The notes under the pieces were generated by a model. The model saw only the letters and a list, made by a program, of their open reading frames with translations. It made no database searches and was not told the origin of the DNA. Source: Bacteroidota bacterium (GTDB lineage Bacteria > Bacteroidota > Rhodothermia > JANXDC01). Taken from it: DNA of 64,000 bases. Below are positions 1 to 64,000 of the stretch, in pieces; positions within the stretch are counted from its first letter, which is position 1; the number at the start of each line of letters is the position of its first letter. Made by a program: the position numbers and the translations under genes. The stretch is from assembly GCA_025059945.1 (NCBI GenBank), contig JANXDC010000001.1, forward strand, positions 127,677 through 191,676, read 5' to 3'.

Positions 1-713
1 GACCAACAAACGAACACCGAGGGCTCCGGCTGCAGTCCGAAGCTTCGGCGCAGAGCTCGGATTTCGCGTTCCGATAAATACCGCCACTGTCCAAGGCGCA
101 ACCGGTGCACCCGCAGGCCGCCGTATGCTATGCGCACCACCGAGGCCGCCTCAATGCCTGCGGCCTCCAGGGCTTGGCGCAACAGAGCCGGTTGGTCCTC
201 TCGTAAAGCCACCCCCAGAATACGGCCCTCGAGATCCGCTTCTATCACGGAGGCCTGCTGGGGTAGAGCGCACCGAAGCGCATGCCGCTGCTCCGGTCCC
301 AAGGTCCTTCGGCTCTGAATCCGGTACAGGGAAAGCGGGCCATAGGGTCCTACCGGAGGCTCGGAAGGGAGCTCCGGGTCGTTCGTGTATACGACGGCGC
401 CGGAGGCTTCAGCGTCCAGCCATCCAAGCGCCCGAAGCGACACTCTTAAGTGCGTACGCACAAGCCCTTGGTGCGCCTCGGTGCCCACCGCCTCTTCCTG
501 GCTCATTCCCTCAGGTTTGTGCAGCAGCACGTAGACCAAGGGTTCAGGTCCGATGCGGCGGCCGTCGAGCGCGATTACGGCTCCGGGCTCCACAAAGACG
601 CCCGGCCTCGTTACCGGCTGGCCGTTTACCTGCACGCGGCCCTGCAGGATCCAAGCGTCCGCCTCCCGGCGCGATATGCCGGCCGCTTGGGCCAAGTAAC
701 GGTTTAGCCGCAT
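1..713 (-). CDS. rluB: RluB/RsuA-family rRNA pseudouridine synthase (partial, runs off the left edge)
   Basis: Probably isomerises a uridine of 23S (or 16S) rRNA to pseudouridine. The N-terminus (RLNRYLAQAAGISRREADAW) is a clear S4 RNA-binding domain, roughly residues 1-60. The catalytic region reads GWLDAEASG, which keeps the Asp of the usual G-R-L-D motif but has Trp instead of Arg. A later segment RLRLGQWRYLSEREIRAL matches the family's C-terminal strand-helix. About 237 codons are visible with no stop, so the 3' end lies outside the window. The start is ATG with AAAGGAG just upstream. It follows scpB by 76 bases on the same strand; scpA-scpB-rluB is a classic gene order, which is why RluB is preferred over RsuA or RluE/F. 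Substrate position is not provable from sequence. Confidence 0.8.
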   Translation of the reverse strand, partial: MRLNRYLAQAAGISRREADAWILQGRVQVNGQPVTRPGVFVEPGAVIALDGRRIGPEPLVYVLLHKPEGMSQEEAVGTEAHQGLVRTHLRVSLRALGWLDAEASGAVVYTNDPELPSEPPVGPYGPLSLYRIQSRRTLGPEQRHALRCALPQQASVIEADLEGRILGVALREDQPALLRQALEAAGIEAASVVRIAYGGLRVHRLRLGQWRYLSEREIRALRRSFGLQPEPSVFVCW

Positions 714-789
714 GGGCTCCTTTAACTCCGGAATAGGCCTAGGGGGAGGCGGAAAGGTCCTCCGCCACGGACGAACGCGGTGTGCGCGC

Positions 790-1350
790 TTACGCAGTTG
801 GGGCATGGAGCGGGAACAGCTCCCCTAGCTCGGGCAATTTCGGAAGATCTTCCAGGCTCCGCAAGCCGAAATGAGCCAGGAAGCGAGGCGTGGTGGCGTA
901 CAGAAGCGGACGCCCGATCTCGGCCTTTCGGCCCGCGATGCGAATCAAGTCCAGCTCAAGCAGCCGCCTGAGGGCGTGTTCGGCGCTCGCTCCCCGGATC
1001 TGCTCGATTTCGGCGCGCGTGATGGGTTGTTGATAGGCGATAATGGCCAGTACCTCCAGGGCAGCGGGGCTCAGACGCACAGAACGCCGCTGGCCTAGAA
1101 AGCGCTCCAGCAGAGCTCCGAACTCTGGCTCTGTGCGCAGCTCCAGGCCGCCGGCTACGGCGCGAATCCGAAAGCTGCGGCCCGTCTCCGCATAGAGCGC
1201 GTTCAAGCGGGCGCAGGCGGCCTCGATGTGCTCGGCCGCGAGATCCGGAAAGTCGGGCGCCAACGCCTCCAGTAGCTGCGCCACCGAGACCGGCTCCGGG
1301 GCGACGAACAGGAGCGCCTCCAAAGCGCGCTCTAGCTCATGCATGCGCAA
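790..1350 (-). CDS. scpB: Segregation and condensation protein B (ScpB)
   Basis: Kleisin-associated subunit that works with ScpA and SMC to compact and segregate chromosomes. The 186-residue product has the two-winged-helix layout of the family: the first about residues 5-85 (LERALEALLFVAPEPVSVAQ), the second about 95-165 with the strongly conserved stretch ALEVLAIIAYQQPITRAEIE followed by IRGA and IGRPLLYATT. Length is normal. The start overlaps the 3' end of scpA by 14 bases, implying translational coupling; an in-frame ATG two codons on is an equally plausible start. Cytoplasmic. rluB follows on the same strand, probably in the same transcript. Confidence 0.93.
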   Translation of the reverse strand: MRMHELERALEALLFVAPEPVSVAQLLEALAPDFPDLAAEHIEAACARLNALYAETGRSFRIRAVAGGLELRTEPEFGALLERFLGQRRSVRLSPAALEVLAIIAYQQPITRAEIEQIRGASAEHALRRLLELDLIRIAGRKAEIGRPLLYATTPRFLAHFGLRSLEDLPKLPELGELFPLHAPTA

Positions 1351-2083
1351 GAAGCTCCGAAGCTGTCTCCGCCAACTTCAGGGAGAACTCCTCCGGATCC
1401 TGTTCCAGCACAAGCCGCAGCTGGCCCTGTAGCACGAGCTCCAGAAGCGCCAAAAACGTCATGACGACCCACATGCGGCCGGGCAGCTCCAAAAGCAGGT
1501 CTCGAAAGCGCGTCTGCCCGCGCCGACGCACCCGCTCCAGAAGCCATTGGGCTTGTCGCTCTACGCTCGTGGGCCAGCGCTCAACCGAATGCGCATCGGG
1601 TTGTCTGCGCCGCTGAAGGCGTTGCAGGGCCTCCAGAAGCTGATATAACGTAAGCGTATCCGGAAGCCCCTCCGGCTGGGTCCTGTCTTGTGTAGAGCGT
1701 CCGCGGGGAAAGCCGGCCCGCATCCGAAGCGACTCTAACTCCGCGGCCGCCGCTTTAAAACGCTGATAGCGAACAAGCCGCTCTGCCAGCTCCTGGCGCG
1801 GATCGGGTTGAGGCGCTTCTGCCGCAATAGCTCCCGGGTCCGAGGCCTGCTGCGGCAATAGCATGCGGGTTTTGATCTCTAGCAACATGGCGGCCACGTA
1901 GAGAAACTCGCTCGCCAATTCCAGGTCGAGTTCCTCTAGTGCCGCCATGTACTCCAGGAACTGATGCGTGATGCGTTCGATCGGAATATCCCAGATGTTG
2001 AGCTCATCGCGCTGGATGAAAAACAAAAGCAGATCCAGCGGCCCTTCAAAAGCCTCTAGACGGACCTCGTAGAGGGGGCGCAT
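1337..2083 (-). CDS. scpA: Segregation and condensation protein A (ScpA kleisin)
   Basis: Kleisin bridging the SMC head domains. The N-terminus carries the family hallmark VRLEAFEGPLDLLLFFI followed by IWDIPIERITHQFLEYM. The middle has LELASEFLYVAAMLLEIKT, and the C-terminal winged helix (VVMTFLALLELVLQGQLRL) binds the SMC head. At 248 residues it is normal length. It overlaps scpB downstream and is the first gene of scpA-scpB-rluB. A promoter-like TTGCCT-18-TAATTTGA lies so close that the predicted transcript would have a leader of only three or four bases, and no Shine-Dalgarno is visible. It is divergent from the initiator tRNA gene. Confidence 0.94.
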   Translation of the reverse strand: MRPLYEVRLEAFEGPLDLLLFFIQRDELNIWDIPIERITHQFLEYMAALEELDLELASEFLYVAAMLLEIKTRMLLPQQASDPGAIAAEAPQPDPRQELAERLVRYQRFKAAAAELESLRMRAGFPRGRSTQDRTQPEGLPDTLTLYQLLEALQRLQRRRQPDAHSVERWPTSVERQAQWLLERVRRRGQTRFRDLLLELPGRMWVVMTFLALLELVLQGQLRLVLEQDPEEFSLKLAETASELLAHA

Positions 2084-2089
2084 CGTGTG

Positions 2090-2121
2090 TCAAATTACCG
2101 TTTCCGAAAGCTAGCAGGCAA
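2090..2121 (-). promoter_or_regulatory. Predicted promoter of scpA-scpB-rluB
   Basis: On the minus strand TTGCCT (2121-2116), an 18-base spacer, then TAATTTGA (2097-2090), a close variant of the Bacteroidota -7 element TAnnTTTG. The scpA start codon lies at 2083, so the transcript would be nearly leaderless. Spacing matches other promoters in the window; the -7 match is imperfect. Confidence 0.5.
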
Positions 2122-2155
2122 CGCCCCCGTGGAGTGCGTTTTTGCAGCGGGGATC

Positions 2156-2187
2156 TTGACACACCCGCCCTTGGGATGGTATCTTTG
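2156..2187 (+). promoter_or_regulatory. Promoter of the initiator tRNA gene
   Basis: TTGACA (2156-2161), 18-base spacer, TATCTTTG (2180-2187). The downstream element is an exact match to the Bacteroidota -7 consensus TAnnTTTG and the upstream one is a perfect -35 hexamer. Start of transcription would be about 2191, ten bases before the mature tRNA. Confidence 0.8.
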
Positions 2188-2200
2188 CCTCCCCAACGAT

Positions 2201-2273
<73 letters not shown>

Positions 2274-2277
2274 CGAG

Positions 2278-2312
2278 GCCCGACCTGAAGAGGTCGGGCT
2301 CTTTTGTTTTTG
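2278..2312 (+). terminator. Rho-independent terminator of the initiator tRNA
   Basis: Hairpin GCCCGACCT-GAAG-AGGTCGGGC: a perfect nine-pair stem with a four-base loop, followed by TCTTTTGTTTTT. It begins five bases after the tRNA. Confidence 0.92.
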
Positions 2313-2344
2313 GCCTCGGATATCCGCTCCATCCGCCTGCTCCT

Positions 2345-2378
2345 AAAAACCTGAGGGGCTCTATCTAGAGCCCCTCAG
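2345..2378 (-). terminator. Rho-independent terminator of the porin operon
   Basis: A perfect 12-pair inverted repeat (CTGAGGGGCTCT / AGAGCCCCTCAG) with a four-base loop at 2351-2378. Read on the minus strand it is followed by GTTTTTAGG, so it terminates the leftward porin transcript whose stop is at 2401. Confidence 0.85.
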
Positions 2379-2400
2379 GCCAGCACCGGAGGATAGCGGG

Positions 2401-3705
2401 CTAAAAGCGCAGTTGCACCGTCGCCTGCAGGCCGTAGAGGGTCTGCCGCTCGATCCGATTGCCGGCTGTGCGGATATAGGTGATTTGATCCGGTTGCTGA
2501 TGCAGCGCGTAGGCGCCGATGTTGTTTTCGATCGCAACGGGCATATCGAACCAGACGGGCACCTCGATGATCAACTTCGCATTCGACCCCAAGAGCCGGT
2601 ACGCCAGCATGGGGGTCAGCTCGCCGATTCGCTTGTCCCCGATCGGCTGCGGGACCTGGGTGTTAAGACCCCGGCCAAAGTCGGCATCGGGTTGCACGAA
2701 GGCGTAGCGCAGGCCCAGATCGAGCTTCTCCCCGCTCAGCACGGCTTGTAGGCGGCCTCCGAAGGCCTGTAGTTCGCCGTACGTGTTCTTATAGGTCCCT
2801 TGCGTGTATTCGGCCTCAGCCCGAATCGTCCACTCTGCGGCCCGATACTGCAGCACCCCGTCTAAGCCCACCATCTGCAGGGTGCCCCGATCCAGGGGGC
2901 GACGAGCAAGAAACGTATTCCAGTTGCTGTTGAGCAGTAGCGGCTTATCTTTGAGCCGCACCTGAAGCGCCGTGGAGTGCCCAACGAAGGAGTCCTTTAC
3001 ATAAAGCGCGTTCAGGTATACGGCTCCGTGCCACTTACGCTCCGTCTGGTACGGCTCGTCGGCATTGAGCCCATTGGGCAGGCCGCTATTGAGCCCCACG
3101 CGTCCCGCTAGAAGCGGGGTGCCGAGCGTCATGGCGATGTAGCGCTCCGGTAGGTTACGACCCGTACCGGACTGCACCGTGAGCGCCGCATCCAGCAGGC
3201 CTCCGATCTTGCCGTATAGCGTGGCTCCGTAATCTCGGCCCAGACCAAAGAACAAATACGGCAGCGAGCGTTCTACAAAGGGCAGCTCTCGATACTCGGT
3301 AAGCTGCTCTAGACCGAAAGGCGTTCTGTACTGCCCAATGCGGACCGTAAAGGGCAGCTCAAACGGCCTCAGGTCAAAGTAGAAGTCCAACAATACCGGA
3401 TTGGGGCCCCAGGTGCCTCCGCCGGAGGTCGGAACCTCTACTTCACGGCCCGCTAAGGCGAGCTCCGTATAGAAATGCAGGCCTCTGTAGGAGCCCTGCG
3501 CATGCAAACGCGCGCGGCCGAAAAAGTGATAGACCTGCATGTCGTCCCGAAACGGGTCATCGACGCGCTGCACCAGCCATACGGGCCGGATCATACCGCC
3601 CACGCTTAGCGCGGGCCTATCCTGCCCAGACGGTTGCGCCTGCGTGTCCATGGCCCCCATGAGCCCAATCAGCAACAGGCTCGCCGGGATCGTACCGCGT
3701 TTCAT
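2401..3705 (-). CDS. OprP/OprO-type outer-membrane porin
   Basis: Predicted outer-membrane beta-barrel channel of the phosphate-selective porin O/P type. A 434-residue precursor starts with a Sec signal peptide ending near MDTQA. Alternating hydrophobic strands run throughout, with characteristic pieces such as FYFDLRPFELPFTVRIGQYR and TPFGLEQLTEYRELPFVERS, the hallmark region of this family. The last residues YGLQATVQLRF end in the C-terminal Phe expected for barrel insertion. It lies 25 bases after the YceI gene and shares a transcript with it; a perfect hairpin terminator follows. The real substrate, anion or otherwise, is unknown: the family name does not prove phosphate specificity. Confidence 0.85.
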   Translation of the reverse strand: MKRGTIPASLLLIGLMGAMDTQAQPSGQDRPALSVGGMIRPVWLVQRVDDPFRDDMQVYHFFGRARLHAQGSYRGLHFYTELALAGREVEVPTSGGGTWGPNPVLLDFYFDLRPFELPFTVRIGQYRTPFGLEQLTEYRELPFVERSLPYLFFGLGRDYGATLYGKIGGLLDAALTVQSGTGRNLPERYIAMTLGTPLLAGRVGLNSGLPNGLNADEPYQTERKWHGAVYLNALYVKDSFVGHSTALQVRLKDKPLLLNSNWNTFLARRPLDRGTLQMVGLDGVLQYRAAEWTIRAEAEYTQGTYKNTYGELQAFGGRLQAVLSGEKLDLGLRYAFVQPDADFGRGLNTQVPQPIGDKRIGELTPMLAYRLLGSNAKLIIEVPVWFDMPVAIENNIGAYALHQQPDQITYIRTAGNRIERQTLYGLQATVQLRF

Positions 3706-3730
3706 GGCGTGCTCCCTCCTACCTTGAATT

Positions 3731-4417
3731 TTAAGGTGAACCTCGGTCCGTCCGCACCAGCAACGTCAAATCGTAACGGACCGTAATCTTATCGTCCACG
3801 CGCATAACCCCTAAGAACCGACGGGGCGTAATACCAAAGTGGGTCATGAACAACTCCTTGGCGCCTTGAATCTGGATTTGCTCCCCGCTTATCCTAAGGA
3901 GCGCCTCCAGCTCGATGTCGCGTTCTACGCCTGCTACCATGAGCCGGCCGCGGGCCTTGACCCAGTATCCTCCTCCAGAGGGGGCGGGGCCCGCTGGAGC
4001 ATAGTCGCGTAGCGTAAAGACGATTTCCGGATGCTGATCCGCTTTGAGGTCTCGATACATGTTCCGGTTTAGGGCTTCTATGGAGGACTTAAGCCCCTGC
4101 ACCGGAACGACCACGCGCAAGCTTACGATGCGCCATCCCAGGGGACTCTCAGCCGGTTCTACGGTGCCCTCCAGGAGCAACCGCGTAGCATCGGCCGAGT
4201 ACGGATGCAAGGTTGAAGTGCCCTCCAGCCACAGTCGGCTTCCCGCCTTGAGTTCTAACCGCGGGGGGCGGTGCCCTGCGCCGGTCGGTTCCGCATATGC
4301 CAAGCGGGCCTCCATGCGCAGCCCTGGCTGCGCATGGAGGCTTATCCCCCAAGCCCCTATGCACAGCGCCAAGAGCCCGCTAAGCCGTCCCGATCTACGG
4401 ACCCCGCCTGCTTTCAT
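3731..4417 (-). CDS. YceI-like periplasmic lipid-binding protein
   Basis: A 228-residue lipocalin-like protein with an N-terminal signal peptide (hydrophobic LSGLLALCIGAWGISLHAQ). The mature part opens with the family signature LWLEGTSTLHPYSADA, continues with LKSSIEALNRNMYRDLKADQ (the K/N/M...LKA..P motif) and ends with IQGAKELFMTHFGITPRR. YceI proteins bind polyisoprenoid or similar lipids in the periplasm. It is the first gene of an operon with an OprP-type porin, suggesting a joint envelope role. The upstream stretch 4418-4510 is markedly AT-rich and probably holds the promoter, but I could not fix a convincing -33/-7 pair. Confidence 0.83.
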   Translation of the reverse strand: MKAGGVRRSGRLSGLLALCIGAWGISLHAQPGLRMEARLAYAEPTGAGHRPPRLELKAGSRLWLEGTSTLHPYSADATRLLLEGTVEPAESPLGWRIVSLRVVVPVQGLKSSIEALNRNMYRDLKADQHPEIVFTLRDYAPAGPAPSGGGYWVKARGRLMVAGVERDIELEALLRISGEQIQIQGAKELFMTHFGITPRRFLGVMRVDDKITVRYDLTLLVRTDRGSP

Positions 4418-4624
4418 GGTGTGCTTCCTTTTAGGATTTTAATACCTTTTAGTTCCAATATATTATACGCAACCAAAGCTTACGGGTGATAGCCCTTCAT
4501 TTATTTTTCACGGATTAGCTTGCCGGGAAAACTCGCGTTTGCGTCGCCCGATCGCGTCTCGATCGTGCGCAGTCCATAACGTGGGGTATGCGTCCTTTGG
4601 GGCAGTCCTCCGGACCCGAGAACA

Positions 4625-4650
4625 CAAAAGGCGGCCTTCGGGGCCGCCTC
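4625..4650 (-). terminator. Rho-independent terminator of fumC
   Basis: GGCGGCC / GGCCGCC hairpin with a short CCGAA-type loop, followed on the minus strand by TTTTGTG. It lies about 35 bases beyond the fumC stop. Confidence 0.8.
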
Positions 4651-4685
4651 TTGAGAGCACTCCAGGAGGGATAAGGGGGATCCTT

Positions 4686-6107
4686 CTAAGCCCCGCCGCC
4701 CAGGCCTGGAAGCGCGATCCCGGGCTCGGTCATCTGCCGCAGGTTTAGGTAGCGATCCAGCTCCTCTGGGCTCAGCAAACCCATCTCGAGGACCACCTCA
4801 CGTACGGATCGGCCGCTATAAGCAGCGTGCTTGGCGACCTCGGCTGCGCGATCATAACCGATTACGGGGTTGAGCACAGTGGCGATCGAGGGGTTGCGTT
4901 CCAGCAGGTCTTTGCAGCGCTCCCGGTTGGCCTGCAAGCCCGCGATCACCTTGCTTCGGAAAACTTCGACCGCGTTCGCCAGGATGCCGATGGATTCCAG
5001 CATCGCATGCGCCATGACGGGCATCATGGTGTTGAGTTCGAAGTTGCCGTGTTGGTTGCCGATCGTGATCACAAGCGCATTGCCCATCACGCGGGCGCAC
5101 ACCATCATGAGGGCCTCGTTGACCACGGGGTTGACTTTGCCCGGCATAATCGAGGAGCCGGGCTGCAGGTCCGGAAGCCGCAGCTCCGCTAGCCCGCTTG
5201 TGGGCCCAGAGCCCATCCAGCGGATGTCGTTGGCGATCTTAAGAAGGCTTGTGGCGAGCGTATTGAGCGCTCCCGCCACGTAGACGAAAGCGTCCTTTGC
5301 GGCCTGCGCTTCGAAATGATCCCTAGCTTCCCGAAACGGGATTCCGGTTTCGGCCGCGATGTAGGCGATCGCCCGCGCTGGGAAGTCCGGATGTCGGTTG
5401 ATCCCGGTGCCCGTGGCCGTGCCGCCCAGGGCCAGCTCCTCCAACTCGACGCCCGCTTCCCGCAGCCGGCGTATGCCGTTTCGGATCTGCGTAGCGTAGG
5501 CGCCGAACTCTTGACCCAACCGCACAGGCGTGGCGTCCATCAGATGGGTGCGGCCGCTTTTGATCACGTCGTCGAAGGCGCGCGCTTTTTCCTCCAGCGC
5601 CTCCGCCAGCCGCTCAAGGGCGGGGGACAGGTCCTGCTCCAGGGCCAGGCGCGCGGCGATGTGCATGGCCGAGGGGATGACGTCGTTTGAGGACTGGCCC
5701 ATGTTTACATGATCGTTGGGGTGCACGAGCTTAGAGCCCCGCTTGCCGCCCAGGGCCTCGGTGGCCAGGTTGGCCAGCACCTCGTTCATGTTCATGTTCG
5801 TTGAGGTGCCCGAGCCCGTCTGATAGATGTCCAGGGGAAATTGATCGAGCAGCTCCCCGGCTCGCACGCGTCGGGCCGCGATGATGATGGCCTCCGCAAT
5901 CGGCGCCTCCAATAACCCCAGCTCGCGATTGGCCGCGGCGGCGGCCTCTTTGATCAGGGCCAGAGCCTCCAGAAACCGGCGAGGAAAGCGCACCCCGCTG
6001 ATGGGAAAGTTTTCGATCGCCCGCTGCGTTTGGGCCCCCCAGTAGGCGGAGGCGGGCACCCGCACTTCGCCCATCGAGTCGCGTTCGATTCGATAGCTCG
6101 TTTCCAT
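4686..6107 (-). CDS. fumC: Class II fumarate hydratase (fumarase C)
   Basis: Interconverts fumarate and L-malate in the TCA cycle; cytoplasmic homotetramer without Fe-S cluster. The superfamily signature GSSIMPGKVNPV, which holds the catalytic Ser loop, is intact. Also present are SGTSTNMNMNEVLANLA, HPNDHVNMGQSSNDVIPSA and the active-site His segment GRTHLMDATPVRLGQEF. At 473 residues the length is normal. These fumarase-specific forms (TSTNMN, HPNDHVN) separate it from aspartase and argininosuccinate lyase. It is monocistronic, divergent from uvrC with 47 bases between starts, and ended by a hairpin terminator. Confidence 0.95.
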   Translation of the reverse strand: METSYRIERDSMGEVRVPASAYWGAQTQRAIENFPISGVRFPRRFLEALALIKEAAAAANRELGLLEAPIAEAIIIAARRVRAGELLDQFPLDIYQTGSGTSTNMNMNEVLANLATEALGGKRGSKLVHPNDHVNMGQSSNDVIPSAMHIAARLALEQDLSPALERLAEALEEKARAFDDVIKSGRTHLMDATPVRLGQEFGAYATQIRNGIRRLREAGVELEELALGGTATGTGINRHPDFPARAIAYIAAETGIPFREARDHFEAQAAKDAFVYVAGALNTLATSLLKIANDIRWMGSGPTSGLAELRLPDLQPGSSIMPGKVNPVVNEALMMVCARVMGNALVITIGNQHGNFELNTMMPVMAHAMLESIGILANAVEVFRSKVIAGLQANRERCKDLLERNPSIATVLNPVIGYDRAAEVAKHAAYSGRSVREVVLEMGLLSPEELDRYLNLRQMTEPGIALPGLGGGA

Positions 6108-6120
6108 GGTTTCGCCCCCG

Positions 6121-6128
6121 TATCTTTG
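6121..6128 (+). promoter_or_regulatory. -7 element of the uvrC promoter
   Basis: TATCTTTG is an exact TAnnTTTG match, predicted start of transcription about 6132, 23 bases before the uvrC ATG. No good TTG hexamer is found 17-18 bases upstream, only TCGTTT, so the -33 part is weak. Confidence 0.55.
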
Positions 6129-6154
6129 ACCTGCGTGGGCAAGTTGAGGCCGTC

Positions 6155-8020
6155 ATGCCGAACGGGGCAAGCGCGACGCTAGAGGCCAAGCTAGAGGGCC
6201 TGCCCGCAAAGCCCGGTGTGTACGTATTTCGAGACCGCAACGGGAAGGTGCTCTACGTGGGCAAGGCCCGCTCCTTAAGGCAGCGGGTGCGCTCTTACTT
6301 TCAGGAAAGCCGGCATCGGGACGGCAAAACGGCCGCGCTCGTGCAAAAGATCGCGGACCTGGAATGGATCGTGACCGACACCGAAGCCGAGGCCCTGATC
6401 CTGGAGAACACGCTCATCAAACAGCACCGGCCCCGGTACAACGTAAGCCTGCGCGATGACAAGACGTACCCTTTTCTCTGCATCAAGAACGAGCCCTTTC
6501 CGCGTCTGGTGCTCACGCGCCGGCTCGTCCGGGACGGCTCCCGCTACTACGGACCGTACACGGACGTGCGTCAGGTGCGCGCGCTATTGCGCTCCATACG
6601 GGAGATCTTTCCGCTTCGCAGTTGTTCGCTCCAGTTGACTCCAGAGAACATCGCGACGGGCAAGTTTCGGCCCTGTCTGGACTATCACATCGGCCGCTGC
6701 AACGCCCCCTGCGTGGGATGGGAGTCCCTGGAGCAGTACGAGGAGACGATCCGACAAGTGGAGCAGGTCTTGCTCGGCCACACCGGCGCGCTAATCGAGC
6801 AGCTTAAGGCGCGCATGATGGCCCTGGCCGAGGCGATGCGTTTTGAGGAGGCCGCTCGGATACGGGATCGCATCCGGGCTCTGGAGCAAATGAGCGCTCG
6901 TCAGAAGGTGGTCTCCGCCGAGGCCGTTGATCGCGACGTGCTCGCGCTCGCCTGGGAGCCAGATCTGGAGGTGGCTTGCGCGGTCGCCTTTTTCATCCGC
7001 GAAGGGCGGCTTATCGGCCGCCGCCACAGGTACCTGCACAACGTTGGCGGCCGAAGCCCGGAGGAGTTGCTGCAGGTCTTTGCGGAGCGCTACTACCTTG
7101 AGGAGGCCTCCTTGGTGCCTCGAGAGATCCTGGTGAGCCACTCCTTAGCCCAGCCCGAGGCCTTAAGCGCCTACTTGCAAGCCCAGCGAGGCGAGCCGGT
7201 ATCGATTCGGCTTCCGGACTCGGAGGAGGAGGTCGCGCTTCTGCGCATGGCCCGCACGAACGCCGAACTGCTGCTTGGTGAATGGCGGCTGGCTCGGGAA
7301 CGGGAGGCCGAAGCTCGCCTGCCGATGGCTTTGCGCGCCCTGGCGCGGGCCCTGGATCTGCCGCATCCGCCCCGGCGGATTGAGGGCTTCGATAACGCGC
7401 ATCTGCACGGAGAGGCCCTCGTGGGGGCTATGGTCTGCTTCGTAGACGGTCGCCCGGCCCGACGGGAGTACCGGCACTATGTTGTGCGCACCGTTCAAGG
7501 TCCGGATGATTTCGCCGCCATGCGCGAGGTCGTCTATCGCCGCTACAGGCGTGTGCTCGAAGAGGGGGCTTCGCTTCCGGATCTCATCCTCGTCGACGGG
7601 GGCAAGGGGCAGCTCAGTGCGGCCCTGGAGGCGCTTTCCGCGCTTGGGATCGTCGATCGGATTCCCGTGGTGGGGCTGGCTAAGCGGCTAGAGGAGCTGT
7701 TTCTGCCTGATCGCAAGCAGCCTCTGCAGCTACCGCGCACCTCTCCGGCCCTGCGCCTGCTGCAACAGATTCGCGACGAAGCGCATCGGTTCGCCCGCTC
7801 CTTGCATCATCGGCGCCGCGCTCGGGTCCAGCTTGCGCTGGAGTGGGAGGCCATACCGGGCATCGGGCCCAAGACGATCCGGCGCCTGTTGGAGCACTTC
7901 GGCTCCCCGGAGGCTGTTCGGCGGGCATCGGAGGAGGACCTGGCAGCCCTCGTCGGTCCGACCCGCGCCCGACGCCTGCGGGCGCACTTTTCGGGCGCCG
8001 CACCGGAGCTGGGATCTTAG
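6155..8020 (+). CDS. uvrC: Excinuclease ABC subunit C (UvrC)
   Basis: Dual-incision nuclease of nucleotide excision repair; cuts on both sides of a lesion marked by UvrB. The GIY-YIG domain is at the N-terminus (KPGVYVFRDRNGKVLYVGKA, then RSLRQRVRSYF). A Cys-rich stretch (FRPCLDYHIGRCNAPCVGW) is typical of the UvrC Fe-S/Zn ligand region. The UVR domain is around residue 225 (AEAMRFEEAARIRDRIRAL), an RNase H-like endonuclease domain runs about 380-540 (FDNAHLHGEALVGAMVCFVD, LILVDGGKGQLSAA), and tandem helix-hairpin-helix motifs close the protein (IPGIGPKTIRRLLEHFG). At 621 residues it is normal. Its stop codon interlocks with that of the convergent CBM48 gene. Confidence 0.97.
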   Translation: MPNGASATLEAKLEGLPAKPGVYVFRDRNGKVLYVGKARSLRQRVRSYFQESRHRDGKTAALVQKIADLEWIVTDTEAEALILENTLIKQHRPRYNVSLRDDKTYPFLCIKNEPFPRLVLTRRLVRDGSRYYGPYTDVRQVRALLRSIREIFPLRSCSLQLTPENIATGKFRPCLDYHIGRCNAPCVGWESLEQYEETIRQVEQVLLGHTGALIEQLKARMMALAEAMRFEEAARIRDRIRALEQMSARQKVVSAEAVDRDVLALAWEPDLEVACAVAFFIREGRLIGRRHRYLHNVGGRSPEELLQVFAERYYLEEASLVPREILVSHSLAQPEALSAYLQAQRGEPVSIRLPDSEEEVALLRMARTNAELLLGEWRLAREREAEARLPMALRALARALDLPHPPRRIEGFDNAHLHGEALVGAMVCFVDGRPARREYRHYVVRTVQGPDDFAAMREVVYRRYRRVLEEGASLPDLILVDGGKGQLSAALEALSALGIVDRIPVVGLAKRLEELFLPDRKQPLQLPRTSPALRLLQQIRDEAHRFARSLHHRRRARVQLALEWEAIPGIGPKTIRRLLEHFGSPEAVRRASEEDLAALVGPTRARRLRAHFSGAAPELGS

Positions 8021-8313
8021 AGCTCTAGAACGCAGTCGTCGCTTCCGAACGGGTTGGGCACGTAGCGGTCGGCCGCCTCGTCGTTATGCCACCAGCTCTC
8101 GTCCACGTAGTAGCGGAACCTATAGGCGCGGCCTGGTTTGAGGCGAAGCGTTAGCCGCCAGCGGCCATCGGAAGTCCGTTCCATTAGGTGCGCATCGCGG
8201 CTCCAGGCGTTGAAGTCGCCCACCACGGCCACGCGCTCTTGAGCGATTGCACCGGGCAACTCAAACGTCACCCGGCATGATTGGCCCTTGGGGCTGTAGT
8301 GTTTCGTGATCAT
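8017..8313 (-). CDS. Stand-alone CBM48/isoamylase N-terminal-like glycogen-binding protein
   Basis: A 98-residue single-domain protein resembling the early-set carbohydrate-binding module of glycogen-branching enzyme, isoamylase and AMPK-beta. The diagnostic strand VAVVGDFNAWSRDAHLM (family form: V.L.GDFN.W) is followed by GRWRLTLRLKPGRAYRFRYY and VPNPFGSDDCVLEL. No signal peptide, so cytoplasmic. It is divergent from the GH13 gene, which lacks such a domain, so the two may cooperate on alpha-glucans. It may instead be a regulatory glycogen-binding protein. The 3' end overlaps the uvrC stop by four bases. Confidence 0.8.
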   Translation of the reverse strand: MITKHYSPKGQSCRVTFELPGAIAQERVAVVGDFNAWSRDAHLMERTSDGRWRLTLRLKPGRAYRFRYYVDESWWHNDEAADRYVPNPFGSDDCVLEL

Positions 8314-8325
8314 GGGTGACCCCCT

Positions 8326-8357
8326 TTGCGTTTTTACGGTCTTGGGGCGTATTTCGG
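8326..8357 (+). promoter_or_regulatory. Predicted promoter of the GH13-polX operon
   Basis: TTGCGT (8326-8331), 18-base spacer, TATTTCGG (8350-8357), a partial TAnnTTTG match. It lies downstream of the earliest possible GTG start at 8316, which argues for a later start codon for the GH13 gene. Confidence 0.4.
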
Positions 8358-8414
8358 GGCGTTCCCAAGATGGAATCCGGCCATAGGATCGCGCAATCGG
8401 GTTGCCGATTCTTC

Positions 8415-9917
8415 ATGATGCCTCGGGAGACGGATCACCCTAACACGCTTGAGGTGCACGCGCGCGTTTGGCTGCGCCAGTGGCGCCTGCGCACAGGCAA
8501 GCCCGAGCTCACGCTAGCCGACCTGCCTGAAGAGGCCCTAGAGGAGGTCGCTGAGAGGAGCTTTGATCTACTCTGGCTTATGGGGGTTTGGGAGCTAAGT
8601 CCCGGAGCGCGCACGATCGCGCGTCGGTTGGCGCAGCAGAGCCCGGAATACCGGCGCTTGTTGCCCGACCTAAAGCCCGAGGACGTGGAAGCCTCTCCAT
8701 ACGCGGTGGGCGCTTACCGTGTGGCGGCCGATCTGGGCGGCGAGGAGGCCTTGAGGAGGCTGCGTCGGCGTCTGGAGCGACGCGGGGTGCGTTTGCTGCT
8801 CGATTTTGTGCCCAATCATACGGCCTTGGACCACCCCTGGGTGTGGGAGCATCCAGAATATTACGTGGGGGCCCCCGCCAATGCGGCCGTTCCGGACCCC
8901 GCACAGAGCTTTGAGGCCGAGACCCGGCTTGGTCCCTGGCGCTTTGCGTACGGCCGCGATCCCCATTTTCCAGCCTGGATCGATACAGCCCAGCTGAACG
9001 TATTTTACCCCGCCACCCGACAGGCCCTGCTGGCGACCCTGCGCAAGATCGCCCGCCTATGCGACGGGGTTCGTTGCGACATGGCTATGCTGCTGCTCAA
9101 TGACGTCTTTGAGCGCACCTGGCGGCCCTGGTTGGGCCCGCAGGCCCGTCCTGAGAGCGAATTCTGGCCGGAGGCGATCTTTGAGATCCGCCGGGAGCAT
9201 CCGGATTTTTTGTTTTTGGCCGAGGTCTACTGGGACCTGGAGTACCGGCTGCAACAGCTGGGCTTCGATTACACCTATGACAAACGCTTCTACGATCGGG
9301 TCCTGTGGAGCACCGGGGAGATGATCCGAGCCCATCTGGTGGCGGATTGGGATTATCAGGTGCGCTGCGTGCGCTTTTTGGAAAATCACGACGAAGCCCG
9401 CGTCGCGGGCCGACTCCCCCCGGCTCAACATCGGGCCGCAGCCGTGCTCTTGGCCACGATCCCGGGCATGCGCCTTTGGTATCAAGGTCAGCGCGAGGGA
9501 CGGCGGCTGCGCGCGCCTGTGCAGCTGGTGCGCTGGCCGGAGGAGCCGACGGATCTGGCCATGGCCACCTGGTATGATCAGTTGCTGGCCCTGCAGCGGC
9601 ATCCCGCGCTGCGTCAAGGATGGTGGCGCTTGCTTGTTCCGGAACGGGCCCTGGAAGGCGAGGAGGCCTATCGGAACGTGATCGCTTATCGATGGGACGC
9701 CGGTCGTCAGGGCCGCCTGCTGGTCACGGTCAACTACCAAGCCCGGCGCGCACTCGCCCGGGTGCGTCTGGATGTGCTGGGGGTCTCGGGCCGCACGGTT
9801 AAGCTTCGCGATCGCCTTTCGGGTAAAGAGCTCATCGGTCCGGGCTCCGAGTGGTTCGAAGAGGGGATCGTGCTGGAACTCGAACCCTACGAGGCCAACG
9901 TTTGGGAGATCCTCTGA
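8415..9917 (+). CDS. GH13 alpha-amylase-family glycoside hydrolase
   Basis: Predicted alpha-glucan-active (beta/alpha)8-barrel enzyme acting on starch, glycogen or maltodextrin. The four GH13 regions are visible: LLLDFVPNHTALDHP; DGVRCDMAMLL with the nucleophile Asp; FLAEVYWDLEY with the acid/base Glu; RFLENHDEAR with the transition-state Asp. A C-terminal beta domain ends about residue 500. No signal peptide, so probably intracellular. The reading frame is open from a GTG at 8316, but ATG at 8415 or 8418 better matches where the barrel begins and lies below the predicted promoter; ATG 8370 is another choice. polX starts two bases after the stop. The exact specificity (amylase, glucosyltransferase, trehalose-related) cannot be decided here. 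Confidence 0.85.
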   Translation: MMPRETDHPNTLEVHARVWLRQWRLRTGKPELTLADLPEEALEEVAERSFDLLWLMGVWELSPGARTIARRLAQQSPEYRRLLPDLKPEDVEASPYAVGAYRVAADLGGEEALRRLRRRLERRGVRLLLDFVPNHTALDHPWVWEHPEYYVGAPANAAVPDPAQSFEAETRLGPWRFAYGRDPHFPAWIDTAQLNVFYPATRQALLATLRKIARLCDGVRCDMAMLLLNDVFERTWRPWLGPQARPESEFWPEAIFEIRREHPDFLFLAEVYWDLEYRLQQLGFDYTYDKRFYDRVLWSTGEMIRAHLVADWDYQVRCVRFLENHDEARVAGRLPPAQHRAAAVLLATIPGMRLWYQGQREGRRLRAPVQLVRWPEEPTDLAMATWYDQLLALQRHPALRQGWWRLLVPERALEGEEAYRNVIAYRWDAGRQGRLLVTVNYQARRALARVRLDVLGVSGRTVKLRDRLSGKELIGPGSEWFEEGIVLELEPYEANVWEIL

Positions 9918-9919
9918 GC

Positions 9920-11581
9920 ATGGACAACCGCGCCATCGCGGAGGGGCTGCAGGAGGCGGCGGCGTTGCTGGAGCTGTTGGCCCAAGATGCGGCCCGCGCC
10001 CGGGCCTACGAGCGAGCCGCGCGTCTTGTGGCTCAGCTGGGCCGGCCCGTGGAGGCGATCCTGCGCAGCGAGTCCGCTCGGATTCCGGGCATAGATCCGG
10101 AGACCCAGCGGGAGATCGCCCAGTGGGCGCGCAGCGGCCGCTGGGAGCTATTGGAGCGCCTCCGGGAGGCCGTGCCCCCGGGGGTGCGGGAGCTCTTGCG
10201 CTTGAAGGGGCTGGGCCCTAGGCGGGCGGGGCTTCTGTGGCGCGGGCTTGGCGTGGAGTCCATCGAGGACCTGGAGCAGGCCTGTCGGCTGGGCCGGCTG
10301 CGCGCACTCGAAGGCTTCGGTCCGACGCTGGAGGCCAAGCTCGCCGAGGCCGCGGCCCAGTATCGCCGCTACCGCACCCAGCGTCGTCTGGCCGATGCCC
10401 TAGCGGAGGCGGAGCCCCTGCTGCGCGCGCTCCGGATGCTGCCCGGTGTGGCGCGGGCTGAGCTGACGGGTGCGCTGCGCCGACACTGTCCCGTGGTTTC
10501 GGCCTATGAGTTTTTGCTCGTCACGGCCCGTCTGGAGGTTGTGCGGGAGCGCCTTCCGGATCTGCAGTGGACCTTCCGGGGGCCGGATCTGCTGGAGGGG
10601 CGCACCGAAAGCGGCGTTCCGGTCCGCTGTTGGGGGACGGATTTTCGGCGCTTCGGCACGCGCTGGATTCAGACCACCGGCTCTCCGGAGCACGTCCAAG
10701 AGCTTCAGGCTCGAGGTCCGCTTCCGGAGGCCATCACGGAAGAGGCCGTTTACGCCGCCCTGGGGCTTTCGTATGTGGCTCCGCCCCTGCGCGAGGGGCG
10801 GGGAGAGGTCGCGCGCGCCGCGCAAGGGCGGCTGGGACGCCTTGTGCAGGTCCGCGACCTAAGGGGCATCCTGCACGTGCACACGACGTACTCCGACGGC
10901 ACGGTTTCGCTTCGCGACATGGCCCTGGCTTGTCAAGAGGCGGGCTACGCCTACATGGGCGTCTGCGATCACAGCCAAAGCGCCCGATACGCGCGGGGCC
11001 TGGAGCCGGAGCGCGTGCGCGAACAACAGGCCGAGATCGAGCAACTAAACGAAGCGCTTGCGCCGTTTCGCCTCTACAAGGGCATCGAGGCCGATATCCT
11101 GCCCGATGGCTCTCTGGATTACCCCGAGGAGGTGCTGCGGAGCTTCGACTTCGTGGTGGCCTCCGTGCATACGGGCTTTAACATGACCAAGGAGGAGGCC
11201 ACGCGCCGGCTCATCCGGGCCGTGCAGAACCCGCATACCTGTATTCTGGGGCATCCAACCGGCCGCCTGCTTCTGGAGCGCGAGGGCTATCCCGTGGACG
11301 TGCCAGCTCTGTTGCGCGCCTGTGCCGATTACGGGGTGGCCATAGAGCTCAACGCCAATCCGTACCGGCTGGATTTGGATTGGACGTATCTGCCTCTGGC
11401 TGTCGAGCTCGGCGTTATGGTCGCGATCAACCCGGATGCGCACGATCTCGAGGGGCTGGAGGACGTGCGCTATGGGGTCATGGTCGCCCAAAAGGCCGGC
11501 TTAGAGCCGGAGCACGTGCTCAACACGCGCACTCCGGCGCTCTTTGAACGGTGGCTTGCGGAGCGTCGGGCTCATCGCTAG
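9920..11581 (+). CDS. PolX-like protein with a degenerate polymerase palm and intact PHP domain
   Basis: Matches the bacterial family-X DNA polymerase plan: an N-terminal helix-hairpin-helix 8-kDa-like region (about 1-150), a palm/thumb region (about 150-300) and a C-terminal PHP phosphoesterase domain (about 315-553). The PHP metal ligands are all present: HVHTTYSDG, CDHS, IEADIL, VHTGF, HPTGR, NPDAHD. The palm is altered. Where PolX has G-S-L-R-R...G-D-I-D, this protein reads GALRRHCPVVSAYEFLLV, so the first Asp is Ala and the second Glu. The third Asp (V-D-L-R) appears as VPVR. The fingers/thumb motif TTGSPEHV is retained. DNA synthesis therefore seems lost while 3'-5' exonuclease or AP-endonuclease activity may remain. 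ATG at 9920, two bases after the GH13 stop, is chosen over an upstream in-frame start inside GH13. Confidence 0.82.
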   Translation: MDNRAIAEGLQEAAALLELLAQDAARARAYERAARLVAQLGRPVEAILRSESARIPGIDPETQREIAQWARSGRWELLERLREAVPPGVRELLRLKGLGPRRAGLLWRGLGVESIEDLEQACRLGRLRALEGFGPTLEAKLAEAAAQYRRYRTQRRLADALAEAEPLLRALRMLPGVARAELTGALRRHCPVVSAYEFLLVTARLEVVRERLPDLQWTFRGPDLLEGRTESGVPVRCWGTDFRRFGTRWIQTTGSPEHVQELQARGPLPEAITEEAVYAALGLSYVAPPLREGRGEVARAAQGRLGRLVQVRDLRGILHVHTTYSDGTVSLRDMALACQEAGYAYMGVCDHSQSARYARGLEPERVREQQAEIEQLNEALAPFRLYKGIEADILPDGSLDYPEEVLRSFDFVVASVHTGFNMTKEEATRRLIRAVQNPHTCILGHPTGRLLLEREGYPVDVPALLRACADYGVAIELNANPYRLDLDWTYLPLAVELGVMVAINPDAHDLEGLEDVRYGVMVAQKAGLEPEHVLNTRTPALFERWLAERRAHR

Positions 11582-11599
11582 GCGAAATCGGGGAAGACG

Positions 11600-12418
11600 A
11601 TGGACGCCTTTCGCAATCGGGTGGCGATCGTAACGGGGGCCTCCTCCGGTATCGGGGAGGCCACTAGCCTGGCCCTGGCCGCTCAGGGCGCGCATCTGGT
11701 ACTCGCAGCCCGATCCGAAGACAAACTGCTTGAAGTGGCCAGGCGCGCCCAGGATCTGGGCGCCCCCACCGCGCTTGTTGTGCCCACCGACGTTCGGGAC
11801 CCGGAAGCCTGTAGAAAGCTTGTGGAACGGACCGTCGAGGCTTTGGGGCGCGTCGATCTGCTCATCAACAACGCCGGGGCCGGCGATTGGTCGCTTCTGG
11901 CCTACGCGGATCCGAAGCGCATCGAAAAGCTGGTGCGCACGAACGTGCTCGGCCTCATCTACATGAGCCGCTTTGTGGCGCCTGTGATGCTGCAGCAGAA
12001 GGCGGGCACGATCACGCAGATCGCCTCTCTAGCGGGGCTCATGGGGCTTCCGTTTCAGGCGGTCTACGGGGCCACCAAGGCCGCCGTGATCGCCTTTACG
12101 CGCTCCTTGCGAGCCGAACTCGAATCCTATGGGGTGCGCGTGGTACTGGTATTACCGGGACCCGTACGCACGCCCTTTTTCACCAAGGCCAACATGGGTC
12201 ATTTCGAGCGCCTGCGGCTTCCTGTAGTCGAACCGGAACAGGCCGCGCGGCGCATCATAGCGGGCTCGGCGCGGGGCCAGCGGCTTGTGTTTATGGATAG
12301 CTTCGGTAGATTGGTCTACTATAGCAGCCTGCTCATGCCGGGGCTTGTAGACCGGATGGCCAAGCAGCTTTACTTTCGCGCTCAGCGTTGGGCGCAGAAT
12401 CAAAAGAGCCCTGCGTGA
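11600..12418 (+). CDS. Short-chain dehydrogenase/reductase (SDR)
   Basis: Classical SDR, 272 residues. NAD(P)-binding TGASSGIGEATSLALA is near residue 12, NNAGAGDWS near 90, and the catalytic Ser...Tyr-x-x-x-Lys is in IASLAGLMGLPFQAVYGATK. The basic residue in the second strand region (AARSEDKL) is compatible with NADPH. The post-catalytic segment LPGPVRTPFF is typical. The substrate is unknown; the extended C-terminus with basic and aromatic residues (MAKQLYFRAQRWAQ) is common in SDRs acting on lipids or retinoid-like molecules, which is suggestive only. It starts 18 bases after the polX-like gene, probably cotranscribed. Confidence 0.88.
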   Translation: MDAFRNRVAIVTGASSGIGEATSLALAAQGAHLVLAARSEDKLLEVARRAQDLGAPTALVVPTDVRDPEACRKLVERTVEALGRVDLLINNAGAGDWSLLAYADPKRIEKLVRTNVLGLIYMSRFVAPVMLQQKAGTITQIASLAGLMGLPFQAVYGATKAAVIAFTRSLRAELESYGVRVVLVLPGPVRTPFFTKANMGHFERLRLPVVEPEQAARRIIAGSARGQRLVFMDSFGRLVYYSSLLMPGLVDRMAKQLYFRAQRWAQNQKSPA

Positions 12419-12471
12419 GGGTGGAACCCTGTTCAGGTGGGAACAGGACGTACCGGTGTCGGCGATTTCTC

Positions 12472-12669
12472 TTAGGGTTCTTGCTCTTTGAGGGCGCGCT
12501 GCAGGCGTCGGATCGCTTTGATGCGCGCTAGACGCCGCTCCTCGGAGGGCTTCACGTAGGCGGTTCGGCGCTTGTATTCGCGCAGGATGCCACTTCGCTC
12601 GTATTTCTTCTTAAAGCGGCGCAGCGCCTTATCGATCGGTTCACCTTCGCGTACTTGAATGCCGATCAC
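12472..12669 (-). CDS. rpsU: 30S ribosomal protein S21
   Basis: Small basic ribosomal subunit protein of 65 residues, typical S21: REGEPIDKALRRFKKKYERS followed by GILREYKRR and the RRLARIKAIRRL tail. It contributes to mRNA 5'-end recognition on the 30S subunit. The start is GTG with a good AAGGAG six bases upstream on the minus strand. It has its own promoter at 12708-12739. It converges with the SDR across 53 bases that contain only a seven-pair hairpin (CCTGTTC/GAACAGG, 12428-12447) without a T-run. Confidence 0.95.
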   Translation of the reverse strand: MIGIQVREGEPIDKALRRFKKKYERSGILREYKRRTAYVKPSEERRLARIKAIRRLQRALKEQEP

Positions 12670-12707
12670 GGTCGCTCCTTGTATTGGTTTCTAAGGAAGA
12701 ACCTCAT

Positions 12708-12739
12708 TAAAAATACGAAGTTTGCAGCATGGCGGGCAA
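12708..12739 (-). promoter_or_regulatory. Promoter of rpsU
   Basis: On the minus strand TTGCCC (12739-12734), 18-base spacer, TATTTTTA (12715-12708), then about 35 bases of leader with an AAGGAG site before the GTG start. Confidence 0.65.
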
Positions 12740-12856
12740 GCTTCCGGCGCGTTTCGTGCCTCATCCGGAATCCAAAAAGCTTGATTTGCTCGCCTCCATG
12801 GAGGTCGGAGGTCCTGTATTTTTTCTCGGTCCACACTTATAAAGGGAGCTTGCGTT

Positions 12857-13321
12857 ATGCGTGCCTTTATGCTGCTCGGAGCTCTATTTTGCTTGCCCCT
12901 GCTAGGTGGCGTCCTAATCCAATCGGGAACGCGTATGGAACGTAAGGTGATCCATACCCCAGAGGCCCCTGCCGCGATCGGCCCCTACAGCCAGGCCGTG
13001 CAGGTGGGAAATATGCTGTTCTGCTCTGGTCAGATCGCCATCGATCCGAAAACTGGCGACGTTGTACCAGGCGGCATCGCGGAGCAAACCCGCCAAGTCC
13101 TGGAAAACCTGGGGGCCGTGCTCCGGGCGGCCGGCATGGACTACCGAGATGTGGTCCAGTGCCAGGTTTTTCTGGCGGACATGGCCGATTTTCAGGCCAT
13201 GAACCAGGTCTACGCCGAGTATTTTCGGGAGAACCCCCCGGCGCGCGTAACCGTGGCGGCCGCTGGGCTTCCCCGCAACGTGCGCGTAGAGATCGCCTGC
13301 ATCGCCGTGAAAGGCCAGTAG
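12857..13321 (+). CDS. RidA/YjgF-family enamine deaminase, possibly exported
   Basis: RidA proteins hydrolyse reactive enamines and imines from PLP enzymes, giving 2-oxoacids. The core (from MERKVIHTPEAPAAIGPYSQ) shows IGPYSQAVQVGNMLFCSGQI, the conserved Arg in PARVTVAAAGLPRNVRVEI and the terminal Glu. Two starts are possible. ATG 12857 has a strong AAAGGGAG and adds about 26 residues with a hydrophobic stretch (FMLLGALFCLPLLGGVLI), a signal peptide or anchor. ATG 12935 gives the usual 128-residue cytosolic form but has no good ribosome site. I annotate the longer form on the strength of the ribosome site. A 12-base palindrome CCTCCATGGAGG lies upstream at 12793-12804. Confidence 0.85.
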   Translation: MRAFMLLGALFCLPLLGGVLIQSGTRMERKVIHTPEAPAAIGPYSQAVQVGNMLFCSGQIAIDPKTGDVVPGGIAEQTRQVLENLGAVLRAAGMDYRDVVQCQVFLADMADFQAMNQVYAEYFRENPPARVTVAAAGLPRNVRVEIACIAVKGQ

Positions 13322-13438
13322 GGCAGACGCCGGACGGCGTTCCGAAGGCGCGCAACTCCGGCCTGGCCCGGTGATCGAGCGGTCCGAAACCGGCAGGCGC
13401 CTGAAAGCGTTTAGGCAGTGGCCTAATGGAGGCGCGTT

Positions 13439-14641
13439 ATGCGGTTTTTGCTCTTCGGGCTCACCCTGACGGCCCTGGGGCTGCTGTTGGATCTGTACGT
13501 ATACCGGCGTTGGCGGCGCTTTGTGCGCGAACAAAGGTGGCCCGAGCTTTGGCATCGGCTTTATGCCGTGCTTATTCCGCTTGCTGCGCTGCTGCTGCCT
13601 GCGTATTTCTTGCTTTGGCGTCTTGGGGAAGTGGAGCAGCCGCAGCTGCGCTCGGTCTTCTCCGGGCTATGGGTTCTCTGGTATCTGCCTAAGCTCCTTT
13701 TGGCCCCCTTTCTTTTGCTGGCGCATCTTGCAGGGCTTATGGGACGTCTGTGGCAGATCCTGCGCCGAAAGCCCGAGCCGGCGGGGACAGCAGAGCGCAG
13801 GCGGTTTCTGCGCACAGCGGGTTGGGCCTTGGCGGGTGTGCCGTTTGTGCTAACCGGACGCGGCCTGCTGCGGGACACCTACGCCGTCACCCTATATCGG
13901 GAGACGCTTCGCTTTCCCAACCTCCCCCGCGCCTTCGACGGGCTGCGGATCGTGCAGCTTAGCGATCTGCACGCGGGCTCTTACCTTACGCTGCATCCTG
14001 TGGAGGAGGCCCTAGCGCTGTGTCGCGAGCTTAAGCCCGATCTTCTGGTTTTTACAGGCGACTTCGTCAACGGCGACGACGCGGAACTGGATCGCACCGC
14101 CCCTTTGCTGCGGGCCCTGGCCGCGCTACGTCCCCCGCTGGGCGCCTTCGGGATCCGAGGCAACCACGAACATTACGCCGATCCGGAGCGCGTAAGCGCC
14201 CGCATGGAGGCCTACGGATTTCGGATGCTCGTCAACGCGCACCATGTGTTTCGGATCGACGGGGAGGAGCTGCAGCTTATCGGAACAGACAATACAGGCA
14301 TGCGTCAGCGCTTCGCCGACCTGCCGCGCGCCATGGCGGGGCTTCGGCCGGAGGGTTTTCGGATTCTGCTCACGCACGACCCTACGTTCTGGGAGCGCTC
14401 CGTGATGGGGCGCGTCGATATCCCGCTTACCCTGGCCGGACATACGCACGGTGGGCAGCTCGGGATCGAATGGGGTCCGGTGAGGATGAGCACCTCCTCT
14501 CTGGTCTACACCCGTTGGGCCGGCCTATATCGGGAGGGGGATCAATACCTATACATCAACCGGGGCTTAGGCACCACCGGACCCCCGATCCGGCTGGGCA
14601 TTCCGCCTGAGGTGACCGAGATCACGCTGCGGCGGTTGTAG
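13439..14641 (+). CDS. Membrane-anchored calcineurin-like metallophosphoesterase
   Basis: A 400-residue protein with an N-terminal membrane part and a C-terminal metallophosphoesterase domain of the YkuE/YaeI type. About residues 1-115 hold several hydrophobic segments, including LLFGLTLTALGLLLDLYV and LYAVLIPLAALLLPAYFLLW; RRFLRTAGWALAGVPFVLTG is a further hydrophobic or Tat-like segment. The metal-binding motifs come in order: VQLSDLHAGSY, VFTGDFVNGDD, GNHEHY, LTHDP and AGHTHGGQLG. Relatives hydrolyse phosphodiester or UDP-diacylglucosamine-like lipid substrates; the true substrate is unknown. The start has GGAGG nine bases upstream. Confidence 0.86.
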   Translation: MRFLLFGLTLTALGLLLDLYVYRRWRRFVREQRWPELWHRLYAVLIPLAALLLPAYFLLWRLGEVEQPQLRSVFSGLWVLWYLPKLLLAPFLLLAHLAGLMGRLWQILRRKPEPAGTAERRRFLRTAGWALAGVPFVLTGRGLLRDTYAVTLYRETLRFPNLPRAFDGLRIVQLSDLHAGSYLTLHPVEEALALCRELKPDLLVFTGDFVNGDDAELDRTAPLLRALAALRPPLGAFGIRGNHEHYADPERVSARMEAYGFRMLVNAHHVFRIDGEELQLIGTDNTGMRQRFADLPRAMAGLRPEGFRILLTHDPTFWERSVMGRVDIPLTLAGHTHGGQLGIEWGPVRMSTSSLVYTRWAGLYREGDQYLYINRGLGTTGPPIRLGIPPEVTEITLRRL

Positions 14642-14704
14642 CGACCTAACCAAGAGCCCGTAAGCCGAGCCCGGATGCCGCAAGCCGCCCCTCCTTGGGT
14701 CGCG

Positions 14705-14736
14705 TTGCACCCCCTCGGCTAGAGGACCTATCTTTA
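14705..14736 (+). promoter_or_regulatory. Promoter of tig-clpP-clpX
   Basis: TTGCAC (14705-14710), 18-base spacer, TATCTTTA (14729-14736); predicted start of transcription about 14740, 38 bases before the tig ATG. An interrupted inverted repeat (GCGACC-CCAAG / CTTGG-GTCGC) at 14641-14703 ends just before the -33 element. Confidence 0.75.
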
Positions 14737-14777
14737 ACTCTGTTTAACGCGACCGTAACCACATCGCACAGGACTTT

Positions 14778-16028
14778 ATGGAACTGGAGATCCGCCAACA
14801 AAACTCGGTTTTGCGCTTGGTATCGGCCCGCATCCCGGCTGAGCGCGTACGGGCTCGTCTGGAGGAGGCGTATCGGCAGCTGCGCCAGCGGGCCCACATC
14901 AAGGGGTTCCGGCCCGGGCGAGCCCCCTTGGAGCTCATCCGCCGCTTGTATGGGGAGGTGGTCCAGGCGGAGGTCTTTGAGGAACTGGCCAACGAGGTGG
15001 CCTCGGCCCTCTGGGATCAGGGCCATCGGCCTTTCGGCTCGGTTCGCGTTCGGGCCATGCAGCTGCAGGAGGACGGAAGCCTGCAGATCGAGGCCGAATT
15101 CGATGTTAAGCCCGAATTCACGCTTGCAGACTTCGAGGGCTTAGAGGTGCGTGTGCCCGTGCACACGGTTCGATCCGAGGACGTGGAGCGCGAACTGGAG
15201 CAGCTGCGCGCGCATCGGGCCGTTCTGGTCCCCAAGGAGGGCCCCGCGGAGGAGGGAGATTACGTACTGCTAGAGGTGCAGGAGCTCGACCCCTCCGGCC
15301 TGCCTATTCTGGGCACGCGCCAAGAGCGTTGGGAGCAGTTGGATAAGTCGCGCATATCCTCAGGGTTCTATGAGGCTCTCGTGGGCGCTGCGGTTGGCTC
15401 GGAGCGCGTTCTGGAGGAGCACGCCGAATCCGGTCTTAGCCGACGGGTTCTCGTGCGACTCAAAGAGCTTAAAGCCGTGCACATACCTGACTGGGATGAG
15501 GCTCTGGTGCAGGAGCTCTCCCGAGGGCGCTTCGCCGACCTGGAGGAGCTACGACAGGATGTGCGCGCCTACCTAGAGCGGCAGTGGGAGCGTTTCGACC
15601 GCTCCGTGGAGCGCGAGCTTATCCGTTCCAAGCTTTTGGAGTTGCACCCGATCCCGATCCCGCCGTCTTTAGTGGAGCACATCCTGGAGCGGATGCTGCA
15701 AGACCGCCGACGCCGACAGCCCAACGTGGATCCGGAGCGCTTCCGCTCCGAAAACCGCCCGCTGGCGGAGCGCGCAGCGCATTGGCAGCTGGTGCGTGAA
15801 AAGCTCATCGAACACTATGGGATCGCCGTGCAGGAGGAGGATTTTGACCGCTATTTTGCAGACCTGGCCCAGCGTAGTCGGTTGCCAGAGGAGCAGCTGC
15901 GGCGCTACTATCAGGGGTTGTGGGATGATCTGGAAGCGCAACTGCTAGAGGATAAGGTGATCGCGCTCCTTAAAAGCAAGCTCAAAATCGTGCCCGAGCT
16001 CGTGGAGATGCCTACTTCCTCATCCTAG
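14778..16028 (+). CDS. tig: Trigger factor, ribosome-associated chaperone and prolyl isomerase
   Basis: Binds near the ribosome exit tunnel and shields nascent chains. The N-terminal ribosome-binding domain has the signature helix region IKGFRPGRAPLELIRRLYGE, equivalent to the GFRxGKxP loop. A middle PPIase-like region spans about 150-230, degenerate as in Bacteroidota, and the C-terminal helical arms are rich in charged residues (LERQWERFDRSVERELIRSK). At 416 residues it is slightly shorter than E. coli Tig. First gene of the conserved tig-clpP-clpX order with its own clear promoter. Confidence 0.93.
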   Translation: MELEIRQQNSVLRLVSARIPAERVRARLEEAYRQLRQRAHIKGFRPGRAPLELIRRLYGEVVQAEVFEELANEVASALWDQGHRPFGSVRVRAMQLQEDGSLQIEAEFDVKPEFTLADFEGLEVRVPVHTVRSEDVERELEQLRAHRAVLVPKEGPAEEGDYVLLEVQELDPSGLPILGTRQERWEQLDKSRISSGFYEALVGAAVGSERVLEEHAESGLSRRVLVRLKELKAVHIPDWDEALVQELSRGRFADLEELRQDVRAYLERQWERFDRSVERELIRSKLLELHPIPIPPSLVEHILERMLQDRRRRQPNVDPERFRSENRPLAERAAHWQLVREKLIEHYGIAVQEEDFDRYFADLAQRSRLPEEQLRRYYQGLWDDLEAQLLEDKVIALLKSKLKIVPELVEMPTSSS

Positions 16029-16087
16029 GGAACAGGAGGTAGGACGGGTCGGTTTTGTAGCCGGTTATGAACAGGGAGGCCAACCCC

Positions 16088-16765
16088 ATGTGGAGTCGCT
16101 TCGTGGCGTTCTATCGCAGCATCAGCAATCTGCCCGGTGAACCGGAACCGCAGGCGATTGACCTCATCCCCATGGTCATTGAGCAGACCAGCCGCGGGGA
16201 GCGAGCCTATGATATCTATTCGCGCCTGCTCAAGGAGCGCATCATCTTCTTAGGTTACCCCATCACGGACCAGGTGGCGAGCCTTGTGGTGGCGCAGCTG
16301 CTGTTTTTGGAGTCCGAGGACCCGGAAAAGGACATCTACTTGTACATCAACAGCCCGGGTGGGGTGATCTCCTCGGGCCTGGCTATTTATGACACGATGC
16401 AGTACATCCGGCCCGATGTGGCTACGATTTGTATCGGAATGGCGGCCTCGATGGCGGCCGTGCTGTTGGCGGCCGGAGCCAAGGGCAAGCGCAGCGCGTT
16501 GCCCAACTCCCGCATCATGATCCACCAGCCCCTGGGCGGCGTGCAGGGCCAGGCGAGCGATATTGAGATCCAGGCTCGCGAAATTCTCAAAATGAAACGC
16601 AAGCTCTATGAGATCTTGGCCTATCATACGGGCCAACCGTATGAGAAGATCGAAGCCGATTCCGATCGGGATTACTGGATGGACGCCCAGGAGGCCCGGG
16701 AATACGGGCTGATCGATAACATTTTGGAACGACAATTGCCCAAAAATGGCGCGTCGGCTTCCTAG
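16088..16765 (+). CDS. clpP: ATP-dependent Clp protease proteolytic subunit
   Basis: Serine peptidase forming the tetradecameric chamber that works with ClpX. The catalytic Ser is in [20 protein letters not shown] and the His in [19 protein letters not shown]; the Asp lies in the following helix region near RDYWM. The oligomer motif [20 protein letters not shown] is intact. ATG 16088 is selected because GGAGG sits eight bases before it; an in-frame ATG at 16067 would add seven residues but has no ribosome site. The N-terminal propeptide-like stretch before [20 protein letters not shown] is about 25 residues. clpX follows after 33 bases. Confidence 0.96.
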
Positions 16766-16798
16766 GATCGGCTTCTTCCCAATCGCCTGAGGAGGTCT

Positions 16799-18061
16799 AT
16801 GGGCGGACATCGGGACGAACACCTCATACGCTGCTCTTTCTGCGGTCGGCTGGGTTATGAGGTCAACACCATGGTCGCCGGCCCGGATGTATATATCTGC
16901 GACCGGTGTGTGCACGATGCGATGTCGATCGTGCGGGCCGATGCGGCCTTGATGAGCACAGTGCGTCGCCCCGCTGGGCCTCGCCGGCGCATCACCCCGG
17001 CCCTGATCAAGGCGGAGCTCGATCAGTACGTCATTGGACAAGAGCGGGCCAAGAAAACGCTGGCCGTGGCCGTCTATAACCACTACAAGCGAATAGAGGC
17101 GCAGGATAGTTTTCTGGACGACGTCGAGATCGAGAAAAGCAACATCTTGCTCATCGGACCCACGGGGACGGGCAAGACGCTGTTGGCCCGAACGCTGGCC
17201 AAGATCCTGGATGTGCCGTTTTCGATTTCGGATGCGACCACGCTCACAGAGGCCGGCTACGTGGGCGACGACGTGGAGACGATCTTGGCGCATCTGCTAC
17301 AGGCGGCCGACTATAACCTAGAGCGCGCCGAGCGGGGTATCGTCTATTTGGATGAGGTCGATAAGATCGCACGCAAATCCGACAGCCCCTCGATCACGCG
17401 CGATGTTTCGGGCGAGGGCGTGCAGCAGGCGCTGCTGAAGATCCTGGAGGGCACGATCGCGGGTGTGCCGCCCAAGGGCGGGCGCAAACATCCGGAGCAA
17501 AGCCTTATATACGTCAACACGCGGAACATCCTCTTCATCTGCGGGGGAGCTTTTGAAGGGCTCAATGAGATCATCGCCCGGCGGCTGCGGGGCTCTAGCA
17601 TGGGGTTCTTTGCCGATCGGCACGGCAGGCGGCTCAGCAAGGACGATCCGGAGATTCTGGATTACGTCGAGCCGGATGATCTGCTCAAGTTCGGGCTGAT
17701 TCCGGAGTTTATCGGTCGCTTACCCGTTATTGCTACCTTACATCCCCTCTCGGATGCCGCGCTGCGCGCTATTCTGACGGAGCCTAAGAACGCCATCATC
17801 AAGCAATACAAAAAGCTTTTCGCCCTGGAGGGCGTTGAACTCGTCTTTGATCCCGAGGCCTTAGATGCCATTGTCCTGCGCGCTCGTCAACTGGGAACGG
17901 GAGCCCGAGGCTTACGCGCTGTGGTCGAAGAGGTCATGCTCGATATCATGTACGAGCTTCCCGACCTCAAAGAGCGCGGCCTCACGTATTGTCGCATCAC
18001 GGCCGATACGGTCTTACACAAAGCCGCGCCCCTATACGAATCGCGCAAGGCTAGCGCCTAG
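16799..18061 (+). CDS. clpX: ClpX AAA+ unfoldase
   Basis: ATPase that recognises, unfolds and feeds substrates into ClpP. The N-terminal zinc-binding domain has two CxxC pairs (CSFCG and CDRCV). Walker A GPTGTGKT and Walker [14 protein letters not shown] are present, followed by sensor and pore-loop regions including [11 protein letters not shown]. The ClpP-contact loop region lies near [14 protein letters not shown], where the IGF-type tripeptide appears as MGF, and the C-terminal small domain contains [23 protein letters not shown]. At 420 residues it is normal. An AGGAGG-type site precedes the ATG. Last gene of tig-clpP-clpX. Confidence 0.97.
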
Positions 18062-18066
18062 ACCTC

Positions 18067-18128
18067 TTATCCACATTCCCGCAGCAGCAGGCAAAGGTTC
18101 GGTCGCCACGGATCTGCGCTGTGGAAAA
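18067..18128. other. Two DnaA-box-like 9-mers downstream of clpX
   Basis: TTATCCACA at 18067-18075 is a perfect DnaA-box consensus. TGTGGAAAA at 18120-18128 is the inverse of TTTTCCACA, a common variant. They are 44 bases apart in opposite orientation. Two boxes without an AT-rich unwinding zone do not make an origin; a titration or regulatory role is possible, as is chance. Confidence 0.3.
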
Positions 18129-18192
18129 CTTTCTCCGCGCCCCCCTGGCGGGGCCTCTATGTTAGCCCAACGCCAGAGGGGAGGTGCGCACT

Positions 18193-18303
18193 ATGCGTCG
18201 TACGCCACAGCAGACGATCGAATCGTTGACGGGCCTGGTTCTGTGGGCAAGCGCAGCCCTGCTCGTGGTGCTTGGGGTGCTCGTACTCTGGGGGGGCGCA
18301 TAG
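18193..18303 (+). CDS. Small single-span membrane peptide (36 aa), unrecognised
   Basis: An ORF of 36 codons whose product is a short polar N-terminus (MRRTPQQTIESLTG) followed by one hydrophobic helix (LVLWASAALLVVLGVLVLW) and a GGA tail. A strong ribosome site GGGGAGG lies nine bases upstream of the ATG, the main evidence that it is translated. It sits alone between clpX and the uppP promoter. I do not recognise a family. The positively charged N-terminus suggests N-in topology. Function unknown; small single-span proteins often modulate membrane enzymes or transporters. Confidence 0.6.
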   Translation: MRRTPQQTIESLTGLVLWASAALLVVLGVLVLWGGA

Positions 18304-18307
18304 CCCC

Positions 18308-18339
18308 TTGCTCGCCTACACGGCCGAGCTTTAGCTTTG
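18308..18339 (+). promoter_or_regulatory. Promoter of uppP with a long leader
   Basis: TTGCTC (18308-18313), 18-base spacer, TAGCTTTG (18332-18339), an exact TAnnTTTG. Predicted start of transcription about 18343 leaves a 144-base untranslated leader before the uppP ATG, the longest of the promoters found here. Confidence 0.72.
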
Positions 18340-18486
18340 AGCCTTGTGCCGGAGACAAAAGCTCGAAGGGCCGGCAGCTCAGAGGCCAGAGGACCGTTTT
18401 AGCCCAACGCAAGATGGGCAAAGGGCCTGTCCGCCCCCTAGGACCGCTTCGGCACCGGTCAGACGGCTCGGCTTGAGGAGAGCAGC

Positions 18487-19287
18487 ATGACCATATGGGA
18501 GGGCCTCCTGCTAGGCCTTTTGCAGGGGCTGACGGAGTTTTTGCCCATCAGCAGCTCTGGGCATCTCGTCTTGGGTGAGCATCTGTTGGGTCTACGCACC
18601 GACGGGATCACTTTCGAGATCATGGTGCATTTTGGCACCACACTGAGCGTGCTCACCTACTTTGGCCGCGACCTTTGGGCCATGCTGCGCGGGGCGCTGC
18701 GCTGGCTGCTCAATGGGGATGCAAGACGGGTCCCGGGTCCGGAGGTCCAAGCCGCTCGTTGGATCGGCTACATAGCGCTTGCTACGATCCCGAGTGCGCT
18801 AGTGGGGTTGGGCTTCCGAGACGCCGTGGAAGCCGCCTTCGCAAATCCCCGCCTGGTAGCGGGCATGCTGCTGGTGACGGGCACTCTGCTCCTGCTCACC
18901 AAGCTGCGACAAACCCCGGGTACCTCCCTTTCGGCTTGGAGGGCCCTGCTTGTGGGGCTGGCGCAAGCCGCGGCCATTACACCCGGCATCTCCCGAAGCG
19001 GGGCCACGGTGGCCATGGCCTTGTACCTGGGGGTGGAGCGCGAAACGGCCGCTCGCTTCTCTTTTCTCCTGCTCCTTCCGGTCGTGCTGGGCGCTACGCT
19101 GCTGGAGGTCCCTCGCCTGGGCTCAGAATCCGCCCCATGGGGACCCGTGCTCGTGGGGACAGCCGCGGCGTACCTGTCGGGACTTTTGGCCATTTACACC
19201 CTTCTTGCAGCCATAAGAAGGGGGCGGTTGGAGATCTTCGCCGGCTATTGCTATCTAGTTGGGCTTCTCGGGTTGATCGCCCTGTAA
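18487..19287 (+). CDS. uppP: Undecaprenyl-diphosphate phosphatase (UppP/BacA)
   Basis: Integral membrane phosphatase that recycles undecaprenyl diphosphate to the monophosphate carrier used for peptidoglycan and O-antigen precursors; it confers bacitracin tolerance when abundant. The two conserved motifs are intact: LQGLTEFLPISSSGHLVLGE near the N-terminus and TPGISRSGATVAMALYLGVE near residue 165. About seven or eight hydrophobic helices; 266 residues, normal length. The start has GAGGAG six bases upstream. The genes that follow (FemAB-like transferase and flippase) also handle lipid-linked envelope polymers. Confidence 0.95.
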   Translation: MTIWEGLLLGLLQGLTEFLPISSSGHLVLGEHLLGLRTDGITFEIMVHFGTTLSVLTYFGRDLWAMLRGALRWLLNGDARRVPGPEVQAARWIGYIALATIPSALVGLGFRDAVEAAFANPRLVAGMLLVTGTLLLLTKLRQTPGTSLSAWRALLVGLAQAAAITPGISRSGATVAMALYLGVERETAARFSFLLLLPVVLGATLLEVPRLGSESAPWGPVLVGTAAAYLSGLLAIYTLLAAIRRGRLEIFAGYCYLVGLLGLIAL

Positions 19288-19317
19288 CGGGAGGCCTTTT
19301 CGCAGAGGCGATGCGGC

Positions 19318-20307
19318 ATGGCAGAGGACTCGGTACGCTGGGTCGAGGCCGAGGAGGCGTTTCTGTTGGAGGCGCTTTTGGCTCGCTCACCCCAGCGGGT
19401 GCCTTTCATCGAGGCCCCGTTTGCACAGGCAGCGCAGAGGCTTTTTCGGGTGCGTCTGCGCTGGCTGGGATACAGACGGGGGGATCGGCTGCTGGCCGCC
19501 GTGCCCATCTTTGAGGCCCGACGTCTCCTGCTGGGCCGGCTGACCCGCATTCCCCCCTTGGCTGTGTACCTGCCCTTTGTTCTGGCCCCTATGTCGGAGG
19601 CGGACTACTGGCGCGCCTGTCGGGAGCTGCTGCGGTTTCTGGAGGCCCGCTACGGGCTGTGCCACTTCATTTTGCATCCGACACAGCCGGATGTGCGCCC
19701 TTTTCAGTGGCGCGGTTGGTCCGTGGAGCCCCGCTATACGTACTGGATCACGTTGGACGAGCCGGAGCGGATGCTCAAAAGCTACTCAGAGTCCGTTCGG
19801 CGGGCTTGGCGTCGTTATGCGGACCGCTACGCCTTCTTGGCCCACGATCCGGAGGCCTGGGGGGCGATGGTCGAGCTGCATCGGGCAAGCTACCTGCGCC
19901 GTGGGCGTAGGCCCCCCTTGCCGGAGGCCGCGCACCGAAGTTTGGCACAGGATCTAGGGGCGGATGAGAGGTCAGGACCTCTGCGCGTGGCCTCGGTGCG
20001 CGACGTGCAAGGCCGGGTGCTCGCCACCATAGGCTGGCTGGGTTCGGCGGGAACAGCCTACTACTGGATGGCCGGAAGCCGCCGCGACGTTCCGCAGGCC
20101 ATGACCGTGCTCTTGGGGCATTGGTTTCGTCACTTGGCCGAGGCCGGGTGGACGCGCGTGGACTTCGTGGGGGCCAACACGCCCTCGATCGCGGAGTTTA
20201 AGCGACGCTTCGGTGGAAAACTCATCGGCTACTACCGGGTCTGGCGGTATCGGCGACCGTGGTGGGCGATCGTAGACCGGATCCGATCGCGAAAGGCTCT
20301 CGGGTAA
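19318..20307 (+). CDS. FemAB/GNAT-like acyltransferase
   Basis: A 329-residue protein of the FemAB/BioF2-like acetyltransferase group found in Bacteroidota and exopolysaccharide clusters. The first half has YLPFVLAPM and a helix FLEARYGLCHFILHPTQPD; the second GNAT-like fold includes SVRRAWRRYADRYAFLAHDP, then MVELHRASYLRRGRR and the characteristic close FVGANTPSIAEFKRRFGG, LIGYYRVWR. FemAB relatives transfer amino acids or acyl groups onto lipid-linked peptidoglycan or polysaccharide; which is used here is unknown. It lies 30 bases after uppP and overlaps the flippase gene, supporting an envelope-polymer role. No signal peptide. Confidence 0.75.
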   Translation: MAEDSVRWVEAEEAFLLEALLARSPQRVPFIEAPFAQAAQRLFRVRLRWLGYRRGDRLLAAVPIFEARRLLLGRLTRIPPLAVYLPFVLAPMSEADYWRACRELLRFLEARYGLCHFILHPTQPDVRPFQWRGWSVEPRYTYWITLDEPERMLKSYSESVRRAWRRYADRYAFLAHDPEAWGAMVELHRASYLRRGRRPPLPEAAHRSLAQDLGADERSGPLRVASVRDVQGRVLATIGWLGSAGTAYYWMAGSRRDVPQAMTVLLGHWFRHLAEAGWTRVDFVGANTPSIAEFKRRFGGKLIGYYRVWRYRRPWWAIVDRIRSRKALG

Positions 20308-21704
20308 GCCTTGCCAGCCAGGTCGGGGCCATGAGCCTGGGCCGGGCCGTTGCGCTGGGCGGGGCGCTGCTGGTGGCCGTGACGCTCTCGCGCCTCCTGG
20401 AGCCGGCCGTCTACGGGCAATACCGACAGGTTTGGCTGTTGTACGGGCTCTTGATCCCCGGCTTTACCTCGGCCCTCTGCACCGCCCTGTACGCCCATCT
20501 GGCCTCCGAGAAGGGGGCCGCCTACCTAGGGTGGGCCAAACGGCTCCTTTGGGGATGGGGCCTGGCCAGCGGAGCCCTCCTGGTGGTGGCCGCCCCCCTA
20601 TGGATGAGGCTTGGGGGTTGGGAGGGTGAACGGATCCTGTGGGCCTTCGCCCCTTACTTTGTGGGCAGCACCCTGGCCGGCGTCCTAGAGCCCGTGCTCG
20701 TAGCTGGGCTCAAGAGGCCGCGTTCCTGGGTGCGCTACAACCTCTTGTACAACCTAGCCCAGCTGGGGGCGATACTAGGGCCGATCTGGGCCGGAGGTGC
20801 GCTCCTAGAGGTAGGACTAGCCCTGAGCGCCGTTGCCGTGTTGCGGGCTCTTTACGCCCTGCGCGCGTATCGCCTGTTTCAGGTGCGCGAGCCCGTTTCG
20901 GCTGAGGCGCTCTGGGCCTTCACACGATACCTGGGGCCGCTGCTGGCCCTGGAGGCCGTGGGGGTGTTGGCGCGCCATCTGGATCAGCTTATCGTAAGCG
21001 GCGCCTTTGATGCCCGAACCTTCGCCTTCTATCACAACGGCGCTCGGGAGGTGCCGCTGTTCACGGTGCTTTTGTCTTCGCTTTCCGCCGCCCTGGTAGC
21101 GCACTTAAGCCCTTGGTCGGGGCCCGATCCGGAGCGGATGGCATATGTGCGCGCCTCAGCCAGTTGGGCTGCGCGCGCTCTGCTGCCTGCGGCCGCCTTT
21201 CTGTTCGTCTTCGCTGAGCCCACCATGGTCGTGCTCTACGGACCAGAGTACCGAGCCAGCGCCGCGGTCTTTCGGATTTACCTGCTCCTGATCCCTTTGC
21301 GCTTGTATATGCCTCAGGCGCTGGTGCTCGCCTCTGGCCGTAGCCCCTGGATTCTGCGGGTAGGTCTCCTGGAGGTGGTCGTAAACGCCGGTCTATGCGT
21401 AGTGCTGCTGCCTTTGCTAGGCTGGTGGGGGCCGGCTCTGGCGGCCTTGGTGGGAAATTTGGCGGAGAAGATCACGCTGGGCTGGTGGACTTGGCGCACC
21501 TGGAGGGTTGGCCTCCGGGAGCTGTGGCCCGCTGCGGTCGTGTGGCGATACGGAGCCCTCTCGATGCTCCTCTGGGTCGCCGTAAGCGCCTTAGGCACCG
21601 TCTGTGGGCTATCGGAGCTTCTGCTTTGGGCCCTGGGTGCGGCCGCTTTAGGGGCCTGGCTGTTGTGGACCTACAGGGGGAACCCTGCATCCGCGCGCGC
21701 GTAG
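20259..21704 (+). CDS. Wzx/MATE-like polysaccharide flippase
   Basis: A polytopic membrane protein of about 481 residues with 12 or so hydrophobic helices, resembling O-antigen/teichoic-acid exporters of the MOP superfamily. The N-terminal part has VALGGALLVAVTLSRLLEPA then VYGQYRQVWLLYG, the typical family opening; a later PTMVVLYGPEYRASAAVFRI is also characteristic. It probably flips lipid-linked oligosaccharide across the inner membrane. The frame opens with GTG at 20259, giving a 49-base overlap with the transferase gene. ATG 20331 would remove the overlap but cut into the first conserved segment; the true start is uncertain. Confidence 0.82.
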   Translation: MVGDRRPDPIAKGSRVSLASQVGAMSLGRAVALGGALLVAVTLSRLLEPAVYGQYRQVWLLYGLLIPGFTSALCTALYAHLASEKGAAYLGWAKRLLWGWGLASGALLVVAAPLWMRLGGWEGERILWAFAPYFVGSTLAGVLEPVLVAGLKRPRSWVRYNLLYNLAQLGAILGPIWAGGALLEVGLALSAVAVLRALYALRAYRLFQVREPVSAEALWAFTRYLGPLLALEAVGVLARHLDQLIVSGAFDARTFAFYHNGAREVPLFTVLLSSLSAALVAHLSPWSGPDPERMAYVRASASWAARALLPAAAFLFVFAEPTMVVLYGPEYRASAAVFRIYLLLIPLRLYMPQALVLASGRSPWILRVGLLEVVVNAGLCVVLLPLLGWWGPALAALVGNLAEKITLGWWTWRTWRVGLRELWPAAVVWRYGALSMLLWVAVSALGTVCGLSELLLWALGAAALGAWLLWTYRGNPASARA

Positions 21705-21733
21705 TGTAGCCGGAAATAACGAGGAGGACGGGT

Positions 21734-21883
21734 ATGCGCTACGTCCTGCTTTGGATCGGGTTGATCCTGCTCGGAGCCGGTTGCAGCTTGTTTGAATCTG
21801 GCACCAAGTCGGATGACACCTCCCAGCAGCCCCCGCCTGCACAGACCGAGCTGTACCGGATCACATCCGTGTCGCTGACCTGA
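21734..21883 (+). CDS. Very small predicted lipoprotein (49 aa)
   Basis: A 49-codon ORF with a strong ribosome site (GAGGAGG, seven bases before ATG). The product begins MRYVLLWIGLILLGAGCSLF, a short signal sequence ending in a lipobox-like LGAGC, so Cys17 is probably lipidated. The remaining 32 residues are polar and Pro/Gln-rich (SDDTSQQPPPAQTE) and end in YRITSVSLT. No recognised family. It follows the flippase by 29 bases and is likely the last gene of the uppP-transferase-flippase unit. Short lipoproteins of this kind can be envelope stabilisers or lysis-type peptides; nothing decides here. Confidence 0.6.
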   Translation: MRYVLLWIGLILLGAGCSLFESGTKSDDTSQQPPPAQTELYRITSVSLT

Positions 21884-22340
21884 AGTCTGGGCCGGGCTTT
21901 GAGGTAGCGGAAGGCGCCCTGCGATGGGTTGCTTGCAGTCGCGGATCGCGGCTTGCGCTGAACGGCTGCTATGCCCCGCGCGAAAGGGAGCGCGCCGTTC
22001 GTTCAGGTCCGCAAGATCGCACTCCCTAGGATTCACGGTCCGCCGAATACGCTATGCCGCACACTTTTGAACCCAAAACTCATTCCGTGCGCACAGAGCT
22101 GCGCTTGGCTCGTTTGGCCCATCAGGCCATGCGTCGACAGGTGGAGGGGGCTCGTCAACGGCTACGCGCGCTCCCAGAGCGCCCCGCACTCCGATCTTGC
22201 GCGCAGCCAGCCCAGCAGTCCGATACCTGAGTGACCTTTTGGGGTTGTGCGTTTTAAACTTGGAAGCGCGCTATCTTTCTGCGCGCAGGCCTGCTTTCGG
22301 CACGCAAGCCGACCCGAAGGGAGCCTCAGGCCAACTCGCT
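21884..22340. other. 457-base intergenic region before the cytochrome gene
   Basis: No convincing conserved gene. It holds an imperfect hairpin (GAACGGC at 21960-21966 with GCCGTTC at 21994-22000) and a possible 58-codon ORF at 22054-22230 on the plus strand, Arg-rich and helical, without a ribosome site, which I do not trust. At 22272-22279 is TATCTTTC, resembling the -7 promoter element used elsewhere, 62 bases before the cytochrome start; the nearest TTG hexamer (TTGTGC, 22245-22250) is 21 bases away, too far by the pattern of the other promoters. Confidence 0.5.
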
Positions 22341-24305
22341 ATGCGCTTTAACGAAGCGGCGCTGCTATACGGAGTTGTGCTGCCCATCGCGTGGGCTTTT
22401 GGGGTGGCCTGCCGAGCGCCGCAGGGAAGCGAGGCATCGGATCCTCCTCAGGCGGTTCGTTTGGGATCGGTCTTGATCCTCAACACGGCCCCCGGTGTTC
22501 GTTACGTGGGCTCGGCGGTCTGTCAACGGTGTCATCCAGAGCAGTACGCGGAGTTTATCCGTTCTGAAATGGGGCGCTCTGTAAGGCCTGCGCTCGCCTC
22601 GCAGAGCCAGGCCGATTGGTCCGGCCGTCATGTCGTCTACGACCCCGGACGCGAGCTTTACTACCGTCCCCTTCGCCGAGGGGACTCGCTTTTTGTGTTG
22701 GAGTTTCGCTTGCGAGGTCGGGATACGACGTATCGCCGTCTGGAGCGCATCGACTACATCGTGGGCTCGGGGCATCATACCAACTCCCATATGCGGGTGG
22801 AGAACGGCTATTGGTATCAAATCCCCATCACTTGGTACGTGCAGGCCGGCCGTTGGGACCTAGCCCCAGGTTTTCGGGGCGGCAACCGACGCTTTGATAG
22901 GCCCCTGACCTTGGAGTGCACGAGCTGCCACATGGCCCGGCCAGCCTTTGTAGAGGCCTCAGAAAACCGCTATGCGCATCCTCCCCGCCCCATTGAATGC
23001 GAGTCCTGCCACGGTCCCGGTGAGTTGCATGTGCGCGCTAAGGAGGCGGGTGAGTCGCCGGATCCCGAGAAGTGGACAATCGTGCATCCCCGCAAGCTGC
23101 CCCCGGATCGGCAGCTGGACCTATGCCGGCGCTGCCATCTGCAGGGCACGGCCGTGCTCCGGTCAGGCCGCACCTTTCTGGACTTTCGGCCCGGGATGCG
23201 GCTCGAGGATGTCATGCACGTCTATCTGTCCCGCTATCAGGATTCGACGCACCGCTTTCTCATGGCCTCACACCCCGATCGGCTGGCCATGAGCCCCTGC
23301 TTTCGGGCTTCTTGGAGCAGGTCGGACCTGGAACCCATCACCTGTCTTACGTGTCACGATCCGCACCGCTCCATTCGCAGTTTCGGCCCCGCCTACTGGG
23401 ATCGGCCCTGCCAGCGTTGCCACGAGAGCGCGCACGCTCCAGGCTGCGCCGCGCCGAAGTTCGTGCGAGCGAAGGCGGAAAACCGCTGCGTGAGCTGCCA
23501 TATGCCGCGCGCGCAGACCAAGGACATCCCCCATGTATGGATAACGGACCATTTCATCCGGGTTCCGGAGCGTACCGCGCCCTCCGGAGGCGGGCAAAGG
23601 TACGTGCGTCTGGCTCCGCTCGTGCCCCCCTATCCAGACCCCTTGGGCCGAGCGGCGGGGTATCTGGCCGATTTCGAGCAGTACGAGGGGCTGGCCCTCC
23701 AGCTGGATTCGGCTCGGATGTATCTGGAACGCTCCGGGCGTCCCGCGCAGGACCCGGAGGTGTTTCCCCTCTGGGTGCGCTACGGTTTCTGGGCCCGCGA
23801 TTACGCCCTGGTGGGGCGGCTTGCCGCTCAAACGAATCCGAACGCGATCTCGGATGCGTGGACGGCCTACCGGATCGGCGAGTCGTGGTTGGCTTTGGAT
23901 CGGCCCGAACAGGCTCTGCCGTTTCTGCAGCGCGCGGCGGTTTTAAAGGACGAGCATCCCGATTTTTTGGACAAATACGCCAACACGCTCCTGAGTACAG
24001 GCCGTGTGCAGGAGGCGCTCCCCCTTTATGATCGGATCTTGAGCCTCGCCCCCTCCCGGGCTGCGTTTTGGAACAACCGAGGTTTCGCGCGTGCCCTGAT
24101 AGGGGATTTGCACGGGGCAGAGGCGGATTGGCGAAGGGCCTTAACCTTGGACCCGGACCTCGTGCCCGCACTGGGCAATCTGGCTTCCCTGTTGTTCAAC
24201 ACAGGCCGGCACAAGGAGGCGCGCCCGCTCGTGGAACGTCTCCTGCGGCATCGGCCAGAGGATCCCGCCGTAAAAGCCCTTTGGGGTCGACTCCAGCGAA
24301 GGTGA
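22341..24305 (+). CDS. Seven-haem c-type cytochrome with C-terminal TPR repeats
   Basis: A 654-residue exported multihaem protein. The N-terminus MRFNEAALLYGVVLPIAWAF leads to GVACRAP, a signal peptide with a possible lipidated Cys. Seven CxxCH haem sites follow at about residues 60 (CQRCH), 193 (CTSCH), 219 (CESCH), 261 (CRRCH), 334 (CLTCH), 355 (CQRCH) and 382 (CVSCH). The spacing resembles cytochrome c554-type families. From about 505 to the end are three or four TPR units (ALPFLQRAAVLKDEHPDFLD, ALPLYDRILSLAP, WNNRGFARALIGDLHGAEAD). It probably moves electrons in the periplasm while the TPR part docks a partner. ATG 22341 is chosen because it begins the signal peptide; an upstream TTG-initiated frame is unlikely. 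Confidence 0.85.
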   Translation: MRFNEAALLYGVVLPIAWAFGVACRAPQGSEASDPPQAVRLGSVLILNTAPGVRYVGSAVCQRCHPEQYAEFIRSEMGRSVRPALASQSQADWSGRHVVYDPGRELYYRPLRRGDSLFVLEFRLRGRDTTYRRLERIDYIVGSGHHTNSHMRVENGYWYQIPITWYVQAGRWDLAPGFRGGNRRFDRPLTLECTSCHMARPAFVEASENRYAHPPRPIECESCHGPGELHVRAKEAGESPDPEKWTIVHPRKLPPDRQLDLCRRCHLQGTAVLRSGRTFLDFRPGMRLEDVMHVYLSRYQDSTHRFLMASHPDRLAMSPCFRASWSRSDLEPITCLTCHDPHRSIRSFGPAYWDRPCQRCHESAHAPGCAAPKFVRAKAENRCVSCHMPRAQTKDIPHVWITDHFIRVPERTAPSGGGQRYVRLAPLVPPYPDPLGRAAGYLADFEQYEGLALQLDSARMYLERSGRPAQDPEVFPLWVRYGFWARDYALVGRLAAQTNPNAISDAWTAYRIGESWLALDRPEQALPFLQRAAVLKDEHPDFLDKYANTLLSTGRVQEALPLYDRILSLAPSRAAFWNNRGFARALIGDLHGAEADWRRALTLDPDLVPALGNLASLLFNTGRHKEARPLVERLLRHRPEDPAVKALWGRLQRR

Positions 24306-24320
24306 ACCCCCACCCGGCTC

Positions 24321-24350
24321 AGCGGTGCGCAGCGGTCCGCAGCGGTCCGC
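24321..24350. repeat. Three tandem 10-base repeats (AGCGGTSCGC)
   Basis: AGCGGTGCGC, AGCGGTCCGC and AGCGGTCCGC follow each other without spacer, immediately before the promoter of the M20 peptidase gene. They could be a regulator site or simple slippage. Confidence 0.7.
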
Positions 24351-24358
24351 TTGCGCCG

Positions 24359-24389
24359 TTGACCGCGACGGCCGTTTGTCATACCTTGC
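24359..24389 (+). promoter_or_regulatory. Promoter of the M20 peptidase gene
   Basis: TTGACC (24359-24364), 17-base spacer, TACCTTGC (24382-24389), a good TAnnTTTG variant; predicted start about 24392, some 24 bases before the ATG. Confidence 0.6.
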
Positions 24390-24415
24390 TGTGCTAAACT
24401 CGAAAAGGATCTCTC

Positions 24416-25792
24416 ATGCCCCCCGTGCACACCTATGTGGAGGCGCATTGGGAGCGCTTCCTAGAGGAACTTAAGGACCTGCTGCGCATCCCGAGCGTAA
24501 GCGCCGATCCGGCGCACCGGGCCGACGTGGCCCGTGCTGCGCAATGGTTGGCCGATCATCTGCGCGGCTTGGGCCTAGAGGCCGAGGTGTTGCCCACGGA
24601 TGGACATCCTATCGTCTACGCCGAATGGCTGGGCGCGCCAGATGCCCCCACCGTGCTCTGCTATGGGCATTACGACGTGCAGCCCCCGGATCCGCTAGAG
24701 CTCTGGGAAAGCCCCCCTTTTGAGCCTACGATCCGAGACGGCAAGCTCTATGCGCGCGGGGCAAGCGACGATAAGGGGCAGGCCTTTCTGCACCTGAAGG
24801 CCCTGGAGGCGTATCTGCGCGCCGAAGGCCGGCCGCCGGTGAACGTGAAGTTCCTCTTAGAGGGTGAAGAAGAGGTCGGTAGCGCCCATTTGGCCCCCTT
24901 TATCGAGCGGCACCGGGATCGTCTGCGGGCCGACGTGGTGCTCATCTCCGATACGGCCATGTTTGGGCCCGAGGAGCCCTCGATCACGTATGCGCTGCGG
25001 GGGCTCTGCTACTTGGAGGTGGAGCTTGAGGGCCCTAACCGGGATCTGCACTCCGGTGTATACGGGGGTAGCGTCGATAATCCGGCCCTGATCTTGGCCC
25101 GGATACTGGCCGCGCTGCACGATGCGTACGGGCGCATCACCGTGCCCGGCTTCTACGATCGGGTGCGGCCCCTGGAGGAGTCAGAGCGCCGCCTGCTAGC
25201 TGAGCTCCCCTTCGATGAGGCGGCCTACAGGCACGATTTGGGTCTTGAGGCCCTCTGGGGGGAGCTGGGCTATACGCCCCTGGAGCGAGCCACCGCCCGG
25301 CCGGCCTTGGACGTAAACGGCCTTTGGAGCGGATACCAAGGTCCCGGAGCCAAGACCGTGCTGCCGGCTCAGGCGGGTGCCAAGCTCTCAGCCCGCCTTG
25401 TGCCGGATCAACGGGCCCAGGAGATCGCCGAGCTCATTGAGGCGCATCTTAAGAGGCTCTGTCCCCCGACGGCCCGGATTCGGGTTCGTCGCCTGCATGG
25501 GGCTGAGCCCGTGCTCGTGCCGCTGGATCATCCGGCCCTGCAGGCCGCCGCGCGCGCCTGTGAACGCGTCTTCGGTCGCAAGCCGTACTTTACCCGCGAA
25601 GGAGGCTCTATACCGGTGGTAGCCCTCTTTGATCGCCTCTTGGGCCTAAAATCCGTGCTCCTGGGCTTCGGGCTCAGTTCAGACGCCATCCATTCGCCCA
25701 ACGAGCATTTTCGGCTGGAGAACTTCCGAAAGGGCATCCACACGGTGGCCGCTTTTTGGCGGGAGCTGGCCGCCTCCCAAGGGGGCGCATAA
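24416..25792 (+). CDS. M20-family dipeptidase/metallopeptidase
   Basis: Cytosolic di-zinc aminoacyl-dipeptidase of the M20 family (carnosinase/PepV-DapE group), 458 residues. Metal ligands can be followed in order: GHYDVQP (His), RGASDDKGQ (bridging Asp), LLEGEEEVGS (catalytic and metal Glu), ISDTAM (Asp) and a distal His near DAIHSPNEHF. The lid/dimerisation domain carries LHSGVYGGSVDNPA, whose His is typical of dipeptidases rather than ArgE. There is no signal peptide. Probably recycles dipeptides. It is monocistronic or cotranscribed with trxB, 105 bases downstream, which has its own perfect TTGACA at 25839 but no clear -7 partner. Confidence 0.9.
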   Translation: MPPVHTYVEAHWERFLEELKDLLRIPSVSADPAHRADVARAAQWLADHLRGLGLEAEVLPTDGHPIVYAEWLGAPDAPTVLCYGHYDVQPPDPLELWESPPFEPTIRDGKLYARGASDDKGQAFLHLKALEAYLRAEGRPPVNVKFLLEGEEEVGSAHLAPFIERHRDRLRADVVLISDTAMFGPEEPSITYALRGLCYLEVELEGPNRDLHSGVYGGSVDNPALILARILAALHDAYGRITVPGFYDRVRPLEESERRLLAELPFDEAAYRHDLGLEALWGELGYTPLERATARPALDVNGLWSGYQGPGAKTVLPAQAGAKLSARLVPDQRAQEIAELIEAHLKRLCPPTARIRVRRLHGAEPVLVPLDHPALQAAARACERVFGRKPYFTREGGSIPVVALFDRLLGLKSVLLGFGLSSDAIHSPNEHFRLENFRKGIHTVAAFWRELAASQGGA

Positions 25793-25897
25793 GCGTCCGG
25801 CGATGGCCGACGGGACGCTCCGAGACCGCCGGGCGGGCTTGACACCCGCTCCGGGGTCCGGGCATCCAATAAGACGCCTCTAGCGAAAGGGACCACA

Positions 25898-26878
25898 ATG
25901 CGGGAACATCATCGGGTCGTCATCATCGGTTCCGGGCCGGCTGGGCTTACGGCCGCCATTTACGCGGCCCGGGCAGATCTCAAACCGCTCCTCTTAGAGG
26001 GCCGCGAGCCAGGCGGTCAACTGATGACCACCACAGATGTGGAGAACTTCCCGGGTTTCCCGGACGGAATTCAGGGCCCGGAGCTTATGGAGCTGATGCG
26101 CCGGCAGGCGCAGCGCTTCGGCGCCGAGACGCGCTTTGCCGAGGTGACGGCCGTGGACTTCTCCGTGCGGCCCTTCTGGCTCGCCCTGGACGGGGGCCGA
26201 CAGGAGCTCACGGCCGATGCTGTGATCGTCGCCACGGGCGCCTCGGCCAAATACCTGGGCCTGCCCAACGAGCTCCGGCTGCGGGGCCGGGGGGTCTCGG
26301 CCTGCGCCACCTGCGATGGGGCCTTCTTCCGCGGCCAGGAGGTGGCTGTGGTCGGCGGGGGAGACACGGCCATGGAGGAGGCGCTGTTTCTTACCCGCTT
26401 TGCCGAGCGGGTTTATGTGATCCACCGACGTGACCAGCTTCGGGCCTCTAAGATCCTGCAGCAGCGCGCTTTTCAGAACCCCAAGATCCGGTTTATCTGG
26501 AGCACCGTTGTCGAGGACGTCCTAGGCCAAGACCGGGTCGAGGGGCTGCTTTTGCGGCATCTGCCTACAGGTGCGCAGAGCACGCTTTCGGTTCACGGCC
26601 TCTTCGTGGCTATCGGACACAAGCCCAACACGGAGCTCTTTCGGGGGCAGCTGGAGCTAGATGAGCAGGGCTACATCCGCACGCGCCCCGGAAGCACGCA
26701 CACAAGCGTGCCGGGTGTTTTTGCCTGCGGGGACGTGCAAGACAAGGTTTACCGACAAGCGGTCACGGCCGCGGGCTCCGGATGCATGGCAGCCCTGGAC
26801 TGCGAACGCTGGCTAGCGGAGCTTGCCTCGCCTGTAGAGTCCGCCCCGGAACCGGTTAGCTCCCCCACCGAGAGCTGA
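25898..26878 (+). CDS. trxB: Thioredoxin reductase
   Basis: FAD- and NADPH-dependent flavoenzyme that reduces thioredoxin. FAD site [18 protein letters not shown] is near residue 10, the redox disulfide CATCDGAFF near 138, and the NADPH site [15 protein letters not shown] near 155. The C-terminal FAD motif is [20 protein letters not shown]. Low-molecular-weight bacterial type, 326 residues with a short polar tail. A GAAAGGGA site precedes the ATG. Its last 23 bases overlap the convergent helix-hairpin-helix barrel gene. Confidence 0.96.
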
Positions 26879-28580
26879 GGGCCAGCGAAAACCACCACGG
26901 CGTGCTTCGGGGCCCTGCGGCGGAGGGCCAAAAGGCGCCCCTTCCCCGGCGCTCGGTTCCCCAGAAGAGCTCCAGGCTTAAGTTCGCGTCCAGCCTGGCT
27001 GAAAGCTCCAGACCCATCTGATCCATCTCTCCGTACGCCCAGCTTCCCGCCCCCGGTGGGCCGGGTTGGGGGGCGAAAAAGCGCACAGCATACCCTGGGC
27101 TATGGGCCCCTCCGTAGCGAATCGAGCCCGACAGATACCGGCTAAAGCGGTGGCGCAGAAGGACCTGCCAAAACAGCCCTTCACCGTCTAGGGTGGAGCG
27201 CTTCGCTCCCAAGCGCAGGCGCGCGGTCAAGCCCGCTGGGAGCGTCCAGAGCCCGCCGGCTTCAAACCCTAGGCGCTGTGCCGAAAGCCCTATGCGCTCC
27301 AGCCGACCCAGGGCATCCGCGACGCGCACGACTCGTTCGGGCCCCCTCTCGGAGTAGGCGCGCAGCCATAGCTCACCGTCCGGATCCGCGGTGCGCAGCC
27401 TAAGGCCGAGCTCCAACTCCAGGATCCCGCGCGTCCAAGGGGATTCAGGCTCCGGTGGCAGGCGGGCCTGATGCAGGCTGGCCCAGCCCGTTATGGCGGC
27501 GCTTAGCCTACCCTGAAGGCGAATCCACACTCCCGCTTCGGGGCTGTGGCCGGATCGATATCCGAAAGCCTCCGTCCAGGGCGAAGCCAGTGCGGCCAGA
27601 TAGCTGTACCCCAGAAGCGCAAGCTGGCTGCGGGCGCGCGGCCAAAGCTCAGCCCCCAGGAGCCAGCCCAAAACGCCCCGCCGCGGTGCGCAGACCCCCT
27701 CACCCCAAAGCCGAAAAGCCCTCTCCTCCAAGCCCCCGTGCAGGCTTGCGCGCGCGGGTCCGCCCACCGGTCCCGCAATCAGAAGACCCAGGCGCGTTTG
27801 GTTATCGTCCCAGGAAACGCCCCAGATCGGCTGCCATGCAGATCGAGGCCGAGGACCCCATACGGGATGTCGAAGGAGCAGCAGGTCCCAATGGGCCCTC
27901 CACGCTCTGGCGCTCACGTGCACCCCCCAGGAGGCGGATCGGGACACAGAGGAGCGGCTTCTTAGGGTGTTTCCCGTGTAGACGGGGTCTTCGCGAGGCC
28001 TCCGGCTTCGCCAGGGCGAGCCCAGCAGCAACCCGGAGCCGGCCTCTGGCATCAGGCTGCCGGCCGTCAGGCGGATCCCTTGAGCTTGCAGAACGCCCCC
28101 CAGGCGAAAGATCGAGCCCGAAGGCCCCGCGTTTCCGCGCGCAACCAGCTGCAGCCGGGCCCCCTGGAGGCTTAGCCGTCCATCAGCTCGGATTGAACCG
28201 GGGCGACCTTGCAGCCAGCCGTATGCGCGGGCCCGCAGACCCGGTTGCGTGGCCCGTAGGCGTAGAAAAGGCCACCAGCGTCGGATCCAGTGCGGATCTA
28301 GCCCCGGCACCGAGAAGAGATCCGCAAGGGAGCGAAAACCGCCCCACCTAGAACGCGCCTGTACGATGGCATGCGCCCACTCTGGCCGCATGCCGGGCAG
28401 GCGCAGCAGCTCCCGCCAGCCGGCCCGGTTGAGCTCTATGGGTCTGCTGAGCAGCTCTAATTGCTCCTCCCAGAGCGTTTCCAACAGTTCCGGCTCAAGC
28501 CACTCTTCCGGCTCCGGGAGGCTATCTGGCTGTGTCGCATACGCCAAAAGCAGCGCCACGGTGCGCGCGAGTCCCGCCAT
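26856..28580 (-). CDS. Helix-hairpin-helix protein fused to an outer-membrane barrel-like domain
   Basis: A 574-residue exported protein. A hydrophobic N-terminus ([12 protein letters not shown]) acts as a signal sequence. Residues about 50-110 form a ComEA/HhH2-type module: [20 protein letters not shown] then [20 protein letters not shown] and a second hairpin [16 protein letters not shown]. The remaining 450 residues are alternating short strands rich in Gly, Arg, Leu and aromatic residues, as in a beta-barrel (for example [20 protein letters not shown]). Similar two-part proteins exist in Bacteroidota and are unstudied as far as I know. The architecture suggests DNA contact at the outer membrane, or reuse of the hairpin fold for protein contact. 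Three bases separate it from the upstream barrel gene, so they form an operon. Confidence 0.65.
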
Positions 28581-28583
28581 GGT

Positions 28584-29366
28584 CTAGCGCTCCCAGCACA
28601 GCTCCAAAAGAGGACTCCAACCCAGATCCAGGTGCCGCGACACGGCCCAGCCCACCCGAAGCCGTCCCCGGCGAAGCTGCGCGCCTGCAGCCCACTCCGG
28701 AGGTTCAGGCCGGAATCCGAGCCCGAGCAAAAGCTCCGGGCGCGGGCGCCAGGCGAAAGCCCCTATCGGAGAGGGGGTCGCCGTAGGGGCGGCCTCCCAG
28801 CCCAGGGCCAGCTCTAGATCGGCTTTCGCGTAAGCGGCGGCCAGCAGCAGGCGTCGGGGCTCGCGCTCCCGATTCGACCAGGCTGTGGCCAAGATAGGCC
28901 TCAGAGCCACGGCCGCGCGCCAGGGGCCTGATCCCCAATCCAGCCCTCCGCCTATGGCGAGCATTCCCGAGCGTCCATAGCGCGCTACGCTTCTGGTCGC
29001 GGCCTCCCAATAGACCCCAAGCCCAAGCGAGGGATCCAGGGCCCGGCTTGCGGCCAGGCGCGCCCGTAACTCCCGATACAGCGAAAAGCCGAAGCCCGAC
29101 AGCCCCAATCCGAGGCGCCAGCTGCGAAGGCGGCCCACAAAGCCGGCCGAAAGCGACTCAAGCTCCCCCAAAGCGAAGCGCCGCTCCCAGCTAAGCCCCG
29201 CGCTTGAGGTGGCCGGAAGCCCAGCCGGATGCACCCAGAGCCGATCCAGCGCTCCTCCCAAGACGGCCGCCGCCTCCCCCCACAGGCGCCATCCCCAGCT
29301 GGGTTGCCCGACGGCCGCATGCAGGCAAAGGCCCATCCAGAGCACGAGCCCTGCGACTTGCTTCAT
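28584..29366 (-). CDS. Predicted outer-membrane beta-barrel protein, PorV/PorQ/UPF0164-like
   Basis: A 260-residue product starting with a signal peptide (MKQVAGLVLWMGLCLHAAVG). Mature sequence: LDRLWVHPAGLPATSSAGLS, reminiscent of the N-P-A-G-L region of PorV/UPF0164 (FadL-like) proteins, followed by regular beta-strand pairs such as LGLGLSGFGFSLYRELRA and AIGGGLDWGSGPWRAAVALR. It ends ...LDLGWSPLLELCWER without a terminal Phe. The frame stays open upstream to 29801, antisense to porD, but the ATG at 29366 immediately precedes the signal peptide and is surely the start. It is the first gene of a pair with the helix-hairpin-helix barrel and divergent from porD, 51 bases between starts. Function unknown. 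Confidence 0.6.
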   Translation of the reverse strand: MKQVAGLVLWMGLCLHAAVGQPSWGWRLWGEAAAVLGGALDRLWVHPAGLPATSSAGLSWERRFALGELESLSAGFVGRLRSWRLGLGLSGFGFSLYRELRARLAASRALDPSLGLGVYWEAATRSVARYGRSGMLAIGGGLDWGSGPWRAAVALRPILATAWSNREREPRRLLLAAAYAKADLELALGWEAAPTATPSPIGAFAWRPRPELLLGLGFRPEPPEWAAGAQLRRGRLRVGWAVSRHLDLGWSPLLELCWER

Positions 29367-29417
29367 CGCGCCAGACGTCGGAAATTGCTTCTGGGTGCAA
29401 GATTCCGCTCTCTTCGG

Positions 29418-30323
29418 ATGCGTTACATCGGCAGCTGCCTTCTGGGAATGAGCCTGATCCTGTGGGGCGGACAGGCGGCAGCCCAGGAGCTCTCCTGCAC
29501 GGTTTCGATCGAGCTGCGGGCCCTCGAAGGAACGGGTGTGGAGTTTCTGCGCCAGCTCAAGCCCCAAATCGAGGAGTATCTGAACCAACACCGCTGGACC
29601 GAGGACCTTTTCGAACTCCAAGAGCGCATCGAATGCGCCTTGCAGATCGTGTTCGTGCAGCGCGACGGAGACCAATACACGGCCCAGTTGGCCGTCACCA
29701 GTCGTCGGCCCATTTACGGATCCGATCAACAAACGGTGGTGCTCCAGCTTGTGGAACCCCGCTGGAGCTTCCGTTACGTGCAGGGACAGCCTCTGGTGCA
29801 CAACCTAGAGCAGTTCGACGAACTCACCTCGACCTTGGACTTTTACGCCTATCTGATCCTGGGTTACGACTACGACACGTTTTCCCCCCAAGGGGGCACG
29901 CGCTTCCTGGAAATCGCCCGTCGGATCGTGGACCTGGCCCAGAGGGGGGGAGGAGCACAGCAGTGGAGGCCTTCGGCGGAGCGAAACAACCGCTATTGGC
30001 TTATAAGCCAACTGCTCGATGCGCGTTTCACGCCGTTTCGCGAGGCGCTCTTCCTGTATCATTTTCGGGGTCTGGACGCCTACCTGCAGAACCCTGAGTC
30101 CGCCCGAGAGCGGATCCTAGAGGCTCTAGAGCGGATTTACGAGGTCTTTCAAGACGCCTCGCGGCAATATGTGCTGGACCTGTTTTTTACGGCCAAGTAC
30201 CGGGAACTCGTTGCGGCCCTGGAGGAGGCGCCCGTGGCGTTGCGACGGCGCGCCTATGAGATCTTAAGCGCCGTCGATCCCGGACACAGTTCAGAGTACC
30301 GCAAACTCCTCACACGCCCTTAG
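29418..30323 (+). CDS. porD: PorD/DUF4835 family protein of type IX secretion
   Basis: A 301-residue exported protein of the DUF4835 family, named PorD in Porphyromonas where it is needed for type IX secretion. Signal peptide MRYIGSCLLGMSLILWGGQ is followed by AAAQELSCTVSIEL, the standard N-terminal start of the family. Further conserved pieces are IYGSDQQTVVLQLVEP, WSFRYVQGQPLVHNLEQFDE, LTSTLDFYAYLILGYDYDTF and the C-terminal VDLAQRGGG with helices. The ATG at 29418 gives the signal peptide; the upstream open frame is antisense noise. T9SS context is supported by a cargo protein with a sorting tail at 36.5 kb. The lonB-like gene follows 16 bases on. Confidence 0.85.
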   Translation: MRYIGSCLLGMSLILWGGQAAAQELSCTVSIELRALEGTGVEFLRQLKPQIEEYLNQHRWTEDLFELQERIECALQIVFVQRDGDQYTAQLAVTSRRPIYGSDQQTVVLQLVEPRWSFRYVQGQPLVHNLEQFDELTSTLDFYAYLILGYDYDTFSPQGGTRFLEIARRIVDLAQRGGGAQQWRPSAERNNRYWLISQLLDARFTPFREALFLYHFRGLDAYLQNPESARERILEALERIYEVFQDASRQYVLDLFFTAKYRELVAALEEAPVALRRRAYEILSAVDPGHSSEYRKLLTRP

Positions 30324-30339
30324 CCCACTTGGAGTGTCC

Positions 30340-32823
30340 ATGCCCCCCCGTCTGCTCAGCGCCGAAGAAACCTACCGCGCCACCGACACGCGTGCATGGC
30401 GGTTTCGGAGCACGGCGGCCTTGGATTACGATCCCGGCCTCATCGGTCAGCCGAGGGCGCTGGAGGCCATCCGGACGGCCGTGAACATAGCGGCTCCGGG
30501 GTATCATCTGTATCTGGCCGGCCAGCCCGGAGTGGGCAAAGAAACAGCTCTGCGGCGCGTGCTGCAGGACGTGGCTCGTGCTCGCCCCACCCCAGAGGAT
30601 TGGGTGTACGTGAACAACTTCCGCCAGCCCAATCGACCCCTGGCTCTACGGCTTCCGGCGGGCTGGGGTCGGCGCTTTGCTAAGGACCTGGAGGAAACCG
30701 TCACGGCCATGCTAAAGGCCGTCACACACGCGCTTACCGGTCAAGACTACCTGCGTCAGCGTCAAGAGCTCGAGCGTAAGTTGGAGCGTGAAGAGCGAGC
30801 CCGCCGTCAGCAGCTGGAGCGGTTGCTGCGTCGAAAAGGCTTCGGGTTTGTCGAGGGGGACTCCGGCGCCTTGGAAATCGTGCCCCTGGATAAACGGGGC
30901 CGCCCCCTGAGCCCCAGCGCGCTCAAGCGCCTACCTCGTCTTGAGCGGGAGACCCTGCGCCAAGCCTGGGATCAGTTGCGAGAGGCGCATCGGGAGCAGG
31001 AGCTAGAGCTCTTGCGGCATTGGGAGGCGATCCAAGAACGCATCGACGAACTCAACGTGGGGCTTGTGGAGCGACTGGCCGACTCCATCGTGGGGCGGCT
31101 GCGCGAAAAGTACCAGTCCGTCCCAGACGTGCTGCGCTATCTGGATCTGGTGCAAGAGGACCTCATCTTAAGCGTCATCGATCGGCTGTACCGAGAGGAG
31201 CCCACGGAAGCTCAAGAGGCCGCTGAGGAGGACAATCAGGAGCCTCTGCGGCCTGGATTTTTCGATCTCTGGCGCCGCTACAGGGTGAACGTCTTCGTCG
31301 ATCGCACCGGGCAAGAAGGCGCCCCCATAGAGAGCGTTCCCAACCCGACGTACAACGCCCTCATGGGGCGCGTTGAGTATGAGTTTCAGTTCGGAGCGAT
31401 GGTCACGGATTACACCTACGTGCGCCCCGGCGCCTTGCATTGGGCCAATGGGGGGTTTCTGCTCGTAAACGTGCACCAGCTGCTTCTAAACCCCTACGCC
31501 TATGAAGCACTTAAACTCGTGCTGCAGACCCGCCAGATTCGCATCGAGCCCATAAGCCCAGAGCCCACGATGGGCAATACGGTCTTCGTGGATCCGGAAC
31601 CCATCCCCTTCGAGGGCAAGGTTGTGCTCATGGGCAATCAGGAGCATTACGAGCTTTTGCACGCCCTTGACCCGGACTTCGGGGAGCTGTTTCGGATCAA
31701 GGCGGAGTTCGATGATTCCGTTCTGCGCACCCCGGAGATGGAGCTGGCCTATGCGGCCTTTGTGCGTCAGGTCTGCGAGCGGGAACACCTGCCGCACTGG
31801 ACCCCGAGGGCTGTAGGCCGGCTTATAGAGCATGCGGCGCGCATGGTCGAAGATCAGGGGCGGCTTTCGACGCGCTTTTCTGAACTGGCCGGGCTAGTGC
31901 GCGAGGCCGCCTACGTGGCCCGATCCCGCACGCCCCGCACGCGCCGTCGCGTTTTGGTCGAAGTCGGCGACGTCGAAGAAGCCCTCTCCAGACGCTGGTA
32001 TCGCTCCAGCCTTCCGGTTGAATACCTGGAGGAGGCTGTGGCCCGCGGCGTCCTATTGGTCAACACCGATGGCCAACGCGTGGGGGAGATCAACGGTCTT
32101 ACCGTGGTCGAATTGGCGGACATTCAGTTTGGCTATCCGGCCCGGATCACGGTGAGCATCCGCTACGGCCGCGGAGAAGTGCTCAACATCCAACGGGAGG
32201 TGCGCCTAAGCGGGCCCATTCACGATAAGGGCGTCTTGATTCTGGAGGGCTACCTCGGACAGCAATACGGGCTCTATCAGCCCCTTACGATATCGGCCCG
32301 CATCGTCTTCGAACAACACTACGGCCGCATCGAGGGCGATAGCGCCTCGGCTGCGGAATTGTGCGCGCTCCTGTCGGCCCTGGCCAACGTGCCCGTTCGC
32401 CAGGATTTGGCCGTCACGGGCTCCGTAAACCAAAAAGGCGAGCTACAGCCCGTCGGGGGCGTCAACGAAAAAATCGAAGGGTTTTTCCGAATCTGCCGCG
32501 TAAAGGGGCTTACGGGTCATCAGGGTGTTATCATCCCAGCCGCCAACGTCCAACATCTGATGCTTCACAGCGAGGTCCGAGAGGCCGTCGCCGAGGGGCG
32601 CTTTCACCTGTACGCGGTCCACGACATAGACGATTGCCTGGAGCTCTTGAGCGGACTGCCAGCCGGTAAACCCGATGCGCAGGGCAAGTTTCCCGAAGGA
32701 AGCTTTCATGCCCGCGTGCTGGAGCGGATTCTGCGACTGGAAGCGCACGTTCAGGCTACCCTGCGCCGGCTGCGTCGAGACTCTATGCAGATAACCAGGC
32801 CTGAGCAAGGAGAGAACCAGTAG
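30340..32823 (+). CDS. LonB-like ATP-dependent protease
   Basis: An 827-residue AAA+ protease of the Lon-related group with unusual AAA domain (PF13654-like). Walker A LYLAGQPGVGKETALRRVL is near residue 65. The long middle has a charged coiled-coil (QRQELERKLEREERARRQQL). The AAA core includes VLMGNQEHYELLHALDPDFG. The Lon protease domain is near the C-terminus: catalytic Ser in IEGDSASAAELCALLSALAN and Lys in VGGVNEKIEGFFRICRVKGL. ATG 30340 follows TTGGAG and is preferred over GTG 30334. Degrades misfolded or regulatory proteins in the cytosol. The porD-lonB-transaldolase genes lie closely in tandem. Confidence 0.9.
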   Translation: MPPRLLSAEETYRATDTRAWRFRSTAALDYDPGLIGQPRALEAIRTAVNIAAPGYHLYLAGQPGVGKETALRRVLQDVARARPTPEDWVYVNNFRQPNRPLALRLPAGWGRRFAKDLEETVTAMLKAVTHALTGQDYLRQRQELERKLEREERARRQQLERLLRRKGFGFVEGDSGALEIVPLDKRGRPLSPSALKRLPRLERETLRQAWDQLREAHREQELELLRHWEAIQERIDELNVGLVERLADSIVGRLREKYQSVPDVLRYLDLVQEDLILSVIDRLYREEPTEAQEAAEEDNQEPLRPGFFDLWRRYRVNVFVDRTGQEGAPIESVPNPTYNALMGRVEYEFQFGAMVTDYTYVRPGALHWANGGFLLVNVHQLLLNPYAYEALKLVLQTRQIRIEPISPEPTMGNTVFVDPEPIPFEGKVVLMGNQEHYELLHALDPDFGELFRIKAEFDDSVLRTPEMELAYAAFVRQVCEREHLPHWTPRAVGRLIEHAARMVEDQGRLSTRFSELAGLVREAAYVARSRTPRTRRRVLVEVGDVEEALSRRWYRSSLPVEYLEEAVARGVLLVNTDGQRVGEINGLTVVELADIQFGYPARITVSIRYGRGEVLNIQREVRLSGPIHDKGVLILEGYLGQQYGLYQPLTISARIVFEQHYGRIEGDSASAAELCALLSALANVPVRQDLAVTGSVNQKGELQPVGGVNEKIEGFFRICRVKGLTGHQGVIIPAANVQHLMLHSEVREAVAEGRFHLYAVHDIDDCLELLSGLPAGKPDAQGKFPEGSFHARVLERILRLEAHVQATLRRLRRDSMQITRPEQGENQ

Positions 32824-32835
32824 GAGGAACGGATC

Positions 32836-33498
32836 ATGAAATTCTTTCTCGACACGGCCAACCTGGAGGAAATCCGCCAAGCGGCCGATTTGGGCCTGCT
32901 CGACGGGGTGACGACCAATCCCTCGCTTGTGGCCAAAGAGGGAGAGGTAGACTTCTTCGAACACCTGCTGCAGATCTGCCAGATCGCGCAGGGTCCGGTC
33001 TCGGCTGAAGTCGTGGCCACCGACTACGACAATATGCTGCGCGAGGCCCACGAGCTGGCCAAGCTGCACCCCAACATCGTGGTCAAAATCCCCATGACCC
33101 CCGATGGGGTGCGGGCAATGCGAACGCTTTCCCTAGCGGGCATCCCGACCAACTGCACCCTGGTTTTCTCCCCGGCCCAGGCCCTTGTGGCGGCCAAGGC
33201 GGGAGCTGCGTACGTGAGCCCCTTTGTGGGGCGATTGGACGACGTGGGCTCCTCAGGTATGGAGCTTGTGCGGCAGATCGTCACAATATACCGCCACTAC
33301 GGGTTCAACACGCAGGTGTTGGTGGCCAGCGTGCGACATCCCATGCACGTTGTGGAGGCCGCCCTTATGGGGGCCGATGTGTGCACGATGCCCTTCAAGG
33401 TGCTGGAACAGCTACTGCGGCACCCCCTTACGGATGTGGGGCTAGAGCGCTTCTTGGCCGACTGGCGACGCCGCAAGACCCCCCTGGCCTCCGCATAG
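32836..33498 (+). CDS. Small transaldolase / fructose-6-phosphate aldolase family (TalC-type)
   Basis: A 220-residue class I aldolase fold of the short transaldolase group, which transfers dihydroxyacetone units in the pentose phosphate pathway. Signature elements are [41 protein letters not shown] and the Schiff-base Lys84 in [32 protein letters not shown] and [13 protein letters not shown] follow. Short-form proteins may be true transaldolases or fructose-6-phosphate aldolases. GAGGAACGGATC before the ATG gives a good ribosome site, 12 bases after the protease stop. Confidence 0.92.
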
Positions 33499-33550
33499 CG
33501 ACCTCCGAACCGATCGGCCCAAGGAGGGCCCGTCCGCACAAAAAGCCCCC

Positions 33551-33608
33551 TTGCGGAGAAAACAGGCAAAGGCTATCTTTATTTTGCACAGTTGAACAAC
33601 TATGCAAA
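33551..33608 (+). promoter_or_regulatory. Promoter and operator of the arsR-copA operon
   Basis: TTGCGG (33551-33556), 17-base spacer, TATCTTTA (33574-33581). From 33583 to 33608 is an imperfect palindrome with half sites TTTGCACAGTTGA and ACAACTATGCAAA, 11 of 13 positions matching. It covers the predicted start of transcription (about 33585) and reaches the first start codons. Size and symmetry fit an ArsR/SmtB-family operator, so the ArsR protein is expected to repress its own operon. Confidence 0.78.
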
Positions 33609-33958
33609 TGAAAACCGCCTCGCCCCCCGCCTGTGTTAATCCGGCCGCTATTGCGGCCGTTCGGGGTGCGATGCCTTCGGAGTCGGTTATGGAGGAGATG
33701 GCCGGGCTGTTGGAGGCGATGGGGGACCGGACCCGGCTTAAGCTGCTTTTGTCCCTGCTTGAACGGGAGCTCTGCGTGCATGAGCTAGCCCTCCTTACGG
33801 GGCTAAGCGTTTCGGCTGTTTCCCATCAGCTGCGCCGGCTTCGGGACCTGCGCCTGGTGCGCCCCCGTCGTCAGGGGCGTGTGGTCTATTATCGGCTAGA
33901 GGATGAGCACGTAGGGGACGTGATCCGCATCGTGCGCGCACATGCGGAGGAGCGATAG
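33602..33958 (+). CDS. ArsR/SmtB-family metal-sensing repressor (CadC/SmtB-like)
   Basis: A 118-residue winged-helix repressor. The core [20 protein letters not shown] leads to [20 protein letters not shown] (recognition helix) and [11 protein letters not shown] (wing). Metal ligand candidates are visible: an N-terminal Cys in [17 protein letters not shown] at the alpha-3 position where CadC/ArsR have Cys-x-Cys, here Cys-x-His; and [19 protein letters not shown], the alpha-5 zinc-site arrangement (D, H, H, E). ATG 33602 or 33608 fits the N-terminal Cys region that aligns with CadC-type proteins; both lie inside the operator and lack a Shine-Dalgarno. It overlaps copA, whose metal it presumably senses. 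Confidence 0.87.
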
Positions 33959-33965
33959 CAAGACG

Positions 33966-36392
33966 ATGCGCGAGACGACGCTGCGGCTTCTGCTTCCCGT
34001 CGAAGGTATGGACTGCGCCGGCTGCGCTCTGCGTCTGGAGCGCGTGCTTCGGGAAACCCCCGGTGTCAGGGGCGCCTGCGTCAATTTCGCCGCACGGGAG
34101 GCCGCCTTGGACGTAGATCCCGAGGCCTGCGAGCTGGAGGCCTTGCTGCGCTCTGTTGAGCGGGCCGGCTATCGGGTGCCGCTGGAGTTGGCCGTGTTTC
34201 GGGTGCCGGATATGGAATGCGCCTCTTGTGTAGCCCGCATCGAGGGGGCCCTGCAGAAGCTGCCCGGTGTTCTAGGGGCCTCGGCCGACTTGCTTGCGCG
34301 CGAGGTGCGGATCCGCTACGTACCCGGGCCCTCGCAAAGGGAGATCTTGGAGCGCGCGATTCGGCGGCTGGGCTATGCGGTCCAGCCCCTCGACTCGGAG
34401 GCCGAGCCCGAGGGCCGCCAGGAGCGCTTATACCGCGCCTACCGGCGCCGGGTCGGATGGGCGGCCCTGCTTACTGCGCCCGTTTTCGTGATCTCCATGT
34501 TTCATTTGGACTTCCCCGGACAAGCCTGGGTGCAGGCGTTGCTTGCGGGCGCCGTTGTGTTCGGGGCGGGACGGGGCTTTTTCGCGAGCGCCTGGCGGGC
34601 CTTGCGGGGCGGATCGGCCAACATGGACGTACTGGTCTCGATCGGCGCAAGCGCCGCTTATGGCTATAGCCTGCTGGCCACGGTCACACCCGGCTGGTTT
34701 CGGGCCTTCGGACAGGAGCCGCACCTGTATTACGAAACGGCCGCCACGATCGTCACGCTTATCCTCGTGGGCAACCTGCTGGAGAAACGCGCCTCGGCCC
34801 AAGCCAGCGCAAGCCTGCGCGCGCTTATGCGTCTAGAGCCCCGAACAGCGCGTCTCTGGCAAGAGGGCCGGGAGCAGGAGGTAGAGGTGGCGGCTCTGCG
34901 GGAGGGCGACGTCATAGTGGTGCGCCCTGGAGAGCGCATCCCCGTAGACGGGCGCATCTTAGAGGGCTCTTCGAGCGTCGATGAGTCGCTGCTTACCGGG
35001 GAGTCGGCGCCCGTGGACAAACGCCCCGGCGATTGGGTATGGGCCGGCACGCTCAATCAAACTGGCGCGTTTCGCTTCGTGGCCATGCGCGTGGGGTCCG
35101 ATACGCGCCTGCAGCAGATCATCCGCCTGGTGCAAGAAGCCCAGACGTCCAAGGCTCCGATTCAGCGCTTGGCCGATCGGGTAAGCGCCTACTTCGTTCC
35201 GATCGTGATCGCGATAGCGGTCTTGACGTTTTTTGCCTGGCTGCTCTTTGGACCTTCCGAGCACGCCCTGCGCTATGCCGTGATGACCTCGGTGGCTGTG
35301 CTCATCATCGCCTGTCCGTGCGCGATGGGGCTAGCCACTCCCACGGCCGTCATGGTGGGCATCGGGCGCGGGGCGGAGATGGGCATTCTCTTCAAGGGAG
35401 GCGCAGCGATCGAACGCCTGGCCCGCGTCGATACGGTGCTTTTGGATAAGACCGGCACGCTCACCTTGGGGCGGCTTCGGGTGACGGACGTGGTGCCGAT
35501 GGACGGGGTCGCGGAGGAGGAGCTAGCCCGTTGGGCCGGGGCTGCCGAGGCCCTAAGCGAACACCCCGTGGGAAAGGCGCTTTGGGCTTGGGCTTGCGAG
35601 CGTCTGGCGGAGCTGCCGCAGCCAGAGGCCTTCGAAGCCCACCCAGGTCGGGGCGTACGGGCCCGCGTCTTGGGCAAGGAGGTTTGGGTCGGCGCACCGG
35701 ATTGGGTGGCGCGCGCCGACGGACCCGAACAATTCTGGGCCCATGCAGCGGAGCTAAGCAGCCGCGGTCGGACCGTGCTGGCCGTTTCGGTCGAAGGCCG
35801 TCTGTTGGGCCTGCTGGGTTTGCTCGATGAGCCCAGACCGGAGGCCCAAGCCGCGGTGGTCGCGCTGCGTCGATTGGGCCTGGAGCTCCTTATGCTGACC
35901 GGAGATCGAGCACAGGCGGCGCGTGCCGTGGCCGAGGCGGTTGGCATCGATCGCCTCTGGGCCCAAGTGCCGCCCGAGGAGAAGGCCGCCTGCGTCCGCC
36001 GGCTGCAGCAAGAGGGCCGGCGCGTGGCCATGGTGGGCGACGGCGTCAACGACGCTCCTGCCTTGGCTCAAGCCGATGTGGGAATCGCCATGGGCCGCGG
36101 TGCGGATGTGGCGGCCGAATCCAGCTCCGTGGTGCTGTGGGCCGACGACCTACGGCAGTTGGCGCGCGCCGTGGAGCTGGCGCGCCTGACCGTGCGCACG
36201 ATCAAGCAAAACCTGTTTTGGGCCTTTTTCTACAACACAGCCGCGATACCCGTAGCAGCGGGCCTCCTGTATCCGGCCTTCGGTCTACTGCTTAGCCCCA
36301 TGATCGGCGCGGCCGCCATGGCCTTATCGGACGTCATGGTGATCGGCAACTCGCTTCGGCTACGGCTACGCCGGCTGCCGCGCACCGCCTAA
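33966..36392 (+). CDS. copA: Copper-type P1B ATPase (CopA-like)
   Basis: Heavy-metal-exporting P-type ATPase of about 808 residues. Two N-terminal HMA domains carry GMDCAGC (about 14-20) and DMECASC (about 82-88). The transmembrane metal site is CPC in [17 protein letters not shown], the phosphorylated Asp is in [11 protein letters not shown], and the ATP hinge is in [20 protein letters not shown]. The last two helices ([20 protein letters not shown] and [20 protein letters not shown]) match copper(I) exporters, with M-x-x-S kept but the second Ser of the usual M-x-x-S-S replaced by Asp. An in-frame ATG at 33942 would overlap arsR by 17 bases; ATG 33966 starts just before the first HMA domain. 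Located in the inner membrane. Confidence 0.93.
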
Positions 36393-36466
36393 ATCCCGAG
36401 CCGGTAACCTTTCTTCTGGGGCGCTGGGTCTTAACACCAGCCGCAAGCGTAGGGAGGGAGTTTGCC

Positions 36467-38995
36467 ATGTATCGCACGTGGATCGGCGTGCTGTTGTCGA
36501 TCGCCTTTGCCGAGGGGGCCGCAGGACAGCCGGTTGTGATTTGGCGAGAGGACTTTAGCAGCGCTCAGCGGCCCAACCTGCCGGCCGGATGGAGTGCTTC
36601 GGGCTCCGGTTGGCGAACAGATGATCAGGCCCCAAGCCCAGGTTCTGGGGGGTTGAACCTCATGCACAACGCACAGGCGGCGGGGCAGGTTCTTACGCCG
36701 CCTGTGGACCTGCGCGGGGCCACCGAAGCGGAGCTCCGATATTGGGTGCGCACTTCACAGCTCAGCAAAACGCTCACGATTCGCGCCCTCGCCGGCGGAG
36801 GCTCGCCCGCGGTGCTGATCGCGGCCGGGGATTCGACCGTGCCGGCTGCCGTGAACACGTACCAAGAGCGGGTCTTTCGCATCCCTGCGACCCTGCTGGG
36901 GCAATCGCAGGTGCGCTTTCAGTTTGAGACCTCTGGATCCGGCACGCTGCGTCTGGATGATCTGCAGGTGCGCGCTGTGGCGCCCCTGTTTCGCGTAAGC
37001 CCGGAGTTGCTTGATTTTGGCTTCGTGCCCCTGGGCGCGAGGGCTGAGCGAACCCTCGAGGTGCGCAACGCGGGCTCCCGTCCCCTTCGATTGGGACCGC
37101 CAGAGGTAACCGGGGAGGGGTTCTCGGTATCCCCTGCCGACTCCGCCAGCCTGGATCCGGGTCAGGTTCGCCAGTACGCGGTGCGCTTTGCGCCCGTGCA
37201 AGCGGGTTCCGCGTCTGGGCAGATCCGCTGGTCCCACAACGCCGGGGGATCTCCGACGAGCGTACCCCTGCGGGGCGGGGGTTTGGATACGGTCAACGCC
37301 CTGGGCTTTGTCTTAGAGAGGGCCTCCGTCTGGGAGGACACGGCAGACTACCGAGTGGAGCTAGCGCTTGCGTACGCAGACACAAGCGCCCGTTTGGGAG
37401 GGGTCCAATTTGAGTTGCGCTATGATCCGGCCCGCCTGGCTTGGATGGGGCTAGAGCCTGGTCCGGGTTGGGCCGCCGGCTGGCGCCTGGAGGCGGAGGA
37501 CTCCACGGGCCGGGTGCGCGTGCTGGCCTTAGATCCCACCGGCTCGGGGCTAGGTACGGGAGCCTATCGGCCCTGGATGCGGCTTCGATGGCGGGTCTTG
37601 CCCTTGTCGCAGGGGCTGTCGAGCGCCCAGACCACGCTCGAGATAGGCGGGCTCCGAAGCGCGCAGGCCCGTCCGGATGGACGGCCGGCCACCTTGCGGC
37701 TGGGCCGCGATCGCATGCTGCTTGAAGTTCGGGCCCGTCTTGCGTATGCCGTTAGCTCCGTCGATTCACTCGCCCTCGGAGCTGTAGCGGTAGGGCAGAC
37801 GAAGCAGGCCGCCTTTCAGGTGCGCAACCCTGGTGGGTCGCGGCCGCTGCGCGTCTTGGCCGTCTCCAGCACCAACGCGCTCTTTACGGTGGAGCCCAGT
37901 CAGGCCACCGTCGCCCCAGGCGCGGAGGCGAGTTTCACGGTTCGTTTTCAGCCCACCAAGAGCCAATTCGGTCCGCAGCGCGGCCGGGTTCGGCTTACGC
38001 ACGACGGCCTAGGGGGTGTGCTGGAGATCCCCGTGTCCGCAACGGGCCTTCACGGCCGCGGAGACGGGCAGGGAGACGGGCTTGTCAACGTTTTGGATCT
38101 CGTACGCGGTATAGAGGGGGTCCTAGGCCGCCGGGCTCTTCAGGAGCTAGAGAGGCGGGCGCTTGATCTGTTTCCTTTTCCGGATGGAGACGGCCTTATC
38201 GATGTACGGGATCTTGTGGTGCTGGTGCAGGCCATTTTGCGCGGCCGCTGGCCGGACGATTTACCGCTGCCCGCGGGCCAGGTGGCCGCGTCCGAGCCCT
38301 CAGCAGGCATAGCCTCCTTGGCCCCCTTGCGCCTGTGGTTGCACACTTCGAATGAGGGCCTGCGGCTTGAGTGCGAATCCGAGCAGCCCTTCATGGGCCT
38401 GGAGCTGCGCCTGCGCCTGGCCGGTGCCGCGGGTCTGGAGGCGGTTCGGTTAGATTCCAGCTTGGGCCCGCAGAGCTGGGTCGGATATCGAGCCGAGACC
38501 CAGGAGTACGTGCTGTTGTGGGCGGCCATGGACGGGCGGGCTCGGCCTTCTGGGCGGTATCCATGGGCCTTTATTGCACGTCCGAACCTGCGCACGCATT
38601 ACGTGAGCGTGCGCGCAGCGCTTGCTGCGGGCTCTGAGGGGGAGCCGCTTTCCCTTTCTTGGACCGTCCTTCGCGGCACGGCCCAGGAAGCCGAGTCGTC
38701 CCCTGTGCGCACATGGGCGCTGGGGACGCCTTATCCGAACCCGTTCGTGGGCCCAGAGCTGCTCATACCCATGGAGGCGCCGCAGGCGCGAATCGTGCGG
38801 GTCTGGATCTTTGACGCCATGGGGCGACGGGTGCGCCTGCTTTTCGAGGGCATGATCGCCTCAGGACGTCATCTGTTGCGCTGGGACGGCCGAAACACCC
38901 TTGGCACGCCTGTGCCGCCTGGCCTCTACGGCGTGCGCCTCGAGGCGGGCCCTGTTAGGCTAGAGCGGGCTTTCTTGGTGGGCCGGCTGCGCTAG
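36467..38995 (+). CDS. Multidomain T9SS-secreted protein with ASH, cohesin-like and dockerin-like modules
   Basis: An 842-residue surface or secreted protein. Signal peptide MYRTWIGVLLSIAFAEGAAG; then a jelly-roll/MAM-like domain (about 25-170); an ASH choice-of-anchor domain (LLDFGFVPLGARAERTLEVR); a cohesin-like domain (about 280-420, YRVELALAYADTSARLGGVQ); a second ASH domain (VDSLALGAVAVGQTKQAAFQ); a dockerin-like repeat pair around residue 525-585 (GDGLVNVLDLVRGIEG and DGDGLIDVRDLVVLVQAI); and a C-terminal type A sorting tail (LGTPYPNPFVGPELLIPMEA, then IFDAMGRRV, GLYGVRLEAG). The tail directs type IX export, in line with porD nearby. Good GGGAGGGA site before the ATG. No enzyme domain is visible, so adhesive or matrix roles are likely. 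A GC-rich hairpin (38982-39009) spans the stop codon. Confidence 0.82.
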   Translation: MYRTWIGVLLSIAFAEGAAGQPVVIWREDFSSAQRPNLPAGWSASGSGWRTDDQAPSPGSGGLNLMHNAQAAGQVLTPPVDLRGATEAELRYWVRTSQLSKTLTIRALAGGGSPAVLIAAGDSTVPAAVNTYQERVFRIPATLLGQSQVRFQFETSGSGTLRLDDLQVRAVAPLFRVSPELLDFGFVPLGARAERTLEVRNAGSRPLRLGPPEVTGEGFSVSPADSASLDPGQVRQYAVRFAPVQAGSASGQIRWSHNAGGSPTSVPLRGGGLDTVNALGFVLERASVWEDTADYRVELALAYADTSARLGGVQFELRYDPARLAWMGLEPGPGWAAGWRLEAEDSTGRVRVLALDPTGSGLGTGAYRPWMRLRWRVLPLSQGLSSAQTTLEIGGLRSAQARPDGRPATLRLGRDRMLLEVRARLAYAVSSVDSLALGAVAVGQTKQAAFQVRNPGGSRPLRVLAVSSTNALFTVEPSQATVAPGAEASFTVRFQPTKSQFGPQRGRVRLTHDGLGGVLEIPVSATGLHGRGDGQGDGLVNVLDLVRGIEGVLGRRALQELERRALDLFPFPDGDGLIDVRDLVVLVQAILRGRWPDDLPLPAGQVAASEPSAGIASLAPLRLWLHTSNEGLRLECESEQPFMGLELRLRLAGAAGLEAVRLDSSLGPQSWVGYRAETQEYVLLWAAMDGRARPSGRYPWAFIARPNLRTHYVSVRAALAAGSEGEPLSLSWTVLRGTAQEAESSPVRTWALGTPYPNPFVGPELLIPMEAPQARIVRVWIFDAMGRRVRLLFEGMIASGRHLLRWDGRNTLGTPVPPGLYGVRLEAGPVRLERAFLVGRLR

Positions 38996-39037
38996 TTGGC
39001 GCGGCCGGCAGCCCCAAAGCCTTATCCCTGGGATGGA

Positions 39038-39069
39038 TTGACATTGCGCTCTCAGGCGGCGTAGCTTGG
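39038..39069 (+). promoter_or_regulatory. Promoter of tatA-gatA
   Basis: TTGACA (39038-39043), 18-base spacer, TAGCTTGG (39062-39069). Predicted start about 39073, giving a 20-base leader that contains GAGGAAA before the tatA ATG. Confidence 0.72.
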
Positions 39070-39092
39070 TTTAAATCAAAGAGGAAATGGTC

Positions 39093-39329
39093 ATGTTTGG
39101 TCTTGGCACCGGGGAACTGATCCTCATTTTTCTGGCCATTCTGCTGCTATTTGGGGCCAAGCGCATCCCGGAGATCGCCCGGGGACTCGGCACGGGGATT
39201 CGCGAGTTCAAGCGCGCGACGCGGGAGATTCAGGACGAGCTCAGCCGTCCTGCGGACCGGCTTGAACCGCCACGTCCACCGCTTGCCAAGGAGGCTCCTG
39301 AGGACTCAAAGAACCCATCGGCCGCATAA
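39093..39329 (+). CDS. tatA: Twin-arginine translocase subunit TatA/TatE
   Basis: Pore-forming subunit that exports folded proteins. The 78-residue product has the single N-terminal helix GLGTGELILIFLAILLLFGA, the hinge KRIPEIARGLGTGIREFKRA and an amphipathic then acidic, Pro-rich tail (SRPADRLEPPRPP). The F-G hinge and the polar residue in the membrane helix (Glu in GELI) are as expected. ATG 39093 is preferred over 39087 because it lies nine bases from GAGG. TatB and TatC are not in the window. gatA starts 21 bases after its stop. Confidence 0.94.
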   Translation: MFGLGTGELILIFLAILLLFGAKRIPEIARGLGTGIREFKRATREIQDELSRPADRLEPPRPPLAKEAPEDSKNPSAA

Positions 39330-39350
39330 GAGAGGCGCTTTCTTGGGTTT

Positions 39351-40904
39351 ATGACCACCTACGAAAGCCTGCGCACCGCGCTGGAGCGGGGCGAGATCAC
39401 CCTGCGCGAACGCGTGCAGCTGTATCTGGATCGCATCGCCGAGCGGAATCCCGAGCTCAACGCGTTCTTGGACGTCTGGGCCGAAGAGGCCCTGCAGGAG
39501 GCCGAGCGCATCGAGGCGCGCATCCGCCGAAAAGAGGCCGGACCTCTGGCGGGAATGGTTGTGGCCATCAAGGACAACATCGCCGTGCGGGGCCGCCGGC
39601 TCACCTGCGCCTCGCGCATGCTCGAGGGCTTTCAGAGCCTATACGATGCCACCGTGGTCGCTCGGCTTCGGGAGGCCGATGCGCTCTTGATCGGCAAGAC
39701 GAACCTCGATGAGTTCGCCATGGGCTCATCGAACGAGAATTCCGCCTTCGGCCCTGTGCGCAATCCCCATCGGCCCGAATACGTGCCCGGAGGTTCCTCT
39801 GGCGGCAGCGCCGCGGCCGTGGCCGCGAGGCTATGCGACGCCGCCTTGGGTTCCGATACCGGGGGTTCCATACGGCTTCCGGCCGCGCTCTGCGGGGTCG
39901 TGGGCTTAAAGCCCAGCTACGGACGTGTTTCGCGCTTCGGGCTTGTGGCCTTCGCCTCTTCGCTGGATTGCATCGGCCCCATGGCCCGCACCGTAGAGGA
40001 GGTGGCGCGCCTGCTGGAGGTCATCGCGGGACCCGATCCGCAAGATGCCACCTCTATGCCGCACCCTGTGCCCCGTTATGCGGAGCTCATCCAGAGCGCA
40101 AGCGTGCGCGGCCTGCGCATAGGCTTGCCGCGTGAGTACTACGCCGAAGGGCTGGATCCGGAGATCCGCCGGGCTCTTGAGGAACTGGCCCGCGCTCTGG
40201 AGCAAGAAGGTGCTCAGCTGCGTGCGGTGAGCCTGCCGCACACGGAGTACGGCATCGCCACTTATTACATCCTGGCCACCGCGGAGGCCTCCTCGAACTT
40301 GGCGCGCTATGACGGCATTCACTACGGGTATCGGGCCCCGATGGAGGCCGTTATGGCCTCCTTAGGGCAAGAGGCCCAGGCCTTACGTGAGGCGCTAGAG
40401 CGCGCCCGCGCTGCAGGGGACGAGGAAGCCGCGGCCTCTTACGCGGAGCGGCTTGAGAACCCCGACAGCCCCTTGGTGCGGCTCTACAAATTATCCCGCA
40501 CCCAGGGCTTTGGCACCGAGGTCAAGCGTCGCATCATGCTCGGCACCTACGTGCTGAGCGCAGGCTACTACGAAGCCTACTACGGCAAGGCGCAGCGGGT
40601 GCGTCGGCTCATCCAAGAGGACTTCATGCGGGCCTTTGAGGAAGTCGATGTGCTGCTGGTTCCTCCTGCGCCCACGCCGGGCTTCAAGCTGGGCGAACGC
40701 CTGCAGGATCCGCTGCAGATGTACCTAGCCGACGTATACACGGTGACGGCCAATTTAGCTGGGGTGCCGGGTCTGGTCGTGCCCATCGGATGGCACTCCT
40801 GGGAGCTTCCTATTGGGGCGCAGCTTTTAGGAAGACCTTTTGAAGAGGAGCGCCTGCTGCAGCTGGGACGCATCCTGGAAACCTTGCGCGGCGGTGGGAC
40901 GTAA
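39351..40904 (+). CDS. gatA: Glutamyl-tRNA(Gln)/aspartyl-tRNA(Asn) amidotransferase subunit A
   Basis: Amidase subunit of the GatCAB complex, releasing ammonia from glutamine to amidate misacylated Glu-tRNA(Gln) and possibly Asp-tRNA(Asn). The amidase signature runs VPGGSSGGSAAAVAARLCDA then LGSDTGGSIRLPAALCGVVG, with the catalytic Lys in GMVVAIKDNIAVRG and the Ser-cisSer-Lys triad complete. LKPSYGRVSRFGLVAFASSL follows, a GatA-specific form. At 517 residues it is somewhat longer than the usual 480. Neither gatB nor gatC is adjacent. Paired with tatA under one promoter. Confidence 0.94.
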   Translation: MTTYESLRTALERGEITLRERVQLYLDRIAERNPELNAFLDVWAEEALQEAERIEARIRRKEAGPLAGMVVAIKDNIAVRGRRLTCASRMLEGFQSLYDATVVARLREADALLIGKTNLDEFAMGSSNENSAFGPVRNPHRPEYVPGGSSGGSAAAVAARLCDAALGSDTGGSIRLPAALCGVVGLKPSYGRVSRFGLVAFASSLDCIGPMARTVEEVARLLEVIAGPDPQDATSMPHPVPRYAELIQSASVRGLRIGLPREYYAEGLDPEIRRALEELARALEQEGAQLRAVSLPHTEYGIATYYILATAEASSNLARYDGIHYGYRAPMEAVMASLGQEAQALREALERARAAGDEEAAASYAERLENPDSPLVRLYKLSRTQGFGTEVKRRIMLGTYVLSAGYYEAYYGKAQRVRRLIQEDFMRAFEEVDVLLVPPAPTPGFKLGERLQDPLQMYLADVYTVTANLAGVPGLVVPIGWHSWELPIGAQLLGRPFEEERLLQLGRILETLRGGGT

Positions 40905-40953
40905 AGCCTGACGCCCCCTGGGGTGCGGGGCAACAAGGAGACCTCCAAGGCCT

Positions 40954-41709
40954 ATGACCCCTTCTACCGCGCTCGGGGCCATAGCCCACGTGGGCCGGTA
41001 TGGCCTGCTGTTGGCGCAGGCCTTCCGCTCCGTGCACGAATGGCGCACCTACAGGGCCAATCTGTTCGTCCAAGCGGTGCGGATCGGCATCGACTCCCTG
41101 CCCATCGTCGTGGTGGCGGCGGCTTTCTCAGGGGCTGTGACCACGCTGCAGACCGCCTATCAGTTCGTTTCGGGCCTTGTGCCGAAATCCGTGATCGGCA
41201 GCATCGTGACGGAGTCCGTGATCTTGGAGCTAGCGCCCGTGATCTCGGCCCTTGTGCTAGCCGGACGCGTGGGCGCGCGTATCGCGGCCGAGCTGGGCAC
41301 GATGCGCGTAACGGAGCAAATCGACGCCCTAGAGGTCATGGGCCTCAACGCCGTTTCGTTTCTTGTGCTTCCCCGGGTGCTGGCTGGTGTGCTCATGTTT
41401 CCCGTTCTCATCACGGCTGCGGCTGTGGTGGGCATAGCGGGGGGCATAGTGGCCGGTGTGACTTCTGGGGAGCTGCCCGCGGCTGAGTTTTTGGTAGGAG
41501 CGCGCAGCTTCTTTAAGCCCTTTGATGTGACCTTCATGCTCACCAAGGCCGTTACCTTCGGCTTTCTGGTGAGCTCCATTAGCTGCTATCAGGGCTATTA
41601 TGCCTCCGGAGGGGCGGAAGGGGTCGGAAGGGCCACGACAAGAGCGGCTGTGATCTCGTGTATCACCGTGTTGCTTGCCGATTACATCCTGGCCGCCCTG
41701 CTGTTGTAA
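40954..41709 (+). CDS. mlaE: MlaE-type ABC transporter permease
   Basis: Integral membrane permease of the Mla/Mkl phospholipid transport complex, 251 residues, about five helices. Characteristic pieces are IDSLPIVVVAAAFSGAVTTL, LVPKSVIGSIVTESVILELA then PVISALVLAGRVGARIAAEL, and GTMRVTEQIDALEVMGLNAV, the cytoplasmic coupling region contacted by the ATPase. First gene of mlaE-mlaF-mlaD with spacings of a few bases; a CAAGGAGACC site precedes it. Works at the inner membrane to move lipids between membranes; direction is not set by sequence. Confidence 0.93.
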   Translation: MTPSTALGAIAHVGRYGLLLAQAFRSVHEWRTYRANLFVQAVRIGIDSLPIVVVAAAFSGAVTTLQTAYQFVSGLVPKSVIGSIVTESVILELAPVISALVLAGRVGARIAAELGTMRVTEQIDALEVMGLNAVSFLVLPRVLAGVLMFPVLITAAAVVGIAGGIVAGVTSGELPAAEFLVGARSFFKPFDVTFMLTKAVTFGFLVSSISCYQGYYASGGAEGVGRATTRAAVISCITVLLADYILAALLL

Positions 41710-41712
41710 ACG

Positions 41713-42477
41713 GTGTTCGGAAGCCATCATAGGGTTCGTATCCGAGTTGAGGCCCTGCAGAAGAGCTTCGATGGTCAGCCCGTGCTGCGGGGCGTGGACC
41801 TGTCCATCTATGAGGGGGAGACATTCTGCATCATAGGCCGCAGCGGCACGGGCAAAAGCGTCCTGCTGAAGCACCTGGTGGGATTGCTCGTGCCCGATAG
41901 CGGCACCGTGTGGGTGGACGATCAGAACATCTTTCAGCTCTCTTACGAGGAGCTGCGCCGGGTGCGGCGCCGCTTCGGTGTGCTTTTTCAGGGCGCGGCG
42001 CTGTTCGATTCTTTGAACACGGCGGAAAACGTGGCTTTTCCTCTGCGCATGGTCGGGGGCCGTCGGTGGACTGAGGCGGAGATCCAAGAGCGTGTGCGAC
42101 GCTGTCTGGCCGAGGTGGGCCTAGAGGATATGGGGCACAAGTACCCGGCCGAGCTTTCGGGGGGCATGCGCAAGCGCGTCGGTTTGGCCCGAGCCATCGC
42201 CCTAGAGCCGGAGTTCATCTTGTATGATGAGCCTACCTCAGGTTTAGATCCCGAGACGGCGGAGACTATCAACGAGCTCATTCGCAAATTGGCCCGTGAG
42301 CTGCGCGTGACCTCCATTGTGGTTACGCACGACATGCACAGCGTGCTGCAGATCGCCGATCGGGCCGGGTTGTTGCACGAGGGCCGCCTGCACTGGGTCG
42401 GCACCATCGAGGAGATGCGCCGCAGTCAGGATCCCATCTTGTTGCGTTTCGTAAAGGCTAGCGAGTATCAGCTATGA
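41713..42477 (+). CDS. mlaF: MlaF-type ABC transporter ATPase
   Basis: ATP-binding subunit, 254 residues. Walker A IGRSGTGKSVLLKHLVGLL, Q-loop VLFQGAALFDSLNTAENV, signature ELSGGMRKRVGLARAIALEP with the Mla-typical GGM-RKR form, Walker B FILYDEPTSGLDPETAE, and switch His VTHDMHSV. The start is GTG three bases after the mlaE stop. Assembles with the permease and the MCE protein encoded next to it. Confidence 0.94.
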   Translation: MFGSHHRVRIRVEALQKSFDGQPVLRGVDLSIYEGETFCIIGRSGTGKSVLLKHLVGLLVPDSGTVWVDDQNIFQLSYEELRRVRRRFGVLFQGAALFDSLNTAENVAFPLRMVGGRRWTEAEIQERVRRCLAEVGLEDMGHKYPAELSGGMRKRVGLARAIALEPEFILYDEPTSGLDPETAETINELIRKLARELRVTSIVVTHDMHSVLQIADRAGLLHEGRLHWVGTIEEMRRSQDPILLRFVKASEYQL

Positions 42478-42494
42478 GCTAAGGAGACCGCGCG

Positions 42495-43412
42495 GTGAAG
42501 CGCTACCAGAACGAAATCAAAGTGGGCCTGGCGATCCTGCTCACCATAGTCACCCTGTATGCGGGGGTGCTTTTTCTACGTGACATCCCCTTACTCGGGG
42601 GCTCTTACATGGTAACGGCCATCTACGAAAAGGTCGACGGGTTGCTTGTGGGCAACCCCGTGCAGATCGCCGGGGTCAAAGTGGGTTCCGTAGCCCGTAT
42701 GGAGCTTGTGCCCGAAGGCGTGCGCGTGCACTTGCGCATCGACCGGGGGATCCGGATCCCGCGCGACAGCCGAGCCTTGATCGTCAGCACGGACCTCATC
42801 GGCACCAAAGCCGTCTCCCTCATCTTAGGCGACGACCCGGAGCCCGTCTCCCACAACGGGGTTCTCCTCGGGCAGTACGATGAGGGGTTTGCCGGACAAC
42901 TGCAGCAAGAGGCGCGCCCGATCGTGGACAAGACCACCCGGACCCTGGATCGGCTCAGCGGGACCTTGCAGGAAGTAGAGCTGCTGCTGCGGCAGGGGGG
43001 GCGAGAGGAGCTACAGGGTACGCTTACGAATCTGCGGTCGCTGACCCAGAGCTTGGCGCAGATCCTGGAGCGTCGTGCTCAGGACCTGGAACGCGCCATC
43101 GAAGCGCTGCGGATAACCGCCGAGCAGGGAGCTGAGCTCACCGATCCCGCTCGCTTGGACAGCTTGGAGCGCGCCCTGCAGGCGAACCTCCGCGACCTTC
43201 GAAGGGCCCTGGCCGGGCTTGAGGAGGGGCAGCGGGAGCTGAACGAAATCCTGCGCAAAATCAACCAAGGCCAGGGCACGCTGGGGTTGCTGCTCAACGA
43301 CGAGCGGCTATACTGGAGCCTGGATTCGACCCTCGTGGCCCTGCGGCGTCTGGCCGAGGACGTCCGTCAGCATCCTAGCCGGTACACCCGCGGCATTGTG
43401 CGGATCTTTTAG
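42495..43412 (+). CDS. mlaD: MCE-domain protein (MlaD-type)
   Basis: Periplasmic membrane-anchored subunit that forms a hexameric lipid-conducting ring. An N-terminal anchor helix (VGLAILLTIVTLYAGVLF) is followed by the MCE domain (YMVTAIYEKVDGLLVGNPVQ, then IAGVKVGSVARMEL; LIVSTDLIGTKAVSLILGDD). The C-terminal half, about residues 145-300, is a predicted coiled coil rich in Leu, Glu and Arg (TLDRLSGTLQEVELLLRQGG; LRDLRRALAGLEEGQRELNE) ending in the family's GTLGLLLNDERLYWSLDSTL. GTG start after GGAGACC. Closes the mlaEFD operon. Confidence 0.93.
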   Translation: MKRYQNEIKVGLAILLTIVTLYAGVLFLRDIPLLGGSYMVTAIYEKVDGLLVGNPVQIAGVKVGSVARMELVPEGVRVHLRIDRGIRIPRDSRALIVSTDLIGTKAVSLILGDDPEPVSHNGVLLGQYDEGFAGQLQQEARPIVDKTTRTLDRLSGTLQEVELLLRQGGREELQGTLTNLRSLTQSLAQILERRAQDLERAIEALRITAEQGAELTDPARLDSLERALQANLRDLRRALAGLEEGQRELNEILRKINQGQGTLGLLLNDERLYWSLDSTLVALRRLAEDVRQHPSRYTRGIVRIF

Positions 43413-43573
43413 CCGTTTTACTTGCCGATTCCAGGCGGATACGCCTCCAGAGGCCCGGCAACCGACGGGCGAAATCAATCGGTCAAGGCGCATGGCGCGG
43501 GCTTGGACTCGAAATCCGGATGGCCCGTTCGCGAAAACGCTCGCGGCGGCTTGTTCCGGCGGTGCATAAGGCA
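43413..43573. other. Structured 161-base intergenic region after mlaD
   Basis: Contains three nested-looking hairpins: AGGCG-gata-CGCCT (43433-43446), ACCGA/TCGGT with a 13-base loop (43461-43483) and GCGGGC/GCCCGT (43497-43528). None is followed by a T-run. It may be the 3' end of the mla transcript or a small RNA; no known RNA family was recognised. Confidence 0.35.
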
Positions 43574-43581
43574 TAGTTTTG
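43552..43581 (+). promoter_or_regulatory. Predicted promoter of the membrane protein/CN hydrolase operon
   Basis: TTGTTC (43552-43557), 16-base spacer, TAGTTTTG (43574-43581), an exact TAnnTTTG. Predicted start about 43585, 18 bases before the chosen ATG. Confidence 0.55.
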
Positions 43582-43602
43582 AATGCTCCAGCGGGGATGG
43601 CT

Positions 43603-44130
43603 ATGGGTTCTCGGCTCACGCTCAGATGGACGCGCGCTATCGCCTGGGGTGCGGTCGCCTTAGGCCTGGTGGCCTTGAGCCTGCCGTTCGCCCGGCTTTC
43701 CTATTGGAGCCTCAATGAGGCTTTCCCGGGCCGTTTGGCCCAGCCTCTTGCGCTCCTGGGTCGATGGGTGCCCGCAGAGGTGGTCGATCTGCGGAGCGGA
43801 TACAGCGCCTTGGACGTGTTGCGCTGGCTTCCGGAGCTGCGTCAGCTAGCCCCTGTGATGGGGTTCAAGGAGTGGGCCTTCGCCATAGGCCCCTTGTGGA
43901 TGGTGCTCTCCACGATACTGCTGTTGCTGCTGGTCCTGCTCCGACAACCCCTTTCGGCTTTCTTAGGGGACCTCATCGCTCTCGTGCCCCTGTTGTATGG
44001 GCTACTGCTTGTGGTGCTCTGTTGGATCTGGTATGGCAGCCCCTTGTTGCCCTTCTCGCTGCTTTCCTGGGGGTATTGGCTGGGACTTGCGGCCTTGATG
44101 GTGGGTTCGGCCGCGTTGGTGCGCTCGTGA
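43603..44130 (+). CDS. Hypothetical four-helix membrane protein
   Basis: A 175-residue polytopic protein without a family I recognise. Hydrophobic segments: IAWGAVALGLVALSLPFA, PLWMVLSTILLLLLVLL, LIALVPLLYGLLLVVLCWIW and LGLAALMVGSAALV. A hydrophilic loop of about 60 residues after the first helix (SLNEAFPGRLAQPLALLGRW) probably lies in the periplasm. The frame opens at a TTG (43579) inside the promoter, so the ATG at 43603, preceded by GCGGGGAT, is the likely start. Its stop overlaps the GTG of the CN hydrolase gene (GTGA), so the two are translationally coupled. Confidence 0.65.
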   Translation: MGSRLTLRWTRAIAWGAVALGLVALSLPFARLSYWSLNEAFPGRLAQPLALLGRWVPAEVVDLRSGYSALDVLRWLPELRQLAPVMGFKEWAFAIGPLWMVLSTILLLLLVLLRQPLSAFLGDLIALVPLLYGLLLVVLCWIWYGSPLLPFSLLSWGYWLGLAALMVGSAALVRS

Positions 44131-44954
44131 CCGTCGCCGTGCTACAGCCGCTTCTCCGGTCCGAGCGCCCGGAGGAAAACGCACGGGCTCTTGCGCAAGC
44201 TCTGGAGTCCCTGCGTCGGGTCTGCTCGGAGGATCCCCTCTGGGTGGTGCTGCCGGAGTACTGGTCCGCTGCCTCCGCTCCGGCGCTCTGGACCGAGTCT
44301 GAGGAGCTCCGGTTGCTTCGCGGTTGGGCTCGGCGGCTGCAGATCTACCTAGTGGGCGGATCGGTCCTGGTGCGCGACGAGGCGGGGTGTTTGCGCAACC
44401 GGGCGATGGTGCTTGATCCGGAGGGGGCGCTGCTGGGTTTTTATGATAAGCGCTGCCTGCTCACCCATGAACGCCGCCGAGGGGTCGAGCCTGGTGGGGG
44501 GCCGATGCGGCTTTCCGTGGGAGATTGGCGCTTGAGCGTGGTGATCTGCGCCGATCTGTGGCATCCCTCGCTTGTCCCTGCGGAGGTGGACCTGCTTTTG
44601 GTTCCGGCCGCTACGGTGGTCCTGGATCGACGTCGGCGGGCCTATGCCCGTCGGCTGTGGCGGGCGCTTGGTCTGGTGCGCGCGCAGGAGCGGCTCTGTG
44701 TGCTGGCCTCAAGCGACTGGGCTTGCTCCTGGGATGGGCGTCGGGGGACAGCCGGGGCTAGCCTCATCGCAGATCCCTCCGAGGGGTTGGGACCGGTGCG
44801 GTGGCGGGCTTTGGAGCGGAGCCTCTCCGGTGGTCGGCCTGGATGGCTCTGCAAGCGGCTAGATCGCCAACGTCTGGAGGCCTTCCGCGCCTACCGTCGG
44901 GAGCGAGGCTTATGGCCCGCCCCCCTTTTGCACGAGCCCTCAGGCGATTTCTAA
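44127..44954 (+). CDS. Carbon-nitrogen hydrolase (nitrilase superfamily)
   Basis: A 275-residue hydrolase of the nitrilase/omega-amidase superfamily acting on amides or nitriles. The Glu-Lys-Cys triad is complete: Glu in WVVLPEYWSA, Lys in GFYDKRCLLTHE, Cys in LSVVICADLWHP. Between them are YLVGGSVLVRDEAG and RNRAMVLDPEGALLG, usual for the fold. The GTG at 44127 overlaps the previous stop (GTGA); longer in-frame extensions run antisense-like through the membrane gene and are unlikely. Substrate unknown; coupling to a membrane protein is unusual and may indicate an envelope or transported amide. Confidence 0.82.
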   Translation: MTVAVLQPLLRSERPEENARALAQALESLRRVCSEDPLWVVLPEYWSAASAPALWTESEELRLLRGWARRLQIYLVGGSVLVRDEAGCLRNRAMVLDPEGALLGFYDKRCLLTHERRRGVEPGGGPMRLSVGDWRLSVVICADLWHPSLVPAEVDLLLVPAATVVLDRRRRAYARRLWRALGLVRAQERLCVLASSDWACSWDGRRGTAGASLIADPSEGLGPVRWRALERSLSGGRPGWLCKRLDRQRLEAFRAYRRERGLWPAPLLHEPSGDF

Positions 44955-44980
44955 TTTCGCGTTTACCACGGAAGCACGGC

Positions 44981-46201
44981 ATGGAGACGCGTTCACCCCG
45001 GGGCATTACGCCCGAGTGGCAGCCTATTACGCTGGAGCGGCCTGCGAAGCTACGCCAACAGCGCGCCTCGTACCGAATCGGGGTGCCCCGAGAGATCGCC
45101 CATGAAGAACGCCGCGTCTCGCTTGTGCCCTATGCCGTGGCCGTGCTCGTGGCAAACGGCCATCAAGTCTTTGTCGAGAAAGACGCGGGACGGCTTAGCC
45201 GATTCGGAGACCGCGATTACGTCGAGGCCGGGGCCGAGATCGCCCTGTCGGCGGAGGAGCTGTACGAAAAAAGCGATCTCATCGTCAAGATCGCCCCGCC
45301 CACCGAAGAGGAGTGGTCCCTGCTGCGCGACGGACAGGTCCTGATCTCCGCGTTGCATCTGGGGGTTACGCCCTCGGAGTTCTTCCGCGCCCTGGTGGAG
45401 CGCAACGTAACGGGCATCGGCTACGAGTTCATCCAGGACACCGATCAGTCTTTTCCGCTTGTGCGCATGATGCACGAGATCGCCGGAAGCCTCTCCGTGC
45501 AGATCGCCGCCCATTACCTGGAAAGCCCCCAAGGCGGACAAGGGATCGTGTTGGGGGGTATTTCGGGCGTGCCCCCGGCCACGGTCGTCATCCTGGGCGC
45601 GGGCACGATCGCCGAGTACGCAGCCCGAACGGCTCTGGGCTTTGGCGCGCAGGTGGTGATCCTGGACGACAACCTATCGGCCCTCCGGCGCATCGAAAAC
45701 GCCCTGGATCGGCGCGTGATCACGGCCATGGCCAATACGGAGTACATCGCGCGCGCTGTGCGCTCGGCCGATGTGCTCATCGGGGCCGTGATGCGCTCAG
45801 GCTACCGCGCCCCCATATGGGTGACGGAGGAGATGGTCGCCTCCATGAAGCCGGGCTCCGTGATCGTGGACGTGGTGATCGATCAGGGGGGCTGTATCGA
45901 GACCAGCCGCCCTACGACGCTTTCACAGCCCGTCTACGTCGAGCACGGGGTCACGCATTATTGCGTGCCCAACATGCCCGCCACGGTGGCGCGCACGGCT
46001 TCGCTAGCCTTGACGAACGTGCTCTTGCCCCTGCTTCTGGAAATCGGGGAGGCCGGAAGCTTAAACGACGCCCTCTGGCGCAGCGTGAGCCTGCGCACGG
46101 GCACTTACGTGTATCGCCGTTACGTGACCAAAAAGCACTTGGCCTCTCAGATCAACCTCCCCCATCGGGACATCGAGCTGCTCATCGCCTCCGGTATCTA
46201 G
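44981..46201 (+). CDS. ald: Alanine dehydrogenase
   Basis: NAD-dependent reversible deamination of L-alanine to pyruvate and ammonia. The N-terminal domain has YRIGVPREIAHEERRVSLVP and DLIVKIAPPTEEEW; the Rossmann domain has VVILGAGTIAEYAARTALGF then GAQVVILDD. The C-terminal region includes VYVEHGVTHYCVPNMPATVA, a clear Ald signature (the family's 'TTHYCVxNMP'). The 407-residue product carries an N-terminal extension of about 30 residues relative to common 370-residue forms, as is frequent in Bacteroidota. ATG 44981 lies 26 bases after the CN hydrolase stop. The 3' end overlaps the convergent M28 peptidase gene by 20 bases. Confidence 0.94.
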   Translation: METRSPRGITPEWQPITLERPAKLRQQRASYRIGVPREIAHEERRVSLVPYAVAVLVANGHQVFVEKDAGRLSRFGDRDYVEAGAEIALSAEELYEKSDLIVKIAPPTEEEWSLLRDGQVLISALHLGVTPSEFFRALVERNVTGIGYEFIQDTDQSFPLVRMMHEIAGSLSVQIAAHYLESPQGGQGIVLGGISGVPPATVVILGAGTIAEYAARTALGFGAQVVILDDNLSALRRIENALDRRVITAMANTEYIARAVRSADVLIGAVMRSGYRAPIWVTEEMVASMKPGSVIVDVVIDQGGCIETSRPTTLSQPVYVEHGVTHYCVPNMPATVARTASLALTNVLLPLLLEIGEAGSLNDALWRSVSLRTGTYVYRRYVTKKHLASQINLPHRDIELLIASGI

Positions 46202-47651
46202 GGGCCTCTTGTTGGGCCCCCCAAGCCAGGCGCAGCAGGGCGATCCCCACAGCTCGCGCCGCCCAGGCCATGCGAAACGGCTCCCGGTCGGTCGTGAGCT
46301 CCGGCACGTCGAGCGAGGAGTGGTAGTAGCGGGAGTAATCGATTTCTACCGTATCGGGCGGCCCCCAGCCCGGGGTCTGCGGCAGGCGGGCCAGACGGTT
46401 CCAGGCCGCTGTGTAAACCGTCGTGGCGGGGATCCGGATCGTATCGGCTCCCGGTATACGGAGCCGGTCGCGTAGGTAATCGTGTAGAAATACGTACGAA
46501 TCCGTGCCCCCCTGGCTGGGGTTTGTGTACGCTTGGGGCCAAAAACCGGCCCGGCCCGCGTAGGCGCGGCCGATCGACTCCAGCGTGCGCAACAGCGTCT
46601 CGTTGTAAGGCACGTCGTTGGACTCGAAGTACAGGGCCTGTTTTTCCGCTCCGGTGCCGATCTGATCGAAGTTGAACACCCCCCGAATGCGGCCAAGCCG
46701 GCCGGCTTCGGCCTCCGCGCGCACAAAGGCCTCCGTGGAGAAGTACTCGCTGCCCCAGACGGCGAAGCGCATCCCATAGAGGGGCTGTGGCAGGGTCCCG
46801 GCGCGCACCTGCTCGGAGAGCACGCGCGCGATCTCCAAAACCCCGGCCACGCCCGAGGCGTTATCGTCCGCCCCCGGTCCGCCGGCGTCCCCATCGCCGT
46901 GCGCGCAGACAAGGTAGTAGTCGGGTCGTTGACCCGGCAGGGAGGCCAAAACCGTCCAGGGCCGGCGCCAGGCTATGTGGGACCGCAGCATGAGGAAAAG
47001 CTCCACCGGCTCGCCCCGGGCCAGCCGCTCCCGGATCCAGGCTCCATCGTTGCGCGACAGGCAGACCATGGGGATGGGGTTCTGGGGCCGGGCCGGAAGC
47101 GAGCTGATGAAGGCCCAGTCCGAGTAGGCGTTCTCCCATCGGGGCGCATCGGTGAGCAACGCGACCGCCCCCCAGCGGGCCAGGGTATCGTAGAGGGCCG
47201 CGTTGCGGCGATCGAGCCCGTCGATGAGCACGATCCGGCCCTGTACGTGTTCCCTGCGCACATCCGGACGGAACAGCAGAACCGGAGCCCGCAGGGGGCC
47301 GGCGCTCGGGGAATACGGGGCGGGCCAAGGATGCGAAAGGGCTCGCTCTTGCGGCGCCAGCAGGCGCACCGCGAAGGTGTCGAACCACCAAGTCCAGCGC
47401 GGAGGGTCTAGCCGCAGCTCGGCCTCCAGGCCCATGGCGCGGAATGCGCCGAGCAGATAGGCCGCGCTCTGCTCGTTGGAGGGGCTTCCCCCAAGCCGAT
47501 GACCGAAGCGCACCAGATCCCGCACCGTAAGCGCTAAACGCGCCTCCTCGACGGCGCGCGCATACGCTAGCTCCCGTTCGGGCTGAGCCCAGAGGGGAAG
47601 GCCAAGCGAAACCAGCAGGCAACTGAGCAAGACTTGGACCATGCAGCTCAT
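46182..47651 (-). CDS. Secreted M28-family zinc aminopeptidase
   Basis: A 489-residue exported di-zinc exopeptidase. Signal peptide VQVLLSCLLVSLGLPLWAQ; a PA-like insertion (RPDVRREHVQGRIVLIDG); then the M28 core: VCAHGDGDAGGPGADDNASG (His and bridging Asp), VWGSEYFSTEAF (Glu where others have Glu-Glu), VFNFDQIGTG (Asp), and YYHSSLDVPELT (terminal His). The second Glu of the usual 'GEE' is Ser-Glu here, a tolerated variant. Last gene of folB-folK-dNK-DUF4834-M28; its ATG overlaps the previous stop as ATGA. Probably digests peptides in the periplasm. Confidence 0.87.
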   Translation of the reverse strand: MSCMVQVLLSCLLVSLGLPLWAQPERELAYARAVEEARLALTVRDLVRFGHRLGGSPSNEQSAAYLLGAFRAMGLEAELRLDPPRWTWWFDTFAVRLLAPQERALSHPWPAPYSPSAGPLRAPVLLFRPDVRREHVQGRIVLIDGLDRRNAALYDTLARWGAVALLTDAPRWENAYSDWAFISSLPARPQNPIPMVCLSRNDGAWIRERLARGEPVELFLMLRSHIAWRRPWTVLASLPGQRPDYYLVCAHGDGDAGGPGADDNASGVAGVLEIARVLSEQVRAGTLPQPLYGMRFAVWGSEYFSTEAFVRAEAEAGRLGRIRGVFNFDQIGTGAEKQALYFESNDVPYNETLLRTLESIGRAYAGRAGFWPQAYTNPSQGGTDSYVFLHDYLRDRLRIPGADTIRIPATTVYTAAWNRLARLPQTPGWGPPDTVEIDYSRYYHSSLDVPELTTDREPFRMAWAARAVGIALLRLAWGAQQEAPRYRRR

Positions 47652-47779
47652 GAGAGCTCCTCGTATTCCGCGTCCTCTACAGAGGGGGGCTTTGAGGTTG
47701 CCCCCCGGTGGCTCAATAAGTAACGCAGCAGGCGGTAGCCGAAGTATAGCAGAGCGAATAAGAAAAAAAGCCGGACCAT
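47648..47779 (-). CDS. Small DUF4834-like membrane protein (43 aa)
   Basis: A 43-codon ORF fitting exactly between its neighbours: the ATG directly follows the deoxynucleoside kinase TAG, and its TGA overlaps the ATG of the M28 peptidase gene (ATGA). The product has one N-terminal helix (VRLFFLFALLYFGYRLLRYL) and a polar, acidic tail (SVEDAEYEELS). This form, hydrophobic start with Arg residues then short acidic tail, resembles the Bacteroidota family DUF4834, whose members are usually longer (80-100). No known function. The tight packing is the main evidence that it is translated. Confidence 0.7.
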   Translation of the reverse strand: MVRLFFLFALLYFGYRLLRYLLSHRGATSKPPSVEDAEYEELS

Positions 47780-48445
47780 CTAACGGGGGCCCTTTCTGGG
47801 GGGATGAAAGTAGACCGTTCCCGTGCAGGGACGATGCAGGATCTGCTCCAGAAGCAGCTCCCGGTCCTCCGGATCGTGCACGAAGTCCAGCTCCGTGGCG
47901 TCCACGATCAGCAGCGGGGAGCGCCGATACCGCAGAAAGTGAAAATCGTAGGCCTGGCTAAGCGCCTGCAGGTATTCGCGCGTAATATGCCGTTCGTAGG
48001 GCCGACCCCGTTGGCGGATGTTCTCCAAAAGCCGCTCGACGCTTGCGCGCAGGTACACGACCAGATCCGGAGGGGGCACCTGAGTGGCCATAAGTTGGAA
48101 GATGCTTTCGTAGAGCTTAAGCTCATCTCCCGAGAGGTTCAGGTGCGCGAAGATGCGATCCTTCTCGAACAGATAATCGCTCACCAGGTGCTGCGCGAAC
48201 AGGTCCGGGGTCAGCAGTTCGCGCTGTTGCCGATAACGGCTGGCCAAAAAGGCTAGCTGCGTATGGAACGCGTATCGGCCCGGATCCTCGTAAAACCTGG
48301 GCAGAAACGGATTGTCCTCGAACGCCTCCAACACCAACCGGGCCCCCAGCCGATGCGCCAGCAGCCGGGCCAAGCTTGTTTTGCCCACGCCGATGACGCC
48401 TTCTACGACCAAGTAACGGGGTACTGTAGCGGGGGGGCGCTGCAT
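47780..48445 (-). CDS. Deoxynucleoside kinase
   Basis: Phosphorylates deoxynucleosides with ATP in nucleotide salvage. P-loop VVEGVIGVGKTSLARLLAHR is near the N-terminus; next come LVLEAFEDNPFLPRFYED, the FHTQLAFLASRYRQQ helix, the DRIFAHLNLSGDEL segment with the conserved D-R-x motif, and the lid RQRGRPYERHITREYLQAL with Arg residues that bind phosphates. 221 residues. ATG 48445 is preferred; an in-frame TTG at 48490 gives more overlap with folK. Bacteroidota proteins of this family phosphorylate dA/dG or dC; specificity is not predictable here. Confidence 0.88.
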   Translation of the reverse strand: MQRPPATVPRYLVVEGVIGVGKTSLARLLAHRLGARLVLEAFEDNPFLPRFYEDPGRYAFHTQLAFLASRYRQQRELLTPDLFAQHLVSDYLFEKDRIFAHLNLSGDELKLYESIFQLMATQVPPPDLVVYLRASVERLLENIRQRGRPYERHITREYLQALSQAYDFHFLRYRRSPLLIVDATELDFVHDPEDRELLLEQILHRPCTGTVYFHPPRKGPR

Positions 48446-48936
48446 AGGCGGTCCGGATCTACTATGGGCAAGGGAGAGGCCCTCAGGCAAGCGAGCAGCT
48501 CCCGATACATCAGCCCCGAGGCCGGATGCCGACCCTCGGGCAGCAGCTCCAAAAGCGGCTCCAGCACAAAGGCGCGCTCCGCCATCCGGGGATGCGGCAG
48601 CGTGAGCCGCGCCGAGCGCCAGTTTTGCGTCTCATACAGCAGCAGGTCCAGATCGATCACCCGGGGGGCCCAGCGGGGTCGGGTCGCGGGGCGGCCCATG
48701 AGGCTTTCGATGGTTTGCAGTTCTTCCAGAAGCGCCTCCGGATCCAGGTTTGTACACACCTCCCAGACCTGATTGTAAAAATACGGTTGCCAAGGGCCCT
48801 GCGGCGGGGATTCCCGAACCCGGCTGCGGCGCAGGATCCAAAACCGCCCCCGAAGCGCCGCCCACCGGGCCGCTTGCTCGAGATTGCCCCAGCGATCCCC
48901 GAGATTGGATCCTACGCCGATGTAGGCCGTGGGCAT
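48403..48936 (-). CDS. folK: 2-amino-4-hydroxy-6-hydroxymethyldihydropteridine pyrophosphokinase
   Basis: Folate-pathway enzyme transferring pyrophosphate from ATP to 6-hydroxymethyldihydropterin. Start AYIGVGSNLGDRWGNLEQAA is the family opening. The signature RWAPRVIDLDLLLYE, with two Mg-binding Asp residues, and LTLPHPRMAERAFVLEPLLE follow. 177 residues, usual length. The start overlaps the 3' end of folB by 25 bases and its own 3' end overlaps the kinase start by 43, so the three are translationally linked. Confidence 0.93.
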   Translation of the reverse strand: MPTAYIGVGSNLGDRWGNLEQAARWAALRGRFWILRRSRVRESPPQGPWQPYFYNQVWEVCTNLDPEALLEELQTIESLMGRPATRPRWAPRVIDLDLLLYETQNWRSARLTLPHPRMAERAFVLEPLLELLPEGRHPASGLMYRELLACLRASPLPIVDPDRLCSAPPLQYPVTWS

Positions 48937-49289
48937 CGGTAGATGACCTCGGCGTAATCGCAGACACCCCCCACCGGAGGGTTGGGCTTGCGCACCCGGA
49001 CCTCTACGCTGAGCGCTTGCGGGAATTCCTCCAGTACGGCGTGCGCGATTCGGTAGGCCAGACGTTCAAGCAAAAAGAAACGGTTTTCCAGGACCACCTG
49101 GCGTACGAAGCCGTACAGGCGCTCGTAGTCGACGGTGTGCGACAGGGCGTCCGTCTCCGCGGCCCGGCTGATGTCAAGTTCCACGTCCAGATCGATCTCG
49201 TAGCGCCCCCCCAGGGTGTGCTCTTCTGCGAAAACGCCGTGATGGGCGTAGAAAGAGGCGTTTCGTAGCCGGATTACGGCCCGGTGCAC
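48912..49289 (-). CDS. folB: Dihydroneopterin aldolase
   Basis: Cleaves dihydroneopterin to hydroxymethyldihydropterin and glycolaldehyde, the step before folK. Conserved: IRLRNASFYAHHGVFAEEHT, RYEIDLDVELDISRAAETDA, LSHTVDYERLYGFVRQVV, LLERLAYRIAHAVLEEFP, and the terminal catalytic Lys region VRVRKPNPPVGG. The conserved domain begins at a GTG (49289), giving 125 residues; the frame extends upstream to 49514 but that part crosses the promoter and is not conserved. First gene of the folB-folK-dNK operon. Confidence 0.88.
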   Translation of the reverse strand: MHRAVIRLRNASFYAHHGVFAEEHTLGGRYEIDLDVELDISRAAETDALSHTVDYERLYGFVRQVVLENRFFLLERLAYRIAHAVLEEFPQALSVEVRVRKPNPPVGGVCDYAEVIYRCPRPTSA

Positions 49290-49321
49290 GGCCCATCGGG
49301 GGGATCTTTTGTGTAGGCCCT

Positions 49322-49352
49322 CGAATATAGGGCCGACCTCCGTGGGGAGCAA
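49322..49352 (-). promoter_or_regulatory. Promoter of the folB operon
   Basis: Minus strand TTGCTC (49352-49347), 17-base spacer, TATATTCG (49329-49322). The -7 element sits between arms of a six-base inverted repeat GGCCCT/AGGGCC, a possible operator. Divergent from the E1 promoter 17 bases away. Confidence 0.5.
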
Positions 49353-49369
49353 GGCGAAGGAAGAGGTCC

Positions 49370-49401
49370 TTGCACTGCAGAAGGAGCGGTTTCTATTTTG
49401 C
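49370..49401 (+). promoter_or_regulatory. Promoter of the E1-DUF1573-E2 operon
   Basis: TTGCAC (49370-49375), 18-base spacer, TATTTTGC (49394-49401), predicted start about 49404, 40 bases before the E1 ATG. Confidence 0.62.
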
Positions 49402-49443
49402 CCAGGGCTTCCGAGAGTCCCCCCAACGAAAGAGGACGCGACC

Positions 49444-51531
49444 ATGGCACGCAAGCGCAACGCGGAGCTCGGTCTACGAGGTGACGGGGAGGTGCTTACG
49501 CTTCCGCCGGCCAAGGTGGGCGATTTTCCGCTGGAGGCCCTGCTCGGGTTTTACCGGACCATGCTCACGGCCCGGCGCTTGGATGAGAAGATGCTCACCC
49601 TGCTGAAGCAGGGTAAGGGGGCCTTTCACATCGGCACCTCAGGCCATGAGGCCGTGCAGGTCGCTCTGGGCGCGAACCTAATACCGGGCAAAGATTGGCT
49701 CTTTCCCTACTACCGGGATCTTACGCTCGTGCTTCAGCTCGGCATGCGACCGGAGCAGGTTCTGCTGGCCCATCTAGCTAAGGCCGAGGACCCCAGCTCG
49801 GGCGGCCGCCAGATGCCGGAGCACTTCAGCTATCCCGAACTGCGCATCGTCTCTCCCTCTAGCTCCGTGGGCAACCAGCTGTTGCCCGCCGTCGGATGCG
49901 CGATGGGGATCAAGCGGCTCAAAGTAGACGAGCTCGTCTATGTGGGGATCGGCGAGGGGGGTACAAGTCAGGGCGTCTGGCATGAGGCGCTCAACTGGGC
50001 CGCCCGCGAACGGTTGCCTGTGCTTTTCGTGGTGCAGGACAACAAATACGCCATCAGCGTGCCGGTCTGGCAGCAGACAGCCGGAAGCGGAGAATGGAGC
50101 GGCATCTCCCGAATCGCCCGCGGCTATGAGGGCGTAAACGTGCTGGAGTTTGACGGCACGGACTTCTTCGAGTCCTGGGCCGTCGCCCGGCAGGCCGTCG
50201 AGTTGGCCCGATCTGGCCAAGGTCCCGTTGTACTGCACGCGCACGTGGTGCGGCTCCTGCCGCACTCCTCAAGCGATGATCATCGCAAGTACCGCTCCGA
50301 AGAGGAGCTCGAAGCCGATCGGCGTCGAGATCCCATCCGGCGCTTGGAGCAGGCGCTCTTGGAGGCGGCTCTGGTCGACGAGGCGGATCTGGAGGCCATA
50401 CGCCTTGAGGTGCGCCGGCGCGTAGATGAGGCCTCCGATTGGGCCGAGTCTCGACCCGATCCGGATCCCCAGACGGCCGAGCGCTACGTGTTCTTCGAGG
50501 GCGCTTACGAATTCGCCTACGAGAAAGGCGAGCCCTCTGGGGAGCTCATCGTCATGGTGGACGCCATCAACCACGCTCTGCATGAGGAGATGGCCCGCGA
50601 CGAGCGCGTGCTCGTATACGGGGAGGACGTGGCGGGACCCAAAGGCGGTGTTTTTACGGCCACCCGCGGGCTTACGGAGCGCTTCGGAGCGGAGCGCTGC
50701 TTTAACTCTCCGTTGGCCGAGGCCTCGATTGTAGGCACGGCCATCGGCCTGGCCCTGCGGGGGTTTAAGCCTGTAGTGGAGATCCAGTTTGGCGACTACA
50801 TCTGGCCTGCGATGTCGGAGCTGCGCAACGGGCTGTCCGTGATCCGATACCGGTCCAACAACGGCTGGGAGGCCCCGGTCGTGGTGCGCGTGCCCGTAGG
50901 AGGCTACATCCACGGCGGGCTCTGCCACAGCCAGAACATCGAGGCCACGTTCGCCCACTTCCCGGGCTGGTACATCGCCTTTCCCTCGAACGCGGCCGAC
51001 GCCAAGGGGCTACTTAAGACGGCCATCCGGCTGCGCGATCCGGTCCTGTTTCTGGAACACAAGGGCCTGTATCGGCATGCGGCCGCGCGCCGGCCCGAGC
51101 CGGATGCCGACTACCTGGTGCCCTTCGGCAGGGCCAAGGTCGTGCGTCCTGGCCGGGACGTGACGGTCGTCACCTATGGGCTTGTGCTCTACATGGCCCT
51201 GAATGCGGCCAAGCGCTTGGCCCAGGAGGAGGGTCTTGAGGTCGAGCTCATCGATCTGCGCACCTTGGTGCCCCTGGACATGGAGACCGTACTCGCCTCG
51301 GTGCGCAAAACGGGCCGCGTTTTGGTTCTGCATGAGGATGTGGAGTTTGTGGGCTTCGGAGCCGAGGTCGCAGCGCAGATCGCGGACCGGGCCTTTGAGT
51401 ACTTGGATGCGCCCGTGCGTCGGCACGGCGGCAAGTACACCCCCATTCCGTTTGCCGACTCCCTAGAGCGGGCCGTGCTTCCGCAAGAGGAAACGGTTTA
51501 CCGGGCCATATATGAGCTGGCGCGTTACTGA
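49444..51531 (+). CDS. Fused alpha/beta E1 component of a 2-oxoacid dehydrogenase
   Basis: Thiamine-diphosphate-dependent decarboxylase, alpha and beta chains joined in one 695-residue polypeptide. Alpha part (about 1-370): HIGTSGHEAVQVALGANLIP, and the ThDP motif GIGEGGTSQGVWHEALNWAA ending in VVQDNKYAISVPVW (usual D-N/N-N end). Beta part (about 375-695): VDAINHALHEEMARDERVLV, YGEDVAGPKGGVFTATRGLT, FNSPLAEASIVGTAIGLALR, and the C-terminal LHEDVEFVGFGAEVAAQIAD. The best match is branched-chain or pyruvate-type E1 of Bacteroidota. E2 lies two genes on; E3 is elsewhere. ATG 49444 follows GAGGACGCGACC; the frame opens further upstream but that stretch spans the promoter. Confidence 0.9.
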   Translation: MARKRNAELGLRGDGEVLTLPPAKVGDFPLEALLGFYRTMLTARRLDEKMLTLLKQGKGAFHIGTSGHEAVQVALGANLIPGKDWLFPYYRDLTLVLQLGMRPEQVLLAHLAKAEDPSSGGRQMPEHFSYPELRIVSPSSSVGNQLLPAVGCAMGIKRLKVDELVYVGIGEGGTSQGVWHEALNWAARERLPVLFVVQDNKYAISVPVWQQTAGSGEWSGISRIARGYEGVNVLEFDGTDFFESWAVARQAVELARSGQGPVVLHAHVVRLLPHSSSDDHRKYRSEEELEADRRRDPIRRLEQALLEAALVDEADLEAIRLEVRRRVDEASDWAESRPDPDPQTAERYVFFEGAYEFAYEKGEPSGELIVMVDAINHALHEEMARDERVLVYGEDVAGPKGGVFTATRGLTERFGAERCFNSPLAEASIVGTAIGLALRGFKPVVEIQFGDYIWPAMSELRNGLSVIRYRSNNGWEAPVVVRVPVGGYIHGGLCHSQNIEATFAHFPGWYIAFPSNAADAKGLLKTAIRLRDPVLFLEHKGLYRHAAARRPEPDADYLVPFGRAKVVRPGRDVTVVTYGLVLYMALNAAKRLAQEEGLEVELIDLRTLVPLDMETVLASVRKTGRVLVLHEDVEFVGFGAEVAAQIADRAFEYLDAPVRRHGGKYTPIPFADSLERAVLPQEETVYRAIYELARY

Positions 51532-51534
51532 GCC

Positions 51535-53076
51535 ATGAAGCAGCCGTGGATGCAGTTCGGCCTGTCGGCGCTGCTATTGGCGCCGCTTTTCGCTCTGGGG
51601 TTGCGCGCAGAACGCACCGAAGCGCCCCTGGGGGAGGGCAAAGCCAAGGTGGCGCAGCATACTTACAATTTCGGGGTCGTATATGAAGGGGAGCAGCCCC
51701 AGTACACGTTCACAATAGAAAACGTCGGCACGGGGCCCCTGCGGATTCTGGCCGTACAGCCCTCCTGCGGTTGCACCGCCCCCCAGTGGACGCAGGAGCC
51801 CATACCCCCCGGCGGAGTGGGCTCGGTCACGCTCGCTTTTGATTCGCGCGGTCGGCCCGGGCCCTTCCGCAAATCCGCCATCGTGATCACCGACGGCGAG
51901 CCGGCGCGCCTTGTGCTCTTCATAGAGGGTGAAGTCCGCTTTAGGCCCTTGGATCCGGAGCGCGCCGTGCGCACCGGCCCGCTTCTGTGGAGCGAATCCC
52001 AGCACGACTGGGGGCGTACGTGGCGGGGGTCGCTGCTGCATCACATCTTTCGGGTCCAGAATACCGGGCCCCGACCCGTGCGGTTTACGGGCTGGCGCGT
52101 TCTGGGGCTTGCGGATACGGGCGCGGTGCGCCTAGAGGTGCCGAGCGTACCCCTGTTTCAGGACGATGTGGCCCCGATTCAGGTGTGGTTCGATACGGGT
52201 CGGCTCATCGAAGAGGGCCCGTTTCGCTTTCTTGTACGCCTGCGCACCGATCAGCCGCAGATCCCGGAGGTGGAGCTTGAGCTCAGGGGCTTTACCTTCA
52301 TCACAGGCGGGCAGCCGGAGGGGTCCCTGTACCGCCCCACGGAAGAGGACGTGCGCAACGGGGCTCGTATTCGCTTTGAGCGCGAACGGCACCATTTCGG
52401 ACAGGTCATCACGGGCCAGTCGCCGGTCTACGTGTTTCGGTTCCGCAACGAAGGCCGGGGCCTGCTGCGGATCCGCGATCTGCGCTCCTCCTGCGGTTGC
52501 ACGGCCGTGGTGTTGAACAAGACCGAATTCGCCCCCGGCGAGGTGGGCCATCTGGAGGTGCGCCTGGATACGGAGGGCAAGCTGGGTTTCATTCAAAAGA
52601 CCGTCTCTGTCTTCACCAACGATCCGGAGCGATACTTGAGCACGCTTGTAGTCGAAGCCGAGATCATCGAACATCCCCCCGTAGGCGGATCCGCGCAGCC
52701 GATGCGCCCCATGGGCGCCGGAATGCACGGATCGATCTTCGAGGGCACCTGTCGCACCTGCCATGCGGATCCGGCTGAAGGGCGGTTGGGCCGGGAGCTG
52801 TACGCGGCCGTCTGTCAGATGTGCCACGGTCCAGCGGGTTTCGACGACGGCAAGCCCCATCCGGGACCTAAGCTGGTTGTGGAGCTATTGCGCCAGCGAA
52901 CCGATGCGCAGCTTCGAGCCATGATCGCGCGGGGTACACCGGATGAGCGCAAGCGGCTCATGATGCCCGGTTTCGCCCGCTCCGAGGGGGGGCCCTTGTC
53001 GGAGCTGCAGATACGCTCCCTGGTGGCGTACCTGCGCAGCCTGGAGCGGGCCTCCACACTCCAAGCGATGCGATAA
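51535..53076 (+). CDS. DUF1573-repeat protein with C-terminal cytochrome c
   Basis: A 513-residue exported protein between the E1 and E2 genes, starting three bases after the E1 stop. Signal sequence FGLSALLLAPLFALGLRA. Two DUF1573 (ASH-like) domains each carry the SCGC motif: VQPSCGCTAPQW near residue 76 and RSSCGCTAVVL near 317. The C-terminal part is a cytochrome c with two CxxCH sites, GTCRTCHADPAEGR (about 405) and AVCQMCHGPAGFDDGKP (about 427), and an axial-Met region LMMPGFARSEGGPLSE. The first haem site lies only about 22 residues before the second and may belong to a degenerate domain. Periplasmic redox protein of unknown partner. Confidence 0.8.
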   Translation: MKQPWMQFGLSALLLAPLFALGLRAERTEAPLGEGKAKVAQHTYNFGVVYEGEQPQYTFTIENVGTGPLRILAVQPSCGCTAPQWTQEPIPPGGVGSVTLAFDSRGRPGPFRKSAIVITDGEPARLVLFIEGEVRFRPLDPERAVRTGPLLWSESQHDWGRTWRGSLLHHIFRVQNTGPRPVRFTGWRVLGLADTGAVRLEVPSVPLFQDDVAPIQVWFDTGRLIEEGPFRFLVRLRTDQPQIPEVELELRGFTFITGGQPEGSLYRPTEEDVRNGARIRFERERHHFGQVITGQSPVYVFRFRNEGRGLLRIRDLRSSCGCTAVVLNKTEFAPGEVGHLEVRLDTEGKLGFIQKTVSVFTNDPERYLSTLVVEAEIIEHPPVGGSAQPMRPMGAGMHGSIFEGTCRTCHADPAEGRLGRELYAAVCQMCHGPAGFDDGKPHPGPKLVVELLRQRTDAQLRAMIARGTPDERKRLMMPGFARSEGGPLSELQIRSLVAYLRSLERASTLQAMR

Positions 53077-53089
53077 AGGGAAAAGCCAT

Positions 53090-54427
53090 ATGGCGATCGT
53101 CGACGTCATAATGCCCAAGATGGGGGAGAGCATCACCGAGGGCACGGTTCTGGTCTGGCGCAAGCGGCCCGGCGAGCACGTCGAACGCGATGAGACCCTG
53201 CTGGAGATCGGCACAGATAAAGTGGACTCCGAGGTGCCTTCTCCGGCCGCTGGGGTGCTGCGGGAGATCTTGGTTCCGGAGGGGCAGACGGTTCCCGTGG
53301 GCACCGTAATCGCCCGCATCGAAACGGAGGTCCCTGTAGCCGAGGCCCCTGCGGCCCCGGAGCCGGCTGGACAACAAGCTCCACTTCCTCAAGAAGAGGT
53401 CAGCGCTGCAGCCACCGCATCGGCGCCGGCGGATCGGGGTTCCGACGGCCAGCCCGCCTCGAAGGGCACACCGCCGCGCCGCATAGGCCCCTCTGGTCGC
53501 TTTTACTCGCCGCTTGTGCGCTCGATTGCGCGCGCCGAGGGAATCTCGCTAGAGGAACTGGAGACCATATCCGGATCCGGTTCAGGCGGACGCGTGACCA
53601 AACGCGATCTATTGGCCTACCTGGAGCGCCGCAAGGCCGAGCCCGCCGTGGTCGCGGAGGCCGCCCCCGCTTTGGCTCCGCAGCCGATCCCAGAGCCGGC
53701 TCCGAGCCCGTATAGCGGGCGCGTCGAGATCATCGAAATGGACCGCATGCGCCGGCTTATCGCCGAGCACATGGTCCGCAGCAAGCAGACCTCTCCGCAT
53801 GTGACCTCGTTTGCCGAGGCCGACGTAACGCGCCTTGTGCAGTGGCGCGAGCGCCACAAAGAGGCCTTCGAGCGCCGCGAGGGCTTTCGGCTCACCTACA
53901 CGCCGCTTTTCGTGGAGGCGCTCGTAGAGGCCTTAAAAGAGTTCCCCTATCTTAATGCCTCGGTAGACGGCACGCGCATCCTCCTTAAACGGGACATACA
54001 CATCGGCGTGGCCGTGGCCATCGGGCAGACGGGCCTCATCGTGCCCGTCATCAAGCATGCCGATTCGCTTAGCCTCTTGGGCCTTGCCCGCGCAATACAG
54101 GACCTGGCCACGCGGGCCCGCAACAAGCAGCTTAAGCCCGAAGAACTGGAAGGGGGCACCTTTACGCTCACCAACGTCGGCAGCTTGGGCAGCCTTATGG
54201 GCACGCCCATTATCAACCAGCCCCAGGTGGCGATCCTGGCCACGGGGCAAATCAAGAAGCGCCCCGTGGTGGTGGAGACCGAATACGGCGACGTGATCGC
54301 CATTCGGCATATGATGTATCTGTCGCTCTCTTACGATCATCGCATTATCGACGGGGCGATGGGGGCGGCGTTTCTGTCGCGGCTTGTGCAAATCCTGGAA
54401 TCTTTCGACGTAAACCGGCAGATTTGA
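53090..54427 (+). CDS. Dihydrolipoamide acyltransferase (E2) of the 2-oxoacid dehydrogenase
   Basis: Core acyltransferase, 445 residues. One lipoyl domain (about 1-80) with the lipoylated Lys in LEIGTDKVDSEVPSPAAG; an Ala/Pro-rich linker; a peripheral-subunit-binding domain (about 140-185: FYSPLVRSIARAEGIS, SGSGSGGRVTKRDLLAYLE); then the catalytic domain with FTLTNVGSLGSLMGTPIINQ and the active-site His-x-x-x-Asp-Gly in LSYDHRIIDGAMGA. It forms the branched-chain or pyruvate complex together with the fused E1. Acts in the cytosol. A good AAGGGAAAAG site precedes the start. Confidence 0.93.
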   Translation: MAIVDVIMPKMGESITEGTVLVWRKRPGEHVERDETLLEIGTDKVDSEVPSPAAGVLREILVPEGQTVPVGTVIARIETEVPVAEAPAAPEPAGQQAPLPQEEVSAAATASAPADRGSDGQPASKGTPPRRIGPSGRFYSPLVRSIARAEGISLEELETISGSGSGGRVTKRDLLAYLERRKAEPAVVAEAAPALAPQPIPEPAPSPYSGRVEIIEMDRMRRLIAEHMVRSKQTSPHVTSFAEADVTRLVQWRERHKEAFERREGFRLTYTPLFVEALVEALKEFPYLNASVDGTRILLKRDIHIGVAVAIGQTGLIVPVIKHADSLSLLGLARAIQDLATRARNKQLKPEELEGGTFTLTNVGSLGSLMGTPIINQPQVAILATGQIKKRPVVVETEYGDVIAIRHMMYLSLSYDHRIIDGAMGAAFLSRLVQILESFDVNRQI

Positions 54428-54429
54428 CG

Positions 54430-54897
54430 ATGGACGCCTATACGCTGAGCACCCTTTTCCGCGTGCTGCACGTGCTGGGCTTCAGCCTCTGGCTGGGGGC
54501 GCTTCTGGTGGAGTACTGGGTGGGGGGAGCGTACGCTCGTCTAGAGGCATCGGCCCGGGCCGTGTACGCGGGCATTCACCGAAACATCGACCGGACCATC
54601 ATCCATTTGGGCGTGGGGCTTTCCGTGCTAGCCGGCCTTGGGATGCTGTTTAGCATCGGCCTAGGCACGGTCTTCGGCACCCGGGGCGGTTGGTTCCACC
54701 TCAAGATTCTGCTTGGCTTTGTGGCCGCAGCCCTGCAGATGTGGGCCAACCTCTCCTTCAAGCGCGCCCTTGAGGCGCTCACTTCCGGACAAGAAGGGGC
54801 CTGGGGTCGCGCTTACAGGCGTTGGCGCCTGCTTGCCGGCCTGGTGCTGCTCATGTTGCTTTACAACCTGCTTACGGGCGTGATCTCGACCGCGTAG
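54430..54897 (+). CDS. Small polytopic membrane protein, CopD/DUF2269-like
   Basis: A 155-residue protein with four helices: LHVLGFSLWLGALLVEYWVG, HLGVGLSVLAGLGMLFSIGL, LKILLGFVAAALQMWANL and LAGLVLLMLLYNLLTGVI. The N-terminal His and Gly in a first helix (RVLHVLGFSLWLGA) recall CopD and DUF2269 proteins, but the assignment is loose. ATG 54430 sits just behind the E2 stop; a TTG at 54424 also opens the frame. The next small gene begins two bases after its stop. Function not known. Confidence 0.55.
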   Translation: MDAYTLSTLFRVLHVLGFSLWLGALLVEYWVGGAYARLEASARAVYAGIHRNIDRTIIHLGVGLSVLAGLGMLFSIGLGTVFGTRGGWFHLKILLGFVAAALQMWANLSFKRALEALTSGQEGAWGRAYRRWRLLAGLVLLMLLYNLLTGVISTA

Positions 54898-54899
54898 GC

Positions 54900-55247
54900 G
54901 TGCTGGGCGTATTCGTTCGGGATCTTCTGTGGCGCTCCCGAATCGAGCCCGCGCTACGGGATCAAGGCGGGGGCGTTCGGTGGCTAGAGCGGCCCGAAGA
55001 GTTGGAGGCGCTCACCGAACCCCTGCAGGTCCTTTGGGTGGAGCTGAGCGCGCCCGAGGCCTTGCGCGTTATAACGCGCGCCCGGATCCGCTTTCCTAGC
55101 TGTCGGATCATCGCCTTTGGCCCCCATATGGACGCCGATCTGCTGCGATCGGCCCAACAGGCGGGGGCCGACGAGGTCCTGTCGCGGTCCGCTTTTCTGG
55201 GTCGTTACTTATGGGGACGCTGGGCGGGCTTGCCCCCCGGTGGGTGA
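54900..55247 (+). CDS. Small receiver-like (CheY-fold) protein without phosphoacceptor signature
   Basis: A 115-residue product from a GTG two bases after the membrane-protein stop. It has a Rossmann-like alternation (VFVRDLLWRSRIEPALRD; LQVLWVELSAPEALRVIT; CRIIAFGPHMDADLLRSAQQ; AGADEVLSRSAF) typical of a response-regulator receiver. The last segment is the familiar receiver alpha4-beta5 form. The acidic pocket and phosphorylatable Asp are missing (VELSAP in place of V-x-x-D), so it is a pseudo-receiver if related. It may be cotranscribed from E1 to asd. Low certainty on function. Confidence 0.5.
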   Translation: MLGVFVRDLLWRSRIEPALRDQGGGVRWLERPEELEALTEPLQVLWVELSAPEALRVITRARIRFPSCRIIAFGPHMDADLLRSAQQAGADEVLSRSAFLGRYLWGRWAGLPPGG

Positions 55248-55289
55248 TCGGCGGAACTTCGCGACGCCCACAAAGGAGGAGAGCCCGAC

Positions 55290-56360
55290 ATGGATCCGCG
55301 TTGGCGTGTGGCCATCTTAGGTGCTACAGGGGTGGTGGGGCAGCAGTTTGTGCGCCTTCTGGCGGTTCACCCCTGGTTTGAGATCCGAGCCCTGGTGGCG
55401 AGCTCTCGCTCGGCGGGCAAACCCTATGGGGAGGCCGTCCGATGGCTGCTGCCGGAGCCCATCCCCGCTGAGGTGGCCTCCATGCCTGTGCTGGAGCCCG
55501 ATGCGTTGCCTGAGGACGTGGAGCTTGTTTTCTCCGCTCTTGATGCGATCTCGGCTGAGGAGCTCGAACCCAAGCTGGCCCGGGCCGGCTACCCCGTGAT
55601 CTCCAATGCGAGCCGCTTTCGGCTTCATCCTCAGGTGCCGTTGGTCGTTCCGGAGGTGAATCCCGAACATCTGGCCCTGATCCGGCATCAGGGCTTCGGG
55701 GAAGGCCTCATCGTGACGAACCCGAACTGCTCTACCGTGGGCCTTGTGCTCGCGCTCAAGCCCCTGGAGGATCGCTTCGGTCTTGAATCCGTTGTGGTGA
55801 CGACGCTACAGGCCGTAAGCGGAGCCGGCTATCCCGGCGTGCCCGCGTTGGACATCCTGGGAAACGTCCTGCCCCACATCGCAGGCGAGGAGGAGAAGCT
55901 CGAAACCGAGCCGCTCAAGATCCTAGGCCGCCTTGAGGGCGATCGCGTTCAGCCCGCCCCCGTGCGCATCAGCGCGCAGGCCAACCGGGTGCCCGTGCTG
56001 GATGGGCATCTGCTGAGCGTCTCGGTTCGGCTGCGTGTCGATGCGGATCCAGAGGCCGTGCGCGCAGCCTGGCTTGAGTACACCAGCCCCATCGCGGATT
56101 TGAATCTGCCCTCTGCGCCCGAGCGGCCCCTTCGGCTTTTTGAGCGTCCTGATTGGCCTCAGCCGCGTCTGCACGCCACGGCCGATCGGGGGATGAGCAT
56201 AAGCCTGGGACGGCTGCGGCCTTGCCCCGTGGGACATGTACGCTTTGTGGCCTTGGTGCACAACACCGTTCGCGGCGCGGCCGGTGCCGCCCTGTTGAAT
56301 GCGGAGCTATTGGTTCGGCAGGGCTGGCTTAAGCGCCGCCTGCTTGTCCATGGGGGGTGA
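55290..56360 (+). CDS. asd: Aspartate-semialdehyde dehydrogenase
   Basis: Reduces aspartyl-beta-phosphate to aspartate semialdehyde, the branch point to lysine/diaminopimelate, threonine and methionine. NADP site ILGATGVVGQQFVRLLAVHP; catalytic Cys in VTNPNCSTVGLVLALKPL; catalytic His in the later region GHLLSVSVRLRV. LQAVSGAGYPGVPALDILGN, with the archaeal/fungal-type ASADH form, is conserved. 356 residues. An AAAGGAGGAG site precedes the ATG. sbtA begins six bases after the stop. Confidence 0.93.
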   Translation: MDPRWRVAILGATGVVGQQFVRLLAVHPWFEIRALVASSRSAGKPYGEAVRWLLPEPIPAEVASMPVLEPDALPEDVELVFSALDAISAEELEPKLARAGYPVISNASRFRLHPQVPLVVPEVNPEHLALIRHQGFGEGLIVTNPNCSTVGLVLALKPLEDRFGLESVVVTTLQAVSGAGYPGVPALDILGNVLPHIAGEEEKLETEPLKILGRLEGDRVQPAPVRISAQANRVPVLDGHLLSVSVRLRVDADPEAVRAAWLEYTSPIADLNLPSAPERPLRLFERPDWPQPRLHATADRGMSISLGRLRPCPVGHVRFVALVHNTVRGAAGAALLNAELLVRQGWLKRRLLVHGG

Positions 56361-56366
56361 GCGTGT

Positions 56367-57332
56367 ATGGATCTGCTAGGCGCGCTCGCGGGCAACTTGC
56401 TTTCCCCGATCGTATTGGCCTTCGCGCTGGGTGTGCTGGCCGCGCTGTTGCGCAGTCCGATCGGTTTTCCGGAGGAGCTCTATCGGGCCCTGTCTATTTA
56501 TTTGTTGCTCGCCATTGGACTCCGAGGCGGTGCAGAGCTTGGCCATGCGCGCATGGCCGAGCTGTGGGCGCCGGCCCTGGTCACGCTGCTGCTGGGGCTG
56601 CTCACGCCGCTTAGCGCCTACCTGATCCTGCGCCGGCTAGGGCGCCTGGATCGCACGAACGCGGCGGCCATCGCGGCTCATTACGGATCGGTTTCGGCCG
56701 TCACGTTTATCGCCGCACAGGCCTTCGGCAGGGCCACGGGGGCCCCGGGCGAGGGGTTCATGCCCACGCTGGTGGCCCTGCTGGAGGCCCCCGCGATCGT
56801 GGTGGCCCTGCTCATTGCGCGCATCCGCGCCCGGGGCGCCGGATCCTGGGGCGAGGTGTTGCATGAGGTCTTGACAGGCCCCAGCGTGTTTTTGCTCTTG
56901 GGAGGGGTCCTGATCGGTTGGGTGGCCGGTCCAGAGCGCTTTCGGGCGATCGAGCCCTTTTTTGTATCCGGGTTTCAGGGGGCTTTGGTGCTGTTTCTGC
57001 TCGAGCTGGGCATCGTGGCCGGACGCCGGCTACGGGATCTTAGGCGGGTAGGGCTGTTTTTGATCGGATTCGGGATCGCCGTGCCCTGTCTGCACGGCTT
57101 GTTGGGCGTGATTTTGGGCACGTGGGCCGGGTTGTCCGTGGGAGGAAGCGCTATCCTGGGCGCTATGGCGGCTAGCGCCTCCTACATCGCCGCCCCTGCC
57201 GCTGTGCGCTTAGCCCTTCCGGAGGCTAACCCCACGCTGTATCTTACGGCCTCGCTCGGGATCACGTTTCCCTTTAACCTCACGCTCGGCATCCCGATTT
57301 ATTTCGCCATAGCCCACATGCTGCACGGATAG
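56367..57332 (+). CDS. sbtA: SbtA-type sodium-dependent bicarbonate transporter
   Basis: A 321-residue ten-helix carrier of the SbtA family (DUF897), Na+-coupled HCO3- uptake in cyanobacteria. It starts DLLGALAGNLLSPIVLAFAL and shows the inverted-repeat pattern with AIAAHYGSVSAVTFIAAQAF and AMAASASYIAAPAAVRLALP, the conserved substrate-site helices. TASLGITFPFNLTLGIPIYF near the end matches the family. It is followed four bases on by its PII-like partner sbtB and lies directly after asd, so it may supply bicarbonate for carboxylation rather than for a carboxysome. Confidence 0.88.
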   Translation: MDLLGALAGNLLSPIVLAFALGVLAALLRSPIGFPEELYRALSIYLLLAIGLRGGAELGHARMAELWAPALVTLLLGLLTPLSAYLILRRLGRLDRTNAAAIAAHYGSVSAVTFIAAQAFGRATGAPGEGFMPTLVALLEAPAIVVALLIARIRARGAGSWGEVLHEVLTGPSVFLLLGGVLIGWVAGPERFRAIEPFFVSGFQGALVLFLLELGIVAGRRLRDLRRVGLFLIGFGIAVPCLHGLLGVILGTWAGLSVGGSAILGAMAASASYIAAPAAVRLALPEANPTLYLTASLGITFPFNLTLGIPIYFAIAHMLHG

Positions 57333-57335
57333 GCC

Positions 57336-57638
57336 ATGAGCACGGTGCCGCTGAAGCTCCTTACCATCATCGCCGAACGCGTGCTCTTGGATCGGCTGCT
57401 GCGCGAGCTGCGCGCGCTCGGGGCCAAGGGCTACACCATAAGCGAGGTTGTGGGCGAAGGGTCACGGGGCGTGCGCGCAAGCGAATGGGAGGGGCGCAAC
57501 GTGAAAATCGAGCTTATTCTTTCGCCTGAGGTGGCCGAGCGGGCCCTGGCGCACTTAAGCGAGCTCTACCTGCCGCATTTCGCCGTGGTCGCCTATGTAA
57601 GCTCTGTGGAGGTCATGCGCGGCGAAAAATACGTCTAG
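57336..57638 (+). CDS. sbtB: SbtB-like PII-family regulator
   Basis: A 100-residue PII-superfamily protein, partner and inhibitor of SbtA in cyanobacteria, where it senses cAMP and adenine nucleotides. The ferredoxin-like fold shows KLLTIIAERVLLDRLLREL, then ALGAKGYTISEVVGEGSRGV with a short T-loop, and KIELILSPEVAERALAHLSE. It ends VEVMRGEKYV and lacks the Cys-containing redox R-loop seen at the C-terminus of many cyanobacterial SbtB proteins. Its stop codon interlocks with the convergent MFS gene (CTAG). Confidence 0.83.
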   Translation: MSTVPLKLLTIIAERVLLDRLLRELRALGAKGYTISEVVGEGSRGVRASEWEGRNVKIELILSPEVAERALAHLSELYLPHFAVVAYVSSVEVMRGEKYV

Positions 57639-58816
57639 GGCTTGCGCCGATCCGGATCGCGCCACGTGAGCCAGAGGGCCAGCGCGCCTAGTCCAGGGGC
57701 GATCAGAAGAGGCGGCCGCAGGCCGTGGGATAGCAAGAGGCCGGAGCTCGTCTGCCCCAGGATCACCCCGAGCGAGTAGAGCGCAAAGAAAAGGGCCACG
57801 GCCGTGCCTCGCCCACGGGAAGGTGCGTAGGACTGCACCAGCACGGTCATGGCCGGAAAGGCGAACCCAAAGCCCACCCCGAAAAGCCCCATTCCCGAAA
57901 GCAGGCCCGCAAGGCTGGTTTCCGCCCCTACCAGGATCAAGCCCGCCGCAAGTCCAAGTAGCCCGCCGCGCAGGCGCCACCATTGTTGAGCTAAAGCGTC
58001 GCGACGCGCCCGCAGCCCCAGCATCACCGCAAGGGCCAAGAGGGCGAAAAGCCCGAAAAGCAGGCCGCTTGTGCGCGCCCGATATCCCAGCTCCTCGACG
58101 GTCAGGGGCAGGTAGACGGTCAGGGCCCCCATGGCCAGGGTAAGCCCCAGCGCCCCCACATACGTCCATCGAAGCCCGGGCTGCCGCAGCAGAGACCAGG
58201 GCGATACGGAGGCGGACGTTCGCTCTCGGGGGTCCAGCGTTTCCGGGAACCGCAAAAAAGCCACAAGCCCGCTAAGCGCCATCAGAGCAGCCAAGCTCCA
58301 GAAAAGCGCCTGAATCCCCCAGCTTTGTCCGATCAAGCCCCCAAGGGGGGGCGCCGCCACGGCCGTGAGCCCGATTGTGGCGCCGATTCGACCGGCCTCC
58401 AAGCTGCGCCGGCCCTCCGGGCTGCGATCCCCGATCGCCGCCACCGCAGCCGGGGTCAGGGCGCTGATCGTAAACCCATGAACGGCGCGCAGGATCAACA
58501 GCTCCCCCGCAGAGCGCACCATGGCGTAGGAGCTCAGCACCAGCGCTGTGCCCCACAGGCTTAGCAGGAGGGGCCTGCGCCGGCCCCATCGGTCAAGCGC
58601 GTAGCCTGCGACTATGTTGCCCAAAAGGTTTGTGATCGAGTAGGCCGCCACGATAAGCCCCGTTAAAGCGGGATCTGCGCCTAACGTGCGCCCATAGGGG
58701 GCCAAAAGGGGCACTACGGCCAGGTTGTCAAAAAACGCCATGACGAGCACCAGATAGGCCGGCCACAGCGCATGCAAGGTGGCTGTAGGAGGGGCGACTG
58801 CAGCGAAACGCGACAT
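57635..58816 (-). CDS. Major facilitator superfamily transporter
   Basis: A 393-residue, 12-helix secondary transporter. The MFS motif A between helices 2 and 3 is GNIVAGYALDRWGRRRPLLL. The first helix pair starts LVLVMAFFDNLAVVPLLA; a repeat of the motif-like loop follows later (APSRGRGTAVALFFALYSLG). No substrate is evident; drug-proton antiport is typical of this length. ATG 58816 was chosen: the promoter -7 element ends four bases upstream, so the first base of the start codon is the predicted first base of the mRNA. An earlier in-frame ATG at 58843 would lie upstream of the promoter -7 element. Confidence 0.83.
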   Translation of the reverse strand: MSRFAAVAPPTATLHALWPAYLVLVMAFFDNLAVVPLLAPYGRTLGADPALTGLIVAAYSITNLLGNIVAGYALDRWGRRRPLLLSLWGTALVLSSYAMVRSAGELLILRAVHGFTISALTPAAVAAIGDRSPEGRRSLEAGRIGATIGLTAVAAPPLGGLIGQSWGIQALFWSLAALMALSGLVAFLRFPETLDPRERTSASVSPWSLLRQPGLRWTYVGALGLTLAMGALTVYLPLTVEELGYRARTSGLLFGLFALLALAVMLGLRARRDALAQQWWRLRGGLLGLAAGLILVGAETSLAGLLSGMGLFGVGFGFAFPAMTVLVQSYAPSRGRGTAVALFFALYSLGVILGQTSSGLLLSHGLRPPLLIAPGLGALALWLTWRDPDRRKP

Positions 58817-58819
58817 AAT

Positions 58820-58851
58820 CAAAGATAAACCGGCCACCGGCAAGCCGACAA
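58820..58851 (-). promoter_or_regulatory. Promoter of the MFS gene, predicted leaderless
   Basis: Minus strand TTGTCG (58851-58846), 18-base spacer, TATCTTTG (58827-58820), an exact -7 match. With the element centred on -7 the first transcribed base would be 58816, the A of the ATG. Confidence 0.7.
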
Positions 58852-58982
58852 CGCGGGATCGGCACGGGGCTCAGGGGGCCTGAGCGGACGCGGTTAACAC
58901 TTTTTCACAGACTGTTCCGCCCCTGTTTTGGGACGAAAGCGCTATCTTGTTTCGAATTCTGCCGTCGAAAAGGAGCTCGGCT

Positions 58983-60650
58983 ATGCGCCGTCTTTTCGTT
59001 CCGCTATGGCTACTGCTTGCACCTTCGATGCTCTGGGCCCAGGCCCAGTCCAGCGCACCTCAGGCGGCCGAAAGGGTCGATCTGGCCGTTATCGAGAAAA
59101 TCAAAGACGAAGGTCTAAACCGATCGCAGCTGATGCGGATCGCCAGTTACCTGACCGATGTGATCGGCCCGCGTCTTACGGGCTCTCCGCAGATGCGGCT
59201 GGCCAACGAGTGGACGCGCGATCAGCTGGCCCAGTGGGGCCTAGAGGCGCGCCTGGAGCCTTGGGGGGAGTTCGGCCGGGGATGGTCTATGGAGCGCTTT
59301 TCGGCCCATGTGATCAGCCCGCAGTATTTTCCGCTGATCGCCTATCCGCGGGCCTGGACGCCCGGCTTTCGGCGCAATCCCGTTGTGGGGGAGGTCGTGT
59401 ACTTGGACGCCAACACGGAGGAGGAGCTAGCCCGCTACAAGGGGCAGCTCAAGGGGAAATTCGTACTCATCCGGCCTCCTTTCGAGGTGCGGGCCTGGTT
59501 TGACCCACCCGGTCGTCGTTTTACGGACACGGAGCTCCTGGAGATGGCCAACGGCGTCCGCCGTCAGCCGGCCGCCCAGATGGCCAACCTCAGCCCGGAG
59601 CAGCGCCGCGCCCTGGAGGCGGCCATGGAGGGTCGGGAGCTCACGCCCGAACAGCGCCGCATCGTGGAGCAGCTTCGAGCGGGGGGCGGGGCGTTTCTGC
59701 GTCGGAAGATCGAGTTCGCTCAGGCCGAGGGCGCGCTCGCCGTTCTGGATCACGGCACCAAAGGCGACGGGGGCACGGTATTCGTGCAGGGCGGCGGCTC
59801 GCGTAACCCGAGCGATCCGGAGACGATCCCGCAGATCGTACTCGCCATCGAGCATTACGGCCGCATCTATCGGATGCTGCAGCAGGGCGTGCCCGTGAAG
59901 ATCGAAATGGAATATCGGGCTCGGTTCCACACGGAGGACCTCACGGCCTACAACACGATCGCGGAGATTCCGGGCACAGACCCCGCCCTGAAAGACGAGG
60001 TAGTCATGTTGGGGGCGCACCTGGATTCCTGGCACACCGGAACGGGGGCCACGGACAACGCCTCCGGCTCGGCCGTCATGATGGAGGTGATGCGCATTCT
60101 GAAGGCGATCGGGGTGCAGCCCCGGCGCACGATCCGGTTGGCCCTATGGACGGGCGAAGAGCAGGGTCTGTTGGGCTCGCGCGCTTACGTGTCCCGGCAT
60201 TTCGCCCGGCGCACCGAAGATGGCCGGCTCGAAGTGACCCCGGCCTATGAAAAATTCTCCGTCTACTTCAACCTGGACAACGGCACCGGGCGCATCCGAG
60301 GCGTCTACCTACAGGGCAACGAGGCCGCAGCGCCGATCTTTCGCGAATGGCTGCGGCCTTTCCACGACATGGGCGCGGCCACGCTGACCCTTAACTCAAC
60401 CGGCGGCACAGACCACTTGGCCTTCGACGCCGTGGGGCTACCGGGCTTTCAGTTTATCCAGGACCCGATCGAGTACAGCCCGCGCACGCACCATTCGAAC
60501 ATGGACACCTTCGAGCGGCTCCAGGCCGAGGACCTAAAGCAGGCGGCCGTGATCATCGCCAGCTTCGTCTACCATGCGGCGATGCGGGATGAAAAAATCC
60601 CCCGCAAGCCCTTTGGGTTGCCCCTGGTGCGCACGGCCTCCAACGACTAG
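58983..60650 (+). CDS. Secreted M28-family carboxypeptidase Q-like peptidase
   Basis: A 555-residue exported metallopeptidase. Signal peptide [20 protein letters not shown]; an N-terminal [17 protein letters not shown] segment conserved in the family; a PA-like insert (about 130-300) containing a Gln/Glu-rich stretch; then the M28 core: [20 protein letters not shown] (His, Asp), [14 protein letters not shown] (catalytic Glu-Glu), [10 protein letters not shown] (Asp) and the final His in [13 protein letters not shown]. Similar to plasma glutamate carboxypeptidase. AAGGAG seven bases before the ATG; TATCTTGT at 58943-58950 is a possible -7 element without a clear -33. Convergent with the first rhomboid gene, sharing CTAG. 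Confidence 0.9.
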
Positions 60651-61534
60651 CGGCGCCGGCTGGCTTCAAATAGGATGCGCTTTTCCTCTTCCGTGAGCGC
60701 CTCGTAGCCGCGCTCGCTGATCTTATCCAGGATCCGATCGATCGTGGCCTGGTCGATGGGATCCCGCTGGCCGGAACGGGACCGGACGATCCGGGCGTCC
60801 TCGATTTGGGTTCGAAACCGCTGGGCCTGTTCCCGCTGCCGACGGCGCTGCTGACGACGGTACAGCCAAGAGCGGATGCCGCGATCGAGCGCGCCCAGAC
60901 GCCCCTCCAGGCGCAGAAGCAACCATCCGGTGAGCGCCCCGCCCAGGTGCGCGGCCCGCGCCACCCCGTCCATGGCCCCGGCGCTGAGCAGCAGCACGTC
61001 GAGCGCGATAAGACCGGCCACGAAAAACCGGGCCGGAATCGGGGGCAGAAACAACAGCATGATCGGCGCATCCGGATGATAACGGGCGAAGGCCACCATG
61101 ACCCCGTAGACGGCCCCGGAGGCTCCGATCATGAGGCTCTGGCTCATCTGCCGGCCTAGAAGAAGGCTTGCCTGTTCCAGCAGCAGGTACAGCAAGGCCC
61201 CGCCTAGGCCGCAGAGCACGTAGTAGAGGCCGAACCAACTGGCTCCGCGCAGTTGCTCCAGCTCTCGGCCAAACCACCAAAGCCAGAGCAGGTTGAACAA
61301 CACATGCCAAAAGCCCCCGTGTACGAGCATGTACGTAACCCAGCGCCAGGGCTGCGATGCGGCCACCCCGGGATCGGGCGAGAAGCCCAAAGCGCGCACC
61401 AGCAGCCCGTGAAGCCCCAGAAGCTGCAGCAGAAACGTGAGCGCGGTCAGCACCAGGATCGCACGCAATGCGGCGGGCATCATGCGAAACCCACGACGCA
61501 CAGCCTGCCCAAAGCTTTCATGTCCGTACGGCAT
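60647..61534 (-). CDS. Rhomboid-family intramembrane serine protease with C-terminal extension
   Basis: Six-helix intramembrane protease, 295 residues. Catalytic Ser in [18 protein letters not shown], catalytic His in [16 protein letters not shown]; the first-loop W-R and [18 protein letters not shown] (L1 and TM2 motif) are complete. After the membrane core comes an Arg/Gln-rich linker ([16 protein letters not shown]) and a folded tail [20 protein letters not shown] common in Bacteroidota rhomboids. It follows the second rhomboid gene by three bases, so both are cotranscribed. Confidence 0.9.
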
Positions 61535-61537
61535 AAC

Positions 61538-62203
61538 TCAGCTCACCGGCTTATCTTCGTACATCTGCTGCCAGGCTCGGTATCGGCGCCGGGCCTGATG
61601 CGTCCAGATGCGGATGAGCGCGTATCCCCACAGCATGCCCCCTAGGTGTGCAAACCGGGCCACATGATCCGACGGTCCAGCGGCCACCCCAGCCCACAGC
61701 TCCAACAGCCCGTAAAGGATCACGAAGTACTTGGCCTTAATCGGCAGCAGAAAGTAGAGATAGATGTACTGATTGGGGAATAGGAGCCCAAAGCCCAAAA
61801 GCAAGCCGAAGACGGCTCCGGAGGCTCCGATTACGGGCGCCGTCGGATCTCCCCAAAAGGTGGTCACGATAAGATGCGTCAGCATTGCGCCCGAGCCACA
61901 AAGGAAGTAATACAGCACGAAACGCCGGCTGCCCCAGAAGTTCTCCAGCGGCGCCCCGAACATCCAGAGCGCCAGCATGTTGAAAAACAGGTGCGCGATC
62001 CCGCCGTGTAGAAAAAGGCTCGTAACGAGCTGCCAGGGCAAAAAAAGCCCCGTAAGCGGATGCCAGAGGGCCCCGTAGCGCAGGAACACCCCCTCCAGCA
62101 CAGGCAGGGTCTGCGCCATGAAGACCAGCCCGTTTAGAATGAGCAGGTGCTTAACGGCCTCCGGTAGAAGCCGGAATCCGGGGGGCTGATACGCTTCGTA
62201 CAT
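61538..62203 (-). CDS. Rhomboid-family intramembrane serine protease
   Basis: A second rhomboid, 221 residues, six helices. Catalytic Ser in PVIGASGAVFGLLLGFGLLF, His in VARFAHLGGMLWGYALI; HGGIAHLFFNMLALWMFGAP is the TM2 motif. It is related to, but clearly different from, the gene downstream (no C-terminal tail). Start ATG 62203 follows the promoter; an in-frame ATG at 62245 would lie upstream of it. First gene of the rhomboid pair. Confidence 0.9.
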   Translation of the reverse strand: MYEAYQPPGFRLLPEAVKHLLILNGLVFMAQTLPVLEGVFLRYGALWHPLTGLFLPWQLVTSLFLHGGIAHLFFNMLALWMFGAPLENFWGSRRFVLYYFLCGSGAMLTHLIVTTFWGDPTAPVIGASGAVFGLLLGFGLLFPNQYIYLYFLLPIKAKYFVILYGLLELWAGVAAGPSDHVARFAHLGGMLWGYALIRIWTHQARRRYRAWQQMYEDKPVS

Positions 62204-62221
62204 GCTCCAAGCTCCTCGGGC

Positions 62222-62252
62222 GCAAGATACGAGAGGATGCCGCAAATGCCAA
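62222..62252 (-). promoter_or_regulatory. Promoter of the rhomboid pair
   Basis: Minus strand TTGGCA (62252-62247), 17-base spacer, TATCTTGC (62229-62222); predicted start about 62218, 15 bases before the ATG. Confidence 0.6.
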
Positions 62253-62269
62253 GTTTCCGGCCTGTCAAG

Positions 62270-62301
62270 TTGACCGATCTACGGAAGGATCGCTCTTTTG
62301 G
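62270..62301 (+). promoter_or_regulatory. Predicted promoter of grpE-dnaJ
   Basis: TTGACC (62270-62275), 18-base spacer, TCTTTTGG (62294-62301), a weaker TAnnTTTG match. No CIRCE (TTAGCACTC inverted repeat) is present in the 175-base region upstream of grpE. Confidence 0.4.
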
Positions 62302-62420
62302 CTGTCGAATCGACGCGTTAAGGGCGAGCTGGACATGCTCTGGTCCGTTTTTTGAGGCCTCCCCGGCGCGGCTCTCCAAGAAACGCCGGAAACCAAGCCA
62401 ACAAGCGGGTACTTGAGAGT

Positions 62421-64000
<1,580 letters not shown>

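Follow-up and report, generated by a model that had tools for sequence, protein, structure and literature searches.

What does a family X DNA polymerase (PolX) do in the cell when its polymerase site appears to have been lost and its nuclease site kept? This question is raised by a gene in a stretch of Bacteroidota DNA (class Rhodothermia) of 64,000 nucleotides, here termed the window. An initial annotation, made from the letters alone, read the gene as PolX with a catalytically dead polymerase palm and a complete PHP nuclease, in which the polymerase part serves only to bind DNA. The open frame and the homology to PolX along its whole length confirm the identity of the protein, and the remaining parts of this reading are considered below.

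The polX gene and its surroundings

The polX gene is an open frame of 553 codons on the forward strand, beginning with the ATG at 9920 (Table 1). An alternative, longer frame from a GTG at 9851 overlaps the upstream amylase-family gene; the orthologue from the same genus (L031, in the complete genome of Bacteroidetes bacterium KatS3mg041, AP024675) also starts with MDNR, and the ATG is therefore supported as the start. Pfam profiles match the HHH_8, HHH_5, and PHP domains, with the thumb matched only under cut-off, and no Pfam match to a polymerase palm was obtained anywhere in the 553-residue protein. The top NCBIfam match is PolX, slightly under the curated cut-off, and over the full length its nearest solved structures are 3AU2 and 2W9M, the PolX of Thermus thermophilus and of Deinococcus radiodurans, respectively.

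Palm strands are present in the AlphaFold2 model (30-sequence alignment; mean pLDDT 93, pTM 0.81), and Foldseek likewise ranks the PolX of Thermus and Deinococcus highest, with TM-scores of 0.63-0.80 and a large rmsd for some entries. For the predicted model, these values show that the relative placing of the domains differs among PolX structures.

Table 1. Positions of the polX gene and its parts within the window.
Feature	Position	Strand	Basis
polX, noncanonical PolX, 553 aa, stop codon included	9920..11581	+	start backed by orthologue L031
8-kDa domain (HHH_8), residues 1-74	9920..10141	+	Pfam PF14716, E 8e-14
Glu65, aligned with dRP-lyase lysine Pol beta K72	10112..10114	+	alignment with Pol beta
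Thumb and second helix-hairpin-helix (HHH_5), residues 75-150	10142..10369	+	Pfam PF14520, residues 90-145, E 4e-8
Degenerate palm, residues 151-249	10370..10666	+	no Pfam palm match; fold in model
GALRR motif, residues 184-188	10469..10483	+	Gly184, Arg188 invariant in noncanonical set
Ala195 (GCC), first triad Asp lost	10502..10504	+	alignment
Glu197 (GAG), second triad position	10508..10510	+	alignment
Arg236 (CGC), third triad Asp lost	10625..10627	+	alignment
Shortened fingers, residues 250-290, altered dNTP site Q251/P256/V259	10667..10789	+	alignment
PHP nuclease domain, residues 311-553, nine ligands and six DNA-path residues	10850..11578	+	Pfam PF02811 and alignment

From 6155 to 11581, the window holds uvrC, a CBM48/AMPK-glycogen-binding-like gene on the minus strand (98 aa), a gene of the alpha-amylase family, and polX, whose start and the stop of the amylase gene are 2 bases apart. 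The order uvrC, CBM48-like, amylase-family, polX, short-chain dehydrogenase is kept in the single same-genus genome available. In six genomes from other families of the class (L105, L109-L113), the gene 3′ of polX on the same strand encodes a conserved protein (∼570-720 aa) that has a membrane segment at its N-terminus, although neighboring frames in these six genomes are only a rough guide, since the ORF caller was a simple one that takes frames from the wrong strand where the DNA is rich in GC. This large protein is unrelated to the neighbors of the query, so there is no universal polX partner, and the gene neighborhood was dropped as a functional clue because the partner differs among families of the class. 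A promoter scan at polX found nothing. Two genomes (G042 and G044) harbor stand-alone frames (L125 and L126; 314 and 244 aa) that resemble only the 8-kDa/helix-hairpin-helix part of PolX, and full PolX is also present in both.

A degenerate palm and a conserved PHP domain

When 79 prokaryotic PolX proteins are aligned, the catalytic residues D198, D200, and D243 of Thermus correspond to A195, E197, and R236 of the query, and D190, D192, and D256 of human Pol beta (added to the alignment) fall in the same columns. The palm motif is GALRR...VVSAYEF; its first Asp had been read as replaced by Ala and its second by Glu, and both replacements agree with the alignment. The third Asp had been placed at the Pro of VPVR, which was off by two residues: from the third Asp to the T of the TGS motif, Thermus and the query each have 17 residues and zero gaps (DLRVVPPESYGAGLQYLTGS against RCWGTDFRRFGTRWIQTTGS), which rules out Pro234 and therefore sets the third triad position at Arg236, within a palm strand (residues 234-240) of the AlphaFold2 model. 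As aligned, the triad of the query is A-E-R, and since the three acids of a canonical triad are absent, the protein is not a canonical PolX. No replacement acids occur at the triad site in the alignment, and a search for three acids elsewhere in the palm, which would have spoken against the initial annotation, turned up none. The same-genus protein (72% identical) has the triad G-D-R in the same context, and triad acids are similarly lost in 65 of the 79 aligned PolX (query included), so neither chance nor sequencing error accounts for the loss.

The dNTP site is altered as well, in that Q251 occupies the steric gate, P256 replaces a conserved Lys, and V259 replaces Asn, while the GS pair is kept. 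The fingers interval comprises 38 residues in the query versus 54 in Thermus and 56-62 in other canonical PolX. A palm deletion is described for many noncanonical PolX; the palm interval comprises 68 versus 72-74 residues, with borders that were set here and are not those of PMC9226535. Two residues of the dNTP-phosphate motif, Gly184 and Arg188 (Arg183 in Pol beta), are invariant in all 65 noncanonical proteins, which hints that the dead site could still bind a phosphate.

From these replacements, we infer that polymerase activity has probably been lost. That the protein still polymerizes by way of other residues is very improbable: Glu197 is retained, and an older study cited in PMC9226535 did report synthesis by the D. 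radiodurans protein, but two of the three metal ligands are gone, the dNTP site is altered without any replacement acids, and the older result was not reproduced (PMC9226535). Across the 65 noncanonical proteins, exactly one triad acid is kept in 55, and the net charge of the triad is zero in 39. Covariation of this kind (one acid kept, zero charge) is significant by raw counts and not after phylogenetic pairing, and is therefore not claimed.

The PHP domain presents the opposite picture. All of its ligands had been reported to remain, and they do: H319, H321, H351, E390, H417, H445, E476, D506, and H508, giving the full HHHEHHEDH set. Six DNA-contact residues (F420, R449, R454, N478, R483, and K525) are identical to F440, R469, R474, N498, R503, and K545 of Bacillus subtilis PolX, each of which is needed for both AP-endonuclease and exonuclease activity (PMC6616362). 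This conservation argues for nuclease activity in the query. At the N-terminus, by comparison of sequences, Glu65 occupies the position of K72 of Pol beta, the Schiff-base lysine for dRP-lyase activity in the 8-kDa domain. Glu is also found there in the same-genus protein and in D. radiodurans, and Lys in 37 of the 65 noncanonical proteins; the Glu suggests that dRP-lyase activity is absent from the query.

Proteins of this kind were set out as the noncanonical PolX class by Prostova et al. (2022) (PMC9226535). They make up 27.5% of prokaryotic PolX and belong mostly to one cluster of Bacteroidetes and Deinococcus-Thermus, which includes Rhodothermaeota; two members, from D. radiodurans (triad AEE) and D. 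gobiensis (ARE), show no polymerization and are strong Mn-dependent 3′-5′ exonucleases (PMC9226535). An independent 2026 polymerase survey agrees: it describes a PolX1 with an inactive polymerase site, a stronger conservation of PHP residues than of those of the polymerase, and an enrichment of PolX in thermophiles (PMC12926913). In our tree, one side of a branch with an SH-aLRT of 95 holds all 65 noncanonical proteins, including the query. With the palm and fingers columns removed, the single-group tree is 25 log units better than the quick-search tree (p-AU 0.90), and the grouping is thus independent of the degenerate columns. The query is almost certainly a noncanonical PolX with a PHP nuclease. 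The combination of dead polymerase and complete nuclease proposed at the outset has good support from the sequence, from the tree, and from the biochemistry of the Deinococcus homologues (PMC9226535); it was already a known class, and this protein is an ordinary member of a group published in 2022, not a discovery.

A survey of orthologues in the class, which had been suggested as a check, recovered the same losses: among 60 genomes (that of the query and 59 relatives), 20 encode a noncanonical PolX, 29 a canonical PolX, 11 no PolX, and none both. Families f2 and f4 account for all 29 canonical proteins. In 27 of these 29 genomes there is also an ATP-dependent DNA ligase (∼575-613 aa, under the LigD cut-off), versus 2 of the 20 noncanonical genomes with any such match; this co-occurrence may reflect shared ancestry only.

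Among close noncanonical relatives, dN/dS is ∼0.12-0.30 in the palm (where dS is measurable) versus ∼0.08-0.11 in the PHP domain, rough values given that dS is saturated in several pairs; in most canonical pairs, the two regions change at like rates. The palm (and fingers) is, by this rough measure, under relaxed but still purifying selection. A decaying pseudogene or sequencing artifact would also let the palm vary faster than the PHP domain, but this explanation is contradicted by open frames in both genomes of the genus, between which the palm has a dN/dS of ∼0.15 (dS near saturation) and zero indels, and by like triad losses in other members of the class and phylum; we regard it as extremely unlikely. 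A dead palm under constraint fits, without proving, a DNA-binding scaffold. The further claim of the initial annotation, that the polymerase part is only such a scaffold, is thus plausible and unproven: purifying selection on palm and fingers and the invariance of Gly184 and Arg188 speak for it, and the loss of part of the template-contacting fingers speaks against it.

Repair gene content and a candidate role in base excision repair

For noncanonical PolX in general, a part in Ku/LigD end joining, as the nuclease that processes the ends, has been suggested, and PolX and NHEJ genes do co-occur in many bacteria (PMC9226535). However, profile searches gave no match to Ku or to a LigD-type ligase in the genome of the query or in the complete same-genus genome, and Ku is found in 1 of the 20 noncanonical-PolX genomes of the class. 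The published end-joining role therefore misfits this lineage and is here highly unlikely, since the gene content contradicts it, barring a Ku of very divergent sequence.

The same two genomes have neither a model match nor a loose first-look candidate for the AP endonucleases Xth and Nfo, in a search that had positive controls and covered these two of the families that cut at abasic sites. Pol I is present. Within the class, 14 of 60 genomes are without both Xth and Nfo above model cut-offs, and all 14 encode a noncanonical PolX. Three of 111 further Bacteroidota genomes are without both; all three belong to family f17 and have a canonical PolX. Over the total of 171 genomes, Xth and Nfo are both missing in 17 of 82 that bear PolX versus 0 of 89 that do not (Fisher 1.4e-6; 3.4e-6 when G052 is left out, a genome among the 17 whose weak Exo_endo_phos match of 42.7 bits makes the absence less sure). 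The association is weaker when each family-by-PolX-status unit is counted once (9/24 versus 0/18, Fisher 0.005). Within families f3 and f7, PolX-less members have Xth and several PolX-bearing members are without it. Because these genomes share ancestry, and the association was sought only after the absence had been seen in the genome of the query, we treat it as a lead and not as proof.

The idea that Xth and Nfo can be lost once the palm is dead is weakened by family f17, in which both are absent and PolX is canonical, and all 25 noncanonical-PolX genomes sampled outside the class retain Xth or Nfo. The loss is thus probably tied to the presence of PolX, and to its PHP domain, rather than to the dead palm. 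We found no paper in the open-licence literature linking PolX with missing Xth and Nfo in Bacteroidota. Genetic results from other bacteria agree with the association: loss of polX together with xth in D. radiodurans, or together with endonuclease IV in T. thermophilus, is reported to make the cells sensitive to H2O2 (PMC7548837).

With Xth and Nfo missing, abasic-site repair is pointed to as the role of PolX. On balance, we favor a noncanonical PolX, its polymerase site lost, that acts as a PHP-dependent AP endonuclease and 3′-end cleaner in base excision repair. The helix-hairpin-helix domains and the dead palm would grip gapped, nicked, or abasic DNA, and the Mn-dependent PHP site would make the cut; PolX would in this way incise abasic sites and clear blocked 3′ ends, after which Pol I could fill in. 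We infer both the scaffold role of the palm and the abasic-site role of PolX, the latter from gene content and homologues. A different reading, in which noncanonical PolX is mainly a 3′-5′ exonuclease that trims ends (damaged, misaligned, or structured) in pathways other than abasic-site repair, is possible but doubtful. What has been directly demonstrated for the Deinococcus homologues is robust 3′-5′ exonuclease activity (PMC9226535), and one PHP site serves all of the activities, but this reading leaves unexplained the presence of PolX in every genome without Xth and Nfo.

A stronger form of the base excision repair role, in which the polymerase-dead PolX is the only AP endonuclease and 3′-end cleaner of this lineage and replaces Xth and Nfo, is offered tentatively; if true, base excision repair in these organisms relies on a former polymerase. 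What is new here is that both standard AP endonucleases are missing from the genome of the query and that of its closest relative, so that PolX may do their job. This provides a lead on the cellular job of noncanonical PolX: experiments in other organisms show PolX as a backup beside Xth or Nfo, and genomes without either would be natural cases of PolX carrying the load.

Comparison with known PolX proteins

The query shares with the noncanonical PolX of Prostova et al. the triad substitutions, the altered dNTP site, the shortened fingers, and the intact HHHEHHEDH set, and lies within the known range of that class (Bacteroidetes and one or two Rhodothermaeota). It differs in its A-E-R variant and in a genome without Ku/LigD, for which the end-joining link fails; the Xth/Nfo complement of noncanonical-PolX genomes is not discussed in that paper (PMC9226535). 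PolX1 of the 2026 survey has the same inactive polymerase site, and the available portion of that source does not address the AP endonuclease complement (PMC12926913). D. radiodurans PolX (2W9M, AEE) has in common with the query A and E at the first two triad positions, Glu at the dRP-lyase Lys position, and homology over the full length. Its third triad residue is Glu where the query has Arg, its fingers interval is 53 residues versus 38, and D. radiodurans, unlike the organism studied here, carries Xth (PMC7548837). The canonical PolX of T. thermophilus (3AU2) and B. subtilis have the same domain order, PHP active site, and DNA-path residues as the query, but they polymerize and keep the D-D-D triad, the dNTP site, and the full fingers, sites that the query does not keep.
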